A program made the position numbers and the translations under genes. Below the pieces are notes generated by a model that searched no databases, was not told where the DNA came from, and saw only the letters and a list, made by a program, of their open reading frames with translations. From assembly GCF_013113735.1 (NCBI RefSeq), contig NZ_CP053346.1, positions 4,044,001 through 4,108,000 on the forward strand: a DNA stretch of 64,000 nucleotides, read 5' to 3'. Every line of letters starts with the position of its first letter. The first letter of the stretch is position 1. Source of the DNA: Sphingomonas sp. AP4-R1. GTDB taxonomy: Bacteria; Pseudomonadota; Alphaproteobacteria; Sphingomonadales; Sphingomonadaceae. Shown piece by piece: positions 1 to 64,000 of this stretch.

Positions 1-248
1 ATCAGGGGCTGCGCGCCGACGACGCCCTCCCCTTCCACGCGGTGGCGCGCGCCGTGGCCGTCGGTGATGATCCAGCGGCGGCTGACCAGCTGCACCGGCT
101 GATCGCCCGCATTCTCGATCCGGATATGATAGGACCAGAACCAGCGGCCGCGCTCGGGCTGCGACTGATCGGCGAGGAAGCTCACGGACACGCGCACGAT
201 CACGCCCTGCGTTTCCTCCACATAGGGGAAGAGCAGATCCGTGAGCAT
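1..248 (-). CDS. apaG: ApaG domain protein (3' end beyond window)
   Basis: Read leftwards from ATG at 248, the protein begins MLTDLLFPYVEETQGV and continues through SYHIRIEN and RRWIITDGHG to the window edge, so about 82 of the roughly 130 residues of the family are present. ApaG is a small cytoplasmic immunoglobulin-like beta-sandwich protein of uncertain biochemical role; in enterobacteria it was linked to divalent metal (Co/Mg) phenotypes. The WYHIRIEN-like strand and the ITDGxG turn are family hallmarks. The start lies 2 nt after the metZ stop, so the two genes are probably co-transcribed, an arrangement that recurs in alphaproteobacteria. The C-terminus cannot be judged. Confidence 0.9.
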   Translation of the reverse strand, partial: MLTDLLFPYVEETQGVIVRVSVSFLADQSQPERGRWFWSYHIRIENAGDQPVQLVSRRWIITDGHGARHRVEGEGVVGAQPL

Positions 249-250
249 CG

Positions 251-1459
251 TCACAGCCCGACCGACTCCAGAGCGCGATCCAGATCCTCGATCAGATCCT
301 CGGGATCCTCAAGGCCGACGTTCAGCCGCAGCATCCCCTCGCCCACGCCCATCGCCTCGCGCACCTCGGCGGTCAGGCCCGCATGGGTGGTGGAGGCCGG
401 ATGCGTCATCAGCGAGCGCGAGTCGCCGATATTGTTCGAGATGTCGATCAGGGCGAGCGCATCGAGCAGGCCGTGCGCCTGCGCGCGACCACCCTCCAGA
501 TTGACGGCGAGGATCGTGCCGCCCGCCTGCATCTGGCTCATGGCGAGAGCGTGCTGCGGATGGCTCGGCAGGCCCGGATACAGGCATTCGGGCACGCGCT
601 TGTCGAGGAAGGTGGCGACCTTCAGCGCATTCTCGCTCTGGCGGCGGATGCGCAGATCCAGCGTTTCCATGCCCTTCAGCACCACCCAGGCATTGAAGGC
701 CGAGAGCGTCGGGCCGGTGTTGCGGATGAACGCCAGCAACGTCTTCTCGATAAACTCTTCGGTGCCGCAGACGGCGCCCGCCAGCACGCGCCCCTGCCCG
801 TCCATCATCTTCGTGGCCGAATAAGCGACGATGTCCGCGCCATAGTCCATCGGCCGCTGCAGCATCGGCGTGGCGAAGGCATTGTCGACGATCGAGGTGA
901 TGCCCCGTTCGCGCGCGATGCCGCACACCGCCGCCAGATCGACGATGTCGAGCGTGGGGTTGGCGGGCGTCTCGAAGAAGAAGACCTTCGTGTTCGGGCG
1001 GATCGCATCGCGCCACTGCTCCGGCTCGCGCGCATCGATGATCGTCGTCTCGATGCCGAAGCGCGGCAGCAACGTATCGGTCAGCCAACGGCACGAGCCG
1101 AACGCGGCGCGCCCGGCGACGACATGATCGCCCTGGCTGAGCTGGCACAGCAAAGCGGCCGTCATCGCGGCCATGCCCGTCGCCATCGTGCGGCAGGCCT
1201 CGGCCCCCTCGATCAGGGCGATGCGCTGCTCCAGCATCTCCACGGTGGGATTCTGCAGGCGCGAATAGGTCATCCCCTGCTGTTCGCCGGCAAAGCGCGC
1301 GGCGGCGTCGGCGGCCTTGTCGTAGGTGTAGCCGGAGGTGAGGAACAAAGCCTCGCTCGTCTCGCCATATTCCGAACGCGCGGTGCCGCCGCGCACCGCC
1401 TGCGTGGCGGGGCGCCAGCTCTGGGTGATGCTGCGATCCTGGCCGGTCTTCTTTTTCAT
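251..1459 (-). CDS. metZ: O-succinylhomoserine sulfhydrylase MetZ
   Basis: The 402-residue PLP enzyme of the Cys/Met metabolism fold is predicted to make homocysteine directly from O-succinylhomoserine and sulfide in methionine biosynthesis. The motif AYSATKMMDGQGR carries the probable Schiff-base lysine (K217), VDNAFATP holds the aspartate that contacts the pyridine nitrogen (about D192), and THPASTTHA is the C-terminal substrate-binding signature. Length and the ETPANPTLDIVD segment fit MetZ better than cystathionine gamma-synthase, though these paralogs are close and the substrate is inferred. The start ATG at 1459 is followed by three lysine codons. apaG follows 2 nt downstream. I looked for a SAM-type riboswitch in the 100 nt leader and saw none. 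Confidence 0.93.
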   Translation of the reverse strand: MKKKTGQDRSITQSWRPATQAVRGGTARSEYGETSEALFLTSGYTYDKAADAAARFAGEQQGMTYSRLQNPTVEMLEQRIALIEGAEACRTMATGMAAMTAALLCQLSQGDHVVAGRAAFGSCRWLTDTLLPRFGIETTIIDAREPEQWRDAIRPNTKVFFFETPANPTLDIVDLAAVCGIARERGITSIVDNAFATPMLQRPMDYGADIVAYSATKMMDGQGRVLAGAVCGTEEFIEKTLLAFIRNTGPTLSAFNAWVVLKGMETLDLRIRRQSENALKVATFLDKRVPECLYPGLPSHPQHALAMSQMQAGGTILAVNLEGGRAQAHGLLDALALIDISNNIGDSRSLMTHPASTTHAGLTAEVREAMGVGEGMLRLNVGLEDPEDLIEDLDRALESVGL

Positions 1460-1563
1460 GCCCTTGCCTTTGCGGTGGGCGTGGGGCCTGCGTCAACCGT
1501 GGAGTCCCGACGTTGACTTGTCACGCTCGCTCGGGAGAAACGGCCCTCGAAGGAGTTTCGCCG

Positions 1564-2112
1564 ATGACCGCCATTCAGGACGTGCCGCTGAAGACCATCC
1601 TGGGCGAGGCCACCAGCCTTGCCGATTATGCCGGGCAGGTGCTGCTGATCGTGAACGTCGCCTCCAAATGCGGGCTGACGCCGCAATATGAGGGCCTCGA
1701 GAAGCTGTACGAAAAGTATAAGGACGAGGGTTTCGCCGTGCTGGGCTTCCCGGCCAACGATTTCGCCGCGCAGGAGCCGGGCAGCGACAGCGAGATCCTC
1801 GACTTCTGCACCACCAATTTCGGCGCGAGTTTCCCGATGTTCGCGAAGATCGGCGTCGTCGGCCCGGACAAGCATCCACTCTATCGTGAGCTGACCGAGG
1901 CGCTCCCCGCCGCGCAGAATGACGGGCCGATGCGCGGCCGGCTGGAAAGCTACGGCATGACGCCCAATCCGCAGCCGGAAGTGCTGTGGAATTTCGAGAA
2001 GTTCGTGATCGGCCGCGACGGCGAGCCCGTCGCCCGCTTCGCACCGGACACCGCACCCGACGATGACGCGCTGATCAGCGTGATCGAGAAGGAATTGTTC
2101 GCCAGCGAGTAA
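1564..2112 (+). CDS. Glutathione peroxidase family protein
   Basis: A 182-residue thioredoxin-fold peroxidase expected to reduce hydroperoxides in the cytoplasm. NVASKCGLTP carries the peroxidatic cysteine (C36, Cys rather than selenocysteine), Q70 lies in FAAQEPG and W142-N143 in LWNFEKF, completing the catalytic set. A second cysteine in FCTTNFGASFP (C82) matches the position of the resolving cysteine in thioredoxin-dependent GPX proteins, so thioredoxin may be the true reductant. The FPCNQF motif has become FPANDF, losing its cysteine. I chose ATG 1564 because AAGGAG lies 9 nt upstream; an upstream in-frame ATG at 1513 lacks such a site. It diverges from metZ. Confidence 0.92.
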   Translation: MTAIQDVPLKTILGEATSLADYAGQVLLIVNVASKCGLTPQYEGLEKLYEKYKDEGFAVLGFPANDFAAQEPGSDSEILDFCTTNFGASFPMFAKIGVVGPDKHPLYRELTEALPAAQNDGPMRGRLESYGMTPNPQPEVLWNFEKFVIGRDGEPVARFAPDTAPDDDALISVIEKELFASE

Positions 2113-2118
2113 ATCCCC

Positions 2119-2195
2119 GTGCTCCTGCGAAAGCAGAAGCCCAGAGCTGCAAGCGCTGTGCGCCGAACTCTGGACTCCCGCTTTCGCAGGATCAC
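2119..2195. repeat. Palindromic repeat, family A, intergenic copy
   Basis: Imperfect inverted repeat of about 25 nt arms (2122-2146 and 2168-2191) around a 20 nt loop; arms contain CTCCTGCGAAAGCAG and its complement. It lies between the convergent peroxidase and acetyltransferase genes. A related copy sits inside that acetyltransferase at 2541-2619. No T-tract follows, so it is not a clear terminator. Confidence 0.75.
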
Positions 2196-2209
2196 AGGAT
2201 GACATTCCA

Positions 2210-2935
2210 TCATCCCGTCGGGATCATCGCCGTCGAATAAGGCACGAGATCGTGCCAGCCAAGCTGGAGGTAGAGGCCGCGCCCGGCAGCGGTGGCCGTG
2301 AGGATCTCACGCGAGGCCGGATCGCGGCGACGGCGGGACAGAGCCGCCATCAATGCCCGGCCGAGGCCGCGCCGCTCATGTCGTGGCTCGGTCCGGATGC
2401 GGTCATAGATGAACACCCCATCCGTCTCGGCGGCATAGCCGCTCGCAGCAGGGCTGCCATCGTCCGAGACGATGCGGGCGAACCAGACCGGTCCCTCCCC
2501 ATCGATCGCCACCGTGTAGCCGGGAGGCAGATCCGCCGCGTACTCCTGCGAACGCAGGCGACCAGAGCCGCAAACCTTGCCCTCGAAGCCCTGGACTCCC
2601 CCGTCCGCAGGAGCGCGCTCCGGTCGCGAAAAACCATCCCGCCCCATCACCCACGAATTGGACGAAATCGCCCAGCGCGGCGGCAGGATCGCCAGCAATT
2701 CCCCGGCCGGGCGGCAGAGCTTGAGCGGCACGAATGGCTCGTCGATCGTATGGCCCAGTTCGCGCAACCCGTCGCAGGGATCGACGAACACATAGCGCCG
2801 GCGCTCGTCGGGATGCCCCGTATCGACGCGCACGCCTCCCCGATCCGGCACCGGCGCGGGCAATCCGCGCGAGAGCGAGCGGGCGGCCAGCCACGCCGCC
2901 ATCAGCGGCAGGGTGACGCCCGCTCCGCTCGTCAC
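2210..2935 (-). CDS. GNAT acetyltransferase with in-frame palindromic insert
   Basis: The C-terminal half is a GNAT domain: [16 protein letters not shown] (about residues 184-199) is the acetyl-CoA pyrophosphate-binding motif, followed by GLYLQLGWH. The substrate is unknown. The GTG start at 2935 overlaps the leuB TGA as GTGA, implying translational coupling; an in-frame ATG at 2902 is an alternative start. Residues about 103-133 are encoded by a family A palindromic repeat, which adds about 30 residues rich in Gly, Arg and Pro between the N-terminal strands and the [10 protein letters not shown] strand. The frame stays open and both flanks look like conserved protein, so the gene is probably functional. 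The open frame runs upstream into leuB but that part is a shadow. Confidence 0.82.
2541..2619. repeat. Palindromic repeat, family A, inside acetyltransferase gene
   Basis: Arms at 2543-2567 and 2589-2613 share the CTCCTGCGAA / TCCGCAGGAG core and the CCAGAG / CCCTGGACTCCC extensions with the intergenic copy at 2119-2195. The element is read through in frame on the minus strand as part of the coding region at 2210-2935. Confidence 0.75.
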
Positions 2936-3981
2936 AGCGCGGCGAGGACCGCGTCGCCCATCTGGACCGTCGTGTGCGTGCCGCCCAGATCGGGCGAGCG
3001 CGCGCCGCCGGCCAGCGCGGCCGCCACGGCCGCCTCGATCCGATCCGCCTCGGCGGCCATGCCCAGCGAGTAACGCAGCATCATCGCGGACGACAGGATC
3101 GTCGCCAGCGGATTGGCCTTGCCCTGCCCGGCGATATCGGGCGCGGAGCCGTGGATCGGCTCGTACAGGCCCTTGCCGTTCGCATCGAGCGTGGCCGAGG
3201 GCAGCATGCCGATCGAGCCCGCGCACATGCTCGCCTGATCGGAGAGAATGTCGCCGAACAGGTTGCCGGTGACGATCACGTCGAACTGGCCGGGGTTGCG
3301 GACCAACTGCATCGCGGCATTGTCGACATACATGTGGCTCAGCTCGACGTCGGGATACTCGGCCGACACTTCGATCACGACGTCACGCCACAGCTGCGAG
3401 GTTTCCAGCACATTGGCCTTGTCGACCGAGCAGAGCTTGCCGCGCCGGGCGCGGGCGGTTTCGAAGCCGACGCGGGCGATGCGGGCCACTTCGTCCTCAT
3501 TATAGGACATGATATCATAGCCTTCGCGGCGACCGTTCGCAGTCGTCCGCATGCCCTTTTCGCCGAAATAGACGTCGCCATTCGTCTCGCGCACGATCAC
3601 CAGATCGATCGCGGAGGCGACTTCCGGGCGCAGCGCCGAGGCGTCGGCCAGCTCGGGAAAGAGCTTGGCGGGGCGCAGGTTGGCGAACAGGGTCAGCCCC
3701 TTGCGGAGGCCGAGGATAGCCTGTTCGGGGCGCAGATCGCGCGAGAGGCTGTCGCCGCGCGGATCGCCGATCGCGCCGAACAGGACGGCATCGGCCTTGC
3801 GCGCGATCGCGAGCGTCTCTTCGGGCAGCGGATGGCCCGCCGCCTCATAGGCGACATAGCCGACATAGCCTTCCTCGTACGAAAGCCGATCACCGCACAC
3901 GACATCCAGCACGCGCCGCGCCTGCGCGATCACTTCGGGGCCGATCCCGTCGCCGGGGAAGAGGGCAATCAGCTTGGTCAT
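2932..3981 (-). CDS. leuB: 3-isopropylmalate dehydrogenase
   Basis: A 349-residue NAD-dependent beta-decarboxylating dehydrogenase catalysing the third step of leucine biosynthesis in the cytoplasm. [10 protein letters not shown] opens the protein, [10 protein letters not shown] and [10 protein letters not shown] carry substrate contacts, and [13 protein letters not shown] followed by GSIGMLPSA is the metal- and isopropylmalate-binding signature; [14 protein letters not shown] is the NAD-binding loop. Length is normal. leuC and leuD are not adjacent. The stop overlaps the GTG start of a GNAT acetyltransferase. No leader peptide or attenuator is evident in the 3982-4257 region, which holds only a family A palindrome. 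Confidence 0.96.
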
Positions 3982-4131
3982 TCTCTGTTCCAGTCTCGTT
4001 TCGAAAGGTCAGGCCGAGGCTCGTGTCGGCAACCGATCGAGACAGGACAAGGATCGGCGCCGGCAGAGTCGCATCCGCGCCCCTTTGCACGGACGAGCGG
4101 CCGGTGGACAGCCCAAGCGCCAGCCATTCCC

Positions 4132-4220
4132 CGTCATTCCCGCGAAAGCAGGAACGCATTCATGCCGAACCGCCAAGATTCACTCCACGCCGATGGATCC
4201 CCGCTTTCGCGGGGATGACG
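4132..4220. repeat. Palindromic repeat, family A variant (CGTCAT...ATGACG)
   Basis: The ends CGTCATTCCCGCGAAAGC (4132-4149) and GCTTTCGCGGGGATGACG (4203-4220) form inverted arms around a poorly conserved loop. It lies in the gap between the amidohydrolase stop and leuB start. Confidence 0.75.
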
Positions 4221-4257
4221 ACCGAATGGAGCGGACCTGGAGTCGCTCTTTCCCGGA

Positions 4258-5880
4258 TCATGCTCCCTTCGCGGGTTCGCCCTTGCCCGGAGGCGTGGTC
4301 AGCATCGGCCACTTGATGCCGAGCTGCTCCAGATAGGTCCCGTATTTGGCGGGGTTATAATAATATGGCTTCAGCTGCGGGGCGAAGCGCGCCATCGTAT
4401 CGCTGTTCAGATCGACCGGCGGCTTGTCTTCGGCGGCCAGCATCGGGACATATTTCTGCGTCTTGGTCTGGACGTTCGTGAAATAGTCCTTCGCCGCCGC
4501 GCGCAGCTCCGGCTTCAGCAGCAGATCCAGCGTCGTCATCGCGATCACCTTCGATCCCGCGACCACGCCCTTGTGCGCGATCGGCGTGGCCATCGCGATC
4601 GCGTTCACCCAATTGTGACCCGGCAGGTTCGGAATGTTGGCGGGATAGGAGACGACGATCGTGGGCACGTTCCACGACACGTCCCCGATATCGTCCGAGG
4701 GGCCGCTGCCGGGGTTGGCGGGCGGCGGACGCAGCTCGCCCAGCTGTGTATCGAGCCCGTCCTGCGGCGCGCCGATATTCTTCTGCACCAGCTTGGCGAA
4801 GGTCTGCTCGTCGTCGGTCCACTTGGGCAGGCCGACCGCCTTGATATTCTCCTCGGCATCCTCTGCGATCGGGCGGCTGAAATGGCCCGGCGCGGCCGAG
4901 CCGAGCAGGCGATGCGTGACGGTGGTGAACGACATCGTCGCCGCGCCCTGCGCGATCGTGTTGCCCGTCTCGTACAGGTTCTTGATATTGTCGAACGTCT
5001 GCTCGCGGAAATAATACCAGACCGAGGCTTCGGGCGGGACGACGTTGGGCTGATCGCCCCCGTCGCGGATCACGTAATGCGAGCGTTGCTCGGGGCGGAG
5101 ATGCTCGCGCTTGAAGTTCCAGCCCACATCCATCAGCTCGACGCCGTCCAGCGCGGAGCGACCACGCCACGGGGCCACGGCGGAGTGCGCCGCCTCGCCG
5201 TGGAAGCTATATTCGACCGAGACGAGCCCGGTGCCGCCCGAATAGCCCCAGCGCGTGCCGAGATTGCTGCCGACATGCGTGAAAAGAACCGCATCGGCAT
5301 CCTTGAACACGCCCGCGCGAACCATGAAGGCCTTGCCGGCGAGCAATTCCTCGGCGACGCCCGGCCACAGCATCAGCGTGCCGGGGATCTTCTCCTTCGT
5401 CATGATGTCCTTCACGGCGAGCGCCGCGACGATATTCACGGCCTGCCCCGAATTATGCCCCTCGCCATGCCCCGGCGCGCCGACCACGAGCGGATCGCGA
5501 TAGGGCACGCCCGGCTTCTGCGAGGCCTTGGGGATGCAATCCAGATCGGAGCCGAGCGCGATCTCCGGGCCGCCCGTGCCGTTGGTCCATTTCGCCACCC
5601 AGGCGGTGGGCATTCCGGCCACGCCGCGCTCGATCGTGAAGCCGTTCTTTTCGAGCAGAGCCGTCAGATATTTGGAGGTCTCCACCTCGTGCATGCCGAG
5701 TTCGGAGAAGCTGAACACGCTGTCGGTGATGACCTGCGCGAGCTTGGCGCGGGCATCGACGCCAGCCACGGCGCGCGCCTTCAGCGCGGCGACATCGGGA
5801 GTCTGGGCGCTCGCCACGGTGGCAGCGGACAGCGTCAGCCCGGCGAACAGCGCGGCACGGACTTTCTTCAAGCGAGTCAT
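4258..5880 (-). CDS. Periplasmic M20 family amidohydrolase (AbgB-like)
   Basis: The 540-residue protein has an N-terminal signal peptide (MTRLKKVRAALFAGLTLSAA ending near ASAQT), so it is exported. The rest matches the M20 metallopeptidase/amidohydrolase fold of the p-aminobenzoyl-glutamate hydrolase subunit B group: a SDLDCIP strand, GHGEGHNSGQ metal-binding region near residue 140, PGVAEELLAGK with the likely catalytic glutamates, and HGEAAHSAVAPWRGRSALD from the lid/dimerisation domain. It should hydrolyse an amide or peptide bond; the substrate is not predictable. I chose ATG 5880 because GGGGGGTGATT precedes it and the signal peptide starts there; the open frame upstream includes a non-coding repeat. 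Confidence 0.88.
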   Translation of the reverse strand: MTRLKKVRAALFAGLTLSAATVASAQTPDVAALKARAVAGVDARAKLAQVITDSVFSFSELGMHEVETSKYLTALLEKNGFTIERGVAGMPTAWVAKWTNGTGGPEIALGSDLDCIPKASQKPGVPYRDPLVVGAPGHGEGHNSGQAVNIVAALAVKDIMTKEKIPGTLMLWPGVAEELLAGKAFMVRAGVFKDADAVLFTHVGSNLGTRWGYSGGTGLVSVEYSFHGEAAHSAVAPWRGRSALDGVELMDVGWNFKREHLRPEQRSHYVIRDGGDQPNVVPPEASVWYYFREQTFDNIKNLYETGNTIAQGAATMSFTTVTHRLLGSAAPGHFSRPIAEDAEENIKAVGLPKWTDDEQTFAKLVQKNIGAPQDGLDTQLGELRPPPANPGSGPSDDIGDVSWNVPTIVVSYPANIPNLPGHNWVNAIAMATPIAHKGVVAGSKVIAMTTLDLLLKPELRAAAKDYFTNVQTKTQKYVPMLAAEDKPPVDLNSDTMARFAPQLKPYYYNPAKYGTYLEQLGIKWPMLTTPPGKGEPAKGA

Positions 5881-6033
5881 AATCACCCCCCGATTCTTGC
5901 AAACGGAGGATGGTGTGCGCAGTTTTTCACGTGCGGACAAGCCGACCTGCGCAGGATGACGGATTGCGGGTGCGGAGGCCAGCAGGAATTGGGCGGACGC
6001 CGGAATCTCAAGCCCAGAAGCAGCGGCAATCGT

Positions 6034-6141
6034 CCTCCCCTCCCTCAAAGGGAGGGGATTGAGGGGTGGGTGGCTATCGGCGGGCGTCGTAGCCGCAAGC
6101 GGGAACACCCACCCCCAGCCCCTCCCTTCCAGAAAGGGGAG
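6034..6141. repeat. Palindromic repeat, family D (CTCCCTC...GAGGG)
   Basis: CCTCCCCTCCC near 6034 pairs with GGGGAG near 6136-6141, with GGTGGGTGG / CACCCACCCCC as an inner pair. It fills the gap between the amidohydrolase and the next gene. Similar copies are at 16922-17075 and, more diverged, 58576-58685. Confidence 0.7.
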
Positions 6142-6161
6142 AGCATGGGGCTCGCCTTACC

Positions 6162-6566
6162 TCAACTCTCGCGCGGCGGGCCCTTGGGACGCTCGGGGCG
6201 CGGGCCGCGCGGGCGATCGGGACGGCCGCCCCCGGGACGCGAGCCGGGGCGCGGCGCGCCGCGCGGACCGCCACGGGGCGCATCCGGACGCGGGCCCGAG
6301 GGCCGCGGCGGCGGCGGCGCGCTACCGGTGGGCGTGACCGAATAGCCCTCCTTCAGCATCCGGTTGAACGCGCCTCGCACCGAGGCCGCGATCGCGGTCT
6401 GCACCTCCTTGGGCAGATCGGCGAAGGCGGTGTTCGGGCCCATCGCATTGATGTCGCGCAGCAGAGAGTTCGGCATCCCCTTCGACGCGGTCTTGAGCGC
6501 CGCGACGGCGTCCATAACGGCGGAAAAGAGGATTTCCTGCATGATGTCGGTCGCCGAATTCTTCAT
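6162..6566 (-). CDS. Hypothetical protein with Pro/Arg/Gly-rich tail
   Basis: A 134-residue protein not assigned to a known family. Residues 1 to about 78 look like a small helical domain (MQEILFSAVMDAVAALKTAS, then LPKEVQTAIAASVRGAFNRM). From about residue 82 the chain is a low-complexity, strongly basic tail built of Pro, Arg and Gly with RGG-like spacing (GGPRGAPRPGSRPGGG), suggesting RNA or nucleic-acid binding; this is inference only. The start at 6566 gives an ordinary N-terminus. It diverges from the histidine kinase gene and is separated from it by 104 nt that must hold both promoters. Confidence 0.7.
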   Translation of the reverse strand: MKNSATDIMQEILFSAVMDAVAALKTASKGMPNSLLRDINAMGPNTAFADLPKEVQTAIAASVRGAFNRMLKEGYSVTPTGSAPPPPRPSGPRPDAPRGGPRGAPRPGSRPGGGRPDRPRGPRPERPKGPPRES

Positions 6567-6670
6567 AGTCCCCTCGCAATGACGCGCATCCGTGCGGCCG
6601 CGACACGGTATCCCGTTGCGGCCGATCCGTGGTGCCCTTAGGGGTTCCTGCGAGTGTGAGGAAGCCGCCT

Positions 6671-9196
6671 ATGCGCCAGCCGCGCGAGTTCATTTCCGCA
6701 AAGTGGGCGGCCCTGCTCGAAGCGGCCGAGCGCCTCTCGGAAGCGCGCAGCCTGGATGGGATCATCGAGATCGTCCGCAATGCCGCGCGCGGCATCAGCG
6801 GCGCGGACGGAATCACGTTCGTGCTGCGCGACGAGGATCAGTGCCATTATGTCGCGGAGGACGCGATCGGCCCCTTGTGGGTCGGCCATCGCTTCAAGCT
6901 GGAGGAGTGCGTCTCGGGCTGGGCCATGCTCCACGGCCAACCGGCACTGATCCCGGACATCTTCCAGGATCCGCGCGTACCGGTCGAGGCCTATCGCCCG
7001 ACCTTCGTGAAAAGCCTGCTGATGGTGCCGGTGGGCAGCGGCGAGCATGCCGCGGCCATCGGCGCCTATTGGGCGCAGACCGGCACGCCGCCGGATGATG
7101 TCATCGCGCTGATGACATTGCTCGCGCGTTACGTGGCGGCGGCGATGGACAATGGCCGTCTGCTGCGCGCGGCGGGCGTGGAGATTGCGGCACGCGGGCA
7201 TGCGGAGACGAATCTGCTCGCCAGCAACGCCCGCTTTCGCGCCGCCGTGGACGCGGTGCGCGGCGTGCTGTGGACCAATACGCCCGAAGGTCAGATGGCG
7301 GGCGAACAGCCGGGCTGGTCCGCGCTCACCGGCCAGACGCCCGAGCAATATCGGGGTTACGGCTGGGCCGATCGCGTCCATCCCGACGATTCCGGTCCGA
7401 CGATCGCGGCGTGGGAGGTGGCGGTGGCCGCACGCGCGCCCTTCATCTTCGAGCATCGCGTGCTGCGGCGCGACGCCAGCTGGGGCCATTATGCGGTCCG
7501 CGCCATCCCTGTGCTGGATGCGGACGGTGCGATCACCGAATGGGTGGGCGTCCACACCGACATCACCGAGCAGCGCGAGAGCGAGGCCGCGCTGCTGGAG
7601 TTGAACGCGACGCTGGAAACGCGCATCGACCAGGCCGTGGCCGAGCGCGAGGCGATCGAGGACGTGCTGCGGCAGGCGCAGAAGATGGAAGCGGTCGGCC
7701 AGCTGACCGGTGGCATCGCGCACGATTTCAACAATCTTCTGACCATCATCATGGGCAATATGGAGATGGTGTCGCGCAAGCTGGGCGACACGCCCGAACC
7801 GAGCGTGCTGCGCGCGATCACCAATGCCCAGCGCGGCGCCGAGCGCGCGGCCACGCTCACCCAGCGCCTGCTCGCCTTCGCGCGCCGCCAGCCGCTGGCG
7901 CCCAAGCCCACCGATGTCGGCCGCCTGATCGCGGGCATGTCCGATCTGCTGACCCGATCGCTGGGCGAGACGGTGGCGATCGAGACGGTCTCGGGTGCCG
8001 GTCTGTGGCTGGTCGAGGTCGACCAGAACCAGCTGGAAAGCGTGATCATCAACCTCGCCGTCAATGCGCGCGATGCGATGCGGGGCGCGGGCAATCTCAC
8101 CGTGGAAGTGCAGAATACGGTGATCGACCGGGCCTATGCGGCGATCCATACCGAAGTGGCCGCCGGCCCCTATGTCGTCATCGCCGTCACCGATACGGGT
8201 GCTGGCATGGCGCCGGACGTGCTGGCCCGCGCCTTCGATCCCTTCTTCACCACCAAGGAGGTGGGCAAGGGCACGGGCCTCGGACTCAGCCAGGTCTACG
8301 GCTTCGTCAAGCAATCGGGCGGCCACGTGAAGATCTATTCGGAGCCCGGCCAGGGCACGAGCGTGAAGATCTATCTGCCGCGCTTCCTTGGCGGAGAGAC
8401 GGTCGAAGCCGAGCCCGAGCCGGTGGTCGCCGATCGCGGCGTCCATGACGAGACGATCCTCGTCGTCGAGGATGACGACGACGTGCGCGCCTACACGGTC
8501 GAGATATTGCGCGAGCTGGGCTATCGCGTGCTGGAGGCGCATGACGGGCCGACCGCGCTGCGCCTGCTGGAACGCCAGCAGGCCGAGGTCGATCTGCTCT
8601 TTACCGACGTGGTGATGCCGGGGATGACCGGTCGCGAACTGGCCGATGCGGCGCGGCGGCTCTATCCGCACCTGCTCACCCTGTTCAGCTCGGGCTATAC
8701 GCGCAATTCGATCATTCACGGCGGGCGGCTGGATCAGGGAATCGATTTCCTCGCCAAGCCCTTCACCTTCTCCGCCCTCGCGCAGCGCGTGCGCGAGATC
8801 CTCGACCGGAGCGAACTCAACCGCATCCTGTTCCTGGATGCCGACGACAGCCGGCGGCTGCTCGCGATCGATCTGGTGCGCCAGCTGGGCTTCACGGTCG
8901 AACCCGCCGCCTCCGCGATGGAGGCGCTCGGCAAGCTCCGCAGCAGTGCGGGCGGCTTCGACGTGGTGGTGGTGGATTTCGATGCGGTCGGCAGCGAGCT
9001 GGACGGGCTGATCCGCCAGATCCACGCGGTGCGCAAGGAGCTGCCCGTGCTGATCGCGGCCGACGCGAGCGTGCTGGACGATCTCGCGGCGCGGCACGAG
9101 ACGCCGTGCATCGGCCTGCTCGCCCGCCCCTATGACAGCCATGCCCTGCGCGGGGCACTCGGGCGGCTGAGCGTACGGTGTCGGCCTGCGGGCTGA
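6671..9196 (+). CDS. Hybrid sensor histidine kinase (GAF-PAS-HK-REC-REC)
   Basis: An 841-residue cytoplasmic sensor kinase without obvious membrane segments. Order: GAF domain (about 15-165), PAS domain (about 185-300, with WVGVHTDITEQRE closing it), a short coiled coil, the dimerisation/phosphoacceptor helix GGIAHDFNNLL with H351, the ATPase domain (N-box NLAVNARDAM, G-box DTGAGM, GKGTGLGLSQVYG), then two receiver domains. REC1 has acidic residues VVEDDDD, phospho-acceptor D646 in LLFTDVVMPG and lysine in LAKPF. REC2 keeps LFLDADD and VVVDFD but has LLARPYD where the conserved lysine is expected, so it may signal weakly. ATG 6671 follows GAGGAAG. No partner response regulator is adjacent. 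Confidence 0.92.
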   Translation: MRQPREFISAKWAALLEAAERLSEARSLDGIIEIVRNAARGISGADGITFVLRDEDQCHYVAEDAIGPLWVGHRFKLEECVSGWAMLHGQPALIPDIFQDPRVPVEAYRPTFVKSLLMVPVGSGEHAAAIGAYWAQTGTPPDDVIALMTLLARYVAAAMDNGRLLRAAGVEIAARGHAETNLLASNARFRAAVDAVRGVLWTNTPEGQMAGEQPGWSALTGQTPEQYRGYGWADRVHPDDSGPTIAAWEVAVAARAPFIFEHRVLRRDASWGHYAVRAIPVLDADGAITEWVGVHTDITEQRESEAALLELNATLETRIDQAVAEREAIEDVLRQAQKMEAVGQLTGGIAHDFNNLLTIIMGNMEMVSRKLGDTPEPSVLRAITNAQRGAERAATLTQRLLAFARRQPLAPKPTDVGRLIAGMSDLLTRSLGETVAIETVSGAGLWLVEVDQNQLESVIINLAVNARDAMRGAGNLTVEVQNTVIDRAYAAIHTEVAAGPYVVIAVTDTGAGMAPDVLARAFDPFFTTKEVGKGTGLGLSQVYGFVKQSGGHVKIYSEPGQGTSVKIYLPRFLGGETVEAEPEPVVADRGVHDETILVVEDDDDVRAYTVEILRELGYRVLEAHDGPTALRLLERQQAEVDLLFTDVVMPGMTGRELADAARRLYPHLLTLFSSGYTRNSIIHGGRLDQGIDFLAKPFTFSALAQRVREILDRSELNRILFLDADDSRRLLAIDLVRQLGFTVEPAASAMEALGKLRSSAGGFDVVVVDFDAVGSELDGLIRQIHAVRKELPVLIAADASVLDDLAARHETPCIGLLARPYDSHALRGALGRLSVRCRPAG

Positions 9197-9223
9197 CCTT
9201 CCGTCCCCCTCTCTCTTTCCCCC

Positions 9224-9316
9224 CGTCACCCCGGCGAAAGCCGGAGTCCATGTTTCGGCTCACTCGCGGCAAGACACCCGGCCGCCCGATGGATCCCGAC
9301 TTTCGTCGGGATGACG
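9224..9316. repeat. Palindromic repeat, family A variant
   Basis: Ends CGTCACCCCGGCGAAAGCCG and GACTTTCGTCGGGATGACG are inverted relative to each other. It lies between the histidine kinase stop and the next start. Confidence 0.72.
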
Positions 9317-9378
9317 GCATAGAGGAGAGCCGCAACAGCCCGGTTTCTCCGCGCCCGCACAAAGTCTAAAGGCGGGCG

Positions 9379-11016
9379 ATGCTTCGCCTGTCCGAACTGA
9401 AACTGCCGCTGGATCATCCGGCCGACGCTTTGCCCGCCGCCATCCTCGCGCGGCTGGGCATCGCGCCCGCCGATCTGATCGACTGGAAGATCGCGCGCCG
9501 CGCCAACGATGCGCGCCGCCGGTCCGCGATCCTGATGGTCTATTCGGTCGACGTGACGCTGGCGGACGAGGCCGCCGTCCTCGCGCGTTTCGCGGGCCAG
9601 CCGCATCTGCGCCCCACGCCCGACGAGAGCTATCGTCCCGTCGGCACCGCGCCCGCCGAAGGCCCCCGCCCCGTCGTGATCGGCGCAGGGCCGTGCGGCC
9701 TGTTCGCCGGGCTGATCCTCGCCCAGATGGGCTTCCGCCCGATCATCCTGGAGCGCGGCAAGGTCGTACGCGAGCGGACCAAGGATACGTGGGGCCTGTG
9801 GCGCCGCGCGGTGCTGGAACCCGAAAGCAACGTGCAGTTCGGCGAGGGTGGCGCCGGCACCTTCTCCGACGGCAAGCTCTACAGCCAGATCAAGGACCCC
9901 CGCCACCTCGGCCGCAAGGTACTGACCGAATTCGTGAAGGCCGGCGCCCCGCCCGAAATCCTCACCGAGGCACATCCCCATATCGGCACCTTCCGCCTCG
10001 TGACGATGGTGGAGGCGATGCGCGAGACGATCCAGGAGCTGGGCGGCGAATATCGCTTCGGCACCCGCGTCGAGGATTTCGAAGTCGAGCAAGGGCCGGG
10101 CGGCACGCGGCGTCTGCGCGGGCTGCATCTGAGCGACGGCAGCTTTCTGGAGGCCGAACATGTCGTGCTGGCGGTGGGGCACAGCGCGCGGGATACGTTC
10201 GCGAAGCTTTACGAGCGCGGCGTGCATGTCGAGGCCAAGCCCTTCTCGATCGGCGTGCGCATCGAGCATCCGCAGAGCTGGATCGATCGCGCGCGCTTCG
10301 GCGCCTGCGCGGGCCATCCCGATCTGGGTGCGGCCGCCTACAGTCTCTCGCATCACTGCGCGAACGGGCGCACGGTCTACAGCTTCTGCATGTGCCCCGG
10401 CGGGCGCGTGGTGGCGGCGACATCCGAGCCGGGCCGCGTCGTCACGAACGGCATGAGCCAATATTCGCGCGCCGAGTTCAACGCCAATTCGGGGCTGGTG
10501 GTGGGGATCGATCCCGAGCGCGATTATCCCGGCCATCCGCTGGCGGGGATCGATCTGCAGCGCAGGCTGGAGAGCCTCGCTTACACGGCCGGCGGATCGA
10601 ATTATTCGGCGCCGGTGCAGCTGGTGGGCGATCTGCTGGCGCGCTGCGCCTCGACCGCGCTGGGCGCGGTGACGCCCTCCTACAAGCCGGGCGTGACGCC
10701 GACCGACCTTGCCGCCTGCCTGCCCGATTTCGTGATGGAGGCGTTCCGCGAGGCGCTGCCGGTGTTCGGGCGCCAGATCGCGAATTACGATCATCCCGAA
10801 GCGACGCTGACCGGCGTGGAGACGCGCACCTCCTCGCCCATCCGCATCACGCGCGGCCGCGATTTCCAGAGCCTCAACACGGAGGGGCTTTTCCCCGCGG
10901 GCGAAGGCGCCGGCTATGCGGGCGGGATTTTGTCCGCGGGCGTGGACGGGATCAAGGTGGCGGAAGCCGTGGCGCGGGCGATCCTGGGCGAGGATGCGGT
11001 GGAACGGGCGGCCTGA
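9379..11016 (+). CDS. NAD(P)/FAD-dependent dehydrogenase (COG2509-type)
   Basis: A 545-residue flavoprotein. After an N-terminal alpha/beta domain of about 95 residues, VVIGAGPCGLFAGLILAQMG followed by an ERGK strand is the FAD-binding Rossmann motif. SNVQFGEGGAGTFSDGKL and the C-terminal FPAGEGAGYAGGILSAGVDG are signatures of the COG2509 uncharacterised FAD-dependent dehydrogenases; SFCMCPGGRVV supplies a conserved cysteine pair. The physiological substrate is unknown. The start ATG at 9379 is the first in frame. The stop is followed within 25 nt by the left inverted repeat of the GIY-YIG unit. Confidence 0.88.
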   Translation: MLRLSELKLPLDHPADALPAAILARLGIAPADLIDWKIARRANDARRRSAILMVYSVDVTLADEAAVLARFAGQPHLRPTPDESYRPVGTAPAEGPRPVVIGAGPCGLFAGLILAQMGFRPIILERGKVVRERTKDTWGLWRRAVLEPESNVQFGEGGAGTFSDGKLYSQIKDPRHLGRKVLTEFVKAGAPPEILTEAHPHIGTFRLVTMVEAMRETIQELGGEYRFGTRVEDFEVEQGPGGTRRLRGLHLSDGSFLEAEHVVLAVGHSARDTFAKLYERGVHVEAKPFSIGVRIEHPQSWIDRARFGACAGHPDLGAAAYSLSHHCANGRTVYSFCMCPGGRVVAATSEPGRVVTNGMSQYSRAEFNANSGLVVGIDPERDYPGHPLAGIDLQRRLESLAYTAGGSNYSAPVQLVGDLLARCASTALGAVTPSYKPGVTPTDLAACLPDFVMEAFREALPVFGRQIANYDHPEATLTGVETRTSSPIRITRGRDFQSLNTEGLFPAGEGAGYAGGILSAGVDGIKVAEAVARAILGEDAVERAA

Positions 11017-11039
11017 CGGGACAGCCTGCTCCCTCCCTC

Positions 11040-11429
11040 TTCTTCGTCATTCCCGCGAACGCGGGACCCAGCTTAGGCGAGCGGCGTAAAGCCGAAATCG
11101 CAGGCCAGATCCCTCCACTCCGGGTTGGAACGCTCGATCAAATCGAGCTTCCACGCGCGGTTCCACTTCTTGATCCGCTTCTCACGCAGGATCGCCTGCT
11201 CCATCGTCTCGTGCGGCTCGAACCAGACCAGCATTCGAGCCCCGTAGTCACGGGTGAAACCCGGCAGCACGCGGCGACGGTGCTGATCGATCCTCACGAG
11301 GAGATTGGACGTCACGCCAACGTAAAGCGTGCCGTTCCGCTGGGATGCCAGCAGGTACACGAAAGGCGAGCGATCGGGCAGCACGCGCCGTTGTTACTGG
11401 GTTCCCGCGTTCGCGGGAATGACGAAGAA
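11040..11429. mobile_element. GIY-YIG gene bounded by 32-33 bp inverted repeats
   Basis: The sequence 11040-11071 (starting TTCTTCGTCATTCCCGCGAA) recurs as an inverted copy at 11397-11429 with a single extra nucleotide. The repeats enclose only the GIY-YIG gene: its stop codon begins 2 nt inside the left repeat and its GTG lies 13 nt from the right one. Each repeat is itself a small hairpin (CCCGCG AACGCGGG) of the family A type. The tight gene-in-repeats arrangement resembles a minimal mobile unit, but mobility is inferred. Confidence 0.5.
11073..11384 (-). CDS. GIY-YIG endonuclease domain protein
   Basis: A 103-residue single-domain protein of the GIY-YIG fold (UPF0213/YhbQ-like). FVYLLAS followed by GTLYVGVTSN is the GIY..YIG pair, with the conserved arginine in LLVRIDQHR and a glutamate in ILREKRIKKW as the expected metal ligand. 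Members are often called predicted nucleases of repair or of unknown role. The start is GTG at 11384; no upstream ATG is in frame. The gene is boxed by long inverted repeats (11040-11071, 11397-11429), which suggests that the protein may act on or travel with those repeats; no direct evidence. Confidence 0.88.
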   Translation of the reverse strand: MLPDRSPFVYLLASQRNGTLYVGVTSNLLVRIDQHRRRVLPGFTRDYGARMLVWFEPHETMEQAILREKRIKKWNRAWKLDLIERSNPEWRDLACDFGFTPLA

Positions 11430-11480
11430 GAACAGCGAGCCGCTCGTCGCCATACCGCAAGCTTAAACCAAGCCTCGCGA

Positions 11481-11504
11481 GATGCCAGTCTGCGCTGGCA
11501 TGAC
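11481..11504. repeat. Short palindrome ATGCCAG-CTGGCAT
   Basis: A 7 bp perfect stem with a 6 nt loop followed by TGAC, just downstream of the serine hydrolase stop (minus strand). It looks like half of a family A type repeat and could also help terminate transcription. Confidence 0.5.
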
Positions 11505-11511
11505 AGAGGGG

Positions 11512-12786
11512 TTACGGCCGCTCGATCTCCACCCAGTCATGCTGGGGGCGGCCATAATATTGGTCGAGGATTTCCAGTGCCATGCCGGTGGGCTTCACCG
11601 ACTGGCTGTTCCACAGGATCGCCACGCCCACCTTCTCCTGCGGATCGAACAGGATCATCGAGCGATAGCCGCTCACCGCCCCGCGATGGCCGACCAATTG
11701 ATGCCCCTCATAGTCGGTCTGGCGGAAGCCGAGGCCGTAGCTGTTCAGCGTCTGCGCGCGATCGTAAGGCGCGGAGCCGTGCGGCGTCTGCACGCGCGGG
11801 ACATGCAGCGTGAACAGCAGTTTCTGGTTCAGCACGTTGGGCGCACCGCCCATCTGCGCGCGCATCCAGATGCCGAGATCCAGGATCGAGCTGTTCATGC
11901 CCCCCGCCGCCGGCACGCGATAATAAGCCTCCTCCACCGGAAGCGTATGACGGCCATTGTGCGGCTGCGCCCAGCTTTTCGCGCCGACGAGGCCCTCGCG
12001 CGTCGTGCTGGCGCTCGTCATGCCGAGCGGGCCGAAGATCAACTCGTGCGCGGCCTGATCATAGGTCTTGCCCGTCGCCTTCTCGATCGCCTCGTGGATC
12101 AGATCGTAGCCGACATTCTGATAGGCGAAGCAGGTCCCGGGCGGGCACATCGGATAGAGCGGCTCGAACGAGCGGCGGATCTCGGCGGGATCGACATTGT
12201 CCTCCAGCCGATCGTCATAGGCGTTCTTCACGATGCCGAGCCGGTGCGAGATCGCATCGGCCAGCGTGGCGACATGCTCGTTGCCCTTGGGCAGGCGGAT
12301 CGAATCCGACCATTTGGACACAGGATCGTTCAGCGAGAGCTTGCCCTGCTGATCGAGCAGGGCCGCCATCGTCGCGGCGACGCCCTTCGAGACGGACGCC
12401 CAGCGGAACAATGTGGTCGGCAGCACCTTGTCGTCACCGCCCGCCTTGGTGACGCCATAGCCCTTCACGAAGGCGAGCTGGCCATCCTCGACCACGGCGA
12501 TGCCCATGCCGACCATGTCGCCGCGCCGCATCAGCGCCTCGGCCCGCGCCTCGACCCGATCGAAATTGATGCGGCCCTTCTTCGGGTCGAGCGGCCCCGC
12601 TCCCAGCTTGCGCTCGGCCTTGGCGGCGATGCGCTGGCCCTGCTTGGCGGGCGTGAAATTGTGGCGCGCGATCACGATGATCTCGACGAGCGCCACGAGC
12701 AGCAGCAACGCGATCAGGCTGCGAAGCACGAGTGGCTCGCGCCAGAAGGCACGGCGCGAACGGGGTGTGGAGGGTGGTGGCGTCAC
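11512..12786 (-). CDS. Membrane-anchored serine hydrolase, beta-lactamase (class C/EstB) fold
   Basis: The 424-residue protein has one N-terminal transmembrane segment (about 18-40, LVLRSLIALLLLVALVEIIVI) and a periplasmic serine hydrolase domain. S131-V-S-K134 is the SxxK nucleophile motif, Y222-Q-N224 the YxN motif, and HRG in QLVGHRGAVSGY replaces KTG, a pattern typical of esterases and D-aminopeptidases of this fold rather than true beta-lactamases. The substrate is unknown. It is followed upstream (256 nt) by the family E composite repeat, then the TonB receptor. ATG 12786 is the first start that keeps the membrane anchor. Confidence 0.87.
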   Translation of the reverse strand: MTPPPSTPRSRRAFWREPLVLRSLIALLLLVALVEIIVIARHNFTPAKQGQRIAAKAERKLGAGPLDPKKGRINFDRVEARAEALMRRGDMVGMGIAVVEDGQLAFVKGYGVTKAGGDDKVLPTTLFRWASVSKGVAATMAALLDQQGKLSLNDPVSKWSDSIRLPKGNEHVATLADAISHRLGIVKNAYDDRLEDNVDPAEIRRSFEPLYPMCPPGTCFAYQNVGYDLIHEAIEKATGKTYDQAAHELIFGPLGMTSASTTREGLVGAKSWAQPHNGRHTLPVEEAYYRVPAAGGMNSSILDLGIWMRAQMGGAPNVLNQKLLFTLHVPRVQTPHGSAPYDRAQTLNSYGLGFRQTDYEGHQLVGHRGAVSGYRSMILFDPQEKVGVAILWNSQSVKPTGMALEILDQYYGRPQHDWVEIERP

Positions 12787-12896
12787 GAAACTCTAATTCT
12801 GGTTGTGACGCCCAGATGTCGCGGAGCGCGCCGCCCGCGTCAACGAAAGGCTCAACGCTTCGCCGCGCCGGGGCTGCGACGAAGCGTTTGATGTTT

Positions 12897-13038
12897 GTTT
12901 GGGTCCGCCTGATGGCGGAGTGCCGCACCAGCCCACTCCCCCACCCGGCCTCCCAAACAGAGTATCCTAGATGGGAGGCCGGGTGGGGGAGCGGACTGGT
13001 GCGGCACCGAAATGCGCTCTTCCGCGCATTTCTCAAAC
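12897..13038. repeat. Family E composite palindrome, copy 1
   Basis: Three stems in a row: a small hairpin CCGCC-TGAT-GGCGG (12905-12918), a long palindrome at 12920-13007 with arms of about 38 nt differing at few positions around a loop containing TATCCTAG, and a perfect 9 bp hairpin GAAATGCGC-TCTTCC-GCGCATTTC (13009-13032). GTTTGGG (12897) and CTCAAAC (13032-13038) look like terminal inverted repeats. The same structure recurs in reverse orientation at 62926-63062. The stop codon of the TonB receptor lies 4 nt outside the right end. Confidence 0.82.
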
Positions 13039-13042
13039 GAAC

Positions 13043-15406
13043 TCAGGTCCGAACCCTGAGCGTCACCCCATAGGTTCGCGGATCGCTCGGCGTGCCGAGG
13101 ATCAGGCCCGAATTGCCCGCCTGGATCGTCAGGTTCTGGATATAGTTCGTGTTGAACAGGTTGCGGGCGAACACCGCCACTTCCCAGCCCTTGTCGTCGC
13201 GATAGCCGAGGCTGGCATTGGTGACGTTGTAGCCGCGGATGAACGTGTAGCGGGACAGCGACGGATCGCCATAATAGCCGCTGCGCCAAGCGCTGTCGGC
13301 ATGAAGCACGAGAGCGCCGGAGCGGCCCGCAGCCGAAACCGCCGGCGTCCAGTCGCCGCCGATCGTCGCGGCCCAGGTCGGCAGGCCCGAGAGGCGCCGT
13401 CCGGTGAGGTTGCACGCCGTGGTCGCCGCCGTCTGGAATTCCAGCGGACACGGACCCGCCGGATAATCGGCGTAGCGGCCATGCGCATATTCCAGCGCCC
13501 CGCGCAGGGAGAGCGTGCGCGTGACGAGCGCGGTCGCATCCACCTCGACACCCTTCACCACCACCTTCGGGATATTCGACAGATAGCCGCGCAGCGCCAC
13601 CGTCTGGCTGCTGTCCACGATCGTCGCCTGAAAATCGGTGACGCGCGTGTAATAGGCATCCGCGTTCAGGATCAGGCGCCGGTCGAACAGGCGCGTCTTC
13701 ACGCCCGCCTCCCACGTCGTATTCTTCTCCGGCCGCACGACGGCGGTGGAGAGAGCGGGCTGGTTGGTGGAGGTGAGCGCGAGGCCCGACATGTTGATGC
13801 CGCCCGATTTGAAGCCGCGCGCGAAGCTCGCATAGCCCATGATGCCATCGGTCAGCTGGTAGCTCAGATTGGCGCGGCCGGAGAGACTGCCGTCATTGTC
13901 CTTCGCCGCATAGGTCTGCGGGCGCAGGATCGAGAGCTTGGCGTTCACCAGCGTGGTATTGGTCGTCGGCAGGCCACCGAAGACGAACGTGTCGTAGCTG
14001 CCGGTCTTATGCTCATAGGTATAGCGCAGGCCGCCCGTCGCGGTCAGGCGCGGCAGGATTTTCCAGTTGACCTCGCCGAACGCGGCATAGCTTTTCGAGC
14101 GGAAATCGGTCGTGCCGTTGGTGCCATATCCGTCGAGCAGATTTTGCGGATATTGGCTGGCGGGCCCGAGCAGCCAGTAGGTCGCCTGCGGGCCGTAGAT
14201 GCTGATCGGGTGGCCGATCAGGCTCTGCTGGAAATAATAGAGGCCGGCGACATAGCTCAGCGCATGATCGCCGTTCGAGGCGACGCGCAGTTCCTGGCTG
14301 AACTGGTGCTGCAGCGAGGGGATGTGCTGCGTGATCTGGATCGGCACGCCGGTATAGTCGCGGTCGTTGGCCGCATCCCAATCCCAGAAACGCCATCCGG
14401 TGACGGAGGTGATCGTCGCCGGGCCGATGTCCCAATCGGCGATTCCGGTGACGCCGCCCTCGCTGGTGGACACGTCCAGCTGCGCATCGATATCGGTCAC
14501 GCGGTCATAGGCATTGGTGCTGGGCGGCGCATAGCCGAGCCCCGCCGCCAGCGCGGGAAACTGGCGCGCGGCCGCGCGCTGGCTCTGGCCGACGCGGAGA
14601 TAGACCTGCGTGCAGCAATTGCTCGAAAAGCCGGTGTAATCGGCGATCAGCTTGAATTTGAACGTGGCGGTGGGCTTCCACAGCAATTGCCCGCGCACCG
14701 CCTGATTGCCGATCCCGTTATGATCGCCGCCGCGCACGTTGCGGATCACGCCGTCGCGGCGCGTGGAGAGGCCGGACAGGCGGATCGCCAGCACATCGTC
14801 GATGATCGGCGCGGAGGCCGAGGCGCGCACCTGCAGGAAGCGATAATTGCCGTAGGAGAGTTCCGCCGAACCCTCGGGCGTGAAGCTCGGCTCCTTCGAG
14901 GTGATGCTGATCGCGCCCGCCGTGGTGTTCTTGCCGAACAATGTTCCCTGCGGCCCGCGCAGCACCTCGATCTGCTCGATGTCCGAGAAATCGAACGCGG
15001 CGGTGGCGGGGCGCGCATGATAGACCTGATCGATATAGAAGCCGACGCCCGGCTCCAGCCCGTCATTGGCCTGGCTGACCGCGACCACCGACGAGCCGAG
15101 GCCGCGGATCGTGAAGGCCGTGTTGCGCGGATTGGCCGAGCTGTAATTGACGCTCGGCACGAGCAGGCTGAGCCCCTGCGTATTCACCGTATAGCTGCGC
15201 TGGAGTAGCTCCGCATCGACCACCGAGAGCGCGCCGGGCACGCTCTGGGCATCCTCGGTGCGGCGGCGCGCCGTGACGACCACGTCCGGCAAACCGGCCT
15301 CGGCGCCTTCGGCCGCGGATACGGCGTCGGGCGCCTCGGCACGGGCGGCGCCCGGAGCGAGCATGGCAAAAACAAGCGCGGTGAGCGCGGTGGTGGTCGA
15401 TCGCAT
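13043..15406 (-). CDS. TonB-dependent outer-membrane receptor
   Basis: A 787-residue outer-membrane transporter: signal peptide (MRSTTTALTALVFAMLAPGA, cleavage after ARA), a TonB-box region around DVVVTARRR, a plug domain (about 45-165, with TAFTIRGLG and EVLRGPQGTLFGKNTTAGAI) and a 22-strand barrel. The ligand is unknown; an upstream ModE-like regulator and a candidate ModE-type site at 15434-15457 hint at molybdate, tungstate or a related ligand. The chain ends YGVTLRVRT, whereas receptors of this family normally end in an aromatic residue; the last codon and stop abut the family E repeat, which may have replaced them. The ATG at 15406 is 28 nt from the candidate site. Confidence 0.93.
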   Translation of the reverse strand: MRSTTTALTALVFAMLAPGAARAEAPDAVSAAEGAEAGLPDVVVTARRRTEDAQSVPGALSVVDAELLQRSYTVNTQGLSLLVPSVNYSSANPRNTAFTIRGLGSSVVAVSQANDGLEPGVGFYIDQVYHARPATAAFDFSDIEQIEVLRGPQGTLFGKNTTAGAISITSKEPSFTPEGSAELSYGNYRFLQVRASASAPIIDDVLAIRLSGLSTRRDGVIRNVRGGDHNGIGNQAVRGQLLWKPTATFKFKLIADYTGFSSNCCTQVYLRVGQSQRAAARQFPALAAGLGYAPPSTNAYDRVTDIDAQLDVSTSEGGVTGIADWDIGPATITSVTGWRFWDWDAANDRDYTGVPIQITQHIPSLQHQFSQELRVASNGDHALSYVAGLYYFQQSLIGHPISIYGPQATYWLLGPASQYPQNLLDGYGTNGTTDFRSKSYAAFGEVNWKILPRLTATGGLRYTYEHKTGSYDTFVFGGLPTTNTTLVNAKLSILRPQTYAAKDNDGSLSGRANLSYQLTDGIMGYASFARGFKSGGINMSGLALTSTNQPALSTAVVRPEKNTTWEAGVKTRLFDRRLILNADAYYTRVTDFQATIVDSSQTVALRGYLSNIPKVVVKGVEVDATALVTRTLSLRGALEYAHGRYADYPAGPCPLEFQTAATTACNLTGRRLSGLPTWAATIGGDWTPAVSAAGRSGALVLHADSAWRSGYYGDPSLSRYTFIRGYNVTNASLGYRDDKGWEVAVFARNLFNTNYIQNLTIQAGNSGLILGTPSDPRTYGVTLRVRT

Positions 15407-15433
15407 CTCTGTCCCCCTGGGCTTCGCGCCGGA

Positions 15434-15457
15434 CTTTATATTCTCCCGTATATCGAG
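15434..15457 (-). promoter_or_regulatory. Candidate ModE-type operator
   Basis: On the minus strand CTCGATATA, 7-8 nt, then TATAAAG forms an AT-rich interrupted palindrome like the ModE consensus (CGNTATATA-N6-8-TATATNACG). It lies 28 nt upstream of the TonB receptor ATG, overlapping the expected promoter, and the next upstream gene encodes a ModE-like regulator. Only similarity and position support it. Confidence 0.35.
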
Positions 15458-15545
15458 ATCGCCGCGCGTGAAAAGCGAGACCTCTCCATGGGTTGGACGG
15501 GATCGACGTGCAGGAGTCGGCGGACGCCGTCGCCCCTCTGGTCGC

Positions 15546-15574
15546 CGTCACCCTGAAACAGGTTCAGCATGACG
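15546..15574. repeat. Short palindrome CGTCACCCTGAA-TTCAGCATGACG
   Basis: 12 nt arms with two mismatches around ACAGG, 9 nt downstream of the ModE-like gene stop. It is a solo fragment related to the CGTCA-ended repeats elsewhere in the window. Confidence 0.5.
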
Positions 15575-15582
15575 GGCCGGGA

Positions 15583-15972
15583 TTATTCGTCCTTGGCGCG
15601 CTCTTCCGCCGCGAGCGGCTCGGCGCGGATCATCGCGGCCAGCGTGCGGCTCGCCTCGCTCTCCGCCAGCACGGCCGAGGCTTCCTCCAGCGCGCGGAAC
15701 GCCGCGATCGCCTTGTGCCCGGCCGGCGTCAGCCGCGCGCCGCGCTCGCGTCCGCCGCCCGCCAGCGTCTCCACCAGTGGCTCGGTGAAGCAGCGATTGG
15801 TTTCGTCGACCAGCAGCCACGCGCGCCGATAGCTCATGTCCAGCGATCGGGCCGCGCCGGAGATGGAGCCTTCCCGATCCAGCGCCTCCAGCAACTGCGC
15901 CTTGCCCGGCCCCATCGCGAAGCGATCGCCGCAGATCATGCGGAGCTTGATCAGAAGCGGTCCGATTTTCAT
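15583..15972 (-). CDS. ModE-like winged-helix regulator (DNA-binding domain only)
   Basis: A 129-residue winged helix-turn-helix protein matching the N-terminal domain of ModE: LLEALDREGSISGAARSLDMSYRRAWLLVDETN is the helix-turn-helix core (about residues 27-60) and LVETLAGGGRERGARLTPAG the wing. The C-terminal molybdate-binding TOBE/MopI domain is absent, so metal sensing would have to occur otherwise or not at all; stand-alone versions are common. It lies upstream of the TonB receptor on the same strand and diverges from a membrane protein gene. An inverted repeat at 15986-16009, just before its start, may be its own operator. Confidence 0.83.
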   Translation of the reverse strand: MKIGPLLIKLRMICGDRFAMGPGKAQLLEALDREGSISGAARSLDMSYRRAWLLVDETNRCFTEPLVETLAGGGRERGARLTPAGHKAIAAFRALEEASAVLAESEASRTLAAMIRAEPLAAEERAKDE

Positions 15973-15985
15973 CGCAACCCGCCCT

Positions 15986-16009
15986 TCACGATCTCCGTAT
16001 TGATCGTGA
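15986..16009. promoter_or_regulatory. Inverted repeat TCACGAT-N10-ATCGTGA between divergent genes
   Basis: A perfect 7 bp dyad with a 10 bp spacer sits 13 nt upstream of the ModE-like gene start and within the region before the divergent membrane protein gene. Position and symmetry suit a dimeric regulator; which one is unknown. Confidence 0.4.
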
Positions 16010-16057
16010 GCGCCGATGTGGCACTATTGGACTGGGTTTGGATTGGGGGATTCAAAA

Positions 16058-16846
16058 TTGGCTACCCTTGCGAAACGGCCGTCGCGCATCGGCAGCGACG
16101 AGCGCTTTTTCCTGATTAGCGCGATTATCATGACGGCGATACTCGTCGCCGGCTTCTCGCTCAGCATCGCGATGGGCCACTCCTCGTTCGGCGCGCCGCT
16201 GCGCGTGCACCTGCACGGCATCGTCTTCTTCGGCTGGACGATGCTCTATCTGCTCCAGAATATCCTCGTCGGGCAGAATATGCTGCTCGGAACGCGCTAT
16301 CGCGAGATCCATAAGATGCTCGGCTGGCTGTCGGTCGTCTGGGTGCCGGCGATGGTGGCGCTGGGTACGTGGGTGACGGTCGCGATGGCACGAGAAGGCT
16401 ATGTCCCCTTCTTCTTCCAGCCGCTCTATTTCCTCGTCATGGATCCGCTCAGCGTGCTGAGCTTCGCCGGGCTGACGACGGCGGCGATCGTGATGCGGAA
16501 GCGCACGCAATGGCACCGGCGCCTGATGTTCTGCGGGATGACGATCCTGCTCGGGCCGGGCGTCGGGCGGATGCTGCCGATGCCGTTCCTGATCCCCTAT
16601 GCGGGTTGGGCCGTGTTCGCCGTGATCATCCTGTTTCCGCTCGCCGGGATGATCCGCGATCTGCGCGTGAGCGGCGCGGTGCATCCGGCCTGGTGGTGGG
16701 GCGCCGGCTCGATCGTGGCGATGATGGTCGCGATCGACCTGATCACGTTCAGCCCGCTCGGCCTTGCGCTCTACGGCTGGGTGACGGCCGGATCGCCGGG
16801 CGCGAGCGTGGCGCCCCTCGCCTTCCCGCCCTTTCCGGGGGCGTGA
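16058..16846 (+). CDS. Multi-pass integral membrane protein of unknown function
   Basis: A protein of about 262 residues with roughly seven hydrophobic helices (for example FFLISAIIMTAILVAGFSLS, LHGIVFFGWTMLYLLQNILV, LGWLSVVWVPAMVALGTWV). Conserved-looking histidines in RVHLHGIVFFGW, REIHKMLGW and QWHRRLMFCG could bind haem or metal, but I do not recognise the family with certainty. Start: TTG 16058 gives MATLAKRP and has GGGGGA 7-8 nt upstream; ATG 16016 in the same frame would add 14 residues with a weaker site. It diverges from the ModE-like regulator, so the two may share control. Confidence 0.72.
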   Translation: MATLAKRPSRIGSDERFFLISAIIMTAILVAGFSLSIAMGHSSFGAPLRVHLHGIVFFGWTMLYLLQNILVGQNMLLGTRYREIHKMLGWLSVVWVPAMVALGTWVTVAMAREGYVPFFFQPLYFLVMDPLSVLSFAGLTTAAIVMRKRTQWHRRLMFCGMTILLGPGVGRMLPMPFLIPYAGWAVFAVIILFPLAGMIRDLRVSGAVHPAWWWGAGSIVAMMVAIDLITFSPLGLALYGWVTAGSPGASVAPLAFPPFPGA

Positions 16847-16867
16847 AGAAATACCCGTCATTACAAT

Positions 16868-16884
16868 CCCGGCCTTGAGCCGGG
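16868..16884. repeat. Hairpin CCCGGC-CTTGA-GCCGGG (family B half-element)
   Basis: A 6 bp GC stem preceded by CGTCATTACAAT and followed by CTGACG, downstream of the membrane protein gene. The core equals the left arm of the family B repeats at 22603 and 56379. It may act as a weak terminator. Confidence 0.5.
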
Positions 16885-16921
16885 CTCGCGCTGACGAAGA
16901 GAGTGAAAGCGAACGGCGTCA

Positions 16922-17075
16922 CCTCTCCCCTCCCTGCAAGGGAGGGGTTGGGGGTGGGTGGAGCGAGGTGGCGCGGGTCGCTTCTTATGCGCCCCTCATA
17001 ACCTCGTTCATCATCGAGTCCCGGGCCGCATAGTGGGCGACCCACCCCCGCCCCCTCCCTTGCAGGGAGGGAAGC
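16922..17075. repeat. Palindromic repeat, family D
   Basis: CCTCTCCCCTCCCTGCAAGG at the left end and CCTTGCAGGGAGGG at the right end are inverted, with GGGGTGGGTGG / CCACCCCCGCCCCC as the inner pair. Together with the family B hairpin it fills the gap between two convergent genes. Confidence 0.72.
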
Positions 17076-17097
17076 AGGTCGGAAAATGGGAGCGGGA

Positions 17098-17733
17098 TTA
17101 CGAAATATAGTGGGCCGTCGTTTTCGCCGCGATGTCCTCGGCCGTCACATCCGGCGCCAGTTCGATCAGCTTGAACGGGCTGTCATGATCGGGGCGGCTG
17201 AACACGCACAGATCGGTGATGATCATGTCGACCACGTTGGTGCCGGTGAGCGGCAGCGTGCAGGCCGGGATGAACTTGGCGTCGCCGTTCTTGGACGTGT
17301 GCTCCATCACGACGATGATCTTCTTCACGCCGGCGACGAGATCCATCGCGCCGCCCATGCCCTTCACCATCTTGCCGGGGATCATCCAGTTGGCGATGTC
17401 GCCATTCTCGGCCACTTCCATCGCGCCCAGCACGGTGAGGTCGATATGGCCGCCGCGGATCATCGCGAAGCTGTCCGACGAGGAGAAGAAGCTCGACGAA
17501 GGCAGCTCGCTGATCGTCTGCTTGCCGGCGTTGATCAGGTCCGCATCCACCTCGTCATCATAGGGAAACGGCCCGATGCCGAGCATGCCGTTCTCGGACT
17601 GGAGCGTCACCTCCATCCCTTCCGGGATATTGTTCGCCACCAGCGTCGGGATGCCGATGCCGAGGTTCACGTAGAAGCCGTCTTCCAACTCGCGCGCGGC
17701 GCGCGCCGCCATCTGGTTGCGATCCCAAGGCAT
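17098..17733 (-). CDS. scoB: 3-oxoacid CoA-transferase subunit B
   Basis: A 211-residue beta subunit of the class I CoA-transferases. [12 protein letters not shown] is the start of the Rossmann-like core and SENGMLG carries the catalytic glutamate (about E47) that forms the acyl-CoA thioester intermediate; [14 protein letters not shown] and [18 protein letters not shown] follow as in succinyl-CoA:3-ketoacid transferases. Substrates (acetoacetate or 3-oxoadipate with succinyl-CoA) cannot be separated by sequence alone. The ATG shares its A with the TGA of the preceding DUF5076 gene (TGATG). The alpha subunit is encoded two genes upstream, an unusual split. Confidence 0.93.
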
Positions 17734-18056
17734 CAGTTGAGGCTCCCGTCCTGAATGGTCGTCACTGTGGTGGTCTGGCCGCGCAGCGCCTCGCTCAGGC
17801 CCTGCGCGATGGCTTCGAGCGCGGCATCTTCCTCGATCGACCAGGTGCCGGCGTAAGCGCGCGCGGCGTGGCGCATCGTGTCGGCCATCAGATAGCCGAA
17901 CATCTTCGGATCCTCGAGCCGGAAGGCGGCGATCCACACGCTCGCCCCGCCCTCGTCATTGACCCAGACGCGCGCGATCTCCGCCGAGTCCGGCCCCAGA
18001 TCCTCGGCATTTTCCAGCGTGATGCGGCCTTCCGGCTCCCAGGTGCTGCTGCTCAT
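17733..18056 (-). CDS. DUF5076-type small protein
   Basis: A 107-residue soluble protein whose middle ([20 protein letters not shown] and [18 protein letters not shown]) matches my memory of the DUF5076 family of alphaproteobacteria; function unknown. The start overlaps the phosphatase stop by 4 nt (ATGA) and its own stop overlaps scoB (TGATG), so it must be translated within the CoA-transferase operon. An accessory role to the transferase or phosphatase is possible but there is no sequence evidence for it. Confidence 0.8.
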
Positions 18057-18946
18057 CGTGCGCTCTCCTCCGGCCCCGGCCAGCGATGATCCGGAAAGAC
18101 CTGCTCCAGCGTGCCCGCATCGCCCGGGCCGTAGGCCGGGTTCGGCATCAGGAACCAGCCCTGCCCCCAGCGCGCCGAGACGGACGGCAGCGCCGCCAGC
18201 GCGCGCCGGGCTGCGGGCGCGAGACCCTTTGCATTGAACAGATCGCTGAAATCGCCGAGTTGGTCCCCGCCCATCGCGATCACGCAGAAGCGGGCGGACA
18301 CGGCGGCGCGGCGCGGATCCTTGCCGCTGGCGGCGCCCGCATCGCGCAGGAACATCGTCTCGCCCTGCGCGGCCGGGCCGAGGCCGGCGGCGGCGAGCGC
18401 CTGCGCGGCCTGCGCGGCGAAGCGGGTCTGGCGATTGCTGATGAAGATCGGCGTCACCCCCGCCGCCCGCAGCGCCGCCAGCGCCTCGACCGAGCCGGGC
18501 ACGGGATCGACGAATGCGGGACTCGCTTCCTCCCATGTATCCCAGCGGGCGGGATCATAAGGCGGATCGCCCCGGCGGGCCGAATCGTAATTGGCACCGC
18601 TGTTGAGAATCGCAGTCTCGTCCATGTCGAGGACGATCGCGGCGGGCTTCGACCCACAGTCGGCCCAGCGCGGCGCCTCCAGCGTGGCGCCGTCCGTCAG
18701 CACCGCGCCCTCGATCGGCTGGCCCTTCCGGCGCGCCTCGACACGATCCAGCACGTAGCGGGTCAGCGCGCCATAGGATTGGCGCGAGATCGCGGCGGCC
18801 TCGGCCGAGCCAAGCCACTGATAGACTTTCGGCACCGACGGCGCGGGAGCGGGTTTCGCCATCACCGGCGCCACCGTCTCCGCAGACATGGTCGCGCAGC
18901 CGCCCAGCGCCATCAGCGCGAGTGCGGCCACAGCGGGCCGAAGCAT
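18053..18946 (-). CDS. HAD-superfamily acid phosphatase, lipoprotein e(P4)-like
   Basis: A 297-residue lipoprotein: signal [16 protein letters not shown] with lipobox LGGC, then a class B/C acid phosphatase HAD domain. VLDMDETAIL (about 107-116) is motif I with the nucleophile DxDxT, PIFISNRQ holds motif II Ser/Asn, and the GDQLGDFSDLF region supplies the motif IV aspartates. Such e(P4) phosphatases dephosphorylate nucleotides such as NMN at the outer membrane. ATG 18946 shares its A with the scoA TGA; a GTG one codon earlier is also possible. The position between the two CoA-transferase subunit genes is odd for a periplasmic enzyme. Confidence 0.88.
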   Translation of the reverse strand: MLRPAVAALALMALGGCATMSAETVAPVMAKPAPAPSVPKVYQWLGSAEAAAISRQSYGALTRYVLDRVEARRKGQPIEGAVLTDGATLEAPRWADCGSKPAAIVLDMDETAILNSGANYDSARRGDPPYDPARWDTWEEASPAFVDPVPGSVEALAALRAAGVTPIFISNRQTRFAAQAAQALAAAGLGPAAQGETMFLRDAGAASGKDPRRAAVSARFCVIAMGGDQLGDFSDLFNAKGLAPAARRALAALPSVSARWGQGWFLMPNPAYGPGDAGTLEQVFPDHRWPGPEESAR

Positions 18947-19656
18947 CACGCCGCCTCGCGCGGACGCGTGGTGCGGAACTCGATCTTCTTGTCGTAGGGC
19001 GCGCCGACGACAAGACGCTTCACATAGATGCCGGGCACGTGGATCGCATCGGGGTCGAGGCTGCCGACCGGCACGATCTCCTCCACCTCGGCGACCGTCA
19101 TCTTCGAGGCGGTGGCCATCGGCTGGTTGAAGTTGCGCGCGGTCTTGCGGAAGATCAGATTGCCGCTCTCGTCCGCCTTCCAGCCCTTGATGATCGAGAG
19201 GTCGGCGACGATGCCGCGCTCCAGCACATAGGTCTGGCCGTCAAACTCCTTCAGTTCCTTGCCGTCCGCCACGATCGTGCCGACACCGGTCTTGGTATAG
19301 AAACCGGGAATGCCCGCGCCGCCCGCGCGGCAGCGCTCGGCCAAGGTGCCCTGGGGGCAGAATTCCACCTCCAGCTCGCCCGCCAGATATTGCCGCTCGA
19401 ATTCCTTGTTCTCGCCCACATAGGACGAGATCATCTTCTTGATCTGACGCGTGCGCAGCAGCTTGCCGAGGCCGACGCCGTCGATGCCGGCATTGTTCGA
19501 TACGACCGTCAGACCCGTCACGCCCGACGCCTCGATCGCATCGATCAGGCGCTCCGGCAGGCCGCACAGGCCGAAGCCTCCCGAGCAGATCGTCATCCCG
19601 TCCCGCAACAGCCCCGCCAGCGCCGTGGTCGCATCGGAATAGATCTTGTTCGCCAT
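18946..19656 (-). CDS. scoA: 3-oxoacid CoA-transferase subunit A
   Basis: A 236-residue alpha subunit of a class I CoA-transferase: [20 protein letters not shown] is the CoA-binding glycine-rich loop, [18 protein letters not shown] and [23 protein letters not shown] are typical of ScoA, and [16 protein letters not shown] follows. It would pair with the subunit encoded at 17098-17733 to activate acetoacetate or a related oxoacid with succinyl-CoA. It heads the four-gene overlapping cluster scoA, phosphatase, DUF5076, scoB. The 160 nt upstream of 19656 hold divergent promoters shared with the DUF1993 gene. Confidence 0.94.
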
Positions 19657-19815
19657 GCCCGGTCATCCCTCACGCATCGTCGATTTCTTGGCGGATTAGG
19701 AGCGCCCGGCAGGCCCGTCAACGCGCCACCGAACCGTCATATCGCCGTCACGCCCTCGCCTGCTATGAGCGCGCCGGCGGCCGGAGTCGGCAGAGCTTCC
19801 GAGGGAAAGAAGAGC

Positions 19816-20322
19816 ATGACGATTTCCATGTATCAGGTGTCGGTTCCGATGTTCGTGCGCGCGTTCAACGCGCTCTCCGCCGTCATCGAGAAAGGCGAGG
19901 CGCATGCAGCCGCCACGGGACTGGACCCGGCCGACATCTTCGCCGTGCGCCTCGCGCCGGACATGCTGCCCTTCCCCAAGCAGATCCAGATCGCGAGCGA
20001 CATGGCCAAGGGCGGCGTCGCCCGCCTCGCCGGGCTGACCCCGCCGAGCTGGGCCGATGACGAGGCCGATCTGCCCGCGCTGCGCGCGCGCCTCGCCAAG
20101 ACCGTCGCCTATCTGGAAAGCATCCCCGCCGATCAGGTGGACGGCAGCGAGGAGAAGGACATCACGCTGAAGGCCGGCCAGAACGAATATCACTTCAAGG
20201 GGCAGGCCTATCTGCTCCACTTCGTGATCCCCAACGTCTTCTTCCACCTGACGACCGCCTATGGCCTGCTGCGCCAGAAGGGCGTCGAGATCGGCAAGCG
20301 GGACTTTCTCGGCGGGATCTGA
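19816..20322 (+). CDS. DUF1993 family protein
   Basis: A 168-residue helical protein starting MTISMYQVSVPMFVRAFNAL, matching the DUF1993 family (a DinB/YfiT-like four-helix bundle). PFPKQIQIASDMAKGGVARLAG and YHFKGQAYLLHFVIPNVFFHLTT-like helices are characteristic; a histidine in the last helix and others could bind metal, as in DinB. No function is established. ATG 19816 is preceded by AGGGAAAGAAG. Its stop is 5 nt before the GTG of murI, so the two are probably co-transcribed. The long open frame upstream is a shadow of scoA. Confidence 0.85.
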   Translation: MTISMYQVSVPMFVRAFNALSAVIEKGEAHAAATGLDPADIFAVRLAPDMLPFPKQIQIASDMAKGGVARLAGLTPPSWADDEADLPALRARLAKTVAYLESIPADQVDGSEEKDITLKAGQNEYHFKGQAYLLHFVIPNVFFHLTTAYGLLRQKGVEIGKRDFLGGI

Positions 20323-20327
20323 CGAAA

Positions 20328-21140
20328 GTGGCGGATCTGCCCCCCGAAGATGCGCGCCCGCTGCTGCTGTTCGATTCCGGCATCGGCGGGCTTTCGGTGC
20401 TGCGCGCGGTGCGTGCGGCCTTGCCCAACGCACCGATCGTCTATGTCGCCGACAATGGCGGCTTTCCTTATGGCACGAAGAGCGAGGCGGAGATTGCGGC
20501 GCGCGTCCCGGCCTTGCTCGGGCGGCTGGCGGAGCGGTATCGTCCGCGCCTGATCTGCATCGCCTGCAACACCGCCTCGACGATCGCGCTGGCGGGCGTG
20601 CGCGCCGCGCTCGATCTGCCGGTGGTGGGCACGGTGCCCGCGATCAAGCCCGCCGCCGAAGTCTCGAAGACGCGCGCCATCGGCGTGCTGGGCACCGACG
20701 CCACTGTCCGCCAGCCTTATGTGGACGATCTGTCCGCGCGCTTCGCGGGCGATTGCCTCGTGCTGCGCCACGGTTCGGCGCGACTGGTGGAACTGGCCGA
20801 GGCGGCCTTGCGCGGCCTGCCGACTCCCGACGCCGATTATCGCACCGCGCTGGACGGGCTGCTGGAGCAGGACGGCGGCGACCGTGTCGATGTGATCGCG
20901 CTGGCCTGCACGCATTTTCCGCTGGTGGCCGATCGCCTCGCCGCCGTGGCGCCGCGCCCGATCACCTTCGTGGACGGCGCCGGAGGGATCGCCCGGCGGA
21001 TCGCGTTCCTCACCGGGGATCAGAGCTGGCCCGCCGCCCCCGCCCCCGGCCTCGCCGTCTTCACCGCGCCGCTGGACGTGCCGGACGGGCTGCGCCGCTC
21101 GCTGGCCGGCTTCGGGCTGGAGACAATTGAAGCGCTTTGA
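20328..21140 (+). CDS. murI: Glutamate racemase
   Basis: A 270-residue cofactor-independent racemase producing D-glutamate for peptidoglycan. [13 protein letters not shown] holds the D16-S17 pair, [13 protein letters not shown] the substrate loop, and the two catalytic cysteines are C80 in CIACNTAST and C194 in ALACTHFPL. Start is GTG at 20328, 5 nt after the DUF1993 stop; there is no in-frame ATG before the conserved core. The gene ends 83 nt before the likely start of hemA. Confidence 0.95.
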
Positions 21141-21223
21141 TCGATCTCAATGATCGCTCCTTTTGTGTGGAAACGGAAAAGCCGCAGCGTTATGAACGGC
21201 CGTCCGTCGAAGAGGCCCTTACG

Positions 21224-22438
21224 TTGGATTATCAGCGCGTTTTCACCCAGGCGATCGATCGTTTGCACGCGGAAGGCCGTTACCGCGTCTTCATCGACAT
21301 TTTACGCAACAAGGGCATGTTCCCGAATGCGCGCTGTTTTGCGGGACATAATGGCCCGAAGCCGATCACGGTCTGGTGTTCGAACGACTATCTCGCGATG
21401 GGCCAGCACCCGAACGTGATCGCCGCGATGGAAGAGGCGCTGCACGATGTCGGCGCCGGATCCGGCGGCACGCGCAACATCGGCGGCAACACGCATTATC
21501 ATATCGATCTGGAAGCCGAGCTGGCCGATCTGCATGGCAAGGAAGGCGCCTTGCTGTTCACGAGCGGCTATGTGTCGAACGAAGCGACGCTCTCCACGCT
21601 CGCCAAGGTGCTGCCGGGCTGCATCATCTTTTCGGATGAGTTGAACCACGCCTCGATGATCGCGGGCATCCGCAATGCGGGCTGCGAGAAGCGCGTCTTC
21701 CGCCACAACGATCTGGAGCATCTGGAAGAACTGCTCGCCGCCGAAGCGCCCGACGTGCCGAAGCTGATCGCATTCGAAAGCGTCTATTCGATGGACGGCG
21801 ACATCGCGCCGATCCACGAAATCTGCGACCTCGCCGACAAATATAACGCGCTGACCTATCTGGACGAGGTCCATGCCGTGGGCATGTACGGCCCGCGCGG
21901 CGGCGGCATCTCCGATCGCGACGATGCGGCGCGGCGGCTGACGATCATCGAAGGCACGCTCGGCAAGGCCTTCGGCGTGATGGGCGGCTATATCGCGGCC
22001 GATCAGATGATCATCGACGTGATCCGCAGCTACGCGCCCGGTTTCATCTTCACGACCAGCCTGTCGCCCGTGTTGGTGGCTGGCGCGCTCGCCAGCGTGC
22101 GCCACCTGAAGGCGAGTTCGGTCGAGCGCGATGGCCAGCAGGCAGCCGCTGCGCGGCTGAAGGCGATGATGGCGGACGCCGGCCTGCCGGTGATGCCGTC
22201 GACCACGCATATCGTGCCGCTGATGGTGGGCGATCCGGTCCGCGCCAAGCGGATCAGCGATATCCTGCTCGCCGAATATGGCGTCTATGTGCAGCCGATC
22301 AATTACCCGACCGTCCCGCGCGGAACCGAGCGCCTGCGCTTCACCCCCGGCCCCGCGCACAGCGAGGAGATGATGGGCGAACTGGTCTCGGCTTTGGTCG
22401 AGATCTGGGACCGGCTGGAACTGCGGCTCGCGGCCTGA
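21224..22438 (+). CDS. hemA: 5-aminolevulinate synthase
   Basis: A 404-residue PLP enzyme condensing glycine and succinyl-CoA to 5-aminolevulinate, the first step of tetrapyrrole synthesis in alphaproteobacteria. [40 protein letters not shown] and the Schiff-base lysine in [16 protein letters not shown] are diagnostic. With TTG 21224 as start the lysine is K248, the number known for the Rhodobacter capsulatus enzyme, and AGAGG lies about 9 nt upstream. An in-frame TTG at 21137, overlapping the murI stop, would add 29 residues of unconserved sequence. Confidence 0.95.
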
Positions 22439-22602
22439 GGCCGCCGATAGAGGCCCGGCTGCGATGAATCGCCGGGCTGGTCCGCTGCGGGCGCGATCGA
22501 TCTGACAGTCTGCCCGTCGAAGGGCCAGCCCTGCACGTCATGCGATGGATCCTGCGCGCATCGTGACGACATATTTGGGTGGAAAGCGACCTTAGATCCG
22601 GT

Positions 22603-22691
22603 CGTCATCCCGGCCTTGAGCCGGGATCCCGCTTCTTGTTTTTCGGAGCATGACAGAGAGAGCGGGACCCCGGCTCAAGGCCGGGGTGAGG
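22603..22691. repeat. Palindromic repeat, family B, intergenic copy
   Basis: CGTCATCCCGGCCTTGAGCC... at the left and an inverted GGCTCAAGGCCGGGGTGAGG at the right, with GGATCCCGCTTCTT / AGCGGGACCCC as inner pair. It lies downstream of hemA. The copy inside glyS (56379-56463) shares both arms and the GCTTCTT step, which shows the two belong to one family. Confidence 0.8.
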
Positions 22692-22737
22692 AGGATATGT
22701 ACATGTCCGCAACGGATGGATAAGCGACAGTCGGCTT

Positions 22738-23157
22738 TCAAAAGAGTTTCATCTCAAGGGCGTATTCCGCCAGCCGATGCTCAATGCCCTCTTGGTTTAA
22801 GAGCTCCGATAAACCATCGATGCCTTGCTCATGCGTCCAAAGAGAAAAGATTTTATGGGATGAATATTCTTCCGTAAAATGACGCGGAAGAATGATGTGC
22901 GCCAAGTCATTATATGGAAATGGCTGACCCCACGTTCCCCCATCCTCAATAGAATTCTCGCCCAACTCCGATATATGAGAAAGCTGACCAGTCCAATATC
23001 CGGCGTCTCGTCCAAGACGGCTAAAAGTAGTCCAGGCACACCACGATCGACGTATGGGCTTCGGGCTTCGTTCTCCACTCCATTGCCCCAACTCCGTTCG
23101 GAGTGGCTGTGAGAGATGGAAAGTGGAAAGCTCCAGAAATCGCCGCAGAACGGACAT
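22738..23157 (-). CDS. Hypothetical protein in an AT-rich patch (uncertain)
   Basis: An open frame of 139 codons. The C-terminal 85 residues look protein-like (GGTWGQPFPYNDLAHIILPR, then SELLNQEGIEHRLAEYALEMKLF), with an alternation typical of a small alpha/beta domain; the N-terminal 50 residues do not. A second open frame of 158 codons overlaps on the same strand (22797-23273), so a frameshift or a decayed gene is possible. Local G+C is about 40-45%, far below the neighbours, which suggests recent acquisition. I do not recognise the family. Confidence 0.4.
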   Translation of the reverse strand: MSVLRRFLELSTFHLSQPLRTELGQWSGERSPKPIRRSWCAWTTFSRLGRDAGYWTGQLSHISELGENSIEDGGTWGQPFPYNDLAHIILPRHFTEEYSSHKIFSLWTHEQGIDGLSELLNQEGIEHRLAEYALEMKLF

Positions 23158-23370
23158 GCTTCACCTTGCAGAACGATTGAACAGCGTCGCGACATTATCA
23201 ATTCTTGTTGCTCACGACAGCGCTCTGCCGTGTCCGCAAATGGCACTGAGGCAGCCGTTCCATCACCCGTCATCCCGGCGGGGGACCCATACCTGTTTCG
23301 TCCGGAGCAGCATTTGCCGGGATTAAGATAGTGCCGGCCTCCGCCGCGTGGCGAAAGCCGATGCGGGCCG

Positions 23371-24207
23371 TCAGTTCGCCCGCGACACCTCTCGCTCGGC
23401 CATCGCCCGCGAGCCGCGCTCCGGCATCCGCTTCGCCAGCAGCCCTTCGGCGATGCCTTTCGACCTCGGATTGTCCACGTCGATCGCGTGGGATCCGTCG
23501 GGCAGCACCACCGCGCGCATATCGATGCGGAAGCGGCGCGAGAGGCGCCTGGCCGCGCCCGGCAGCGACAGGCGGCCGAAGCGGAGCAGCAGCAGCGTGA
23601 ACAGGCCGAAGGCGGTGATCAGCCGCATCGGATTGCGGCGGAACTGGCCGCCGGTGCGGAAGCTTTCCACCAGCCGCATCGCCGCCGGGCCCTGCAGCGC
23701 ATAAAGATTGCAGTTGGAATAGCTGTCGTCGGCGAAATGATAGAAGTTGCGCTGGCCCTCGGGGTGCGCGGCGAGGACGGAGGCGCGCGTCGCCAGCGCC
23801 ACCGCGCCATCGGCGCCCTCCCCGATCGCGGCGAGCATCCGCCGCACCGCGCCGGGCGTGAGCAGCACATTGTCCGCCGTGGTGATGATCAGCGGGCCGG
23901 TCACGTCGGCGGACGCCTGATAGACGCTGTCGGCCAGATTGTCGGCCGAAGGGATCAGGCGCACGGGCACGGCCAAACCCGCCAGCCCGGCCATCACCGC
24001 CTCATGCACCTCGGGCTCGACCGAGATGCGAACTTCCGTCAGCCCCGGCAGCGACACCAAGGCCGCCACGACATGACGGATTAGCGACGCTCCCAGCAGG
24101 GGCACGAGGCATTTGTGCGTGACGCCCTCCTCGGCCGCCAGCGGATCGACGCGGCCCGCACGCTGGGCCGCCAAGATGATGACGGTGAAGGCGTCGTCAG
24201 GCCGCAA
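23371..24207 (-). CDS. MobA-like nucleotidyltransferase family protein
   Basis: A 278-residue protein with an NTP-transferase Rossmann fold: TVIILAAQRAG at the N-terminus replaces the usual LAAGxGxR loop, HKCLVPLLGASLIRHVVAAL holds the lysine and the sugar-1-phosphate strand, and ITTADNVLLTPGAV the metal-binding aspartate. A C-terminal segment of about 80 residues (LFTLLLLRFGRLSLPGAARRLS) is hydrophobic then basic and may associate with the membrane. The TTG start at 24207 overlaps the upstream ATP-grasp gene by 11 nt. It probably activates an alcohol or sugar phosphate for the glycan cluster; the substrate is unknown. Confidence 0.82.
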   Translation of the reverse strand: MRPDDAFTVIILAAQRAGRVDPLAAEEGVTHKCLVPLLGASLIRHVVAALVSLPGLTEVRISVEPEVHEAVMAGLAGLAVPVRLIPSADNLADSVYQASADVTGPLIITTADNVLLTPGAVRRMLAAIGEGADGAVALATRASVLAAHPEGQRNFYHFADDSYSNCNLYALQGPAAMRLVESFRTGGQFRRNPMRLITAFGLFTLLLLRFGRLSLPGAARRLSRRFRIDMRAVVLPDGSHAIDVDNPRSKGIAEGLLAKRMPERGSRAMAEREVSRAN

Positions 24208-25216
24208 GATCCACCTCGGCCATCGCCAGCCCGTGCCGCTCGATCGCCTCGGCCAGGATCGTCTCGATCAGCTGATCGTGGCTCCAGCCGATCTGGCGCG
24301 CGGCCATCGAGATCGTCTTGCGCGACCACAGGTTGCAGTTGAGGTTCACCTCGAGGAACATCACGTCGCCGGTCGTCACGTCGATGCGATATTCGAACCG
24401 CCCATAATCGAACGGCAGATATTCGGGCGCCAGCTTGGCCGTTGCCGCTTCCACCTCGGCCAGGATCTCCACATCCTGCAGCGGCCGGATCTCATAGGCC
24501 TGATCGGCGGTCAGGTTGCGCTTCTCATTATAGGTGCGCAGCGTGGCGGGATCGCATTGCTCCACGATCTGCGTGGGCAGCATCACGGGCTTCCCATCGA
24601 CCGTGATGACGGAAACCTCCACGTCATGGCCGACGATGAAGGGCTCGACGATCGCGTCATGCCCTTCGGCATGGAGCTTCTGGATCGCCTCGCGCAGTTC
24701 GCCCCGGCTCCGCACCGCGCTCACGCCCCAGGAAGCGGACGAGGCGTTGGGCTTCACCACCCAGTGCGAGGCCGCGGGGCGACGATCGAGATCGATCGGC
24801 GCGCCCCGGCGGTAAATCGCCCACGGCGCGGTGCGCAGCCCGCGCGCGACGGCGGCCATCTTGGTCAGATGCTTGTCGTCGGAGAGGCCGCGCAGGATCG
24901 GGCTCGCGCCCAGATAGGGCAAACCGTGCCGCTCGCAGAGCAACGGCACCAGCATCTCCGAATTGAGGAAGCCACCGCGATTGAGCAGCGGAAACACGAA
25001 GTCGACATCGGGCCGCTCGAACAACGCCTCGTAGCGATCCGCGATCGTGAGATGGAGCCCCAGGCGCTCCAGCGTGGCGCGCATCTCCTGATGATAGACG
25101 GCGTGGGTGCCGTCTTCCGGATGGGCGCCCTGCTCCCATGCGGCATGCTTCGCGATCAGCATGATGCGGAGTGCCGAGCGGGTGGCATCGGACAGGTGCT
25201 TGGGGCGGATATACAT
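24197..25216 (-). CDS. ATP-grasp ligase, D-Ala-D-Ala ligase-like
   Basis: A 339-residue ATP-grasp enzyme. PLLNRGGFLNSEMLVPLLCE and LPYLGASPILRGLSDDKHLTKMAA match the N-terminal and central lobes of D-alanine-D-alanine ligases, WVVKPNASSASWGVSAV is the ATP-binding strand-loop, IVEPFIVGHDVEVSVI the grasp, and LEVNLNCNLWSRKT the metal-binding C-terminal motif (normally EINxxPG). It should form an amide bond between a carboxyl and an amine using ATP. No other peptidoglycan gene is adjacent; with the nucleotidyltransferase and second ATP-grasp protein it fits a dedicated conjugate pathway. ATG 25216 was preferred over the open frame extending to 25243. Confidence 0.85.
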   Translation of the reverse strand: MYIRPKHLSDATRSALRIMLIAKHAAWEQGAHPEDGTHAVYHQEMRATLERLGLHLTIADRYEALFERPDVDFVFPLLNRGGFLNSEMLVPLLCERHGLPYLGASPILRGLSDDKHLTKMAAVARGLRTAPWAIYRRGAPIDLDRRPAASHWVVKPNASSASWGVSAVRSRGELREAIQKLHAEGHDAIVEPFIVGHDVEVSVITVDGKPVMLPTQIVEQCDPATLRTYNEKRNLTADQAYEIRPLQDVEILAEVEAATAKLAPEYLPFDYGRFEYRIDVTTGDVMFLEVNLNCNLWSRKTISMAARQIGWSHDQLIETILAEAIERHGLAMAEVDLAA

Positions 25217-25324
25217 CCCGTTTCGCCTACAAAGACCCTCCACTGCGAGGGCAGAAGGGCGATGCTATCCCCCTCGCGCGACGGATTGCAGTCCTTGGCA
25301 CGACAGGCCCATTTCAGCTCGATG

Positions 25325-26500
25325 TCAGTTTGGAGTCCGGGATCCGGCCCTGAGCAGTAATTGGTGCGCGAGCAGTTCGCCGTAGCGCCCGCTCCCCAGC
25401 CCCTGCCGGCTCGCCCGCTGGGGCATCAACACGCCGGGCTTGGCATTGCCCTCGATCAGGATCGGCCCCTGCCCGCAGATGCCGACGTCCCAGCCGATCA
25501 GCGCATAATCGGAAAATGCGGTGGAATGTGCTTCGATCACGAGCTGCTTCGCCTCCTGCCACCAGGGAAGCAGCCGCCCCTCGATCGGGCCATCCGTCAC
25601 CGGGTGGCGGGCATGATCGGCGCCGCCATAGCCCTTGCAGGCCAGCCCCAGCACGCCGCTCGCCAGCCCGATCGGCGCGAGCAGGCCACCCGCCTTCATA
25701 TTGTCCACCTGTGCTGCGGGATCCGAAGCGAGCCGCAGCACGGCGCTGACGGGTTCGGGCACGCCGTTCTCGTTGAGGATCGTGGTGATGCGCGCCGTGC
25801 TGAGCGCGCCCAGCGAAAGATCGCGCACGGCCGGATGCGTGGCGAGCCGCTCCTGCACGATCCAGCTACCGGATCGCCCGGCGAACACCTGCTTCAGCCA
25901 CGCGTCCAGCCCGCCAGGCTCGGGCCGATCGAGGAAGGCGACCCCGCGCCCGCCTTCCCCGCGCGCGGGCTTGATCAGCAGATCCTGGCCCGCCGCCGGC
26001 GCGCGCCGCACCGCCCAGCCGCCGGCATTGCCGACCGCGATCACCGCCGGATGCGGCAGGCCGACCCGCTCGCACCGTTCATAGAACAGCACCTTGTCCG
26101 CCAGCGCGCAGTCGCGCGTCCAGCCGAGCGGATTGATCACTTTGTTGAGCGCGGCATCCTCGAACCGGCGGATATAGCCATCGAGCGCATCGGCCTGCTC
26201 GATCCGGAACAGCGCGAGATCGTTGGGATCGGCGAAGCGCGCGCGCGCCGTCGCGATCGCCTGCGCCTGCCATTCGCGCGAAAGGCCGAAGCGCCGCCGC
26301 ACCGCCTTCGCGCGAAACGGGACCCAGGCGTGGAAGCCGAGGCCGACCGCCGCATCCAGCGCGGTGCGAAGCGGCCCGCGCGCCTTCGCCCGGCGCGCAT
26401 AATGATCGGCGAGAAAGCCGCCCGAAACAGGCCGGATCACGCCCGGAAAGAGCGCGTACCATTTCTTGGCATGGTAGAGGATCTCGGTCGCGTCGGGCAT
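25325..26500 (-). CDS. Sugar-transfer-associated ATP-grasp protein
   Basis: A 391-residue protein of the type Pfam calls ATPgrasp_ST. A helical N-terminal region of about 130 residues precedes LNKVINPLGWTRDCALADKVLFYERCERVGLPHP; then DLLIKPARGEGGRGVAFL is the ATP-binding loop and WDVGICGQGPILIEGNAKPG the metal-binding strand pair with NAKPG at the end. These proteins occur in polysaccharide and sugar-conjugate clusters and probably ligate an amine to a sugar acid or similar; the reaction is not known. Between it and the next ATP-grasp gene lie 108 nt. Confidence 0.85.
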   Translation of the reverse strand: MPDATEILYHAKKWYALFPGVIRPVSGGFLADHYARRAKARGPLRTALDAAVGLGFHAWVPFRAKAVRRRFGLSREWQAQAIATARARFADPNDLALFRIEQADALDGYIRRFEDAALNKVINPLGWTRDCALADKVLFYERCERVGLPHPAVIAVGNAGGWAVRRAPAAGQDLLIKPARGEGGRGVAFLDRPEPGGLDAWLKQVFAGRSGSWIVQERLATHPAVRDLSLGALSTARITTILNENGVPEPVSAVLRLASDPAAQVDNMKAGGLLAPIGLASGVLGLACKGYGGADHARHPVTDGPIEGRLLPWWQEAKQLVIEAHSTAFSDYALIGWDVGICGQGPILIEGNAKPGVLMPQRASRQGLGSGRYGELLAHQLLLRAGSRTPN

Positions 26501-26565
26501 GGGCCCGATGCTAGCTTCACCCTGTTACCGCTTCGGGACGTGCGCTCGGCCCGATCGCTCAGGCC

Positions 26566-26687
26566 CCGTCACCCCGGACTTGTTCCGGGGTCCACCGGTC
26601 GGCAGGACCAGCGGTCGAGGTGCGCGCGGACGTGTTGATGCCGGAACAAGCCTGTCCTGAGCCTGTCGAGGGATCCGGCATGACGGT
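26566..26687. repeat. Composite palindromic repeat (families B and C)
   Basis: Outer ends CCGTCACCCCGGACTTGTTCC and the inverted GGCATGACGG are family B-like; GGAACAAG pairs across the loop. The right arm contains CCTGTCCTGAGCCTGTCGAG, the signature of family C, inserted between GGAACAAG and GGATCCGGCATGACGG. It therefore looks like one repeat that was hit by another. It lies downstream of the ATP-grasp gene start and upstream region of the GH130-like stop. Confidence 0.65.
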
Positions 26688-26707
26688 GGCGAGAAGAGCC
26701 CCGCCCT

Positions 26708-27988
26708 TCAGCGCATCGTGCTGAGCAGCGCCTCGATCGAGACGAAGCCGAACGCCACCGAACTGTCCGCCACGCCATAGGGGATGAACAGCATGTCGCC
26801 GTGGCGCAGGCCGCCGCACGTATAGACCACGTTCGGCACATAGCCTTCGCGATCCTCGTTCGCGGCCGACAGCAGGGGCTCGACCATCCGGCCGATGATC
26901 TTCGAGGGATCGTCCTTGTCGAGCAGGATCGCGCCGATCGAATATTTCCGCATCGCGCCCACGCCGTGGGTCAGCAGCAGCCAGCCCTCGTCCAGCTCGA
27001 TCGGCGAACCGCAATTGCCGAGTTGCACCATCTCCCACGGATATTCCGGCGCGAGCAGCAGCTGCCCCTCGCCCCAATGGTCGATCCGGTCGGAGCGGAT
27101 CAGGAAGACATTCTCGCCATCCTGACGGCCGATCATCATATATTGGCCGTTCACCTTGCGCGGGAACAGGGCCATGCCCTTGTTGCGCGCGGCGGGACCG
27201 TTCATCGGCGCAAGCGTGAAGCTGCGGAAATCGCGCGTCCGCATCAGCTCGGACCGGATCGAGGCGCCGTTATAGGCGGTGTAGGTGCCGAGCCATTCGA
27301 AGCTACCGTCGTCATGCTCGAAGCGGACGAGGCGGAGATCCTCCAGCCCCTTGCTCTGCGCGGCGGTCATCGGGAACAGCACCGTGCCGGAGAGCGAGCT
27401 GTCCGGATGGCGATGCACCTCGATCGCGCCATTATCCAGCTCGAACGCACCGTCGGCGGCGGTGGCGAAAGGCGGCTCGGGCATCAGCTCGATCATCGGA
27501 CCGGGGCCGAGAATCCCCTCGCGGAACGAGATCGAGGAGATATGCCCCTCGCCCACCGCGCGCAGCGACATGGCGATGCGGAGCGCGCCATCGGAAAGGC
27601 CCGACTGATCGGGGTGCGGGATCACGCTGGGGTTCATCAGCGCGGCGGCGGCATAGCTGTATTCGTGGCAGAAATAGGCGCCGATCAGCTGCTTCTTGAT
27701 GTCCGAAATGGCGGCATCGTTCAGCTTCAGCCCTTCGCATATCGCCTTGTAGCGCGTGCGGAACACGGCGCGCGTCTGCCAGTGCCGCGCCTCGAAATCG
27801 CGCAGCACCAGTTCCAGTTCGATCGCGGCCTGCTCCTCCGGCATGGCCAGAACCGATTCCGCGATGCGGCGCACGCGCCCCGGCCGTCCATGAACCGCGT
27901 TCGCCTCGATCGGGATATGGAACGGGCGGACGACGACGCGGGCCGGGTCTGCAGTGAGCCGCATCGGATGGTGAATGACGTCGAGCAA
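26708..27988 (-). CDS. GH130-like glycoside phosphorylase or hydrolase
   Basis: A 426-residue five-bladed beta-propeller protein resembling glycoside hydrolase family 130 (mannosyl phosphorylases and hydrolases). Repeats of the type FEWLGTYTAYNGASIRSELMRTRDF, NKGMALFPRKVNGQYMMIGR and LLLTHGVGAMRKYSIGAILLDKDDPSKIIGR are GH130 hallmarks; GYVPNVVYTCGGL near the end holds the expected metal-free active-site region. It might phosphorolyse or trim a mannan-type glycan. The TTG start at 27988 has GGGGGG upstream; ATG 27964 (MRLTAD) is an alternative. The catalytic aspartate was not located with certainty. Confidence 0.82.
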   Translation of the reverse strand: MLDVIHHPMRLTADPARVVVRPFHIPIEANAVHGRPGRVRRIAESVLAMPEEQAAIELELVLRDFEARHWQTRAVFRTRYKAICEGLKLNDAAISDIKKQLIGAYFCHEYSYAAAALMNPSVIPHPDQSGLSDGALRIAMSLRAVGEGHISSISFREGILGPGPMIELMPEPPFATAADGAFELDNGAIEVHRHPDSSLSGTVLFPMTAAQSKGLEDLRLVRFEHDDGSFEWLGTYTAYNGASIRSELMRTRDFRSFTLAPMNGPAARNKGMALFPRKVNGQYMMIGRQDGENVFLIRSDRIDHWGEGQLLLAPEYPWEMVQLGNCGSPIELDEGWLLLTHGVGAMRKYSIGAILLDKDDPSKIIGRMVEPLLSAANEDREGYVPNVVYTCGGLRHGDMLFIPYGVADSSVAFGFVSIEALLSTMR

Positions 27989-28156
27989 GCTGCCCCCCGG
28001 CTACGTAAGACAAGGCAATGCGCGGGCCTCGCGCCCACGCCTCGCCTTATCCAAGCTTTTAGACCGGGATAAGAGTAAAAAGTACGAACGGCCGCGTTCG
28101 TGCGGTGGGTTTCGGGCCGATCAGCCGTCCAGCGTGGCTGCGATGCACCCTTTCAC

Positions 28157-28228
28157 GCTCCAGCGAACACGGGAGCCCGAAGCTTCGAACGTCATATGGG
28201 AAACCCTGGGCTCCTGCGTTCGCAGGAC
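28157..28228. repeat. Palindromic repeat, family A, degenerate; rest of gap has no gene
   Basis: GCTCCAGCGAACACGGGAGCCC pairs with GGGCTCCTGCGTTCGCAGGA (two or three mismatches) around a 30 nt loop. It lies in the 305 nt gap 27989-28293 between the two carbohydrate genes; the rest of this gap also contains a long-range pair CATGATCC (28240) / GGATCATG (28270) just downstream of the glycosyltransferase stop. No coding signal seen there. Confidence 0.6.
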
Positions 28229-28293
28229 CCCGTATGGCTCATGATCCTGAAAAGCGGCGAATATCGCGGGGATCATGCTTCGGAAAGAAACGC

Positions 28294-30603
28294 TCAGCGC
28301 GGCGCGCGCAGTTTGGGCAGAACCGCCTTCAGCGAGGCATGCACGTCGTTGCTCGGCCGATCCTCTCGTGCCGTCGCCCGAGTCATGGCCGCGCAGGCGA
28401 ACTGAAAGGCGAGGATCGATTCCGCTCCCTGATTCAGGTTCACGCGGTTGCTCATCAGGCCGTCATAGCAGCCGCCATCGGCCAGCGTGACCATCGGCAG
28501 GTCCAGATCATTCTCGCCGAGATACCAGGCATAGGCCCGGCGTGCAGCCGCCAGCCATTTCGCGTCGCCCGTCAGCCGATGCGCCGCCAGCGTGGCATCC
28601 ACCGTCGCCCACGCCTCCAGAGGCTGCTGGTCGAACGGCAAAGGCGGCTCGTAGGCGCGCCAGAAGCTGTCGGTGCCCACAGCACGGAACTGGCCGAGCG
28701 CGTTGGTCTGCTGGCCGTCGAGCCAGGCCAGCACCTCCACCGCCTCGTCGAACATCGCCATATTGCCGATCCGGTGCGCGCCGCGCATCAGCGCCTCGGG
28801 CAGGCGGGCATTGTCATAGGCCAGCACGGATTCGAACCAGATCCAGCCCTCGCGGCGGCCGATCCGCAGGCGCCGCCACAGCCGATCGGAAAATTCCTCG
28901 ACCAGTCGACGCGCGACGGCATGATCGGGATGGGCCTCCAGCACGGCGTCCGCTCCGAGCAATGCGAACGCCCACGTGCGCGGGCTGGCGAGCGCGAGCG
29001 AGAATGGCGCCACCTGATCGAACAGATGCAGACCCCACTGGCGCAGATCCTGATTCCGCGCCTCCGACACGGTCACGCCGATCGTCCAGAGCGAGCGGCC
29101 GAAGCTGTCCTCCGAGCCCTCTTCCTCCAGCCAGCCGCGGTCGAACGACATGAAATTGCGGAAGCGCCCATTATCGCCATTCCACGCATGCTGAACGAAC
29201 GAGGCATAGACGCGCGCCAGTTCGTCGGCGCGCTCGGCCAGACCGTCGATCCGGTGCATCAGCATCAGCGCGCGGCAATTGTCGTCCACGCAATAGCCAT
29301 GGTCGCGATCCGGCACCGAAAAGATCGAGTGCTGGAGCATGCCGGTGCCGTCCGTCATGCGCTCGATCGCATCGAGCTTCGGCGGGTGGATTTCCAGCGC
29401 GCGCTCGGGCGCGACGGTTGCGCGGGCGAGTCGGACCGGACGGCGCGCGACCGCCTCGGCGCAGATATCGAGATAGGCGCGTGCGAGATTGTCCCACGTC
29501 ATCGTGCGGCCGACCTGATAGGCCTCGCGGCTCATCCGCTCCATCAATTCCGGCTGGTCGAGCAGATCGTTGATCGCGGTCGAGAAACCATCGACGTCCC
29601 CGAACGGCACCAGCCGGCCGATGCCGTCCGCCAGCAATTCCTCGGCATGCCAGTAAGGCGTCGAGACGACCGGCTTGCCCAGCGCCACCGCATAAGAGAG
29701 CGTGCCGCTCGTGATCTGCGTGACCGACAGATAGGGCGTGACGTACATGTCGGTCGCCTGGAGATAATCCAGCAGCCGCTCCTGATCGAGGAAGCCATCG
29801 ATGAAACGCACATGCTGGCTCACGCCCAGTTCGGCGGCGAGCGCGGCGAGGCTCTCGCGATAGGCCTCGCCCTCGCGCGCGACGAGATGCGGATGCGTGG
29901 CGCCGAGGATCACATACAGCACGTCCGGATGCGCGGCGACGATCTTCGGCAGCGCACGAATGATCGTCTCGATCCCCTTGTTGGGGGAGAGCAGGCCGAA
30001 GGTGAGCAGCACGCGGTGCCCGTCAAACCCGAAGGCCTCCTTCAACCCGTCAGTCGACAGGAAGGGCCGATCCGGCACGCCGTGCGGCACGATCGCGACC
30101 TGATCGCCGCCGATGCCGTGCACCGCCTGGAGAATCTGCACGCCCTTCTCGGCCATCACGATCAGCTTGAACGCGCGGCGGGCAAGCGCCTCGATCACGG
30201 CGCGCTGTTCCGAATTGGGCTGTTCCAGCACGGTGTGCAGCGTCACCACCACCGGCGCATCGACGCGATCGAGCAGCTTCAGCAGCAACGCCCCTGCCGG
30301 CCCGCCGAAAATGCCATATTCGTGCTGGACGAGGACGACGTCGGCGCCGCTCTCGTTGATGCGGCGCGCGGCCTGGACATAATCGGCCAGCTCTTCCTGC
30401 CTGATCGAACACACCACTTCAGGCCCGTAAGCATGAGCCGATCCGGGATCGTCCATCGCATACAGATCGACCGGAAGCGTGGGCTCGGCGGCGACCAGCG
30501 CCTCGCGCACATCGCGGGTGAAGGTGGAGATTCCGCAGAGCCGCGGCGGGCTATTGCCGATGAGTGCGATGCGCTTGATAGTCACAGCCGGTCGATCCCG
30601 CAT
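28294..30603 (-). CDS. GT-B glycosyltransferase fused to an alpha-helical glycosidase-like domain
   Basis: A 769-residue cytoplasmic fusion. Residues about 10-375 form a family 4 GT-B transferase: RIALIGNSPPRLCGISTFTR, VLVQHEYGIFGG, LLTFGLLSPNKGIETIIRAL (nucleotide-binding start of the C-lobe) and TSGTLSYAVALGKPVVSTPY with the E(x7)E region. Residues about 400-769 are an all-helical domain (HGYCVDDNCRALMLMHRIDG, FMSFDRGWLEEEGSEDSFGR, EGWIWFESVLAYDNARLPEAL) of the alpha/alpha toroid type seen in glycosidases and epimerases. ATG 30603 follows GAGG with a 7 nt spacer; the open frame reaches 30648. It probably starts the five-gene glycan cluster. Confidence 0.86.
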   Translation of the reverse strand: MRDRPAVTIKRIALIGNSPPRLCGISTFTRDVREALVAAEPTLPVDLYAMDDPGSAHAYGPEVVCSIRQEELADYVQAARRINESGADVVLVQHEYGIFGGPAGALLLKLLDRVDAPVVVTLHTVLEQPNSEQRAVIEALARRAFKLIVMAEKGVQILQAVHGIGGDQVAIVPHGVPDRPFLSTDGLKEAFGFDGHRVLLTFGLLSPNKGIETIIRALPKIVAAHPDVLYVILGATHPHLVAREGEAYRESLAALAAELGVSQHVRFIDGFLDQERLLDYLQATDMYVTPYLSVTQITSGTLSYAVALGKPVVSTPYWHAEELLADGIGRLVPFGDVDGFSTAINDLLDQPELMERMSREAYQVGRTMTWDNLARAYLDICAEAVARRPVRLARATVAPERALEIHPPKLDAIERMTDGTGMLQHSIFSVPDRDHGYCVDDNCRALMLMHRIDGLAERADELARVYASFVQHAWNGDNGRFRNFMSFDRGWLEEEGSEDSFGRSLWTIGVTVSEARNQDLRQWGLHLFDQVAPFSLALASPRTWAFALLGADAVLEAHPDHAVARRLVEEFSDRLWRRLRIGRREGWIWFESVLAYDNARLPEALMRGAHRIGNMAMFDEAVEVLAWLDGQQTNALGQFRAVGTDSFWRAYEPPLPFDQQPLEAWATVDATLAAHRLTGDAKWLAAARRAYAWYLGENDLDLPMVTLADGGCYDGLMSNRVNLNQGAESILAFQFACAAMTRATAREDRPSNDVHASLKAVLPKLRAPR

Positions 30604-30858
30604 TCCTGATCCTCGCCTATCGCATAGAGCCGGATTCATGGTTACCACTCAGTAAACAACCGGGACTCGATGAACCGTTATTCATAATGCTTAAATGACG
30701 GAAAAGTTGCATGTCCCGCCCCCGCTCGGCACACCGATTTATCGTTTCGGAACCGTCGCATGGGCGAGATTGGCGTTGACGCCTTAGCCCACCCCGTTAA
30801 TGGGACGGCCGGGGACGGCATTCGGGCCGGGCCCACAACAAGATAATGGAGTGTCGGA

Positions 30859-31095
30859 ATGAAGAAGGTAGTCTTTGTTCTTGCCGCTGCCGGCCTGATG
30901 TCTCTGGCCGCTTGCAGCAAGCAGACGCCGGCCGAGAATGCGGCTGACGCGACTGCGAATGCGCTGGATAACGCCGGCGAGAATCTCGAAGACATGGCCG
31001 AGAACACTTCGAACGGCGCGGATGCGGCCGCTCTCAGCAATGCTGCTGACAACGCGCATGACGCGGCTGACGCCGTCGAAGCCAACAAGTCGTAA
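30859..31095 (+). CDS. Small Ala-rich lipoprotein
   Basis: A 78-residue exported lipoprotein: MKKVVFVLAAAGLMSLAAC is a signal peptide with lipobox LAAC; the mature part is an Asn/Ala/Asp-rich helix (ENAADATANALDNAGENLED). Such Lpp-like or entericidin-like small lipoproteins stabilise the envelope, but the family is not identified. GGAG lies 8 nt upstream of the ATG and a strong terminator follows at 31141-31170, so it is probably transcribed alone from the AT-rich 30604-30858 gap it shares with the divergent glycan cluster. Confidence 0.85.
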   Translation: MKKVVFVLAAAGLMSLAACSKQTPAENAADATANALDNAGENLEDMAENTSNGADAAALSNAADNAHDAADAVEANKS

Positions 31096-31138
31096 TTTCG
31101 CGCGGGCGCCCTTGAAGGGCGCGCATGCGTAGACGATG

Positions 31139-31172
31139 GAGCGGGTGTCCGGCGACGGGCGCCCGCTTTTCG
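31139..31172 (+). terminator. Rho-independent terminator after the small lipoprotein gene
   Basis: GCGGGTGTCC at 31141 pairs with GGGCGCCCGC (one or two G-T pairs) around GGCGAC, followed by TTTTCGTTT. A smaller palindrome GCGCCCTTGAAGGGCGC (31104-31120) precedes it. Confidence 0.8.
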
Positions 31173-31212
31173 TTTGTGCCGCATGTTTTTCAGAATTGGC
31201 CGGGAGCAGAGT

Positions 31213-32754
31213 TTGTCCACCACCGCCCCTTCTTCCGAAATGTCCGGAGCCCCGCTGACGCTGTTCAACAGCCTGACGCGCGCGATCGAGGATTTTCGGC
31301 CGATCGATCCGGCGATGGTGCGGCTCTACAGCTGCGGGCCCACGGTTTATAATTTCGCCCATCTCGGCAATCTGCGCGCCTATGTGTTCACCGATACGCT
31401 ACGCCGGACGCTGAACTGGAAGGGCTGGGCCACCACCCATGTCATCAACATCACCGATGTCGGCCACCTCACCTCCGACGCGGATGCGGGCGAGGACAAG
31501 ATGGAGGCGGCCGCGCAGGCGCAGAGCCGCTCGATCTGGGACATCGCCGCTTTCTACACGCAGGCCTTCAAGGCCGATCTGGCCGCGCTGAACATCCTGT
31601 CGCCCAGCCTGTGGTCGGTCGCGACCGATCATGTGCAGGACATGATCGCCTTCGCGCGCGTGCTGGAGGAGAAAGGCAGCACCTATCAGCTCGAGGGCGG
31701 CCTCTATTTCGACACCAGCACGGTGCCCGATTATGGCCGCCTCGCCGGCCATCGTGGCGACGAAGTGGTGGGCCGCATCGCCGACGTGGAGGGCAAGCGC
31801 CATCCCGCCGACTTCGCGATCTGGCGCAGCAGCGCGCCGGGTGCCGATCGGCAGATGGAATGGTCCTCCCCCTGGGGACGCGGCGCGCCGGGCTGGCATC
31901 TCGAATGCTCGGTGATGAGCCTCAAATATCTGGGTGCGCAGTTCGACATCCACACCGGCGGGATCGATCACCGCGAGATCCACCATTGCAACGAGATCGC
32001 GCAGAACCAGGCCTTCAACGGCACCGCGCGGACCGGCGCCAATCTGTGGATGCACAACAATTTTCTCGTCGATCGCGGCGGCAAGATGTCCAAGAGCAAG
32101 GGCGGCTTCGCGACGCTCGCTGGGTTGATCGAGCGCGGCGTGCATCCCCTCGCCTATCGCCTGCTCTGCCTCTCGGCCCATTATCGTTCCGAGCTGGAAT
32201 TCTCGACCGAGGCCTTGTCGGCGGCCTTGATCCGCCTGAAGCGTCTCGTGATGAATGTGGGGCAGCTCAAGGCCAAGGCGGGTCCGCTCGCCTGGCTGGC
32301 CCCTCTGGACGAGATGAAGGCCACGCGCGGCGCGAGCCTCGCCTATCAGCGCGCGATGATCGAGGCGCCGCTGGGCGAACAGGCGCGCGCCCTGGTGGCC
32401 GCGTTCGATGCGGCCCTGTCGGCGGATCTGATGACGCCGCAGGCGCTCCCCTTGCTGGAAGACGCCCTCACCGCGAAGAGCCTCGACTCGGAAGAGCGGC
32501 TGCGCGTCGTGGCCAGCTTCGATCTGGTGCTGGGCCTGGATCTGCTGTCGACCGAGCGTCGATCGCTGGCGCTGCGTCCTGCGGAGGCGCCCCTCCTCGA
32601 TGCGGAGGTGGAGATGCTGCTCGACGAGCGCCAGACGGCGCGGGCGGCCAAGGATTATGCGCGATCCGACATTCTGCGCGATCAGCTGATCGCGGCCGGA
32701 GTCGAGGTGATGGACGGTGATCCGTTGCGCTGGGAATGGCGCCCGCTTCTGTAG
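31213..32754 (+). CDS. cysS: Cysteinyl-tRNA synthetase
   Basis: A 513-residue class I synthetase charging tRNA-Cys. YSCGPTVYNFAHLGNLRAY holds the first zinc cysteine and the HIGH-type motif (HLGN); LECSVM, HHCNEIAQ supply further zinc ligands, and KMSKSKGG is the signature of the catalytic loop. C-terminal helices are typical. I prefer TTG 31213 (LSTTAPSSEMSG...) because GGGAG lies 7 nt upstream; an in-frame ATG at 31174 would add 13 residues, and ATG 31240 would remove 9. The gene ends inside a terminator. Confidence 0.95.
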   Translation: MSTTAPSSEMSGAPLTLFNSLTRAIEDFRPIDPAMVRLYSCGPTVYNFAHLGNLRAYVFTDTLRRTLNWKGWATTHVINITDVGHLTSDADAGEDKMEAAAQAQSRSIWDIAAFYTQAFKADLAALNILSPSLWSVATDHVQDMIAFARVLEEKGSTYQLEGGLYFDTSTVPDYGRLAGHRGDEVVGRIADVEGKRHPADFAIWRSSAPGADRQMEWSSPWGRGAPGWHLECSVMSLKYLGAQFDIHTGGIDHREIHHCNEIAQNQAFNGTARTGANLWMHNNFLVDRGGKMSKSKGGFATLAGLIERGVHPLAYRLLCLSAHYRSELEFSTEALSAALIRLKRLVMNVGQLKAKAGPLAWLAPLDEMKATRGASLAYQRAMIEAPLGEQARALVAAFDAALSADLMTPQALPLLEDALTAKSLDSEERLRVVASFDLVLGLDLLSTERRSLALRPAEAPLLDAEVEMLLDERQTARAAKDYARSDILRDQLIAAGVEVMDGDPLRWEWRPLL

Positions 32755-32809
32755 CGTTTCCGGCCCGATGGCTCCGATTCGGCCCGATCGACTCGGAGCA
32801 ACGCTTTTT
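32753..32809 (+). terminator. Probable terminator of cysS
   Basis: Outer stem AGCGTT/AACGCT and inner GCTCCGA/TCGGAGC (32771-32799) are followed by TTTTT. The left half overlaps the cysS stop codon. Confidence 0.6.
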
Positions 32810-33165
32810 CCGCCCGAAAATGCCGGATCGCGTGGATCCGGCGACTAACGCACTGCGATACGGCGAGTTCCAAGAACGCTTCGGCGCTGTATGGTTAATG
32901 CGTCATATAGCATGTCACATGTTTCCGTGTATTACGGAGACCGGAGGCGGGGCGCCAAAAATCGCTGAAAATTGCCGCAACAGCAGTGTTGCAGGATGCG
33001 ACGGCGCACGCCTGACGGATGACAGATGATCTTGGCCGGGGTGGAGCAATGGACATGATCGAAGAGACGTTGTGTCGGAATTAACCCTTCTCGTGAGAAA
33101 TGCTGCAAGGCGGCCGCTGGTAAACAGCCCCGTATTGTAGTGTAGCACAAGCGTAGGGGTCGCAG
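32810..33165. other. Intergenic region upstream of FeeM-like gene
   Basis: 356 nt without a convincing gene. It is less GC-rich than its surroundings and probably holds the promoter of the downstream acyltransferase. A small dyad TCCGT-GTATT-ACGGA (32926-32940) is visible; no known operator recognised. Confidence 0.6.
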
Positions 33166-34029
33166 ATGTATCTTGACCTTTCCCTGAGAGATCAGGTGAC
33201 GAATTTCATTCGTTCCGCGTCCAATTCCTATCCCAACGGCAAGAAGACCGAAGTCATCTTGCCGGGATTGAGCGACGACGGAGAAGATGTGGTCATCAGC
33301 ATGATTACATCGGAAGAACAGCGCGACGATGCGAGCGCGTTGCTCAACCGTATGTATGAATGGCGCGGCTATGGCAGCCATCATCGCCTGTCCAAGGGCG
33401 TCACGCAGACCAGCTTCTCGGTCTCGTGCGCCGGCGCGACGATCGGCACGTTGACGCTCACCGTGGATTCCGAGGCCGGCCTGACGACCGACACCACCTT
33501 CCAGGCCGAGCTGGACACGTATCGCCGCATGCCCGGCGCGCGGATCTGCGAACTGACGCGCTTCGCCTTCGACGCGCCCAGCTCGTCCAAGCGCATCCTC
33601 GCCGCGCTCTTCCACGTGATCTTCATCTACGGCCAGCGCAAATATGGCTGCACCGACCTGTTCATCGAAGTCGCCCAGCGGCACCGCCGCTTTTACGAGG
33701 CGATGCTGGGCTTCGAGCGCGTCTGCGCGCTCAAGACCAACGACAATGTCGGGGTTCCGTCCCAGCTGATGCGGCTGAACGTCGCGGACATCCAGTCGCA
33801 TATCGAGGCGCATGCGGGATCAGCCGATCCGGCCAGCAGCCGCTCGCTTTATTCCAATTTCCTACCGAAGGAAGAAGCGAACCGGGTCTATGCCGAACTC
33901 GCGGATGCGATCCATGCGATCAACATCGTCAACGAACCCGATTATATCCAGTTCGACGTGATCCCGTCCGCTCCGGTGCGCCAGCGCCGATATGGTAACC
34001 CGCAGTCGGCCACGCCCTCGGCAGCCTGA
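33166..34029 (+). CDS. FeeM-like N-acyl amino acid synthase family protein
   Basis: A 287-residue GNAT-fold acyltransferase resembling FeeM and the N-acylhomoserine lactone synthase-like proteins found with PEP-CTERM systems. SALLNRMYEWRGYG opens the domain, SFSVSCAGATIGTLTLTVDSEAGLTTDTTF and ARICELTRFAFD form the central sheet, and IFIYGQRKYGCTDLFIEVAQRHRRFYEAMLGFERV is the conserved helix-strand segment with the acyl-donor site. FeeM transfers acyl groups from acyl-ACP to an amino acid such as tyrosine; the amino acid here is unknown. ATG 33166 opens the frame. The neighbouring PEPxxWA-CTERM gene supports a link to surface secretion, but this is inference. Confidence 0.82.
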   Translation: MYLDLSLRDQVTNFIRSASNSYPNGKKTEVILPGLSDDGEDVVISMITSEEQRDDASALLNRMYEWRGYGSHHRLSKGVTQTSFSVSCAGATIGTLTLTVDSEAGLTTDTTFQAELDTYRRMPGARICELTRFAFDAPSSSKRILAALFHVIFIYGQRKYGCTDLFIEVAQRHRRFYEAMLGFERVCALKTNDNVGVPSQLMRLNVADIQSHIEAHAGSADPASSRSLYSNFLPKEEANRVYAELADAIHAINIVNEPDYIQFDVIPSAPVRQRRYGNPQSATPSAA

Positions 34030-34303
34030 CCGACAAGGCTGACAGACCACGCATCGTAGCGCTACGCGGCCGCGCGCAGAAGTTGCGCCAGCCTGCCGCC
34101 AAAGTAGCGTCGCGAAGCGGGTGCCAACAGGGTGCTGCTGGTGAGCGAGCATCGAACGAGTGATGCGAGGCCCCGTCTCACGCCGGAGAGCGGGACTACA
34201 GCCCCGGCGAGCGGAATAGAGTGCCGACGCAGCAAACCAGGCACCGTCGAAATCGACGCCCTCGATTTCCGCCTGTTTCGCACGGCACAGAATCGCACCG
34301 CAC
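34030..34303. other. Gap with no supported gene
   Basis: 274 nt between the FeeM-like gene and the bidirectional terminator. Minus-strand open frames (for example 34062-34298) are Arg/Ser-rich and overlap without family signals, so I see nothing credible coding in it. Confidence 0.5.
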
Positions 34304-34346
34304 AAAAGAAAAGGCTGGCAGCGATATTTCGCTGCCAGCCTTTATG
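34304..34346 (-). terminator. Strong terminator of the PEPxxWA-CTERM gene
   Basis: A perfect 14 bp stem (34311-34324 / 34329-34342, AAGGCTGGCAGCGA and complement) with a TATT loop. On the minus strand TTTTCTTTTG follows, so it terminates the gene at 34367-34993; the plus strand side has only TTTATG. Confidence 0.88.
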
Positions 34347-34366
34347 TTGGTTGAACGGTCAAACGC

Positions 34367-34993
34367 TTACGAGAAGCGGACCTTCACCGAGCGACGCTGC
34401 GAACGGCAAGCCGCGCCGATCGCGCCGAAGCCGACGAGCATCATCGCCCAGGTGGCCGTTTCCGGAACCGGGCTCGACTGGAACGTCAGGCCACCCTGGT
34501 AGGTGCCCGACACGCCGTTGACGGTGCCGATAACCTGGAAGGTGTTGACGGCATTGTCGCCGTTGAAGAAGCTCGCAATCGGAATACCCGAAACCGTGTA
34601 GGTCTGGCCGCCCGAACCGTTCGGATTGCTCGTCGTCTGGATCGTGCCATAGGACTGACCGTTGATCAGAATCTGCGTGATCGTCAGCGCGAGCGCATCG
34701 GACACGAAGCTGGTCGACAGATTGCCGCTGCCAACACCGTTCTTCTCGACGCGGAAGTAATAGGTATCCGAGAACGAACCCGACCCATTGGTGTTCTTGA
34801 ACGACGCATTGATCAGATCAGGCGTATTGAAATCCGCGCTGAAATTGGCCGGGGAGTTCGATGCCGTGATGCCCTGACCCGCCAGGTACGTCACCAGGCT
34901 GTCAGTGATAGCGAAGTTCGTCGCCATCGCGGGGCTCGCGATTGCAACGGCCGCCACGAACGACGCCCCCCAAAGTGCCTTACCGAACCCCAT
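34367..34993 (-). CDS. PEPxxWA-CTERM sorting domain protein
   Basis: A 208-residue secreted protein: signal peptide MGFGKALWGASFVAAVAIAS (cleavage after AMA), a Ser/Thr/Asn-rich beta-strand domain, and a C-terminal sorting signal VPETATWAMMLVGFGAIGAACRSQRR, i.e. PEP-like motif, hydrophobic helix and basic tail. Proteins of this type are processed by exosortase-like enzymes and attached to or released from the surface. The start ATG 34993 is preceded by GGGGAG at 7 nt. No exosortase is encoded in the window. A strong terminator follows. Confidence 0.9.
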   Translation of the reverse strand: MGFGKALWGASFVAAVAIASPAMATNFAITDSLVTYLAGQGITASNSPANFSADFNTPDLINASFKNTNGSGSFSDTYYFRVEKNGVGSGNLSTSFVSDALALTITQILINGQSYGTIQTTSNPNGSGGQTYTVSGIPIASFFNGDNAVNTFQVIGTVNGVSGTYQGGLTFQSSPVPETATWAMMLVGFGAIGAACRSQRRSVKVRFS

Positions 34994-35137
34994 AACCAAT
35001 CTCCCCATACGCATACACCGCACGCCTGGCATCCCAGCGACCCCACACGTTCAGGCGAGAATCAGGTAGCTTTCTTTTCCGTTAACATCAAGATACTTTT
35101 TCGCAGCGCAAAAAAGTTAATATTCCATTTCGGTGTC

Positions 35138-36700
35138 TTAATCGACGGATTTGCCGCCCTGCCAGGTCAGCACGGGCTTGCGGGCGGCGCCGGTCTCGTC
35201 GAGTCGGCGGCGCGGCGCGTAAAAAGGCGCCGACTTCAGGCTCAGGTCCCCTGCCCGCGCCCGCTCCGCCACCGAGCGCAACGCGCCGATGAACTGGTCG
35301 AGCGACGCCTTGCTTTCCGTCTCGGTCGGCTCGATCAGCATCGCGCCATGGACGACGAGCGGGAAATACATCGTCATCGGGTGGAAGCCCTCGTCGATGA
35401 GCGCCTTGGCGATGTCCATCGTCGACAGACCTTCGGCCAGCCCCTCGTCCGAGAACAAAGCCTCGTGCATGCAGGGGCCGCTCTCGCCGAACGGCGCGTC
35501 CAGCACGTCATCCAGTTCGCGCAGCACATAATTGGCGTTCAGTACCGCATCTTCGGCCACTTGGCGAAGACCGTCGGCGCCATGGCTCATCATGTAAGAC
35601 ATCGCCCGCGTGAACATGCCCATCTGACCGTTGAAGGCTGCCATGCGGCCGAAGCTCTGCGAGTGATTCGCGTCGGCGGTCTCTTCCTCGACGAGGATGA
35701 AGGCATCGCCCTTCTTCTCGATATAAGGCAGCGGCGCGAACGGCGTCAGCGCTTCCGACAGCACAACCGGACCGGCACCCGGACCGCCACCGCCATGCGG
35801 CGTGGAGAAGGTCTTGTGCAGGTTGATGTGCATCGCATCGATGCCCAGATCACCCGGACGCACGCGGCCCACGATCGCGTTGAAGTTGGCGCCGTCGCAA
35901 TAGACGAGCGCGCCCGCCGCATGCACCGCCGCGCAAATCTCGACCATCTCGCGCTCGAACAGACCGCAGGTGTTCGGATTGGTGATCATCACCGCCGCCA
36001 CGTCCGGCCCAAGCCGAGCTTCCAGCGCGGCGCGATCGACGCGGCCGGCCTTGGTCGCCGGAATCGTCTCGACCGAATAGCCGCAGAAAGCCGCCGTCGC
36101 CGGATTCGTGCCATGCGCGCTCTCGGGCACCAGCACCACCTTGCGCGCGTCGCCGCGCGCTTCCAGCGCGGAGCGGATCGCGAGCAGACCGCACAGTTCG
36201 CCATGCGCGCCGGCCTTCGGGCTCATCGCCACCGACTTCATGCCGGTCAGCTTGATCAGCCATTCGCCCAGCACGTGGATCAGCTCGTAGGCGCCCTGCA
36301 CCGTCTCGGCCGGCTGCAGCGGATGGACGTCCGCGAAACCGGGAAGGCGCGCCATCCGCTCGTTCAGGCGCGGATTGTGCTTCATCGTGCACGAACCCAG
36401 CGGGAACAGGCCGAGATCGATCGCATAATTCTGGCGGCTGAGGCGCGTATAATGGCGCACCGTCTCCGGCTCGGACAGGCCGGGCAGGCCGATCGAGGCG
36501 CTGCGCTCCAGCCCGCCGAGGCGCGAGGCCACCGCAGGCACCGCATCGAAATCGACGCCGCAGCTTTCGGTATCGCCGATCTCGAAGATCAGCGGCTCTT
36601 CCAGCATCAGGCCACGATTGCCGGTGAACGTGCCGTCCCGGCTCTCGTCATTGGCCGCCAGGGCGCGCTCGGGGCGCCAGCCGCTCGGGTTGATCGTCAT
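35138..36700 (-). CDS. gcvPB: Glycine dehydrogenase (decarboxylating) subunit 2
   Basis: A 520-residue subunit of P-protein that holds the PLP lysine in [57 protein letters not shown] and [19 protein letters not shown] are other conserved segments. With GcvPA it decarboxylates glycine and loads the aminomethyl group on the H-protein lipoyl arm. Two-subunit P-protein is usual in this group of bacteria. ATG 36700 overlaps the gcvPA TGA (ATGA). It is the last gene of the operon; I see only a weak dyad (ACTTTTT/AAAAAGT near 35095) after it. Confidence 0.96.
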
Positions 36701-38064
36701 GCCAGCGCCTCCTCGAGAGCGCTCGCAAGCCGCTCCACATCTTCATCACTCGTCGTCTCGGTCACGGCCACCACCAGGCCGTTGGCGAGCGACTCCACGC
36801 CCGGATAGAGGCGGCCCAGCGCCACGCCGCCGAGAATGCCCTGCTTTGCCAGCGCACGCACGATCGGCCGCGCTTCCTTCGACAGGCGCAGCGTGAACTC
36901 GTTGAAGAAGCTGCCATTGACCAGCTCGACCCCCGGCACCGCCGCCAGCCGCTCGGCCGCGAGAACGGCGCGGGCATGGTTGACGCTCGCCAGCTTGCGC
37001 AGACCCGCTTCGCCCAGAAGGCTCATGTGGATCGTGAAGGCCAGCGCGCAAAGCCCTGCATTCGTACAGATATTGCTCGTCGCCTTCTCGCGGCGGATAT
37101 GCTGCTCGCGCGTCGAGAGCGTCAGCACGTAACCGCGCTGGCCCGCCGCATCGACGGTTTCGCCGCACAGGCGGCCCGGCATCTGGCGCACATATTTCTC
37201 GGAGCAGGCGAACAGGCCGACATAGGGCCCACCGAAGTTGAGGCCGACGCCGAGCGACTGGCCTTCGCCGACGACGATGTCCGCGCCCATCTCGCCCGGG
37301 CTCTTGATCGCGCCCAGCGCGACCGGCTCGGTCACGACCGCGATCAGCAGCGCGCCCTTGGCGTGGGCTGCCGCCGCCAGCTCGGTCAGATCGCCGACAT
37401 GGCCGAGGATGTTCGGATTCTGGACAACGACGCAGCTCGTCTCGCTGTCAATCGCCGCCAGCAGAGCCGCCATGTCGTCACCCGGCGCGCCGTCGGCGAG
37501 CGTGGGCGTGGAGGTCACCAGCGTATCGCCGGTGAACTTCGCCATCGTGTTGCACAGCGACACGTAATGCGGGTGCAGGCCGGCCGACAGGATCGCCTTG
37601 GAGCGCTTGGTGATGCGCCGCGCCATGCCGATCGCCTCCCAGCAGGCGGTCGAGCCGTCATACATCGAGGCGTTGGCGACATCGCACCCATAGAGGCGCG
37701 CCACCTGGCTCTGGAATTCGAACAGCACCTGCAGCGTGCCCTGCGCGATTTCCGGCTGATAGGGCGTGTAGCTCGTCAGGAATTCACCGCGCTGGATGAT
37801 ATGATCCACGCTGGCGGGAATGTGATGACGATAGGCACCGCATCCGATGAAGAAGGGCGATTCCCCGGCCACCAGATTCTTGGAGGCCATCGCCTTCAGC
37901 TGGCGCTCGACGGACAGCTCCGACGCATGGAGCGGCAGATCCTGGATCACGCCGGGGAGGCGCGCCGCTTCGGGCACGTCCGCGAACAGCGCATCGATCG
38001 AGGGCGCCCCGATGGAGGCCAACATGGTGGCCCGGTCCCCATCGGACAACGGCAGGTAACGCAT
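36697..38064 (-). CDS. gcvPA: Glycine dehydrogenase (decarboxylating) subunit 1
   Basis: A 455-residue subunit 1 of P-protein: [19 protein letters not shown] is the N-terminal family motif, followed by [21 protein letters not shown] and [19 protein letters not shown] sequence ([11 protein letters not shown]) and [17 protein letters not shown]. This subunit lacks the PLP lysine and pairs with GcvPB. It starts 14 nt after gcvH and overlaps gcvPB by 4 nt. It should be controlled with the operon by the glycine riboswitch upstream of gcvT. Confidence 0.96.
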
Positions 38065-38078
38065 CGTCCGTAAACTCC

Positions 38079-38450
38079 TCAGAGGCCGTCAACAAAGGCC
38101 TTGTACGCGGTCTCGTCCATCAGGCCTTCCAGCTCGCTCGTGTCGGAGAGCGTCAGCTTGAAGAACCAACCCTCGCCCTCGGGCGCGGTGTTGGCGAGCG
38201 CGGGATCACCCTCGAGCGCGGCATTGCCCTCGACGATCTCGCCGGAGACGGGCGCATAGATGTCGGACGCGGCCTTCACCGATTCCACGACCGCCGCTTC
38301 CTTGCCCTTGGCCACCTGCGTGCCGGCGGAGGGAACCTCGACGAACACGATGTCACCCAGCTGGGATTGCGCGTAATCCGTGATCCCGACCGTAGCGACA
38401 TCTCCCTCCACCGCGATCCATTCGTGTTCACGCGTGTAGTAGGTCGTCAT
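38079..38450 (-). CDS. gcvH: Glycine cleavage system H protein
   Basis: A 123-residue lipoyl carrier: [34 protein letters not shown] and [18 protein letters not shown] hold the lipoylated lysine (about K59). It shuttles the aminomethyl group between P- and T-proteins and electrons to dihydrolipoamide dehydrogenase. ATG 38450 shares its A with the gcvT TGA; a GTG one codon before is also in frame. C-terminus [15 protein letters not shown] is typical. Confidence 0.96.
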
Positions 38451-39598
38451 CACTTGGCTCCTTTGCGGAAATAACGTTGCGGAACGAACGGCATGGCGGT
38501 GACGGTGGCGGCGATGCGCTTGCCCCGCACTTCGATCTCGAGCGCGGTGCCCAGAGCCGAACGATCCGTATTCACATAACCCATGGCGATCGGCGCCTGC
38601 AGGCTCGGCGCATGGCCGCCCGAGGTGATCGTGCCGATGGCCTGATCGCCGTCATAGATGGTGGCGCCTTCGCGCACCGGCTGACGGCCTTCGACGGTGA
38701 GGCCGACGCGCTTGGTGGGCGGGCCGTCCTTGAAATAGCCGATCGTGCGCTCGGCACCGGGGAAGCCGCCCTCGGCGCGGCGGCGCTTCGGCACGGCGAA
38801 GCCCAGCGCGGCCGTGGCCGGATCGATCGTCTCGTTCAGATCATGGCCGTAGAGCGGAAGCCCCGCTTCCAGACGCAGCGAGTCGCGCGCGCCCAGACCG
38901 ATCGGCTTCACCTCCGGCATCGCCAGCAGCGCCTCGGCGACCGCCTCGGCACTGTCCTGCGGGATCGAGATTTCGAAACCGTCCTCGCCGGTATAACCCG
39001 AACGGCTGACCCAGGCGGAGACGCCCGCGATCGTGAAGGCGCCCGCTTCCATGAAGCTCAGCTCGGCCACGCCCGGCGCCAGCCGCGCCAGCGCATCGAC
39101 CGCCTTGGGCCCCTGCAGCGCCAGCAAGGCCTGATCGCCGCGATGGTTGAGGTTCAGGCCTTCCGGCAGCTGCTCGTGCAGATAGCCGATATCGTCCCAC
39201 TTGGTCGCGCCGTTGACGACGACGTAGAAGTCGCCAGCCTCTTCCTCGAACGGATTGGCCGCGGGCAGCCGCGTCACCATCAGGTCGTCGAGAATGCCGC
39301 CATCCTGCGCCAGCAGCAGCGAATAGCGCATCTTGCCCTCACCGAGGCCCTTGATGTCGCCCGGCAGGATCGTCTCCAGCGCCGCATCGGCATCCGCGCC
39401 GGACAGGGTCAGTTGGCCCATATGGCTCACATCGAACAGACCCGCATTCTCGCGAGTCCACAGATGCTCGGCCATGATGCCATCATACTGGATCGGCATA
39501 TGGTAGCCGGCAAACGGCACCATGCGCCCTCCCAGGGTGCGATGCCATGAATCGAGAGGCAGAGCCTCGATAATCTCAGGTACGTCTTCGTCACTCAT
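38450..39598 (-). CDS. gcvT: Glycine cleavage system aminomethyltransferase (T protein)
   Basis: A 382-residue tetrahydrofolate-dependent aminomethyltransferase releasing ammonia and methylene-[49 protein letters not shown] and the C-terminal KGKRI-like strand are diagnostic. ATG 39598 is preceded by GGAG; a longer open frame to 39625 has no support. It is first in the operon gcvT-gcvH-gcvPA-gcvPB and lies 68 nt downstream of a tandem glycine riboswitch. gcvL (lpd) is not here. Confidence 0.96.
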
Positions 39599-39666
39599 GC
39601 GCGAACTCCGTGGCCGAACGTGCAAGGGCCACTATGACCGACAATAGTCGCACAGCCCCCTGCCCC

Positions 39667-39857
39667 CTCTGTCACGAAACCTGAGAGCTTTCACGGACCC
39701 CCGCAGGCCCGCTTACCCCTTCGGTGGGTCGACGCGAAAGATGCGTCGACCGCTTTCCAGAGCGTCTTGTCGAACGCGCGGTCCTTGGACCTGAGAGTTT
39801 CCGGGGCGGTTGCTCCTTCGGCGGCCGAACTGGGGCTCGACCTTCTCCCGCGCGTCC
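39667..39857 (-). promoter_or_regulatory. Tandem glycine riboswitch (two aptamers) upstream of gcvT
   Basis: Aptamer I (39775-39857) opens with CGCGCGGGAGAAGG and closes with CCGCGCG (P1); aptamer II (39667-39763) closes with a CTCTG/CAGAG P1. Both contain the conserved CCGAAGG-purine-G-N-AA core and the CTCTCAGGT element on the minus strand, joined by an 11 nt linker, as in the gcvT RNA family. Binding of glycine normally activates the operon; here it should switch on glycine cleavage. The region 39599-39666 between it and the gcvT start holds the expression platform. Confidence 0.95.
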
Positions 39858-39960
39858 GTCCATCGATGAACGATGGCGACCGACAAGGGATGGCTCGCCG
39901 CAGATGCGAAGTCAATCTGCCGTTGGGATTTCAATCAAATATCGACGATTCCCGCACGGA

Positions 39961-40632
39961 TCAGCGAGTCGCGTTGTAAGCGAGTTGGGATTGCGTCAAT
40001 TGAAAGCCGATTAGCAGCTCGAAACTGGCTTTGCTGACGGCCGAGCGGGTCCGCGGGTCCGACATCGGATCGACCGAAGCATCCGCATCCGTTGCTTTTC
40101 GCTTCCGGTTGAGCTGCATCGAGATGTTGTCGGGCAGCGATGCCGCCGCGCGATCCACCTCGGCGCCGGCCGCGGCGCGCCCCTTACCCAAGACTTGCCC
40201 GTCGTCAAAGTGCACGACGACATTGCCTATCTGTTTTGAGACGATCTGCGTGCCGGCCCGCATCACGGTGGCGAAATAAGGCAGCGTGATATCGCGGGCG
40301 CCCGACGGGCTCGCCCGGCGCGCGACGACGTCGAACGTCACGCTCGCCTTCACCGGCGACGCCGCCTGATCGCACACCGTCTGCACGTTGGTGATCGTGG
40401 CGGCCACGTCCAGCGCGCGCGCGTCGCGGCTTTCCTGCGGGCTGAAGAGCGCGAGGTCGCCCGTATAATCGGGCACGGCGACCGCCGGGCACACCGAGCG
40501 GGTCACCTTCATGCCCAGCGTCTCGTCGAGCTGATTCTTGGCCGCGCAGCCGGCCACCAGCGTCGCCGCCAGCAAACCCAGAGCGGACCGGGCCGAAACC
40601 GACCGGATCGAGGTTGACGAGAAAAACGTCAC
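39961..40632 (-). CDS. Hypothetical lipoprotein
   Basis: A 223-residue exported lipoprotein: VTFFSSTSIRSVSARSALGL then LLAATLVAGC, with lipobox LVAGC. The body (VCPAVAVPDYTGDLALF, PVKASVTFDVVARRASPSG, SKQIGNVVVHFDDGQVLGKG) is beta-rich; a paired cysteine (VCPAV and TVCDQ) may form a disulfide. No family recognised. GTG 40632 has GAGGAAG about 6 nt upstream. It is divergent from ispH and sits 104 nt from the riboswitch aptamer end, transcribed on the same strand as gcvT but facing away from its promoter region. Confidence 0.8.
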   Translation of the reverse strand: MTFFSSTSIRSVSARSALGLLAATLVAGCAAKNQLDETLGMKVTRSVCPAVAVPDYTGDLALFSPQESRDARALDVAATITNVQTVCDQAASPVKASVTFDVVARRASPSGARDITLPYFATVMRAGTQIVSKQIGNVVVHFDDGQVLGKGRAAAGAEVDRAAASLPDNISMQLNRKRKATDADASVDPMSDPRTRSAVSKASFELLIGFQLTQSQLAYNATR

Positions 40633-40742
40633 GCGATTCTTCCTCTTGATCAGAGACCGATCCTCTTCGGCCGATCGTAGACAGGCTGCGGCTCATAGGA
40701 ACCGGCTTTCGTGGAGGCAAGCAAGCGCGTAAGGGCTTTGCG

Positions 40743-41732
40743 ATGGACGACAGACTTGCCGCCCCCCAGATTGCGGCGACGCACCCCACGAACCTGCCGC
40801 CGCTGCAGCTTCTGATCGCGGCCCCGCGCGGATTCTGCGCCGGCGTGGACCGGGCGATCCGCATCGTGGAGCTGACGCTCCAGAAATATGGCGCGCCGGT
40901 CTATGTCCGGCACGAGATCGTCCACAATCGCTTCGTGGTCGATGCGCTGCGCGAGAAGGGCGCGATCTTCGTCGAGGAACTGGACGAGGTGCCGGATGGC
41001 CGCCCCGTCGTCTTCTCGGCGCATGGCGTGCCCAAGGTCGTGACCGGCGATGCCGAGGATCGCGGCCTCGATTATGTCGACGCCACCTGCCCACTCGTCT
41101 CCAAGGTGCATCGCCAGGCCGAACGCCTGATCAAGGACGGGCGCCACATCCTGTTCATCGGGCATAGCGGCCATCCGGAGGTGATCGGCACGCTGGGCCA
41201 GGTCCCGGAAGGCGCCATCACGCTGATCGAGACGATCGACGACGTGGCCCGCATCGCTCCGGCCGATCCCGAAGCGCTGGCCTTCCTGACCCAGACGACC
41301 CTGTCCGTGGACGACACGGCCGAGATCATCGCCGCGCTGCGCGAACGCTTTCCCGCCATCGCCGCGCCGCGCGGCGAGGACATCTGCTACGCGACGTCGA
41401 ACCGGCAGGCGGCGGTCAAGCAACTCGCGGTCCAGTGCGATGCCGTGCTGGTGCTGGGGTCGCCCAATTCGTCCAACTCGGTGCGGCTCGCCGAAGTGGC
41501 CAAGCGCGAGGGAACGCGGGCGCTGCTGATCGAACGGGCCACCTGTCTGGACATGACCTGGCTGGACGGCGTCCGCACGCTGGGCATCACGGCCGGCGCC
41601 AGCGCTCCCGAAATCCTCGTGCGCGAGCTGGTCGAGCGCCTTGCCCAACATTTCTCCATTCATGAGAAAGAGTTGGACGGTATTGTTGAAACGATGATCT
41701 TCAAGCTGCCCCGCAGCCTCGAAGTCGCCTGA
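40743..41732 (+). CDS. ispH: 4-hydroxy-3-methylbut-2-enyl diphosphate reductase
   Basis: A 329-residue iron-sulfur enzyme of the MEP pathway giving IPP and DMAPP. The three cluster cysteines are C32 (GFCAGV), C116 (DATCPLV) and C215 ([11 protein letters not shown]); the catalytic glutamate and [14 protein letters not shown] segment are in place. Its N-terminus carries about 20 extra residues. thrB follows 10 nt downstream, then rnhA overlapping, so ispH-thrB-rnhA look like one operon. Confidence 0.96.
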
Positions 41733-41742
41733 TCGGATCGAC

Positions 41743-42702
41743 ATGGCCGTCTATACGCAGGTTTCTGCCGAGCAGCTTGGTGCGCTGCTCACCCGTTTCG
41801 ATCTCGGCGATCTGGTGTCCGCCAAGGGCATTGCCGAGGGTGTCGAGAACAGCAATTATTTCGTTCAAACAACGCGATGCCGGCTGATCCTCACGCTTTA
41901 CGAGAAGCGCGTGGACGTGTCCGATCTCCCCTTCTTCCTGGGGCTGCTCGATCATCTGGCGGGACGCGACCTGCCTGTTCCACGCGCCTTCACGGATCAT
42001 GAGGGGCGGCAGATCCAGGAAGTGGCCGGCCGCCCGGCCTGCCTGATCGAATTCCTGCCCGGCGTCTCCGTCAGCCACCCCACGCCCGCGCACGCGCGCG
42101 CCTGCGGCGAGGCGCTCGGCCGGATGCATGCGGCGCTGGTCGATTTCACGCCCGAGCGCGCCAACGCGCTGGGCCCGGATGGCTGGCGCGAGCTGGCGAG
42201 CCGATGCGGCGCGGATCTCGACGCGATCGAGCCGGGCCTGCGCGCCGATATCGAGGGCGAACTGGCATGGCTCGCCGCCTCATGGCCGGCCACTCTGCCG
42301 CATTCGGCGATTCACGCCGATCTGTTCCCCGATAATGTCCTGATGCTGGGCGATACGGTCGCGGGCGTGATCGATTTCTACTTCGCCTGCACGGACATCC
42401 GCGCATGGGATCTCGCCGTCACCCACACCGCCTGGTGCTTCGCGAATGACGGCACCGGTTACGATCCGGCGCTCGGTCGCGCGCTGATCGAGGGGTATGA
42501 CGCCGCTTTCCCGCTCTCGCCCGAGGAGCGCGCGGCCTTTGCCATACTCGCGCGCGGCGCCTGCGTGCGCTTCCTGCTGACCCGCGCGTGGGACTGGCTC
42601 AACACGCCCGCCGACGCGCTGGTGACGCGCAAGGATCCGCTCGCCTTCCACCGGCGGCTCCAGCATTACCGGGCCGCCAGCGCCGAAAGCCTCGGCCTGT
42701 GA
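41743..42702 (+). CDS. thrB: Homoserine kinase, ThrB type II (ChoK-like)
   Basis: A 319-residue aminoglycoside-phosphotransferase-fold kinase phosphorylating homoserine in threonine biosynthesis. [68 protein letters not shown] (catalytic Asp and metal site) match the type II family common in alphaproteobacteria. It lies in the ispH-rnhA operon and overlaps rnhA by 4 nt (GTGA). Confidence 0.93.
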
Positions 42703-43157
42703 GCGAAGCGACCCTCGTCGAGATCGCCACCGATGGCGCGTGCAAGGGCAATCCCGGTCCCGGTGGCTGGGGCGTGCTGTTGCGCGCGGGCGAAACGGAG
42801 CGCGAAATGTCCGGCGGCGAGCCGCTGACGACCAACAATCGCATGGAGCTGATGGCCGCGATCAAGGGACTCGAGGCGCTGAAGCGCCCCTGCCGCGTGA
42901 AGCTCTCGACCGACAGCCGCTACGTGCTGGACGGACTGACCAAATGGATCGCAGGCTGGCAGCGCAACGGCTGGAAGACCGCGTCCAAGCAGCCCGTGAA
43001 GAATGACGATCTGTGGCGCGCCTTGCTCGATGCCGCCAAGCCGCACCGGATCGAGTGGGTCTGGATCAAGGGCCATGCCGGCCATCCCGACAATGAGCGC
43101 GCCGACAAACTGGCGAGCGACGCCGCCATCTCACAGATCCGCAACAAGACCCGGTAA
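42699..43157 (+). CDS. rnhA: Ribonuclease HI
   Basis: A 152-residue nuclease cutting RNA in RNA-DNA hybrids. Catalytic residues D12 ([12 protein letters not shown]), E50 (NRMEL), D72 (STDSRYV) and D136 (DNERADKLA) are in order, with the basic [12 protein letters not shown] loop. The GTG start overlaps the thrB TGA. The gene ends 8 nt before the convergent FAD oxidoreductase stop. Confidence 0.95.
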
Positions 43158-43164
43158 AGCGCTG

Positions 43165-44262
43165 TTATACGGAGAATCTCTTCGGAGAATAAACCTCCGC
43201 ATCGATCGCGCGGACCAAGCTGTCCGCCGCCCGGTCCATGAGCAAGGCGGCCCCGATCGCCGCGGCGGCCGGGGCGGTCTGGATACCGAAACCGCCCTGC
43301 CCGGCGAACCAGAAGAAACCCGGCGCGCGATCGTCATAGCCATAGACCGGCGCGCGATCGGGCGCGAAGCTGCGAAGCCCCGCCCAGTTCCGCTCGCGCC
43401 GCAGAATGCGCCAGTCGACCGCATGCTCGAACCGGTCGATCGCGATCGCCACATCCAGTTCCTCCGGGGCGACGTCATGCGGCGGCACTGGCGTCTCGTC
43501 ATGCGGCGACAGCCATAGCCGTCCGCCCGCCTCCGGCTTGAAATAGAAGCGGCCCAGCGCGTCCATCACCAGCGGCAGATCGGCGGCGGCGGCGGGATCG
43601 GTCGCCAGCTGGATCACCGTCCGGCGATGCGGCGTGATCCCGATCGGCGACGCCCCCGCCATCGCGGCGATCGGGCTGGCCCAGGCTCCGGCCGCGTTCA
43701 CCACGATGTCGGCCCGCACCATTCCGGCCCGCGTTTCCAGATTCCAGCCCCCCGACGAACGATGGGCCGCGACGACGGCGGCATCGGTGATCAGGTCCGT
43801 CCCGCCACGACGCGCCGCCGCCAGCGCATCGGCATGATAGCGCGCGACATCGATGTCCTGGCAGCTATTCTCTTCCAAAGCTGCCCCGTAAGACGCTGAT
43901 ATACCGGGTATCCGTGCCTCGATCTCCGCACGTGCCACGGGCCGCAGAACGGGTGCCCGCCCCGCGAAGTTCGCCGCCAGCGCGTCCAGCGCCGCTTCTC
44001 CTTCGGCATCCGCGATATGGAGGCAGGATCGCGGGGCCAGATAGGGTGCGAGCCCCTGTTCGGAGGCCGTCGTCAGCGGCTGCACCATCGGCCCGCCATA
44101 GCTTTCGGACCAGAAGGCCGCCGAGCGGCCGGTGGAATGATAGCCCGGCTGCGCCTCGCCCTCGATCAGCAGCACGCGCGCGTGGGGCGTCAGTTCGGCC
44201 GCCAGCGTCGCGCCGGCGATTCCCGCGCCGACGATGGCGATATCGGTGGTCCAGCTTGGCAT
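43165..44262 (-). CDS. FAD-dependent amino acid oxidase/dehydrogenase (DAO family)
   Basis: A 365-residue flavoprotein. IAIVGAGIAGATLAAEL with E at the end of strand two (LLIEGEAQPG) is the FAD motif; STGRSAAFWSESYGG, AGAWASPIAAMAG and FFWFAGQGGFGIQTAPAAAA match the DAO/glycerol-3-phosphate oxidase family. It probably oxidises a secondary or D-amino acid; substrate not identifiable. The start ATG 44262 is the first of the fold. It is convergent with rnhA and divergent from the Tad operon. Confidence 0.86.
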   Translation of the reverse strand: MPSWTTDIAIVGAGIAGATLAAELTPHARVLLIEGEAQPGYHSTGRSAAFWSESYGGPMVQPLTTASEQGLAPYLAPRSCLHIADAEGEAALDALAANFAGRAPVLRPVARAEIEARIPGISASYGAALEENSCQDIDVARYHADALAAARRGGTDLITDAAVVAAHRSSGGWNLETRAGMVRADIVVNAAGAWASPIAAMAGASPIGITPHRRTVIQLATDPAAAADLPLVMDALGRFYFKPEAGGRLWLSPHDETPVPPHDVAPEELDVAIAIDRFEHAVDWRILRRERNWAGLRSFAPDRAPVYGYDDRAPGFFWFAGQGGFGIQTAPAAAAIGAALLMDRAADSLVRAIDAEVYSPKRFSV

Positions 44263-44312
44263 TGCCGGCGTGGTTACGGTTTTGAAAGCGCCCGCGTCTA
44301 GTGCGTGATCGG

Positions 44313-44777
44313 ATGACGCTCTCCGTTCTTCTCCTTGGCGCGCTGGGCGCGATGCTGCTCGTCGCGGCCATGGGCGATATCCGCACGCGGATTATCCCGA
44401 ATCGGCTGAATTTGGCCATCGCCCTCCTCGCCCCCCTGTTCTGGTGGGCGAACGGGGAATCGGGCGGCGCGATAGGGCTGCATCTGGGCTTCGCGGGCGG
44501 CGCGCTCGTCCTGTTCGGCGCATTGTTCGCGGCCGGAATGATGGGCGGCGGCGACGTGAAGCTGATCGTGGCGCTCGCCTTGTGGCTGCCGCCGATGGCG
44601 ATGCTCACCATGCTCGTCTGGATGGCGGTCGCAGGCGGCGTCCTCACCGTGATTATGCTGGCGATCCATGCACTTCGCCGCGCGCCGGGCCGGCCGGAAG
44701 TGCCGTATGGCGTGGCCATCGTGGCAGCGACATTCCTCGTGATGGCAAACGATATTTTAACCCAGACGGCCGCATGA
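44313..44777 (+). CDS. cpaA: Type IV prepilin peptidase, CpaA/TadV-type
   Basis: A 154-residue membrane aspartyl peptidase processing Flp-type pilins. The two catalytic aspartates are in GDIRTRIIPN and GGGDVKL; about five hydrophobic helices fit a single-domain TadV without methyltransferase part. ATG 44313 (MTLSVLLLG) was chosen over GTG 44301. It opens the Tad operon; no Flp pilin gene precedes it in the window. Confidence 0.92.
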   Translation: MTLSVLLLGALGAMLLVAAMGDIRTRIIPNRLNLAIALLAPLFWWANGESGGAIGLHLGFAGGALVLFGALFAAGMMGGGDVKLIVALALWLPPMAMLTMLVWMAVAGGVLTVIMLAIHALRRAPGRPEVPYGVAIVAATFLVMANDILTQTAA

Positions 44778-44820
44778 CCCCATCCGCCCGAGTGGCGGAA
44801 AAAGGGACTTTGAGGCTGCA

Positions 44821-45840
44821 ATGAACTCACGAAAGCTGATGCTGATGGCCGGGGCGCTCGTCTTCGCGCTCATTTCGGCCATGCTGGCCCGAAGCCTCGT
44901 CGGGGGCAGCCCCGCCGCCACCGCCCAGGCCGCGTCCGCGCCGGTCGTCACCGGGCCCGAAGTTCTCGTCGCCACCCGCGCGCTGCCGGCGGGCACGATC
45001 ATCACCCCGGATGCCTTCCGCTATCAGCCCTGGCCGAACGAGCTCGTCCAGCAGGCTTATTATATTCGCGGCACGACCGATCAGCAGACGCTGAACGGCA
45101 CCGTCGTCCGCTTCCCGATCACCGCCGGCCAGCCGATCACGCAGGGCGCTCTGGTGAAGCCCGGCGATCGCGGCTTCCTCGCCGCCGCTCTGGCCCCCGG
45201 CATGCGCGCCGTGACCATCTCGGTCAGCATGGCGAGCGGCGTGGCGGGCTTCGTCTTCCCCGGCGACCGCGTCGATCTGCTGCTGACCCAGTCGGTGTCC
45301 GGCGGCGGCGATGGCGAGCCGCTGAAGGCCTCCGAAACGATCGTCCGCAACCTGCGCGTGCTGGCGACCGACCAGAAGACCGACAAGAGCGTCGACGATG
45401 CCGGCAAGACGGTCGTCACCGCTTTCTCGAACGTCACGCTGGAGGCGACCCCCAAGCTGTCCGAGAAGATCGCCGTCGCGCAGACGATGGGCTCGCTCTC
45501 GCTCTCGCTCCGCCCGATCGCCGACGATCGTATGGAGCTGGAGCGCCAGATCGCGGCCGGCGAGATCACGCTGCCCGAAAAGGGCGATGCGAAGGCCGAG
45601 AAGCAGATGATGCTGCAGATCGCCGCCCGCCCGGTGGAGACCGATACCTTCACCACCGGCGCCGAAGTGTCGCGCTTCGCCCGCGGCGGCGTGCCCGGCA
45701 AGAGCGAGGCGCAGGCGACCGCTCCGGCGCAGCCCGCCCCTGCGTCTTTCGCACAGGCCGCGACGCGCGCGCACGGCCCGGTCATCACCATCGCGCGTGG
45801 ACAGACAGTCACCGAGACGAGCGTCGGGCAGGGAAATTGA
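44821..45840 (+). CDS. cpaB: Tad pilus assembly protein CpaB/RcpC
   Basis: A 339-residue periplasmic protein: N-terminal transmembrane segment (LMLMAGALVFALISAMLARSL), then a SAF-like domain VLVATRALPAGTIITPDAFRYQPWP and the RcpC region TISVSMASGVAGFVFPGDRVDLLLTQ. It helps assemble the outer-membrane secretin of the Flp pilus. Ala-rich C-terminal linker of about 40 residues follows. GAGG precedes the ATG by 8 nt; the stop overlaps cpaC. Confidence 0.93.
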   Translation: MNSRKLMLMAGALVFALISAMLARSLVGGSPAATAQAASAPVVTGPEVLVATRALPAGTIITPDAFRYQPWPNELVQQAYYIRGTTDQQTLNGTVVRFPITAGQPITQGALVKPGDRGFLAAALAPGMRAVTISVSMASGVAGFVFPGDRVDLLLTQSVSGGGDGEPLKASETIVRNLRVLATDQKTDKSVDDAGKTVVTAFSNVTLEATPKLSEKIAVAQTMGSLSLSLRPIADDRMELERQIAAGEITLPEKGDAKAEKQMMLQIAARPVETDTFTTGAEVSRFARGGVPGKSEAQATAPAQPAPASFAQAATRAHGPVITIARGQTVTETSVGQGN

Positions 45841-47456
45841 TGATGCGTTCCACCTCTAAGCTTGCCCTCACCGCGACGAGCGTCGCCGGGCTCGCCGCCG
45901 CCACCTTCGTCGCCGTGCCGGAAACCGCGCTGGCGGCCGGCGCCGCGCCGATCGCGGCCGTCGCCGCCGCCGATACGCTGACCACCGTCGACATGGCGGG
46001 CGGTTCGGCTCTGGCGGACGTGGCGGCCGGCGATGCGGGCCGTGCCGCCCCGCGTCCCGCCGATCGCTCCGTCCCGCGCGCGCAGGCGCCGGGTCGCGCG
46101 CTGTCGCTCTCGGTCGGCACCGGCCAGCTGATCGTGCTGCCGCGCGCCATCACCGGCATGTTCGTGGCGGACGACAAGGTCGCCGACGTCAACGTGAAGA
46201 GCCCCACCCAGCTCTATCTGTTCGGCAAGGGGCCGGGCCAGACCAGCGTCTATGCCACCGACAAGAGCGGCGCGGTCGTCTGGTCGACGCAGGTGCGCGT
46301 CGGCAACAACATCGCCGATGTCGGCGCCATGCTCCGCACCGCCTTGCCCGATCAGGACATCACCGCCACAAACATGTCCGGCATGGTGTTGCTGACCGGC
46401 ACCGTCGTGGCACCCGCCGACGCCGAGGAGGCGCAGCGCCTCACGGAGCTGTTCACGGCCAACAGCGTGCCCGTGATCAACCATCTGAAGATCGCGACGC
46501 CCCAGCAGGTGAGCGTCCACGTCAAGATCGCCGAGGTCAGCCGCGAGATCAGCCGCCAGATCGGCGTCAATCTCACGTCCGGGGACTCCACCGGCGGCTT
46601 CAAGTTCGGTGTCACACAGGGTCGCTCTTTCAGCCCGCAATATACGCCCGGCGGCACGTTGTTCACGGGGGGAACGGAAAGCTCGGCTGGCACCAGCCTC
46701 ATCACCGGCGCGGGGATCGGAAGCGCGCTCGGTTTCGCGGGCAAGATGTTCGGCGTGGATATCCTCGGCTCGCTCGATCTGGCGGAATCCCACGGCCTCG
46801 TCACGACGCTCGCCGAACCCACGCTGACCGCGCTCTCGGGCGAAACCGCGAGCTTCCTGGCCGGCGGCGAGATCCCGATCCCGCAGAGCCAGGGCCTCGG
46901 CACCGTCTCGGTGGAGTTCAAGCAATATGGCGTCAGCCTCTCGTTCACGCCGACCGTCCTGTCCGGCGGACGCATCGCGCTGCGTGTCCGCCCGGAAGTG
47001 TCGCAGCTGTCGGACAGCGGCTCGGTGAAGCTGAACGGCTTCACCATCCCGGCGCTGACGACGCGACGCGCGGATACGACGATCGAGCTCGGCTCCGGCC
47101 AGAGCTTCGTGATCGGCGGCCTGCTGCAGAACAGCCACAACAACTCCACCGACAAGGCGCCCGTGCTGGGTGACCTGCCGATCCTCGGCGCGCTCTTCCG
47201 GTCGAACACGTTCAAGAAGTCCGAAACCGAGCTGATGATCGTCGTCACGCCCTATATCGTGAAGCCGGTCGACGCGAACCGGATCGCGCTGCCGACGGAC
47301 GGCTACAAGTCGGCCCGCCCCGTCGATCGCATCCTGGGCGACAAGCAGACCGATGGGCAGAGCGGACTGGATCGGCCGAAACCCTCGGTCGCGCCGTCGC
47401 CCGCGCCGGCTGCGGCTGCGGCCGCCACCCCCGCCGCCGCGCCTGCCCACTCCTGA
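45840..47456 (+). CDS. cpaC: Tad pilus secretin CpaC/RcpA
   Basis: A 538-residue outer-membrane secretin. Signal peptide up to about residue 32 (ETALA), an Ala-rich linker, an N-terminal pilotin-like domain (LSLSVGTGQLIVLPRAITGMFVAD), BON-like repeats, and the secretin core (about 240-470: LAEPTLTALSGETASFLAGGEIPIP, GISL-like strand VSLSFTPTVLSGGRIALRVRPEVSQLSD, GQSFVIGGLLQN). The C-terminus is Pro/Ala-rich. ATG 45840 shares its A with the cpaB TGA. Confidence 0.94.
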   Translation: MMRSTSKLALTATSVAGLAAATFVAVPETALAAGAAPIAAVAAADTLTTVDMAGGSALADVAAGDAGRAAPRPADRSVPRAQAPGRALSLSVGTGQLIVLPRAITGMFVADDKVADVNVKSPTQLYLFGKGPGQTSVYATDKSGAVVWSTQVRVGNNIADVGAMLRTALPDQDITATNMSGMVLLTGTVVAPADAEEAQRLTELFTANSVPVINHLKIATPQQVSVHVKIAEVSREISRQIGVNLTSGDSTGGFKFGVTQGRSFSPQYTPGGTLFTGGTESSAGTSLITGAGIGSALGFAGKMFGVDILGSLDLAESHGLVTTLAEPTLTALSGETASFLAGGEIPIPQSQGLGTVSVEFKQYGVSLSFTPTVLSGGRIALRVRPEVSQLSDSGSVKLNGFTIPALTTRRADTTIELGSGQSFVIGGLLQNSHNNSTDKAPVLGDLPILGALFRSNTFKKSETELMIVVTPYIVKPVDANRIALPTDGYKSARPVDRILGDKQTDGQSGLDRPKPSVAPSPAPAAAAAATPAAAPAHS

Positions 47457-47470
47457 GGAGGATGATCCCC

Positions 47471-47839
47471 ATGAAGACGCTTCCCCTCATCGCGATCGTC
47501 GCGTCGCTCCCGCTGGCCGGCTGCGCCGTCGGCGATCGTGGCCTCGTCTCCCCGCACCAGCCGGTCGTGTCCGCCGCCGGCGCGACCGTGGCCAACTGCC
47601 CGGACTGGAGCGACCGGACCCTGCCCATGAGCGAGGGCCAGTCCAGCAATTACGGCTGCGCCACGGCGGTCAATCTGGCGGCAATGGTCGCCGATCCGAA
47701 CGATCTCGTGCGCGGCCGCACCGACGTGGCCGCCGCCGCCGACGCCACCAAGGCGACACGTGCCATCAAGGCGTGGCGCGACATCGGCCCATCCGCGATG
47801 CGCGGCATCGAAAAGACCAGCTCGAAGGCGGGCAACTGA
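47471..47839 (+). CDS. cpaD: Short CpaD-like pilus assembly lipoprotein
   Basis: A 122-residue lipoprotein: signal MKTLPLIAIVASLPLAGC with lipobox LAGC. NCPDWSD and SNYGCATAVNLAAMVADPNDLVRGR are the CpaD C-terminal motif. It lacks the roughly 80 residues that usually precede this region in CpaD (about 200-220 residues), so it is a shortened version. ATG 47471 lies 9 nt after AGGAGG; an earlier ATG at 47462 is too close. It should act with CpaB and CpaC at the outer membrane. Confidence 0.8.
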   Translation: MKTLPLIAIVASLPLAGCAVGDRGLVSPHQPVVSAAGATVANCPDWSDRTLPMSEGQSSNYGCATAVNLAAMVADPNDLVRGRTDVAAAADATKATRAIKAWRDIGPSAMRGIEKTSSKAGN

Positions 47840-47841
47840 TC

Positions 47842-49095
47842 ATGAACGCACCCTTCCACCCCGGCCTCGCGCTGCGCGACCCCTTCAGCGCCTTCCTGAG
47901 CGACAGCGACAGCGATCAGGTCGTCCGCAACGTGATCGGCGCGATCGGCTGGCCGCTCGAGCGCATCCACGATGGCGGCATCCGCTATGCGGTGCAGACG
48001 CTCGCCGTCTCCGCCAGCCCGGCGATGCTGCTGATCGATCTGTCCGAATCCTCGGACCCGCTGGAGGACATTAACGGCCTCGCCGAAGTGTGCGAGCCGG
48101 GTACGATCGTGCTCGCCTGCGGCAAGATCAACGACGTGCGCTTCTATCGTCACCTGATCGCCAGCGGCATCCAGGATTATCTGCTGAAGCCCTTCACCGA
48201 GGATCAGCTGCACGAAGCGATCCTGCAGGCGCAGGCCTCGCAGGCGGGGCACCGCGACACCGAGGGCGATCCCGAGGTGCCGCACATGATGGCGGCGGTC
48301 GTCGGCGTTCGCGGCGGTGTGGGCGCCTCCACCCTCGCCGTCTCCATCGCATGGCTGCTGGCCGAGACGCGCCACCGCCAGACGGCCCTGCTCGATCTCG
48401 ACGTCCACTTCGGCACGGGCGCGCTCGCGCTCGATCTGGAGCCGGGGCGCGGCCTGACCGACGCGATCGAAAATCCCAGCCGCATCGACGGGCTGTTCCT
48501 GGAGCGCGCGCTGGTCCGCGCGACGCCCCGGCTCGGCGTGCTCTCGGCCGAGGCACCGATCCATCAGCCTCTGTCGGGCGATGGCTCCTCCTTCTTCCAG
48601 CTGCAGGAGGAGCTTCGCAACGGCTTCGCCTGCACCGTGATCGATCTGCCGCGCCACATGCTGGTCGCGCATCCCGCGCTGCTCCAGACGATCGGCGTGA
48701 TCGTGGTCGTGACCGAGCTGACGCTGGCGGCGACGCGCGACACGATCCGCCTTCTCTCCTGGTTCAAGTCCAATGCGCCGCAGGCCCGGATCGTGCTGGT
48801 CGCCAATCGCGTGCCGGCCGGCGGGATCGAGGAGATCAGCCGCAAGGATTTCGAGGCCTCGATCGAGCGCCCGGTGGATCTGGTGATCGGCTATGACGCG
48901 AAGGCGGTGTCCGATGCGGCCAAGCTCGGCAAGCCGCTCGCCGAATCCGCCAAGGCCGGCAAGATCGGGCAGGCGCTCGCCTCGCTCGCCACCTTGGTGA
49001 TCGGTGAGGAGGAGGCCCAGCCGAAGAGCAAAAGCTCGCTGATCGGCCGGATCGGGGAGCTGAAATCCATCCTCCCGCGCAAGCGTCGCGCCTGA
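47842..49095 (+). CDS. cpaE: Tad pilus localisation ATPase-like protein CpaE/TadZ
   Basis: A 417-residue protein with a receiver-like N-terminal domain (about 20-135, LLIDLSESSDPLEDINGL) and a ParA/MinD-type domain (about 150-395). VVGVRGGVGASTLAVSIAW is the deviant Walker A in which the P-loop lysine before S/T is absent; LLDLDVHFGTGALALDL and VIDLPRH follow. CpaE localises the pilus machine at the pole. It starts 2 nt after cpaD. The usual next gene, cpaF, is not here. Confidence 0.93.
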   Translation: MNAPFHPGLALRDPFSAFLSDSDSDQVVRNVIGAIGWPLERIHDGGIRYAVQTLAVSASPAMLLIDLSESSDPLEDINGLAEVCEPGTIVLACGKINDVRFYRHLIASGIQDYLLKPFTEDQLHEAILQAQASQAGHRDTEGDPEVPHMMAAVVGVRGGVGASTLAVSIAWLLAETRHRQTALLDLDVHFGTGALALDLEPGRGLTDAIENPSRIDGLFLERALVRATPRLGVLSAEAPIHQPLSGDGSSFFQLQEELRNGFACTVIDLPRHMLVAHPALLQTIGVIVVVTELTLAATRDTIRLLSWFKSNAPQARIVLVANRVPAGGIEEISRKDFEASIERPVDLVIGYDAKAVSDAAKLGKPLAESAKAGKIGQALASLATLVIGEEEAQPKSKSSLIGRIGELKSILPRKRRA

Positions 49096-49108
49096 GCGGC
49101 CTCGGCTG

Positions 49109-50074
49109 ATGCTGATCACCGCCCTCTTCCTCCTGCTGCTGCTCGGCGGCGCGGCCGTCGTGGTCGGCCTGCAGGAGCGCACGCAGCGCCGGGCCCGCAA
49201 CCGTCGGCTGGAGGCACTCAAGGAGCGTCACGGCGCCGGCAACGTGATCGAGACGCAGCTTCGCAAGATCACCGCCGCGCACAATGCCGGCGGCCGGATC
49301 GAGAACAGCTTCGCGCGCCTTCTGCCCAATCCCGATCTGCTCCGCCGCCGGCTGGAGATGACCGGACGCAACTGGACGATCGGCCAATATGCCACCGGCT
49401 GCGGCATCGCCACCGCGCTCGCCTGGGCCGCATTGCTGATGCGCGGCACCTCGCTGCTGACGACCCTGTTCCTCGGCCTGCTGATCGGCATCGGCTTGCC
49501 CCATTTCATCGTCACCCGCATGGCGAAGACGCGCGTGCAGAAGTTCATCACGCGTTTTCCCGACGCGATCGAGCTGCTGGTGCGCGGCCTGCGTTCGGGG
49601 CTGCCCATCTCCGAGACGATGGGCGTCGTCGCCAATGAACTGCCCGATCCCGTGGGCAGCGAATTTCGCGCGGTGGCGGATCGGATGCGGATCGGCCGGA
49701 CGATGGAGGCGAGCCTCCAGGAAACCGCCGACAAATTGCAGACGCCCGAATTCCAGTTCTTCGTCGTCAGCCTCGCCATCCAGCGCGAGACGGGCGGCAA
49801 TCTGGCCGAAACGCTGGGCAATCTGGCCGACGTGCTGCGCAAGCGCATGCAGATGAAGCTGAAGATCAACGCCATGTCTTCGGAATCGAAGGCGTCGGCC
49901 TACATCATCGGATCGCTGCCCTTCATCGTCTTCGGCCTCATCTACTATATCAATCCGGCCTATATGGGCACCTTCTTCACCGATCAGCGCCTGATCTACA
50001 CGGCGATGGGCGGCGGCATCTGGATGGGGATCGGCGTCTTCATCATGGGCAAGATGATCAATTTCGAGATCTGA
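49109..50074 (+). CDS. tadB: Tad pilus inner-membrane protein TadB
   Basis: A 321-residue GspF-like membrane protein: N-terminal helix LITALFLLLLLGGAAVVVGL, two more helices around 100-140, the conserved cytoplasmic segment FPDAIELLVRGLRSGLPISETM and IQRETGGNLAETLGNLADVLRKR, and helices at the C-terminus. It forms the platform with TadC. It starts 13 nt after cpaE and overlaps tadC by TGATG. Confidence 0.93.
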   Translation: MLITALFLLLLLGGAAVVVGLQERTQRRARNRRLEALKERHGAGNVIETQLRKITAAHNAGGRIENSFARLLPNPDLLRRRLEMTGRNWTIGQYATGCGIATALAWAALLMRGTSLLTTLFLGLLIGIGLPHFIVTRMAKTRVQKFITRFPDAIELLVRGLRSGLPISETMGVVANELPDPVGSEFRAVADRMRIGRTMEASLQETADKLQTPEFQFFVVSLAIQRETGGNLAETLGNLADVLRKRMQMKLKINAMSSESKASAYIIGSLPFIVFGLIYYINPAYMGTFFTDQRLIYTAMGGGIWMGIGVFIMGKMINFEI

Positions 50075-51060
50075 TGACGATGATGGCTCCCTTCCACGGC
50101 ATCGATATGAACCTCGCCGGCACCGTGGCGTCGGCGGCGGCCTTCTTTTCGCTGATGATCGCCATCTATGCGGGCACCACGGCGCGCGATCCGATGGCGC
50201 GGCGCGTGAAGGCGCTGAACGAGCGGCGCGAGCAGCTGAAGGCGGGCATCACCGCCTCCACCCGCAAGCGCGCCAAGCTCACCGGCTCCAGCCAGACGAC
50301 CGATCGGATGCGGAGCTTCCTGTCGGGCCTGAAAGTGCTGCAAGATACGCAGCTGAAGGAAGCGCAGACCAAGCTCTCGCAGGCCGGCATCCGTTCGAAG
50401 GACGCGGCCATCGCCGTGATCTTCGCCCGGCTGATGCTGCCGATCGTGCTGGGCGGATCGGCGGTGATCCTCGTCTATCTGATCGATATGTTCCCGGACT
50501 GGGGCTGGGCCAAGCGCTACGCGCTCGTCGCGGGGGCGCTGGTGCTGAGCTACAAGGCGCCGGACATCTATCTGAAGAATCTGATCACCAAGCGCACCGC
50601 CCTGATCCGCAAGGGCCTGCCCGATGCGCTCGATCTGCTGGTGATCTGCGCCGAGGCGGGCCTGACCGTGGACTCGGCCTTTTCCCGCGTGGCCCGCGAA
50701 CTGGGCAAGAGCTATCCGGAGCTGGGCGACGAATTCGGCCTCACCGCGATCGAGCTGGGCTTCCTCACCGAACGGCGCATGGCGTTCGAGAATCTCGCCA
50801 ATCGCGTCGCGCTCGATTCGATCCGGGGCGTGGTGACCACCATGATCCAGACCGAGAAATACGGCACCCCCCTCGCCTCCGCGCTGCGGGTGCTTTCGGC
50901 GGAATTCCGCCACGAACGCATGATGAAGGCCGAGGAAAAGGCCGCGCGACTCCCCGCGATCATGACGGTGCCGCTGATCCTGTTCATCCTTCCGGTGCTG
51001 TTCATCGTGATTCTGGGGCCCGCAGCCTGCTCGATCAGCGACAATATGATGAAAGGGTAA
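50074..51060 (+). CDS. tadC: Tad pilus inner-membrane protein TadC
   Basis: A 328-residue partner of TadB with the same T2SSF fold: KGLPDALDLLVICAEAGLTVDSAFSRVARELGKSYPELGDEFGL and LASALRVLSAEFRHERMMKAEEKAARLPA-type segment, closing with a C-terminal hydrophobic helix (VPLILFILPVLFIVILG). It follows TadB with overlap and ends the recognised Tad operon. Confidence 0.93.
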   Translation: MTMMAPFHGIDMNLAGTVASAAAFFSLMIAIYAGTTARDPMARRVKALNERREQLKAGITASTRKRAKLTGSSQTTDRMRSFLSGLKVLQDTQLKEAQTKLSQAGIRSKDAAIAVIFARLMLPIVLGGSAVILVYLIDMFPDWGWAKRYALVAGALVLSYKAPDIYLKNLITKRTALIRKGLPDALDLLVICAEAGLTVDSAFSRVARELGKSYPELGDEFGLTAIELGFLTERRMAFENLANRVALDSIRGVVTTMIQTEKYGTPLASALRVLSAEFRHERMMKAEEKAARLPAIMTVPLILFILPVLFIVILGPAACSISDNMMKG

Positions 51061-51147
51061 GGCGGAACCCTCTTACGGCGGTTGACGGAACGGCGTCGGG
51101 GCGTGATCGTTGCCCCGGCGAAACCGAAAAAGAGAGGCTGCCGCCTG

Positions 51148-51648
51148 ATGCCCGCATTCACCACCCAACAATGGGTGATCCTGTTCCTCGTCTTCGTGCT
51201 TGGCTGGCTGCTCGGCCTGTTGTCCCGCTCCACCAAGAAGTGGCGCCGTGCGTATGAAGCCGAGCGCGACGCCCGCGTCGAGGAGCAGCGCGAGCATGCC
51301 GCGGCGATCGAGACGGCCGAAGCGCGGATCGTCGAGCTGGAGCGCGAGCGGACGGCGGCGGTCGCCCGGGCATCGGCCGCGATCGATCCGCCTCCCGCCT
51401 CCACGCTGGATCTGCGCCGCGACGATCTCAGCCTGATCCGCGGCCTCGGCCCCGAGGGCGAGCAGGACCTGAACGAGGAAGGCATTTACCGCTACGCCCA
51501 GCTCATCGGCATGACCCGCGCCGAAGAGGAGGAACTGGAAGACCGGCTCGGCGCCGATCGCGGCTACGTCCAGCAGGAGCAGTGGCGCGAGCAGGCGCAG
51601 TTGCTGCAGGACGGCGAGATCGCGGAGCATCGCGCCCGCTTCGCCTGA
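51148..51648 (+). CDS. Membrane-anchored coiled-coil protein with HhH-like C-terminal domain
   Basis: A 166-residue protein: one N-terminal transmembrane helix (WVILFLVFVLGWLLGLLS), a charged coiled coil (about 30-80) and a small C-terminal domain in which DLSLIRGLGPEGEQDLNEEGIYRYAQL resembles the helix-hairpin-helix fold found in many predicted nucleic-acid-binding or scaffold proteins. Function unknown. ATG 51148 was preferred to ATG 51082, which lies before it in frame. It is 87 nt downstream of tadC and may belong to that operon. Confidence 0.72.
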   Translation: MPAFTTQQWVILFLVFVLGWLLGLLSRSTKKWRRAYEAERDARVEEQREHAAAIETAEARIVELERERTAAVARASAAIDPPPASTLDLRRDDLSLIRGLGPEGEQDLNEEGIYRYAQLIGMTRAEEEELEDRLGADRGYVQQEQWREQAQLLQDGEIAEHRARFA

Positions 51649-51678
51649 GACGGGGGCGCGTCACCTAACTCACTTCAT

Positions 51679-51767
51679 CGTCATTGCGACCCCGGCCTTG
51701 AGCCGGGGGAAGCAATCCAATTCCTCGCCGTGCGGGCCTGGATTGCTTCGCTGCGCGCGCAATGACG
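51679..51767. repeat. Palindromic repeat, chimera of CGTCATTGCGA and family B
   Basis: Outer arms CGTCATTGCGA ... GAAGCAATCCA pair with TGGATTGCTTC ... GCAATGACG, a repeat type known in many alphaproteobacteria. The left arm contains an extra CCCCGGCCTTGAGCCGGGG hairpin that matches family B; the right arm has instead GCTGCGCGC. A family B core appears to have inserted in one arm. Confidence 0.7.
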
Positions 51768-51805
51768 GTTAATACAAACGACAGGCGCCGGGCTTCAGAC
51801 GCCCA

Positions 51806-52651
51806 TCAATTCCCGTCGGGCGGCGGCGGGCCCCGGTCGCCCTTATGCTCTCCCTTCCCGCCACGGTCGCGGAAGCGGGGACGCATCAACTTCGGCAGCT
51901 CCTTCGCCGTGATCGCGCCGTCGCCATTCGTATCCAGCAAGGCGAAGCGGCGGCCGGCGGCGTCGACGAATTCCTTGTCGCTCACGCTGCGATTGAGATC
52001 GGTGTCGGCTGCCGTCACCGGCTCCGGCGTGGCGATATAGCCGAAACGGCCGGCGCCGGCGGCGTGATAGGTATAGCCAGGCTTCGGACCGCCACCGCCG
52101 GGCGGAGGGCCATCGCCCATCCCGCCCATGCCGCCGCCACCCATTCCACCGCCACCCATGCCGCCACGATGACCGCCGCCCATTCCGCCACCGCGCCGGC
52201 CGCCACCGGGTCGGCCAGCACCGGGCGGCGGCGGGCCGTCACCAAAACCGCCGCCACCGCCTGCGCCGATCTCGGGCAGAAGATCCTGTTCGTAACGGTC
52301 GATCTCGCCGGGACCGATCTCGCCATTGTGATCGAGGTCCAGCGTATGGAAGAATCGCATCGCGTCGGCGAGGAATTCGGTGCGGCTGAGCTGGCCGTCC
52401 TGATTCCGGTCGACCCCGGCGAACCAGTCCTTTTCGGGCGCTTCGCCGCCCCGGAACGGCTCACCCATTGGGCTGACGAACAGCGGATAGCGCGGCCCCT
52501 GACGGCCATCGACGGTGATCTGGGGAGTGGCCTCGCCGTGGGGCGCAGCCGTGGCGGCGGCCGGAGCGGGCGTCGCCGTGGTGGGAGGGGTCTGGGCTGC
52601 GGCGGCGCTGCCGCCAAGCAAGGCGAGGCAAATCAGCGCGCGGCGGCTCAC
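51806..52651 (-). CDS. Secreted EF-hand protein with Gly-rich loop
   Basis: A 281-residue exported protein (signal MSRRALICLALLGGSAAAAQ) with four EF-hand-like calcium sites: DRNQDGQLSRTEF, DLDHNGEIGPGEI, DTDLNRSVSDKEF and DTNGDGAITAKEL. Between the pairs lies a low-complexity region of about 60 residues rich in Gly, Met and His (GGGMGGGHRGGMGGGGMGGG). Calcium-dependent binding in the periplasm is plausible. ATG 52651 overlaps the stop of the preceding small gene (ATGA). The stop at 51806 is near the chimeric repeat. Confidence 0.84.
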   Translation of the reverse strand: MSRRALICLALLGGSAAAAQTPPTTATPAPAAATAAPHGEATPQITVDGRQGPRYPLFVSPMGEPFRGGEAPEKDWFAGVDRNQDGQLSRTEFLADAMRFFHTLDLDHNGEIGPGEIDRYEQDLLPEIGAGGGGGFGDGPPPPGAGRPGGGRRGGGMGGGHRGGMGGGGMGGGGMGGMGDGPPPGGGGPKPGYTYHAAGAGRFGYIATPEPVTAADTDLNRSVSDKEFVDAAGRRFALLDTNGDGAITAKELPKLMRPRFRDRGGKGEHKGDRGPPPPDGN

Positions 52652-53010
52652 CGCCAGCGCCCCGACCGTCCGGTCATGAAGGAGAAGGCCGCCACGCCAT
52701 TATTGCCGAGCGGCACGGCCGTGGTGCCGTAAAGCGCGTGGCCGCCGCGCGAATCCATCTCCATGCCGACCGTGCCGTGGATCTGCCGGCCGGCGCCGTT
52801 GATCGGCAGTTCGGAGTCGGGACGGCGCGCGGCCGCATCGAGAACGGCGGCGCGCTCGTCGGCAGACAAAGCGACGGTGCCCGGCGCGCCACCGGGAGCG
52901 GCCTGAGCAGCTGCCTCGGACGCGACCTGGGCGCTCGCCGGGAGCGCCAGCCCGGCGCAAAGGCCCGCCGAAACGGCCAGTCCCAGCAATCCGATCACGA
53001 TCCGCGTCAC
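52648..53010 (-). CDS. Small secreted protein of unknown function
   Basis: A 120-residue protein starting at GTG 53010 (VTRIVIGLLGLAVSAGLCAG, signal peptide ending ALPASA) with GGAG upstream. The mature part (DERAAVLDAAARRPDSELPINGAGRQIHGTVGMEMDSRGGHALYGTTAVPLG) is small and beta-rich; no family recognised. It is translationally coupled to the EF-hand protein, so the two probably act together outside the cytoplasmic membrane. Confidence 0.72.
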   Translation of the reverse strand: MTRIVIGLLGLAVSAGLCAGLALPASAQVASEAAAQAAPGGAPGTVALSADERAAVLDAAARRPDSELPINGAGRQIHGTVGMEMDSRGGHALYGTTAVPLGNNGVAAFSFMTGRSGRWR

Positions 53011-53106
53011 GTCATTCTCCAATCCGTCCCCCGACAGACCTGAAAAGGCCTGTCGGTTCACTGAACGGATCCGCGCTGAACGCGCTCCTCATATCGCCTC
53101 GTCCCA

Positions 53107-53200
53107 CCGTTCGTGCTGGGCTTGTCGAAGCACCGTTCTTTCTTCTGCGCTCTGGAGAAGAAGAAGAAGGACAGCCCCTCGACAGGCTCAGGGCAAACGG
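53107..53200. repeat. Palindromic repeat, family C, degenerate
   Basis: CCGTTCGTGCTGGGCTTGTC at the left and the inverted ...CAGGCTCAGGGCAAACGG at the right, with GTCGAAG / CTTC-like inner pairs. It sits downstream of ppdK (minus strand) and upstream of the small secreted gene. Clear copies are at 57341-57430 and 61386-61471. Confidence 0.65.
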
Positions 53201-53215
53201 GAAAACGCGACTGCT

Positions 53216-55906
<2,691 letters not shown>

Positions 55907-56094
55907 CTGTATCTCCCTGTACGCGTCTCGCACCGCACACACCGCACATTTCGGCCTCGGCCGGGATTGTGCGGTGCAGCGAAGCTATCGTCTTAGCCCA
56001 ACCCGATCAAGGCCGGCCGGTTCCCCGTACAGTCCACTATGTGGAAAGTCACGAAAGTCCTTCACCCCGCACATGCGCGCGGGAAACCGGACCA

Positions 56095-58569
56095 TCAGCC
56101 CTCGATCCGCGAAAAATCCGCGACCGTGTGGCAGGCGCCCCGCATGCGCGCCAGCAGGCCGAGACGGGCCGCGCGCTTTTCGGGATCGGCATCGTTGACG
56201 ATGACGGCCTCGAAAAAGGCGTCGATCGGCGCGCGCAACGTGGCGAGAGCGGACATGGCGGTTTCATATTCCTCGGCGACGACGGCGGACGCGGCATGCG
56301 CCTCCGCCGTGGCGAGCGCGGCCAGAAGATCGGCTTCCGCCTTTTCGGGCGTGTAGGAAAGCGCGGTGACACCCACCTCGTCATCCCGGCCCCCGAGCCG
56401 GGATCCCGCTTCTTCCTCACTGTCCGCAGACAAGCGGGACCCCGGCTCAAGGCCGGGGTGACGGGAGGTGTTGGCCTCCTCCCACCCTTCCTTGCGGAGA
56501 ATGTTGGCGGCGCGCTTGTAGCCGGCGATCAGATTGCGGCCGTCGTCCGTCTCCACGAACGCCTGCAGCGCCTTCACGCGGGCGAGCAGCCGGACGAGAT
56601 CATCCTCGCCGCCGAGCGCGAACACCGCGTCGATCAGATCGTGGCGAACGCCCGCTTCGCGCTGCTGGACCTTGAGGCGGTCGATGAGGAAAGAAAGAAC
56701 GTCAGACGGGTCAAAATCCTCCAATCTTCCATAAAGGCCGGTAGCCATATCCAGCCGGTCCTGAACTTCGGTGTTCTCAGGAAGATCAACAGATACTGAC
56801 ACCGGCTGAGGGAGCACCCATTCACCAACAGTTTCTGTTTCCATCCCGCTCGCGACCGCTTCAACTTGCTCGCGGGCACGCTGCTGCGCCATTACTTGAC
56901 GACCATGCGTCGACATTATGGTCCGGACCATAAAATCTACTTCATCAGTCCAGACCGCAAAAAGTTCGTTCAATGGCAGCTTAATGCCACTCGTGCCACT
57001 AAGCCCAATTATGCCGAGAGCACTTCGACGTAGCGCGAACGGATCTTTCGAACCCGTAGGGCGCTCTTGAATAAGGAAGAACGCTAGGATCGAGTCCAGC
57101 TTGTCCGCCAAACTCACCGCCACCGTCACCGGGGCTGTGGGGACGTCGTCGCCCTGGCCGACTGGTTTGTAATGGTCGCGGATCGCGTCGGCCACCGCAT
57201 CGGGCAGCCCCTCGGCCCGCGCATAATAGCCGCCCATGATGCCCTGAAGCTCGGGGAATTCGCCGACCATGCCGGTGACGAGATCGGCCTTGCACAGGCG
57301 CGCGGCCTGTTCGGCCATGTCGGCGAGCGCAACCCTATCTCCGTTCGTGCTGAGCGACGTCGAAGCACGGGCTTCAGGGGCAGGCGTTTCGTTCGGAGCA
57401 CGTCCTTCGACTTCGCTCAGGACGAACGGGGTTTGTGGGGCATTACCACCAACGATCCCCTCTTCCACCAGCCAGCGCGCCAGCTTGGCCACGCGCTCCA
57501 CCTTGTCGGCGACGGTGCCGAGCTTTTCGTGGAACACGATCTGGCCGAGCTTCTTCGCCTGATCCTCCAGGCGAACCTTCAGATCCTGCTCCCAGAAGAA
57601 GCGGGCGTCCGAGAGGCGCGCGGCCAGCACCTTGCCGTTGCCGGCGACGATCTGCACGCCGCCATCCACCGCATCGATATTCGCGGTGCAGAGGAAGGCC
57701 GGGGCCAGATTGCCGCCCTCGTCATTCAGCACGAAATATTTCTGGTTGGTGCGCAGCGTGAGCTGGATCACTTCGCGCGGCACTTCGAGGAAGGCCGGAT
57801 CGAAGAAGCCGAGCAAAGGCACCGGCCATTCGGTGAGCCCCGCATTCTCCGCGACCAGGCCCGGATCGGGGATCACGCTGAGGCCATTGGCGGCGGCGAG
57901 CGCGGCGGCGCCCTCCTCGATGATCGTCGCACGCTCGGCGGGATCGACGATCACGTGGCAGAGGCGCAGCTTGTCCGCATAATCGGCGGCGGACCCAATC
58001 GTGATTTCGCCCGGATGGTGGAAGCGGTGGCCGAGCGTGACGGCGCCGCTGGCGACGCCCTCGATTTCGAACGGCACGACAGTCTCGCCCAGCAGCGCGA
58101 CGATGCCCTGCAGCGGGCGCACCCAGCGCAGGCTGGACGAGGAGGCCGAGGCCGTGCCCCAGCGCATCGACTTGGGCCAGGGGAAAGCACGGACGATCGC
58201 GGGGATCGCCTCCGCGATCACGTCCGCCGTTGCGCGGCCGGGCTTGTTCACGATCGCGAACCAGACGCCGTCACGCTCGGTCAGGTCCGCGCGCGTCAGC
58301 CCGGTCTTGCGGAGGAAGCCGTCCAGCGCCTGTTCGGGTGCCGAGGTGCGCGGGCCCTTCGTTTCTTCGGAGACGGCGGCGGTGAAGCTCGGCAGATCAC
58401 GCGCGATCAAGGCGAGGCGGCGCGGCGTGGCGAAGGTCTCGATGCCGGTGGCGGGCAGGCCGGCCTTCTCCATCTCGGCCGCGAACAGGCGCGCGAGATC
58501 GGCGCGCGCCTTGTCCTGCATGCGCGCGGGGATTTCCTCCGATCGGAGTTCGAGCAGGAAATCGGTCAT
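56095..58569 (-). CDS. glyS: Glycyl-tRNA synthetase beta subunit with in-frame insertions
   Basis: An 824-residue beta subunit, against about 690 usual in related organisms. Conserved segments are intact: ELRSEEIPARMQDKARADLARL at the start, TLRTNQKYFVLNDEGGNL, MAEQAARLCKADLVTGMVGEFPELQGIMGGYYA, and DRLKVQQREAGVRHDLIDAVFALGGEDD. The excess comes from three places: about residues 377-410 (a family C palindrome), about 502-627 including a low-G+C stretch with roughly 75 extra residues, and about 700-732 (a family B palindrome). The frame is kept throughout and the C-terminus is normal, so the protein is probably active with extra surface loops. With GlyQ it forms the alpha2beta2 enzyme. Confidence 0.93.
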   Translation of the reverse strand: MTDFLLELRSEEIPARMQDKARADLARLFAAEMEKAGLPATGIETFATPRRLALIARDLPSFTAAVSEETKGPRTSAPEQALDGFLRKTGLTRADLTERDGVWFAIVNKPGRATADVIAEAIPAIVRAFPWPKSMRWGTASASSSSLRWVRPLQGIVALLGETVVPFEIEGVASGAVTLGHRFHHPGEITIGSAADYADKLRLCHVIVDPAERATIIEEGAAALAAANGLSVIPDPGLVAENAGLTEWPVPLLGFFDPAFLEVPREVIQLTLRTNQKYFVLNDEGGNLAPAFLCTANIDAVDGGVQIVAGNGKVLAARLSDARFFWEQDLKVRLEDQAKKLGQIVFHEKLGTVADKVERVAKLARWLVEEGIVGGNAPQTPFVLSEVEGRAPNETPAPEARASTSLSTNGDRVALADMAEQAARLCKADLVTGMVGEFPELQGIMGGYYARAEGLPDAVADAIRDHYKPVGQGDDVPTAPVTVAVSLADKLDSILAFFLIQERPTGSKDPFALRRSALGIIGLSGTSGIKLPLNELFAVWTDEVDFMVRTIMSTHGRQVMAQQRAREQVEAVASGMETETVGEWVLPQPVSVSVDLPENTEVQDRLDMATGLYGRLEDFDPSDVLSFLIDRLKVQQREAGVRHDLIDAVFALGGEDDLVRLLARVKALQAFVETDDGRNLIAGYKRAANILRKEGWEEANTSRHPGLEPGSRLSADSEEEAGSRLGGRDDEVGVTALSYTPEKAEADLLAALATAEAHAASAVVAEEYETAMSALATLRAPIDAFFEAVIVNDADPEKRAARLGLLARMRGACHTVADFSRIEG
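56379..56463. repeat. Palindromic repeat, family B, inside glyS
   Basis: 85 bp with arms CGTCATCCCGG...GAGCCGGGATCCCGC and the inverted GCGGGACCCCGGCTC...CCGGGGTGACG. It is nearly the same as the intergenic copy at 22603-22691 and is read in frame on the minus strand as part of glyS (peptide TSRHPGLEPGSRLS...). Confidence 0.85.
57341..57430. repeat. Palindromic repeat, family C, inside glyS
   Basis: 90 bp: CCGTTCGTGCTGAGCGACGT... and the inverted ...CTTCGACTTCGCTCAGGACGAACGGG. Its right half (from GCACGTCC) is the same over more than 30 bp as the intergenic copy at 61386-61471. Read in frame in glyS (peptide TPFVLSEVEGRAP...). Confidence 0.85.
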
Positions 58570-58575
58570 GCCTGT

Positions 58576-58685
58576 TCCTCCCCATCGCAGATGGCGAGGG
58601 GGACCGCACGAAGTGCGGTGGAGGGGAAATGCCGGACGGTGAGGCTTTGCCCCTCCACCATCCCCACGCTGCGCGCAGGGAGGAA
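58576..58685. repeat. Palindromic region between glyQ and glyS (family D-like)
   Basis: CTCCCCATCGC ... GCGAGGGGG, ACCGCAC-GAAG-TGCGGT and CCCCTCCACC / GGTGGAGGGG form nested stems in the 130 nt gap. It could also reduce glyS expression relative to glyQ. More diverged than the copies at 6034 and 16922. Confidence 0.55.
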
Positions 58686-58699
58686 TTCAACAACCTTCA

Positions 58700-59572
58700 T
58701 CACGCGTCCCACCCGTTATGCGCCATCCACGCCTCGCAGGCGCCCTTCGCCAGATCGCGCACGCGGCCGATATAGGCCTGGCGCTCGGCCACGGAGATCA
58801 CGCCGCGCGCCTGCAGCGTGTTGAACACATGGCTCGCCTTGATCGCCTGATCGTAAGCGGGCAGCGGCAGACCGCGCTCGATCAGCGCCTTGGCCTCGTC
58901 CGCCGCCATCGTGAACTGCCTGAACAGCATGTCCGTGTTCGCCGCCTCGAAATTATAGGCGCTGAATTGCTTCTCGTTTTCCAGGAACACGTCGCCATAG
59001 GTGACGCCGTCATCGTTGAAGGCGAGATCATAGACGTTGTCGACGCCCTGGATGTACATCGCCAGACGCTCCAGCCCGTAGGTCAGCTCGCCCGCGACCG
59101 GCTTGCACTCGATGCCGCCGACCTGCTGGAAATAGGTGAACTGCGTCACCTCCATCCCGTCGCACCAGACCTCCCAGCCCAGCCCCCAGGCGCCGAGCGT
59201 GGGGCTCTCCCAGTCATCCTCCACGAAGCGGATGTCGTGCGTCTGCATGTCCACGCCGATCCGGCCGAGCGACCCGAGATACAGCTCCTGCAGGTTCGAG
59301 GGAGAAGGCTTCAGGATCACCTGATACTGATAATAATGACCAAGCCGGTTGGGATTCTCGCCATAGCGGCCATCGGTCGGACGGCGCGAGGGCTGCACAT
59401 AGGCCGCCTTCCACGGCTTCGGGCCGAGCGCGCGCAGCGTGGTAGCCGGATGGAAGGTGCCGGCGCCCATCTCCATGTCATAGGGCTGCAGGATCACGCA
59501 GCCCTGCGCACTCCAATAATCGTGGAGCGTCAGGATCAGGCGCTGGAAGCTGAGGGGCTTGGGCGACGCCAA
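58700..59572 (-). CDS. glyQ: Glycyl-tRNA synthetase alpha subunit
   Basis: A 290-residue class II catalytic subunit. [42 protein letters not shown] (motif 2 region), [17 protein letters not shown] and [24 protein letters not shown] (motif 3) are diagnostic. TTG 59572 (LASPKPLSF) gives the usual 290-residue length and has a GAGAG upstream; an in-frame ATG at 59608 would add 12 unconserved residues. glyS follows after a 130 nt repeat-bearing gap. Confidence 0.96.
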
Positions 59573-59694
59573 GATATGTCTCTCTCGTTCAGGTGCGGCG
59601 GACCGCAAGGCTTGCGCGTTTGGCGCGCGGCACGGATCGGGTCAACCGTGCGCCGCAGCTTGCGCCCTCGGGGCCGAGGGGGCAAGCGACGGGA

Positions 59695-60576
59695 ATGCTG
59701 CGCTTCCGATCCGCCCTCCCCGCCTTTCTCGCCGCCGCCGCCACGGTGCTGGCCGCCCCGCCGGCCCTTGCCCGGCCGGCTTTGTGGAAGCTCGCGGATG
59801 CGGACACGACCATCTATCTGTTCGGCACGATCCATGTGCTGCCGTCGGGCCTCAAGTGGCGCGACAAGACCATCGACGCGGCGATGGGCAAGGCGCAGTC
59901 GCTGACGCTGGAGGCGGTACTGGATCAGGATCCCGCCGCGGTCGCCACCGTCCTGTCCACGCTCGGCAAGGGGCAAGGCCTGCCCCCGCTGGTCGAGCGC
60001 GTTCCGCCCGAAAAGCGCGCGATGCTGAAGGCGCTGATGGCGAAGACCAACCTGCCCGCCCCGTTCCTCGACGGACTCAAGAGCTGGGCGGCGGGCGTCG
60101 TGCTGACGAGCGTGGCGCTCGGCGACATCGGCCTCAAGCCCGGCGCGGACGGGGTGGAGCCGCAGGTGACCAAGCTGTTCCGTGCCGCCAACAAGCCGGT
60201 CGAGGGGCTGGAGACGGCGGCGAGCCAGCTCGCTTATTTCGATGCCCTGCCCGAAAGCGCCCAGCGCACCTTCCTCGCCGCCGTGCTGGAGGATCCGAAG
60301 GATGCCCGCGCCGAATTCGACCGGATGGTGAAGACGTGGATGGCGGGCGACGTGAAGGGCATCGAACAGAGCTTCGCCGAGGAACCCGATTTCACGCCGG
60401 AACTGCGCGGGTTGCTGATCCGCAAGCGGGACGAATTGTGGGCGGCGGCGCTGGCGGAGCGATTGAAGACGCCCGGAACCGTGTTCGTCGCGGTCGGCGC
60501 GGGCCATCTCGTCGGCCCCGATAGCGTGCAACAGATGCTGGCAAGTAAAGGCCTGAAGGTTATTCGCGTCCAATAG
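59695..60576 (+). CDS. TraB/GumN family protein
   Basis: A 293-residue exported protein: signal MLRFRSALPAFLAAAATVLA (cleavage after ALA), then ALWKLADADTTIYLFGTIHVLP, the TraB/GumN hallmark with the GTIH motif, and FVAVGAGHLVGPDSVQQML with the second conserved GAGH histidine at the C-terminus. The family is related to Tiki metalloproteases (the erythromycin-esterase/EreA-like fold) and may be a periplasmic metallopeptidase; function in bacteria is unclear. ATG 59695 was chosen because the signal peptide starts there. It is divergent from glyQ. Confidence 0.87.
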   Translation: MLRFRSALPAFLAAAATVLAAPPALARPALWKLADADTTIYLFGTIHVLPSGLKWRDKTIDAAMGKAQSLTLEAVLDQDPAAVATVLSTLGKGQGLPPLVERVPPEKRAMLKALMAKTNLPAPFLDGLKSWAAGVVLTSVALGDIGLKPGADGVEPQVTKLFRAANKPVEGLETAASQLAYFDALPESAQRTFLAAVLEDPKDARAEFDRMVKTWMAGDVKGIEQSFAEEPDFTPELRGLLIRKRDELWAAALAERLKTPGTVFVAVGAGHLVGPDSVQQMLASKGLKVIRVQ

Positions 60577-60745
60577 TGTGATGAACGCGCGTTTAATGAC
60601 CGGTTCATCCTGCGTTTAGATTTGAACAAATCGGCGTGATGCCCAAATGCAACAGGTCGTCCTGCTTGCGTTCGATTGAGGAACGATCGCCACAGCATTG
60701 TCATTCCACCGCCGTCGTATCTTTTGACTTCGGTAAGGATTGCTC

Positions 60746-61366
60746 ATGCGTAACACTCTTCTCGTCGCCTCGCTCGCCACCGCGCTGGGCGTCACCGCCG
60801 CCGCACAGGCGCAGGACGCCGCCACCTCCGACACCGTCAGCTCGAACGGCACCAGCTTTCGCGGCTTCCGCGCCGAGGTGCAGGCCGGCGGCGATCGCTT
60901 CCAGAGCCAGGGCACGCACGACAACAAGTTCGGCTGGGGCGGTGCGGCCGGCTTCGACGGCGTGATCGCGGACAAGTTCGTGGTCGGCCCGGAGGTCAGC
61001 TACTGGCAATCGCGCGGCGAGAACGTCACCAATCCGCTCGGCGGCACCTATGCCCAGAAGTCGTTCCGCGAGATCGGCGCGGGCATCCGCGCGGGCTATC
61101 TCGTGAAACCGCAGATCCTCGTCTATGGCATCGGCGGCTACGTGAACGACAAGCAGCGCGCGGCCTTCACCGGCCCGAACAACAGCGGCACGGCCGGCGC
61201 CTTCTACAATGTCGTCCATTCGGACGGGTATCAGCTGGGCGCGGGCGCCGAATATTCGCTGACCGACATGTTCTCGGTCGGCGCCGGCTATCGCTACTCC
61301 AACTATGCCGATCACACCTCGCGCCAGCGCGTCTTCTTGAGCGCCGGCATCCACTTCAAGCCGTAA
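60746..61366 (+). CDS. Outer-membrane beta-barrel protein (OmpA/opacity-type)
   Basis: A 206-residue barrel: signal MRNTLLVASLATALGVTAAA (cleavage AQA), eight alternating strands such as FRAEVQAGGDRFQSQG, DKFVVGPEVSYWQSRG, ILVYGIGGYVND and MFSVGAGYRYSNYADH, ending VFLSAGIHFKP (an aromatic near the C-terminus as usual). AAGGA lies 7 nt before the ATG at 60746. No OmpA peptidoglycan-binding domain is present. The 170 nt upstream are AT-richer and hold the promoter. Confidence 0.88.
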   Translation: MRNTLLVASLATALGVTAAAQAQDAATSDTVSSNGTSFRGFRAEVQAGGDRFQSQGTHDNKFGWGGAAGFDGVIADKFVVGPEVSYWQSRGENVTNPLGGTYAQKSFREIGAGIRAGYLVKPQILVYGIGGYVNDKQRAAFTGPNNSGTAGAFYNVVHSDGYQLGAGAEYSLTDMFSVGAGYRYSNYADHTSRQRVFLSAGIHFKP

Positions 61367-61385
61367 GTCAAAGCCCCGCCCTCTC

Positions 61386-61471
61386 CCCGTTCGTCCTGAG
61401 CCTGTCGAAGGACGGGCTTCAGGCGACGGTGCCTGGGGCACGTCCTTCGACTTCGCTCAGGACGAACGGGG
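61386..61471. repeat. Palindromic repeat, family C, intergenic copy
   Basis: CCCCGTTCGTCCTGAGCCTG ... and the inverted CTTCGACTTCGCTCAGGACG...; near-identical right half to the copy inside glyS. It lies downstream of the barrel gene. Confidence 0.85.
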
Positions 61472-61528
61472 AAGAGAGTATATAGGCCATAGCCACGCCG
61501 TTGCGTTTCGCGCGCCATTCCGCTAAGC

Positions 61529-61574
61529 GCCCCGCCTCCTCGCCGGACATCCCTGGAGGCGGCGGGGCATTTTT
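61529..61574 (+). terminator. Terminator-like hairpin 27 nt before rplY
   Basis: GCCCCGCC at 61529 pairs with GGCGGGGC at 61561-61568, with an inner TCC/GGA pair and then ATTTTT. It could end upstream transcription or serve as an attenuator in an rplY leader. Confidence 0.7.
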
Positions 61575-61600
61575 AATTCTAGCGAACTGGAGACAGACCT

Positions 61601-62224
61601 ATGAGCGATCAGCTCACCCTGTCGGCCGAGACGCGCGAACGGGCTGGCAAGGGAGCCTCCCGTGAGCATCGTCGTGAAGGCCGCGTCCCCGCCGTTGTAT
61701 ACGGCAACAAGCAGCAGCCGATCTCGATCCACATCGAGGAGAAGGCGCTCGTGAAGGCGCTTTCGACGGGCCACTTCATGAACACGGTCGTGATGATCGA
61801 CGGTGTCGGCGAAGCGATCCGCACGCTGCCCAAGGACGTCCAGTTCCACCCGGTCACCGACCGTCCGCTCCATGTCGACTTCCTCCGCATCGGCGAGCAC
61901 ACCACCGTGCATGTCGATGTGCCGGTGGTGTTCGCCGACGAGGAACTGAGCCCCGGCCTCAAGCGCGGTGGCGTGCTGAACGTCGTCGTGCATGACCTCG
62001 GCCTGATCGTCGATGCCGCGCAGATCCCGAGCGAGATCAACGTCTCGCTGAAGGGTCTCGAGGTCGGCGAGAGCATCCATCTCTCCAACATCACGCTGCC
62101 GGCCGGCGCCAAGGCTGCCGACACCGACGACGTGACCATCGCGACGATCGTCGCCCCGTCCGCGCTGAAGTCGAGCGAAGGCGAGGACGAGGCCGCCGCC
62201 GAGGAGGGCGAGGCGGAAGCCTAA
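61601..62224 (+). CDS. rplY: Ribosomal protein L25/general stress protein Ctc
   Basis: A 207-residue Ctc-type L25: N-terminal L25 domain binding 5S rRNA ([56 protein letters not shown]) and the C-terminal TL5-like domain ([26 protein letters not shown]), ending in an acidic Ala/Glu tail. GGAG is about 8 nt before the ATG. It is followed by pth, the frequent partner in bacteria. Confidence 0.95.
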
Positions 62225-62238
62225 GCCTTTCGGTATTT

Positions 62239-62319
62239 CGTCACCCCAGCGTAGGCTGGGGTCTCAGGAGACGGCCACCGCGCCAGCCTCACGAGACCCC
62301 GGCCCGCGCTGGGGTGACG
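62239..62319. repeat. Palindromic repeat CGTCACCCCAGC...GCTGGGGTGACG
   Basis: 81 bp with perfect outer 12 bp arms and an inner TGGGGTCTC / GAGACCCCGG pair, between rplY and pth. A variant of the CGTCA-ended families A and B. Confidence 0.75.
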
Positions 62320-62344
62320 CGTTTCTGAAGCCGGAGGATCGGAC

Positions 62345-62914
62345 GTGCAGCTCTGGGTCGGCCTCGGCAATCCCGGCGCGCAATATGCGCTTCATCGCCA
62401 CAATATCGGCTTCATGGCGGTCGATACGATCGCCGAGATGCACGGCTTCGAGCCGTGGAAGAAACAGTTTCAGGGCTGGGCCTCGCTCGGCCGGATCGGC
62501 ACGCAGCGCATCCTGCTGCTGAAACCCGCCACCTTCATGAACGACAGCGGCCGATCGGTGGCCGAGGCCGCGCGCTTCTACAAGCTGGAGCCCGCCGCGC
62601 TCACCGCGTTCCACGACGAACTGGATCTGGCGCCCTTCAAGGTGAAGGTGAAGACCGGCGGCGGTGCGGCCGGACATAATGGCCTCCGCTCGATCGACCA
62701 GCATCTGGGGCAGGACTATCGCCGCGTGCGGCTGGGCATCGGCCATCCGGGGCACAAGGATCGCGTGACCGGCCATGTGCTGGGCAATTTCGCCAAGGCC
62801 GAGATGGACGATCTGGCCGATCTGCTGGGCGCCGTGTCCGCCGAGGCGCCCTGGCTGGCGGCGGCCGACGACGTGCGCTTCATGAACGAGGTCGCGCTGC
62901 GCCTGCAGGGCTGA
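62345..62914 (+). CDS. pth: Peptidyl-tRNA hydrolase
   Basis: A 189-residue enzyme freeing tRNA from peptidyl-tRNA. LWVGLGNPGAQYALHRHNIGF holds the catalytic histidine (about H19) and asparagine, LKPATFMNDSGRSV the second signature, and AFHDELDLAPFK the aspartate that pairs with the histidine. GTG start at 62345 follows GGAGG. Operon with rplY. Confidence 0.95.
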   Translation: MQLWVGLGNPGAQYALHRHNIGFMAVDTIAEMHGFEPWKKQFQGWASLGRIGTQRILLLKPATFMNDSGRSVAEAARFYKLEPAALTAFHDELDLAPFKVKVKTGGGAAGHNGLRSIDQHLGQDYRRVRLGIGHPGHKDRVTGHVLGNFAKAEMDDLADLLGAVSAEAPWLAAADDVRFMNEVALRLQG

Positions 62915-62925
62915 GGCGCTCTTGG

Positions 62926-63062
62926 AAAATGCGCGGAAGAGCGCATTTTACGTGCGGCACCAGCCCGCTCCCCCACCCGACCTCCCACAGAATATCCTAG
63001 TTGGGAGGTCGGGTGGGGGAGCGGGCTGGTGCCGCTACGCGCCGAATGGCGCGTTCTCAAAC
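62926..63062. repeat. Family E composite palindrome, copy 2
   Basis: Left hairpin AAAATGCGC-GGAAGA-GCGCATTTT (62926-62949), main palindrome 62955-63034 with perfect 33 nt arms and a 14 nt loop containing TATCCTAG, right hairpin ACGCGCC-GAAT-GGCGCGT (63037-63054), then CTCAAAC (63056-63062). The whole unit is the reverse of copy 1 (12897-13038): the GCGCATT hairpin is here on the left and its loop is the complement. Confidence 0.85.
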
Positions 63063-63066
63063 AGAC

Positions 63067-63468
63067 TCAGGCCGTCAGCCAGGCGATCGCATTGGCTTCC
63101 GACAGGAACAGTTCGCGGTCGGCGACGATGGCGACCCGGCGCATCTGCGACTTGAGCAGGCTGGAGGCGAGGACGATCGCCACCTTGTCCCGCTGCTGAT
63201 AGATCAGACCCGTCCAGTGGCGGATGCGCTCGGCCGTATCGGCCGGCTGGATCGTCGCTCCGCTGAGATTGACGAGGACGCGCGCCGAGCCGCACCGTTC
63301 GCGCAATTCCTCCACCTGTCGCTGCAGCGCGCCGAAATGCCCGTCGACGAAGGCCGGGCTCCACAATCCCTTGCCGACGACGCGCAGATAGGCGGCCCGC
63401 GCTTCGATCTCGAGAGACGGCACCTCCGCCGCCATGGATCCAACGCCGGCAGGCGGAACAGCGGTCAT
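63067..63468 (-). CDS. STAS/SpoIIAA-like small protein
   Basis: A 133-residue soluble protein with a SpoIIAA-like alpha/beta fold: AYLRVVGKGLWSPAFVDGHF, ARVLVNLSGATIQPADTAERIRHW, VAIVLASSLLKSQMRRVAIVADRELFLSEANAIAWL. This pattern fits stand-alone STAS-like proteins of unknown function in alphaproteobacteria; I am not certain of the family. ATG 63468 is used; ATG 63435 (MAAEVPS) is possible. It ends ATG-distally at a TGA 4 nt from the CTCAAAC end of the family E copy. Confidence 0.68.
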   Translation of the reverse strand: MTAVPPAGVGSMAAEVPSLEIEARAAYLRVVGKGLWSPAFVDGHFGALQRQVEELRERCGSARVLVNLSGATIQPADTAERIRHWTGLIYQQRDKVAIVLASSLLKSQMRRVAIVADRELFLSEANAIAWLTA

Positions 63469-63605
63469 TCCCCACGCTTACCCCTGATCGATCGACGTCG
63501 TGCTAACGCCAATCGGGGCGGGCGATCAATGGGCCTTGAACAACCGTTATCGCTCTCAGTTCAGCGCACCGCGCGCAAACCGCAGAAACACGCGATTTTC
63601 GATAG

Positions 63606-64000
63606 TTAGATAAGATATCGCCCCAGGAACGAGGTTCCCGGCAGGGGATTGACCGTCACCGGATCCGCCGGCCCGAACCCCAGTGCGCGATAGAGAGCCC
63701 GGGCGCGTTCGAACTCGGCCAGCACGTCCAGCCGCATTTCGGCATAGCCTGCGTCCCGCGCCTCCGCGATCAGCCGTTCCACCAATCGCCTGCCAAGCCC
63801 GATCCCCCGTCCGGCGGGGCGGACATAGAGCCGCTTCATCTCGCAAATGGCGGGATCGACCTTCCGCAAAGCGACGCAGCCGAGGATCGCGCCCGCCTGC
63901 TCGGCCAGCAGGATCCGGCCGGCGGGCGGCGCATATTTGCCCGGCAACGCGGCGAATTCCGCCTCGTTGCCCTGAAAGTCGAGGCTGACGCTGGGGCTGG
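63606..64000 (-). CDS. GNAT acetyltransferase (5' end beyond window)
   Basis: The visible 131 residues run SPSVSLDFQGNEAEFAALPG through CEMKRLYVRPAGRGIGLGRRL (acetyl-CoA-binding RGxGxG-like motif) and RALYRALGF to the stop. This matches the ElaA/PhnO-like GNAT proteins. The start is outside the window, since the frame is open to the edge. The substrate is unknown. Confidence 0.86.
   Translation of the reverse strand, partial: SPSVSLDFQGNEAEFAALPGKYAPPAGRILLAEQAGAILGCVALRKVDPAICEMKRLYVRPAGRGIGLGRRLVERLIAEARDAGYAEMRLDVLAEFERARALYRALGFGPADPVTVNPLPGTSFLGRYLI

Follow-up and report, generated by a model that had tools for sequence, protein, structure and literature searches.

The glyS gene of Sphingomonas sp. 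AP4-R1 occupies positions 56095..58569 on the minus strand of the window, the 64,000-nucleotide stretch of DNA analysed here, and encodes the glycyl-tRNA synthetase beta subunit as a single open frame of 824 amino acids. GlyS is an essential enzyme that charges tRNA with glycine. The protein matches PF02092 over residues 4-650 as well as DALR_1, and its relatives of known structure include PDB entries 7yse, 8ie2, 7eiv and 7lu4. Two palindromic repeats lie in this frame, both on the minus strand: a family C repeat (57341..57430) encoding residues 380-410, TPFVLSEVEGRAPNETPAPEARASTSLSTNG (31 residues), and a family B repeat (56379..56463), a head-to-head pair of CGTC-tagged hairpins, encoding residues 703-731, RHPGLEPGSRLSADSEEEAGSRLGGRDDE (29 residues). 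The first-pass annotation had matched these segments to a second copy of each family in the window, at 61386..61471 (C) and 22603..22691 (B), and sequence comparison shows the similarity to be real. It had also put the gain at about 30-35 residues with neither stop nor frameshift; the frame is indeed open, and the repeat-encoded residues are slightly fewer. As it had further stated, two different palindromic families are inserted in frame and tolerated by GlyS, and conserved segments resume on either side of both repeats, as seen from the Pfam domain and from comparison with the structural relatives. Three sites of the gene (all on the minus strand) are distinguished below. Site S1 (57319..57465, residues 369-417) is a loop of the HD domain that joins two helices and that, in other genomes, contains different repeats or is empty; site S3 (56281..56493, residues 693-763) is a second loop with recurrent repeats; and site S2 (56707..56973, residues 533-621) is a hypervariable, low-GC neighbour, flanked by both repeats and not itself a repeat.

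On the mRNA-sense strand both repeats fold into long hairpins (B, -65.7 kcal/mol; C, -47.5 kcal/mol). Repeat B resembles the CGTC-tagged REPs of Alphaproteobacteria in its CGTC tags, 8-bp stems and head-to-head pairing, as far as the consulted parts of their description go (PMC3733652). Its stems, ATCCCGGC/GCCGGGAT and ACCCCGGC/GCCGGGGT, have by eye the 8-9 bp that characterize CGTC REPs, and of the unpaired terminal tags that such REPs carry (CGTC, or TGTC/CCTC), CGTC is present at both outer ends. The loops of the glyS copy, CTTGA (5 bases) and CCCCGA (6), compare with 5 bases in the 22603 copy and a CGTC REP standard of 4-5. In both copies two units are opposed with CGTC outermost, forming a head-to-head dimer, the arrangement that prevails among CGTC REPs; the second end of the 22603 copy reads CCTC. 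Repeat C differs from the CGTC REPs in that it has no terminal CGTC tag, its arms starting CCGTTCGT, and it is therefore not classed with them. Rfam matches on the B hairpin (microRNA families, below the gathering score) were taken as chance. Elsewhere in the window, 12920-13007 and 62954-63035, 50 kb apart, hold near-perfect long hairpins with arms of 34-36 nt that belong to another repeat family.

A whole-genome search, which the first-pass annotation had proposed as a check, places both glyS segments in multicopy families. Within the 5.27-Mb genome, family C gave 70 match rows and family B 50 at E<=0.01, with both strands counted as rows and only 40 candidates scored per search; across the whole element, the closest of the other copies reach 92% identity for C and 85% for B. 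The C arm pattern, with up to two mismatches, matched 83+75 times, against 0+0 for a reversed-pattern control. Frame-specific codon scores of the flanks were used to classify 114 copies (69 C, 25 B, and 20 belonging to A, a third family); another C stretch was excluded because its copy lies at the stretch edge. Four of the 114 have coding-like flanks and are read in frame: two in glyS, one in ccmF and one in an ORF without a Pfam match, three genes in all. The 114 are best-scoring or listed matches, hence non-random, and include both glyS copies as queries. A stricter test, applied to 55 of the 114, retained just the two glyS copies as in-frame. The C copy at the ccmF locus (L027, G000:C1:3354359-3354442) lies near the N-terminus in the same reading frame as in glyS, and its ORF carries the Pfam domains CcmF_C and Cytochrom_C_asm; the other C copy (L391, G000:C1:3577350-3578800) is in frame within a 333-aa ORF with no Pfam match. 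A search with PF01797 (RAYT transposase, Y1_Tnp) gave no match in this genome and was positive in 5 of 14 genomes. The repeats are probably mobile; no transposase was identified, and PF01797 is absent.

An AlphaFold2 model built from 56 aligned GlyS has a mean pLDDT of 86.7. The two inserts are its longest low-confidence stretches, with pLDDT <50 at 382-407 and 700-732; shorter stretches below 50 occur at 139-148 and 584-588. Such low model confidence at both repeats is typical of disorder. Helices 353-369 and 408-425 bracket S1 in the model, and comparison with the PDB relatives equates S1 with residues 379-384 of the E. coli beta subunit. It falls within the HD domain, which spans residues 341-540 according to the consulted part of PMC8464048. 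The tRNA contacts of the HD and anticodon domains named in the consulted part of PMC9908026 (439, 473-476, 482, 531 and 585) do not include S1.

GlyS matches were found in 175 of 179 genomes of the sphingomonad family. S1 has at least 25 residues in 64 of 150 sphingomonad GlyS, at most 12 in 71 and an intermediate length in 15, these 150 comprising 147 of the 175 matching genomes and three congeners (G003-G005, all filled). The 28 matching genomes outside the count are low-scoring, so the true filled share is probably somewhat below 64/150. The 150 include 38 listed genomes less L419, which is truncated at a contig end; among these S1 is filled in two, short in 34 and intermediate in one. The other 113 (62 filled) overstate occupancy when taken alone, as they were chosen in tblastn score order, which favours filled loops. 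The set of named strains, the best 80 of 287, is skewed likewise; families, frames and trees draw on it, whereas rates do not. Short S1 sequences typically read like EEGIVKGADPD, and filled ones EEGIV, then the repeat, then LAD. Ortholog alignment, the other check proposed, thus shows the insert residues to be missing from relatives or substituted by other sequences; orthologs uniformly carrying the same residues, the outcome that the first-pass annotation had held to be fatal to its claim, were not found.

The DNA of long S1 segments contains an inverted repeat scoring above all 60 shuffles in 50 of 62 cases, against 2 of 62 upstream controls from the same gene; the remaining 12, including that of the nearest congener, G002, have no significant palindrome by this measure. 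At S3 the palindrome excess is smaller (24/113 vs 9/113 controls). Among six congeners, S1 holds other palindromic repeats in G003, G004 and G005, a repeat-like segment from a different family, its palindrome now below significance, in G002, and a C-like copy in G006 (score 50 in reverse complement, 33 direct). G001 has a short S1, but another repeat in S3. An 85-residue S1 in a Sphingorhabdus sp. WA123a MAG (L259) contains two different palindromic peptides in tandem. A long S1 was found in none of the 50 GlyS read from outside the family (30 best-scoring and 20 picked as longest, split or partial), 49 having at most 12 residues and one 13; the 97 full-length GlyS matches outside the family span 620-736 residues, spans that could mask a short insert. 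Two other synthetase genes, AlaS and PheT, served as controls, a number that does not set the rank of GlyS among all genes. AlaS matched in 116 of 119 genomes, 114 of the matches spanning 2559-2601 nt and the exceptions being a split match in G008 and a contig-end fragment in G120. The split AlaS match (G008:C1:1361307-1363085) is in two pieces within a 611-aa frame, unlike the 114 full-span matches. For PheT, the match is split by 78-150 nt within one frame in 5 of 117 matching genomes (G044, G073, G120, G113 and G029), so that PheT may have occasional in-frame inserts, far rarer than those of GlyS.

As judged from their sequences, the long inserts are mostly palindromic repeats, which belong to many families and differ even between congeners. 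At a score of 40, single linkage placed 89 of 93 long inserts in two similarity groups (the top of 1500 shuffled comparisons was 33), and average linkage divided the 93 inserts, drawn from 181 distinct GlyS, into 16 loose or 31 fine families. Counting both strands and separate arms each as rows, the G084 insert used as query gave 25 rows in its own genome, 26 in G133, 22 in G058, 17 in G128 and 10 in G169, and the G033 insert gave 82 in G033; neither had any row in G001, whose S1 is empty. In the 113-genome set, S1 is filled in both members of 27 congeneric pairs (15 in the genus of AP4-R1), and at the score chosen 5 of these pairs have a family in common, while 22 do not; a further 24 pairs are filled versus empty and 5 are empty in both. 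A GlyS tree of 196 rows, computed with the variable sites excluded, requires no fewer than 49 changes between filled and empty, compared with 58-74 after shuffling, which indicates some kinship signal and means that not every filled loop is a separate event. When families are counted, the changes number 84 over 194 rows (shuffled mean 89.9). Across 24 similar insert pairs, which were selected for similarity and have shared members, dN/dS is 0.69 in the inserts vs 0.18 in the flanks, and in 23 of the 24 the insert has a lower dS than its flanks; this pattern would be a sign of young inserts under weak protein constraint only. Different repeats appear to have come and gone many times at the same GlyS loop.

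Occupancy of the loop is associated with the repeat load of the genome. The exact CGTC-REP pattern was counted in 179 genomes, with a reversed-pattern control of 0 in all rows. The median is 9 in 61 S1-filled genomes and 0 in 71 S1-empty ones, and at least four CGTC REPs are present in 44/61 filled vs 17/71 empty genomes (odds ratio 8.2; Fisher p=3e-8, uncorrected for kinship). Given the 17 empty genomes with at least four CGTC REPs, load alone does not decide occupancy.

The first-pass annotation had argued that the presence of two families in one essential gene suggests selection for this reading frame. The argument is weak, as many frames are open: a mean of 3.3 of 6 frames per copy in 30 C copies and 2.4 of 6 in 25 B copies of the own genome, and 2.9 of 5 alternative frames in the 93 inserts. 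Openness by itself is therefore no evidence of selection. The conclusion nevertheless holds, on the grounds of a frame test across relatives. At S1 this covered 92 inserts in 34 similarity clusters, the 93rd insert lacking any alternative open frame. Compared with the other open frames, the used frame has a lower net charge and fewer hydrophobic residues in 34/34 clusters, fewer C/F/W/Y in 33/34 and fewer K/R in 32/34, and more D/E in 28/34 and more Gly in 25/34. At S3, among 31 palindromic inserts (several alike), charge is lower in 30/31 and hydrophobicity in 29/31. The idea that any open frame is acceptable is ruled out by these comparisons at both sites, and the difference between used and unused open frames implies that the translated peptide is under selection. 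Most simply, insertions that make an enzyme that binds tRNA sticky or basic would be filtered out. The filtering may act at insertion or through later change, and the frame bias shows that the peptide is filtered, not that the insert is useful.

The glyS segments are probably multicopy palindromic repeats (B a CGTC REP pair, C a member of a second family) that landed in two flexible loops and are read in frame, as near-neutral passengers shaped by insertion pressure, permissive loops and a purifying frame filter. Their multicopy origin, open reading, absence or replacement in orthologs, recurrence, low model confidence, association with repeat load and non-random frame all contribute to this reading. 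Each event would be the insertion of a repeat into the loop; purifying selection would then keep those lengths that preserve the frame and the frame that yields an acidic, hydrophilic, disordered peptide; and partial or full deletion would empty the loop, into which the next element could enter. The loops would thus be permissive rather than functional, and the elements close to neutral as protein passengers. Benefit to the host would form no part of this reading, which favours permissive loops. However, around two fifths of the loops are occupied, more than tolerance alone would suggest, which weighs against this reading.

The high occupancy (64/150) speaks instead for an account in which the occupied loop is useful: a hairpin midway along the glyS mRNA, or else the acidic linker, would tune translation, folding or the release of tRNA, any palindrome would serve provided that its frame is right, and families would replace each other. 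The long folds of the mRNA strand of both inserts (-65.7 kcal/mol for B, -47.5 for C) and the consistently acidic net charge are in keeping with such a role. This account is quite improbable, as the loop is short in 71/150 GlyS, including that of congener G001, none of the 50 GlyS outside the family has a long S1, dN/dS of the inserts is near 0.7 and occupancy tracks repeat load. The GlyS loop might also be a protein-level safe harbour actively used by this family, in which occupied loops have an advantage, owing to either the mRNA hairpin or the acidic linker, and elements compete and replace each other in the acidic, disordered frame; we regard this as unlikely. If the mobilising enzyme preferred the loops as a target, glyS would be hit more often than other genes regardless of tolerance, and two of the four in-frame copies among the 114 examined are indeed in glyS, though both were queries; several families also use S1 and S3 alike. 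Yet families of unrelated sequence at the same loops are not predicted by a single specificity, the own genome has no RAYT family transposase, and disorder explains the sites without any specificity, which makes target preference very unlikely. Finally, the Pro/Gly/Ser/Ala-rich composition would suit ordinary fast-evolving GlyS linkers that are repeat-like by GC bias. This view has almost nothing in its favour against other genomic copies whose identity along the full element reaches 92% (C) and 85% (B), relatives' inserts that are multicopy too, and palindromes exceeding shuffles in 50/62 segments vs 2/62 controls; as the identity of the two window segments, it is refuted by the genomic copies and the palindrome test.

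Rickettsia has palindromic elements that enter proteins, mostly at surface loops. They were reportedly described by Ogata et al. (2000, 2002). Like the glyS inserts, they are palindromes translated in frame inside otherwise normal proteins, and nearly half of those first reported are in unrelated ORFs, according to the consulted part of a review (PMC10969869). A large share of in-frame copies across many unrelated genes was not found here: only 4/114 copies occupy genes in frame, glyS holding two of the four, and the hot spot is met again across the whole family. The first-pass annotation took such insertions to be undescribed in sphingomonads; this does not stand, as intragenic REPs had been published, including in tRNA synthetases of X. 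oryzae, E. lithoralis and S. alaskensis, as given in the covered parts of that report (Di Nocera, De Gregorio and Rocco, 2013; PMC3733652). Neither glyS nor glycyl occurs as a word in its main text, the supplement of target genes lying outside that check; that many families recur at two loops of GlyS and that the frame is biased are features seen here and not in its parts covered. In recB, according to the same parts, X. campestris and X. oryzae have REPs that differ but lie at about the same position, as at S1; the recB case concerns two species, whereas S1 is filled in 64/150 genomes by many repeat families (PMC3733652). For the CGTC REPs, too, no dedicated transposase was found, according to the consulted parts (PMC3733652), and in this they resemble the repeats of AP4-R1, whose genome lacks a RAYT family transposase. 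The RAYT tyrosine transposase that marks RAYT-associated (GTAG) REPs is likewise missing, PF01797 having no match in the own genome. Already published, to the extent that these sources were covered, are intragenic REPs in sphingomonad tRNA synthetases (PMC3733652) and protein-coding Rickettsia palindromes (PMC10969869). No title or abstract on repeats in sphingomonad GlyS was found in the literature searched, the supplements of PMC3733652 being outside its scope, and, as far as searches show, three features are new: repeats recurring across the family at two loops of GlyS, the replacement of one repeat family by another, and the frame rule. The loop offers a natural repeated experiment on selfish DNA becoming protein: its state has changed dozens of times, many element families are involved, and the survival of frames follows a rule that can be measured.

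Site S2 (window 56707-56973; also L086-L206, L317-L346 and L453-L472) ranges from 2 to 103 aa in 113 genomes. A database search with the segment found only the GlyS of the own genome; long S2 segments, up to 108 aa, also occur in some GlyS outside the family. In the 53 genomes with at least 40 aa, its GC content is 0.51 vs 0.654 for the rest of the gene and is lower in 52/53. AlphaFold2 predicts mostly a confident helical hairpin, not disorder. From sequence and model together, S2 is best taken as separate from the repeats, a hypervariable, low-GC, probably folded segment. Only 5 of 1378 S2 pairs are similar; that of AP4-R1 resembles S2 of G173, a member of another genus, and differs from that of the nearest congener. 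S2 resembles a module that has been swapped, or that diversifies rapidly, within an essential synthetase.
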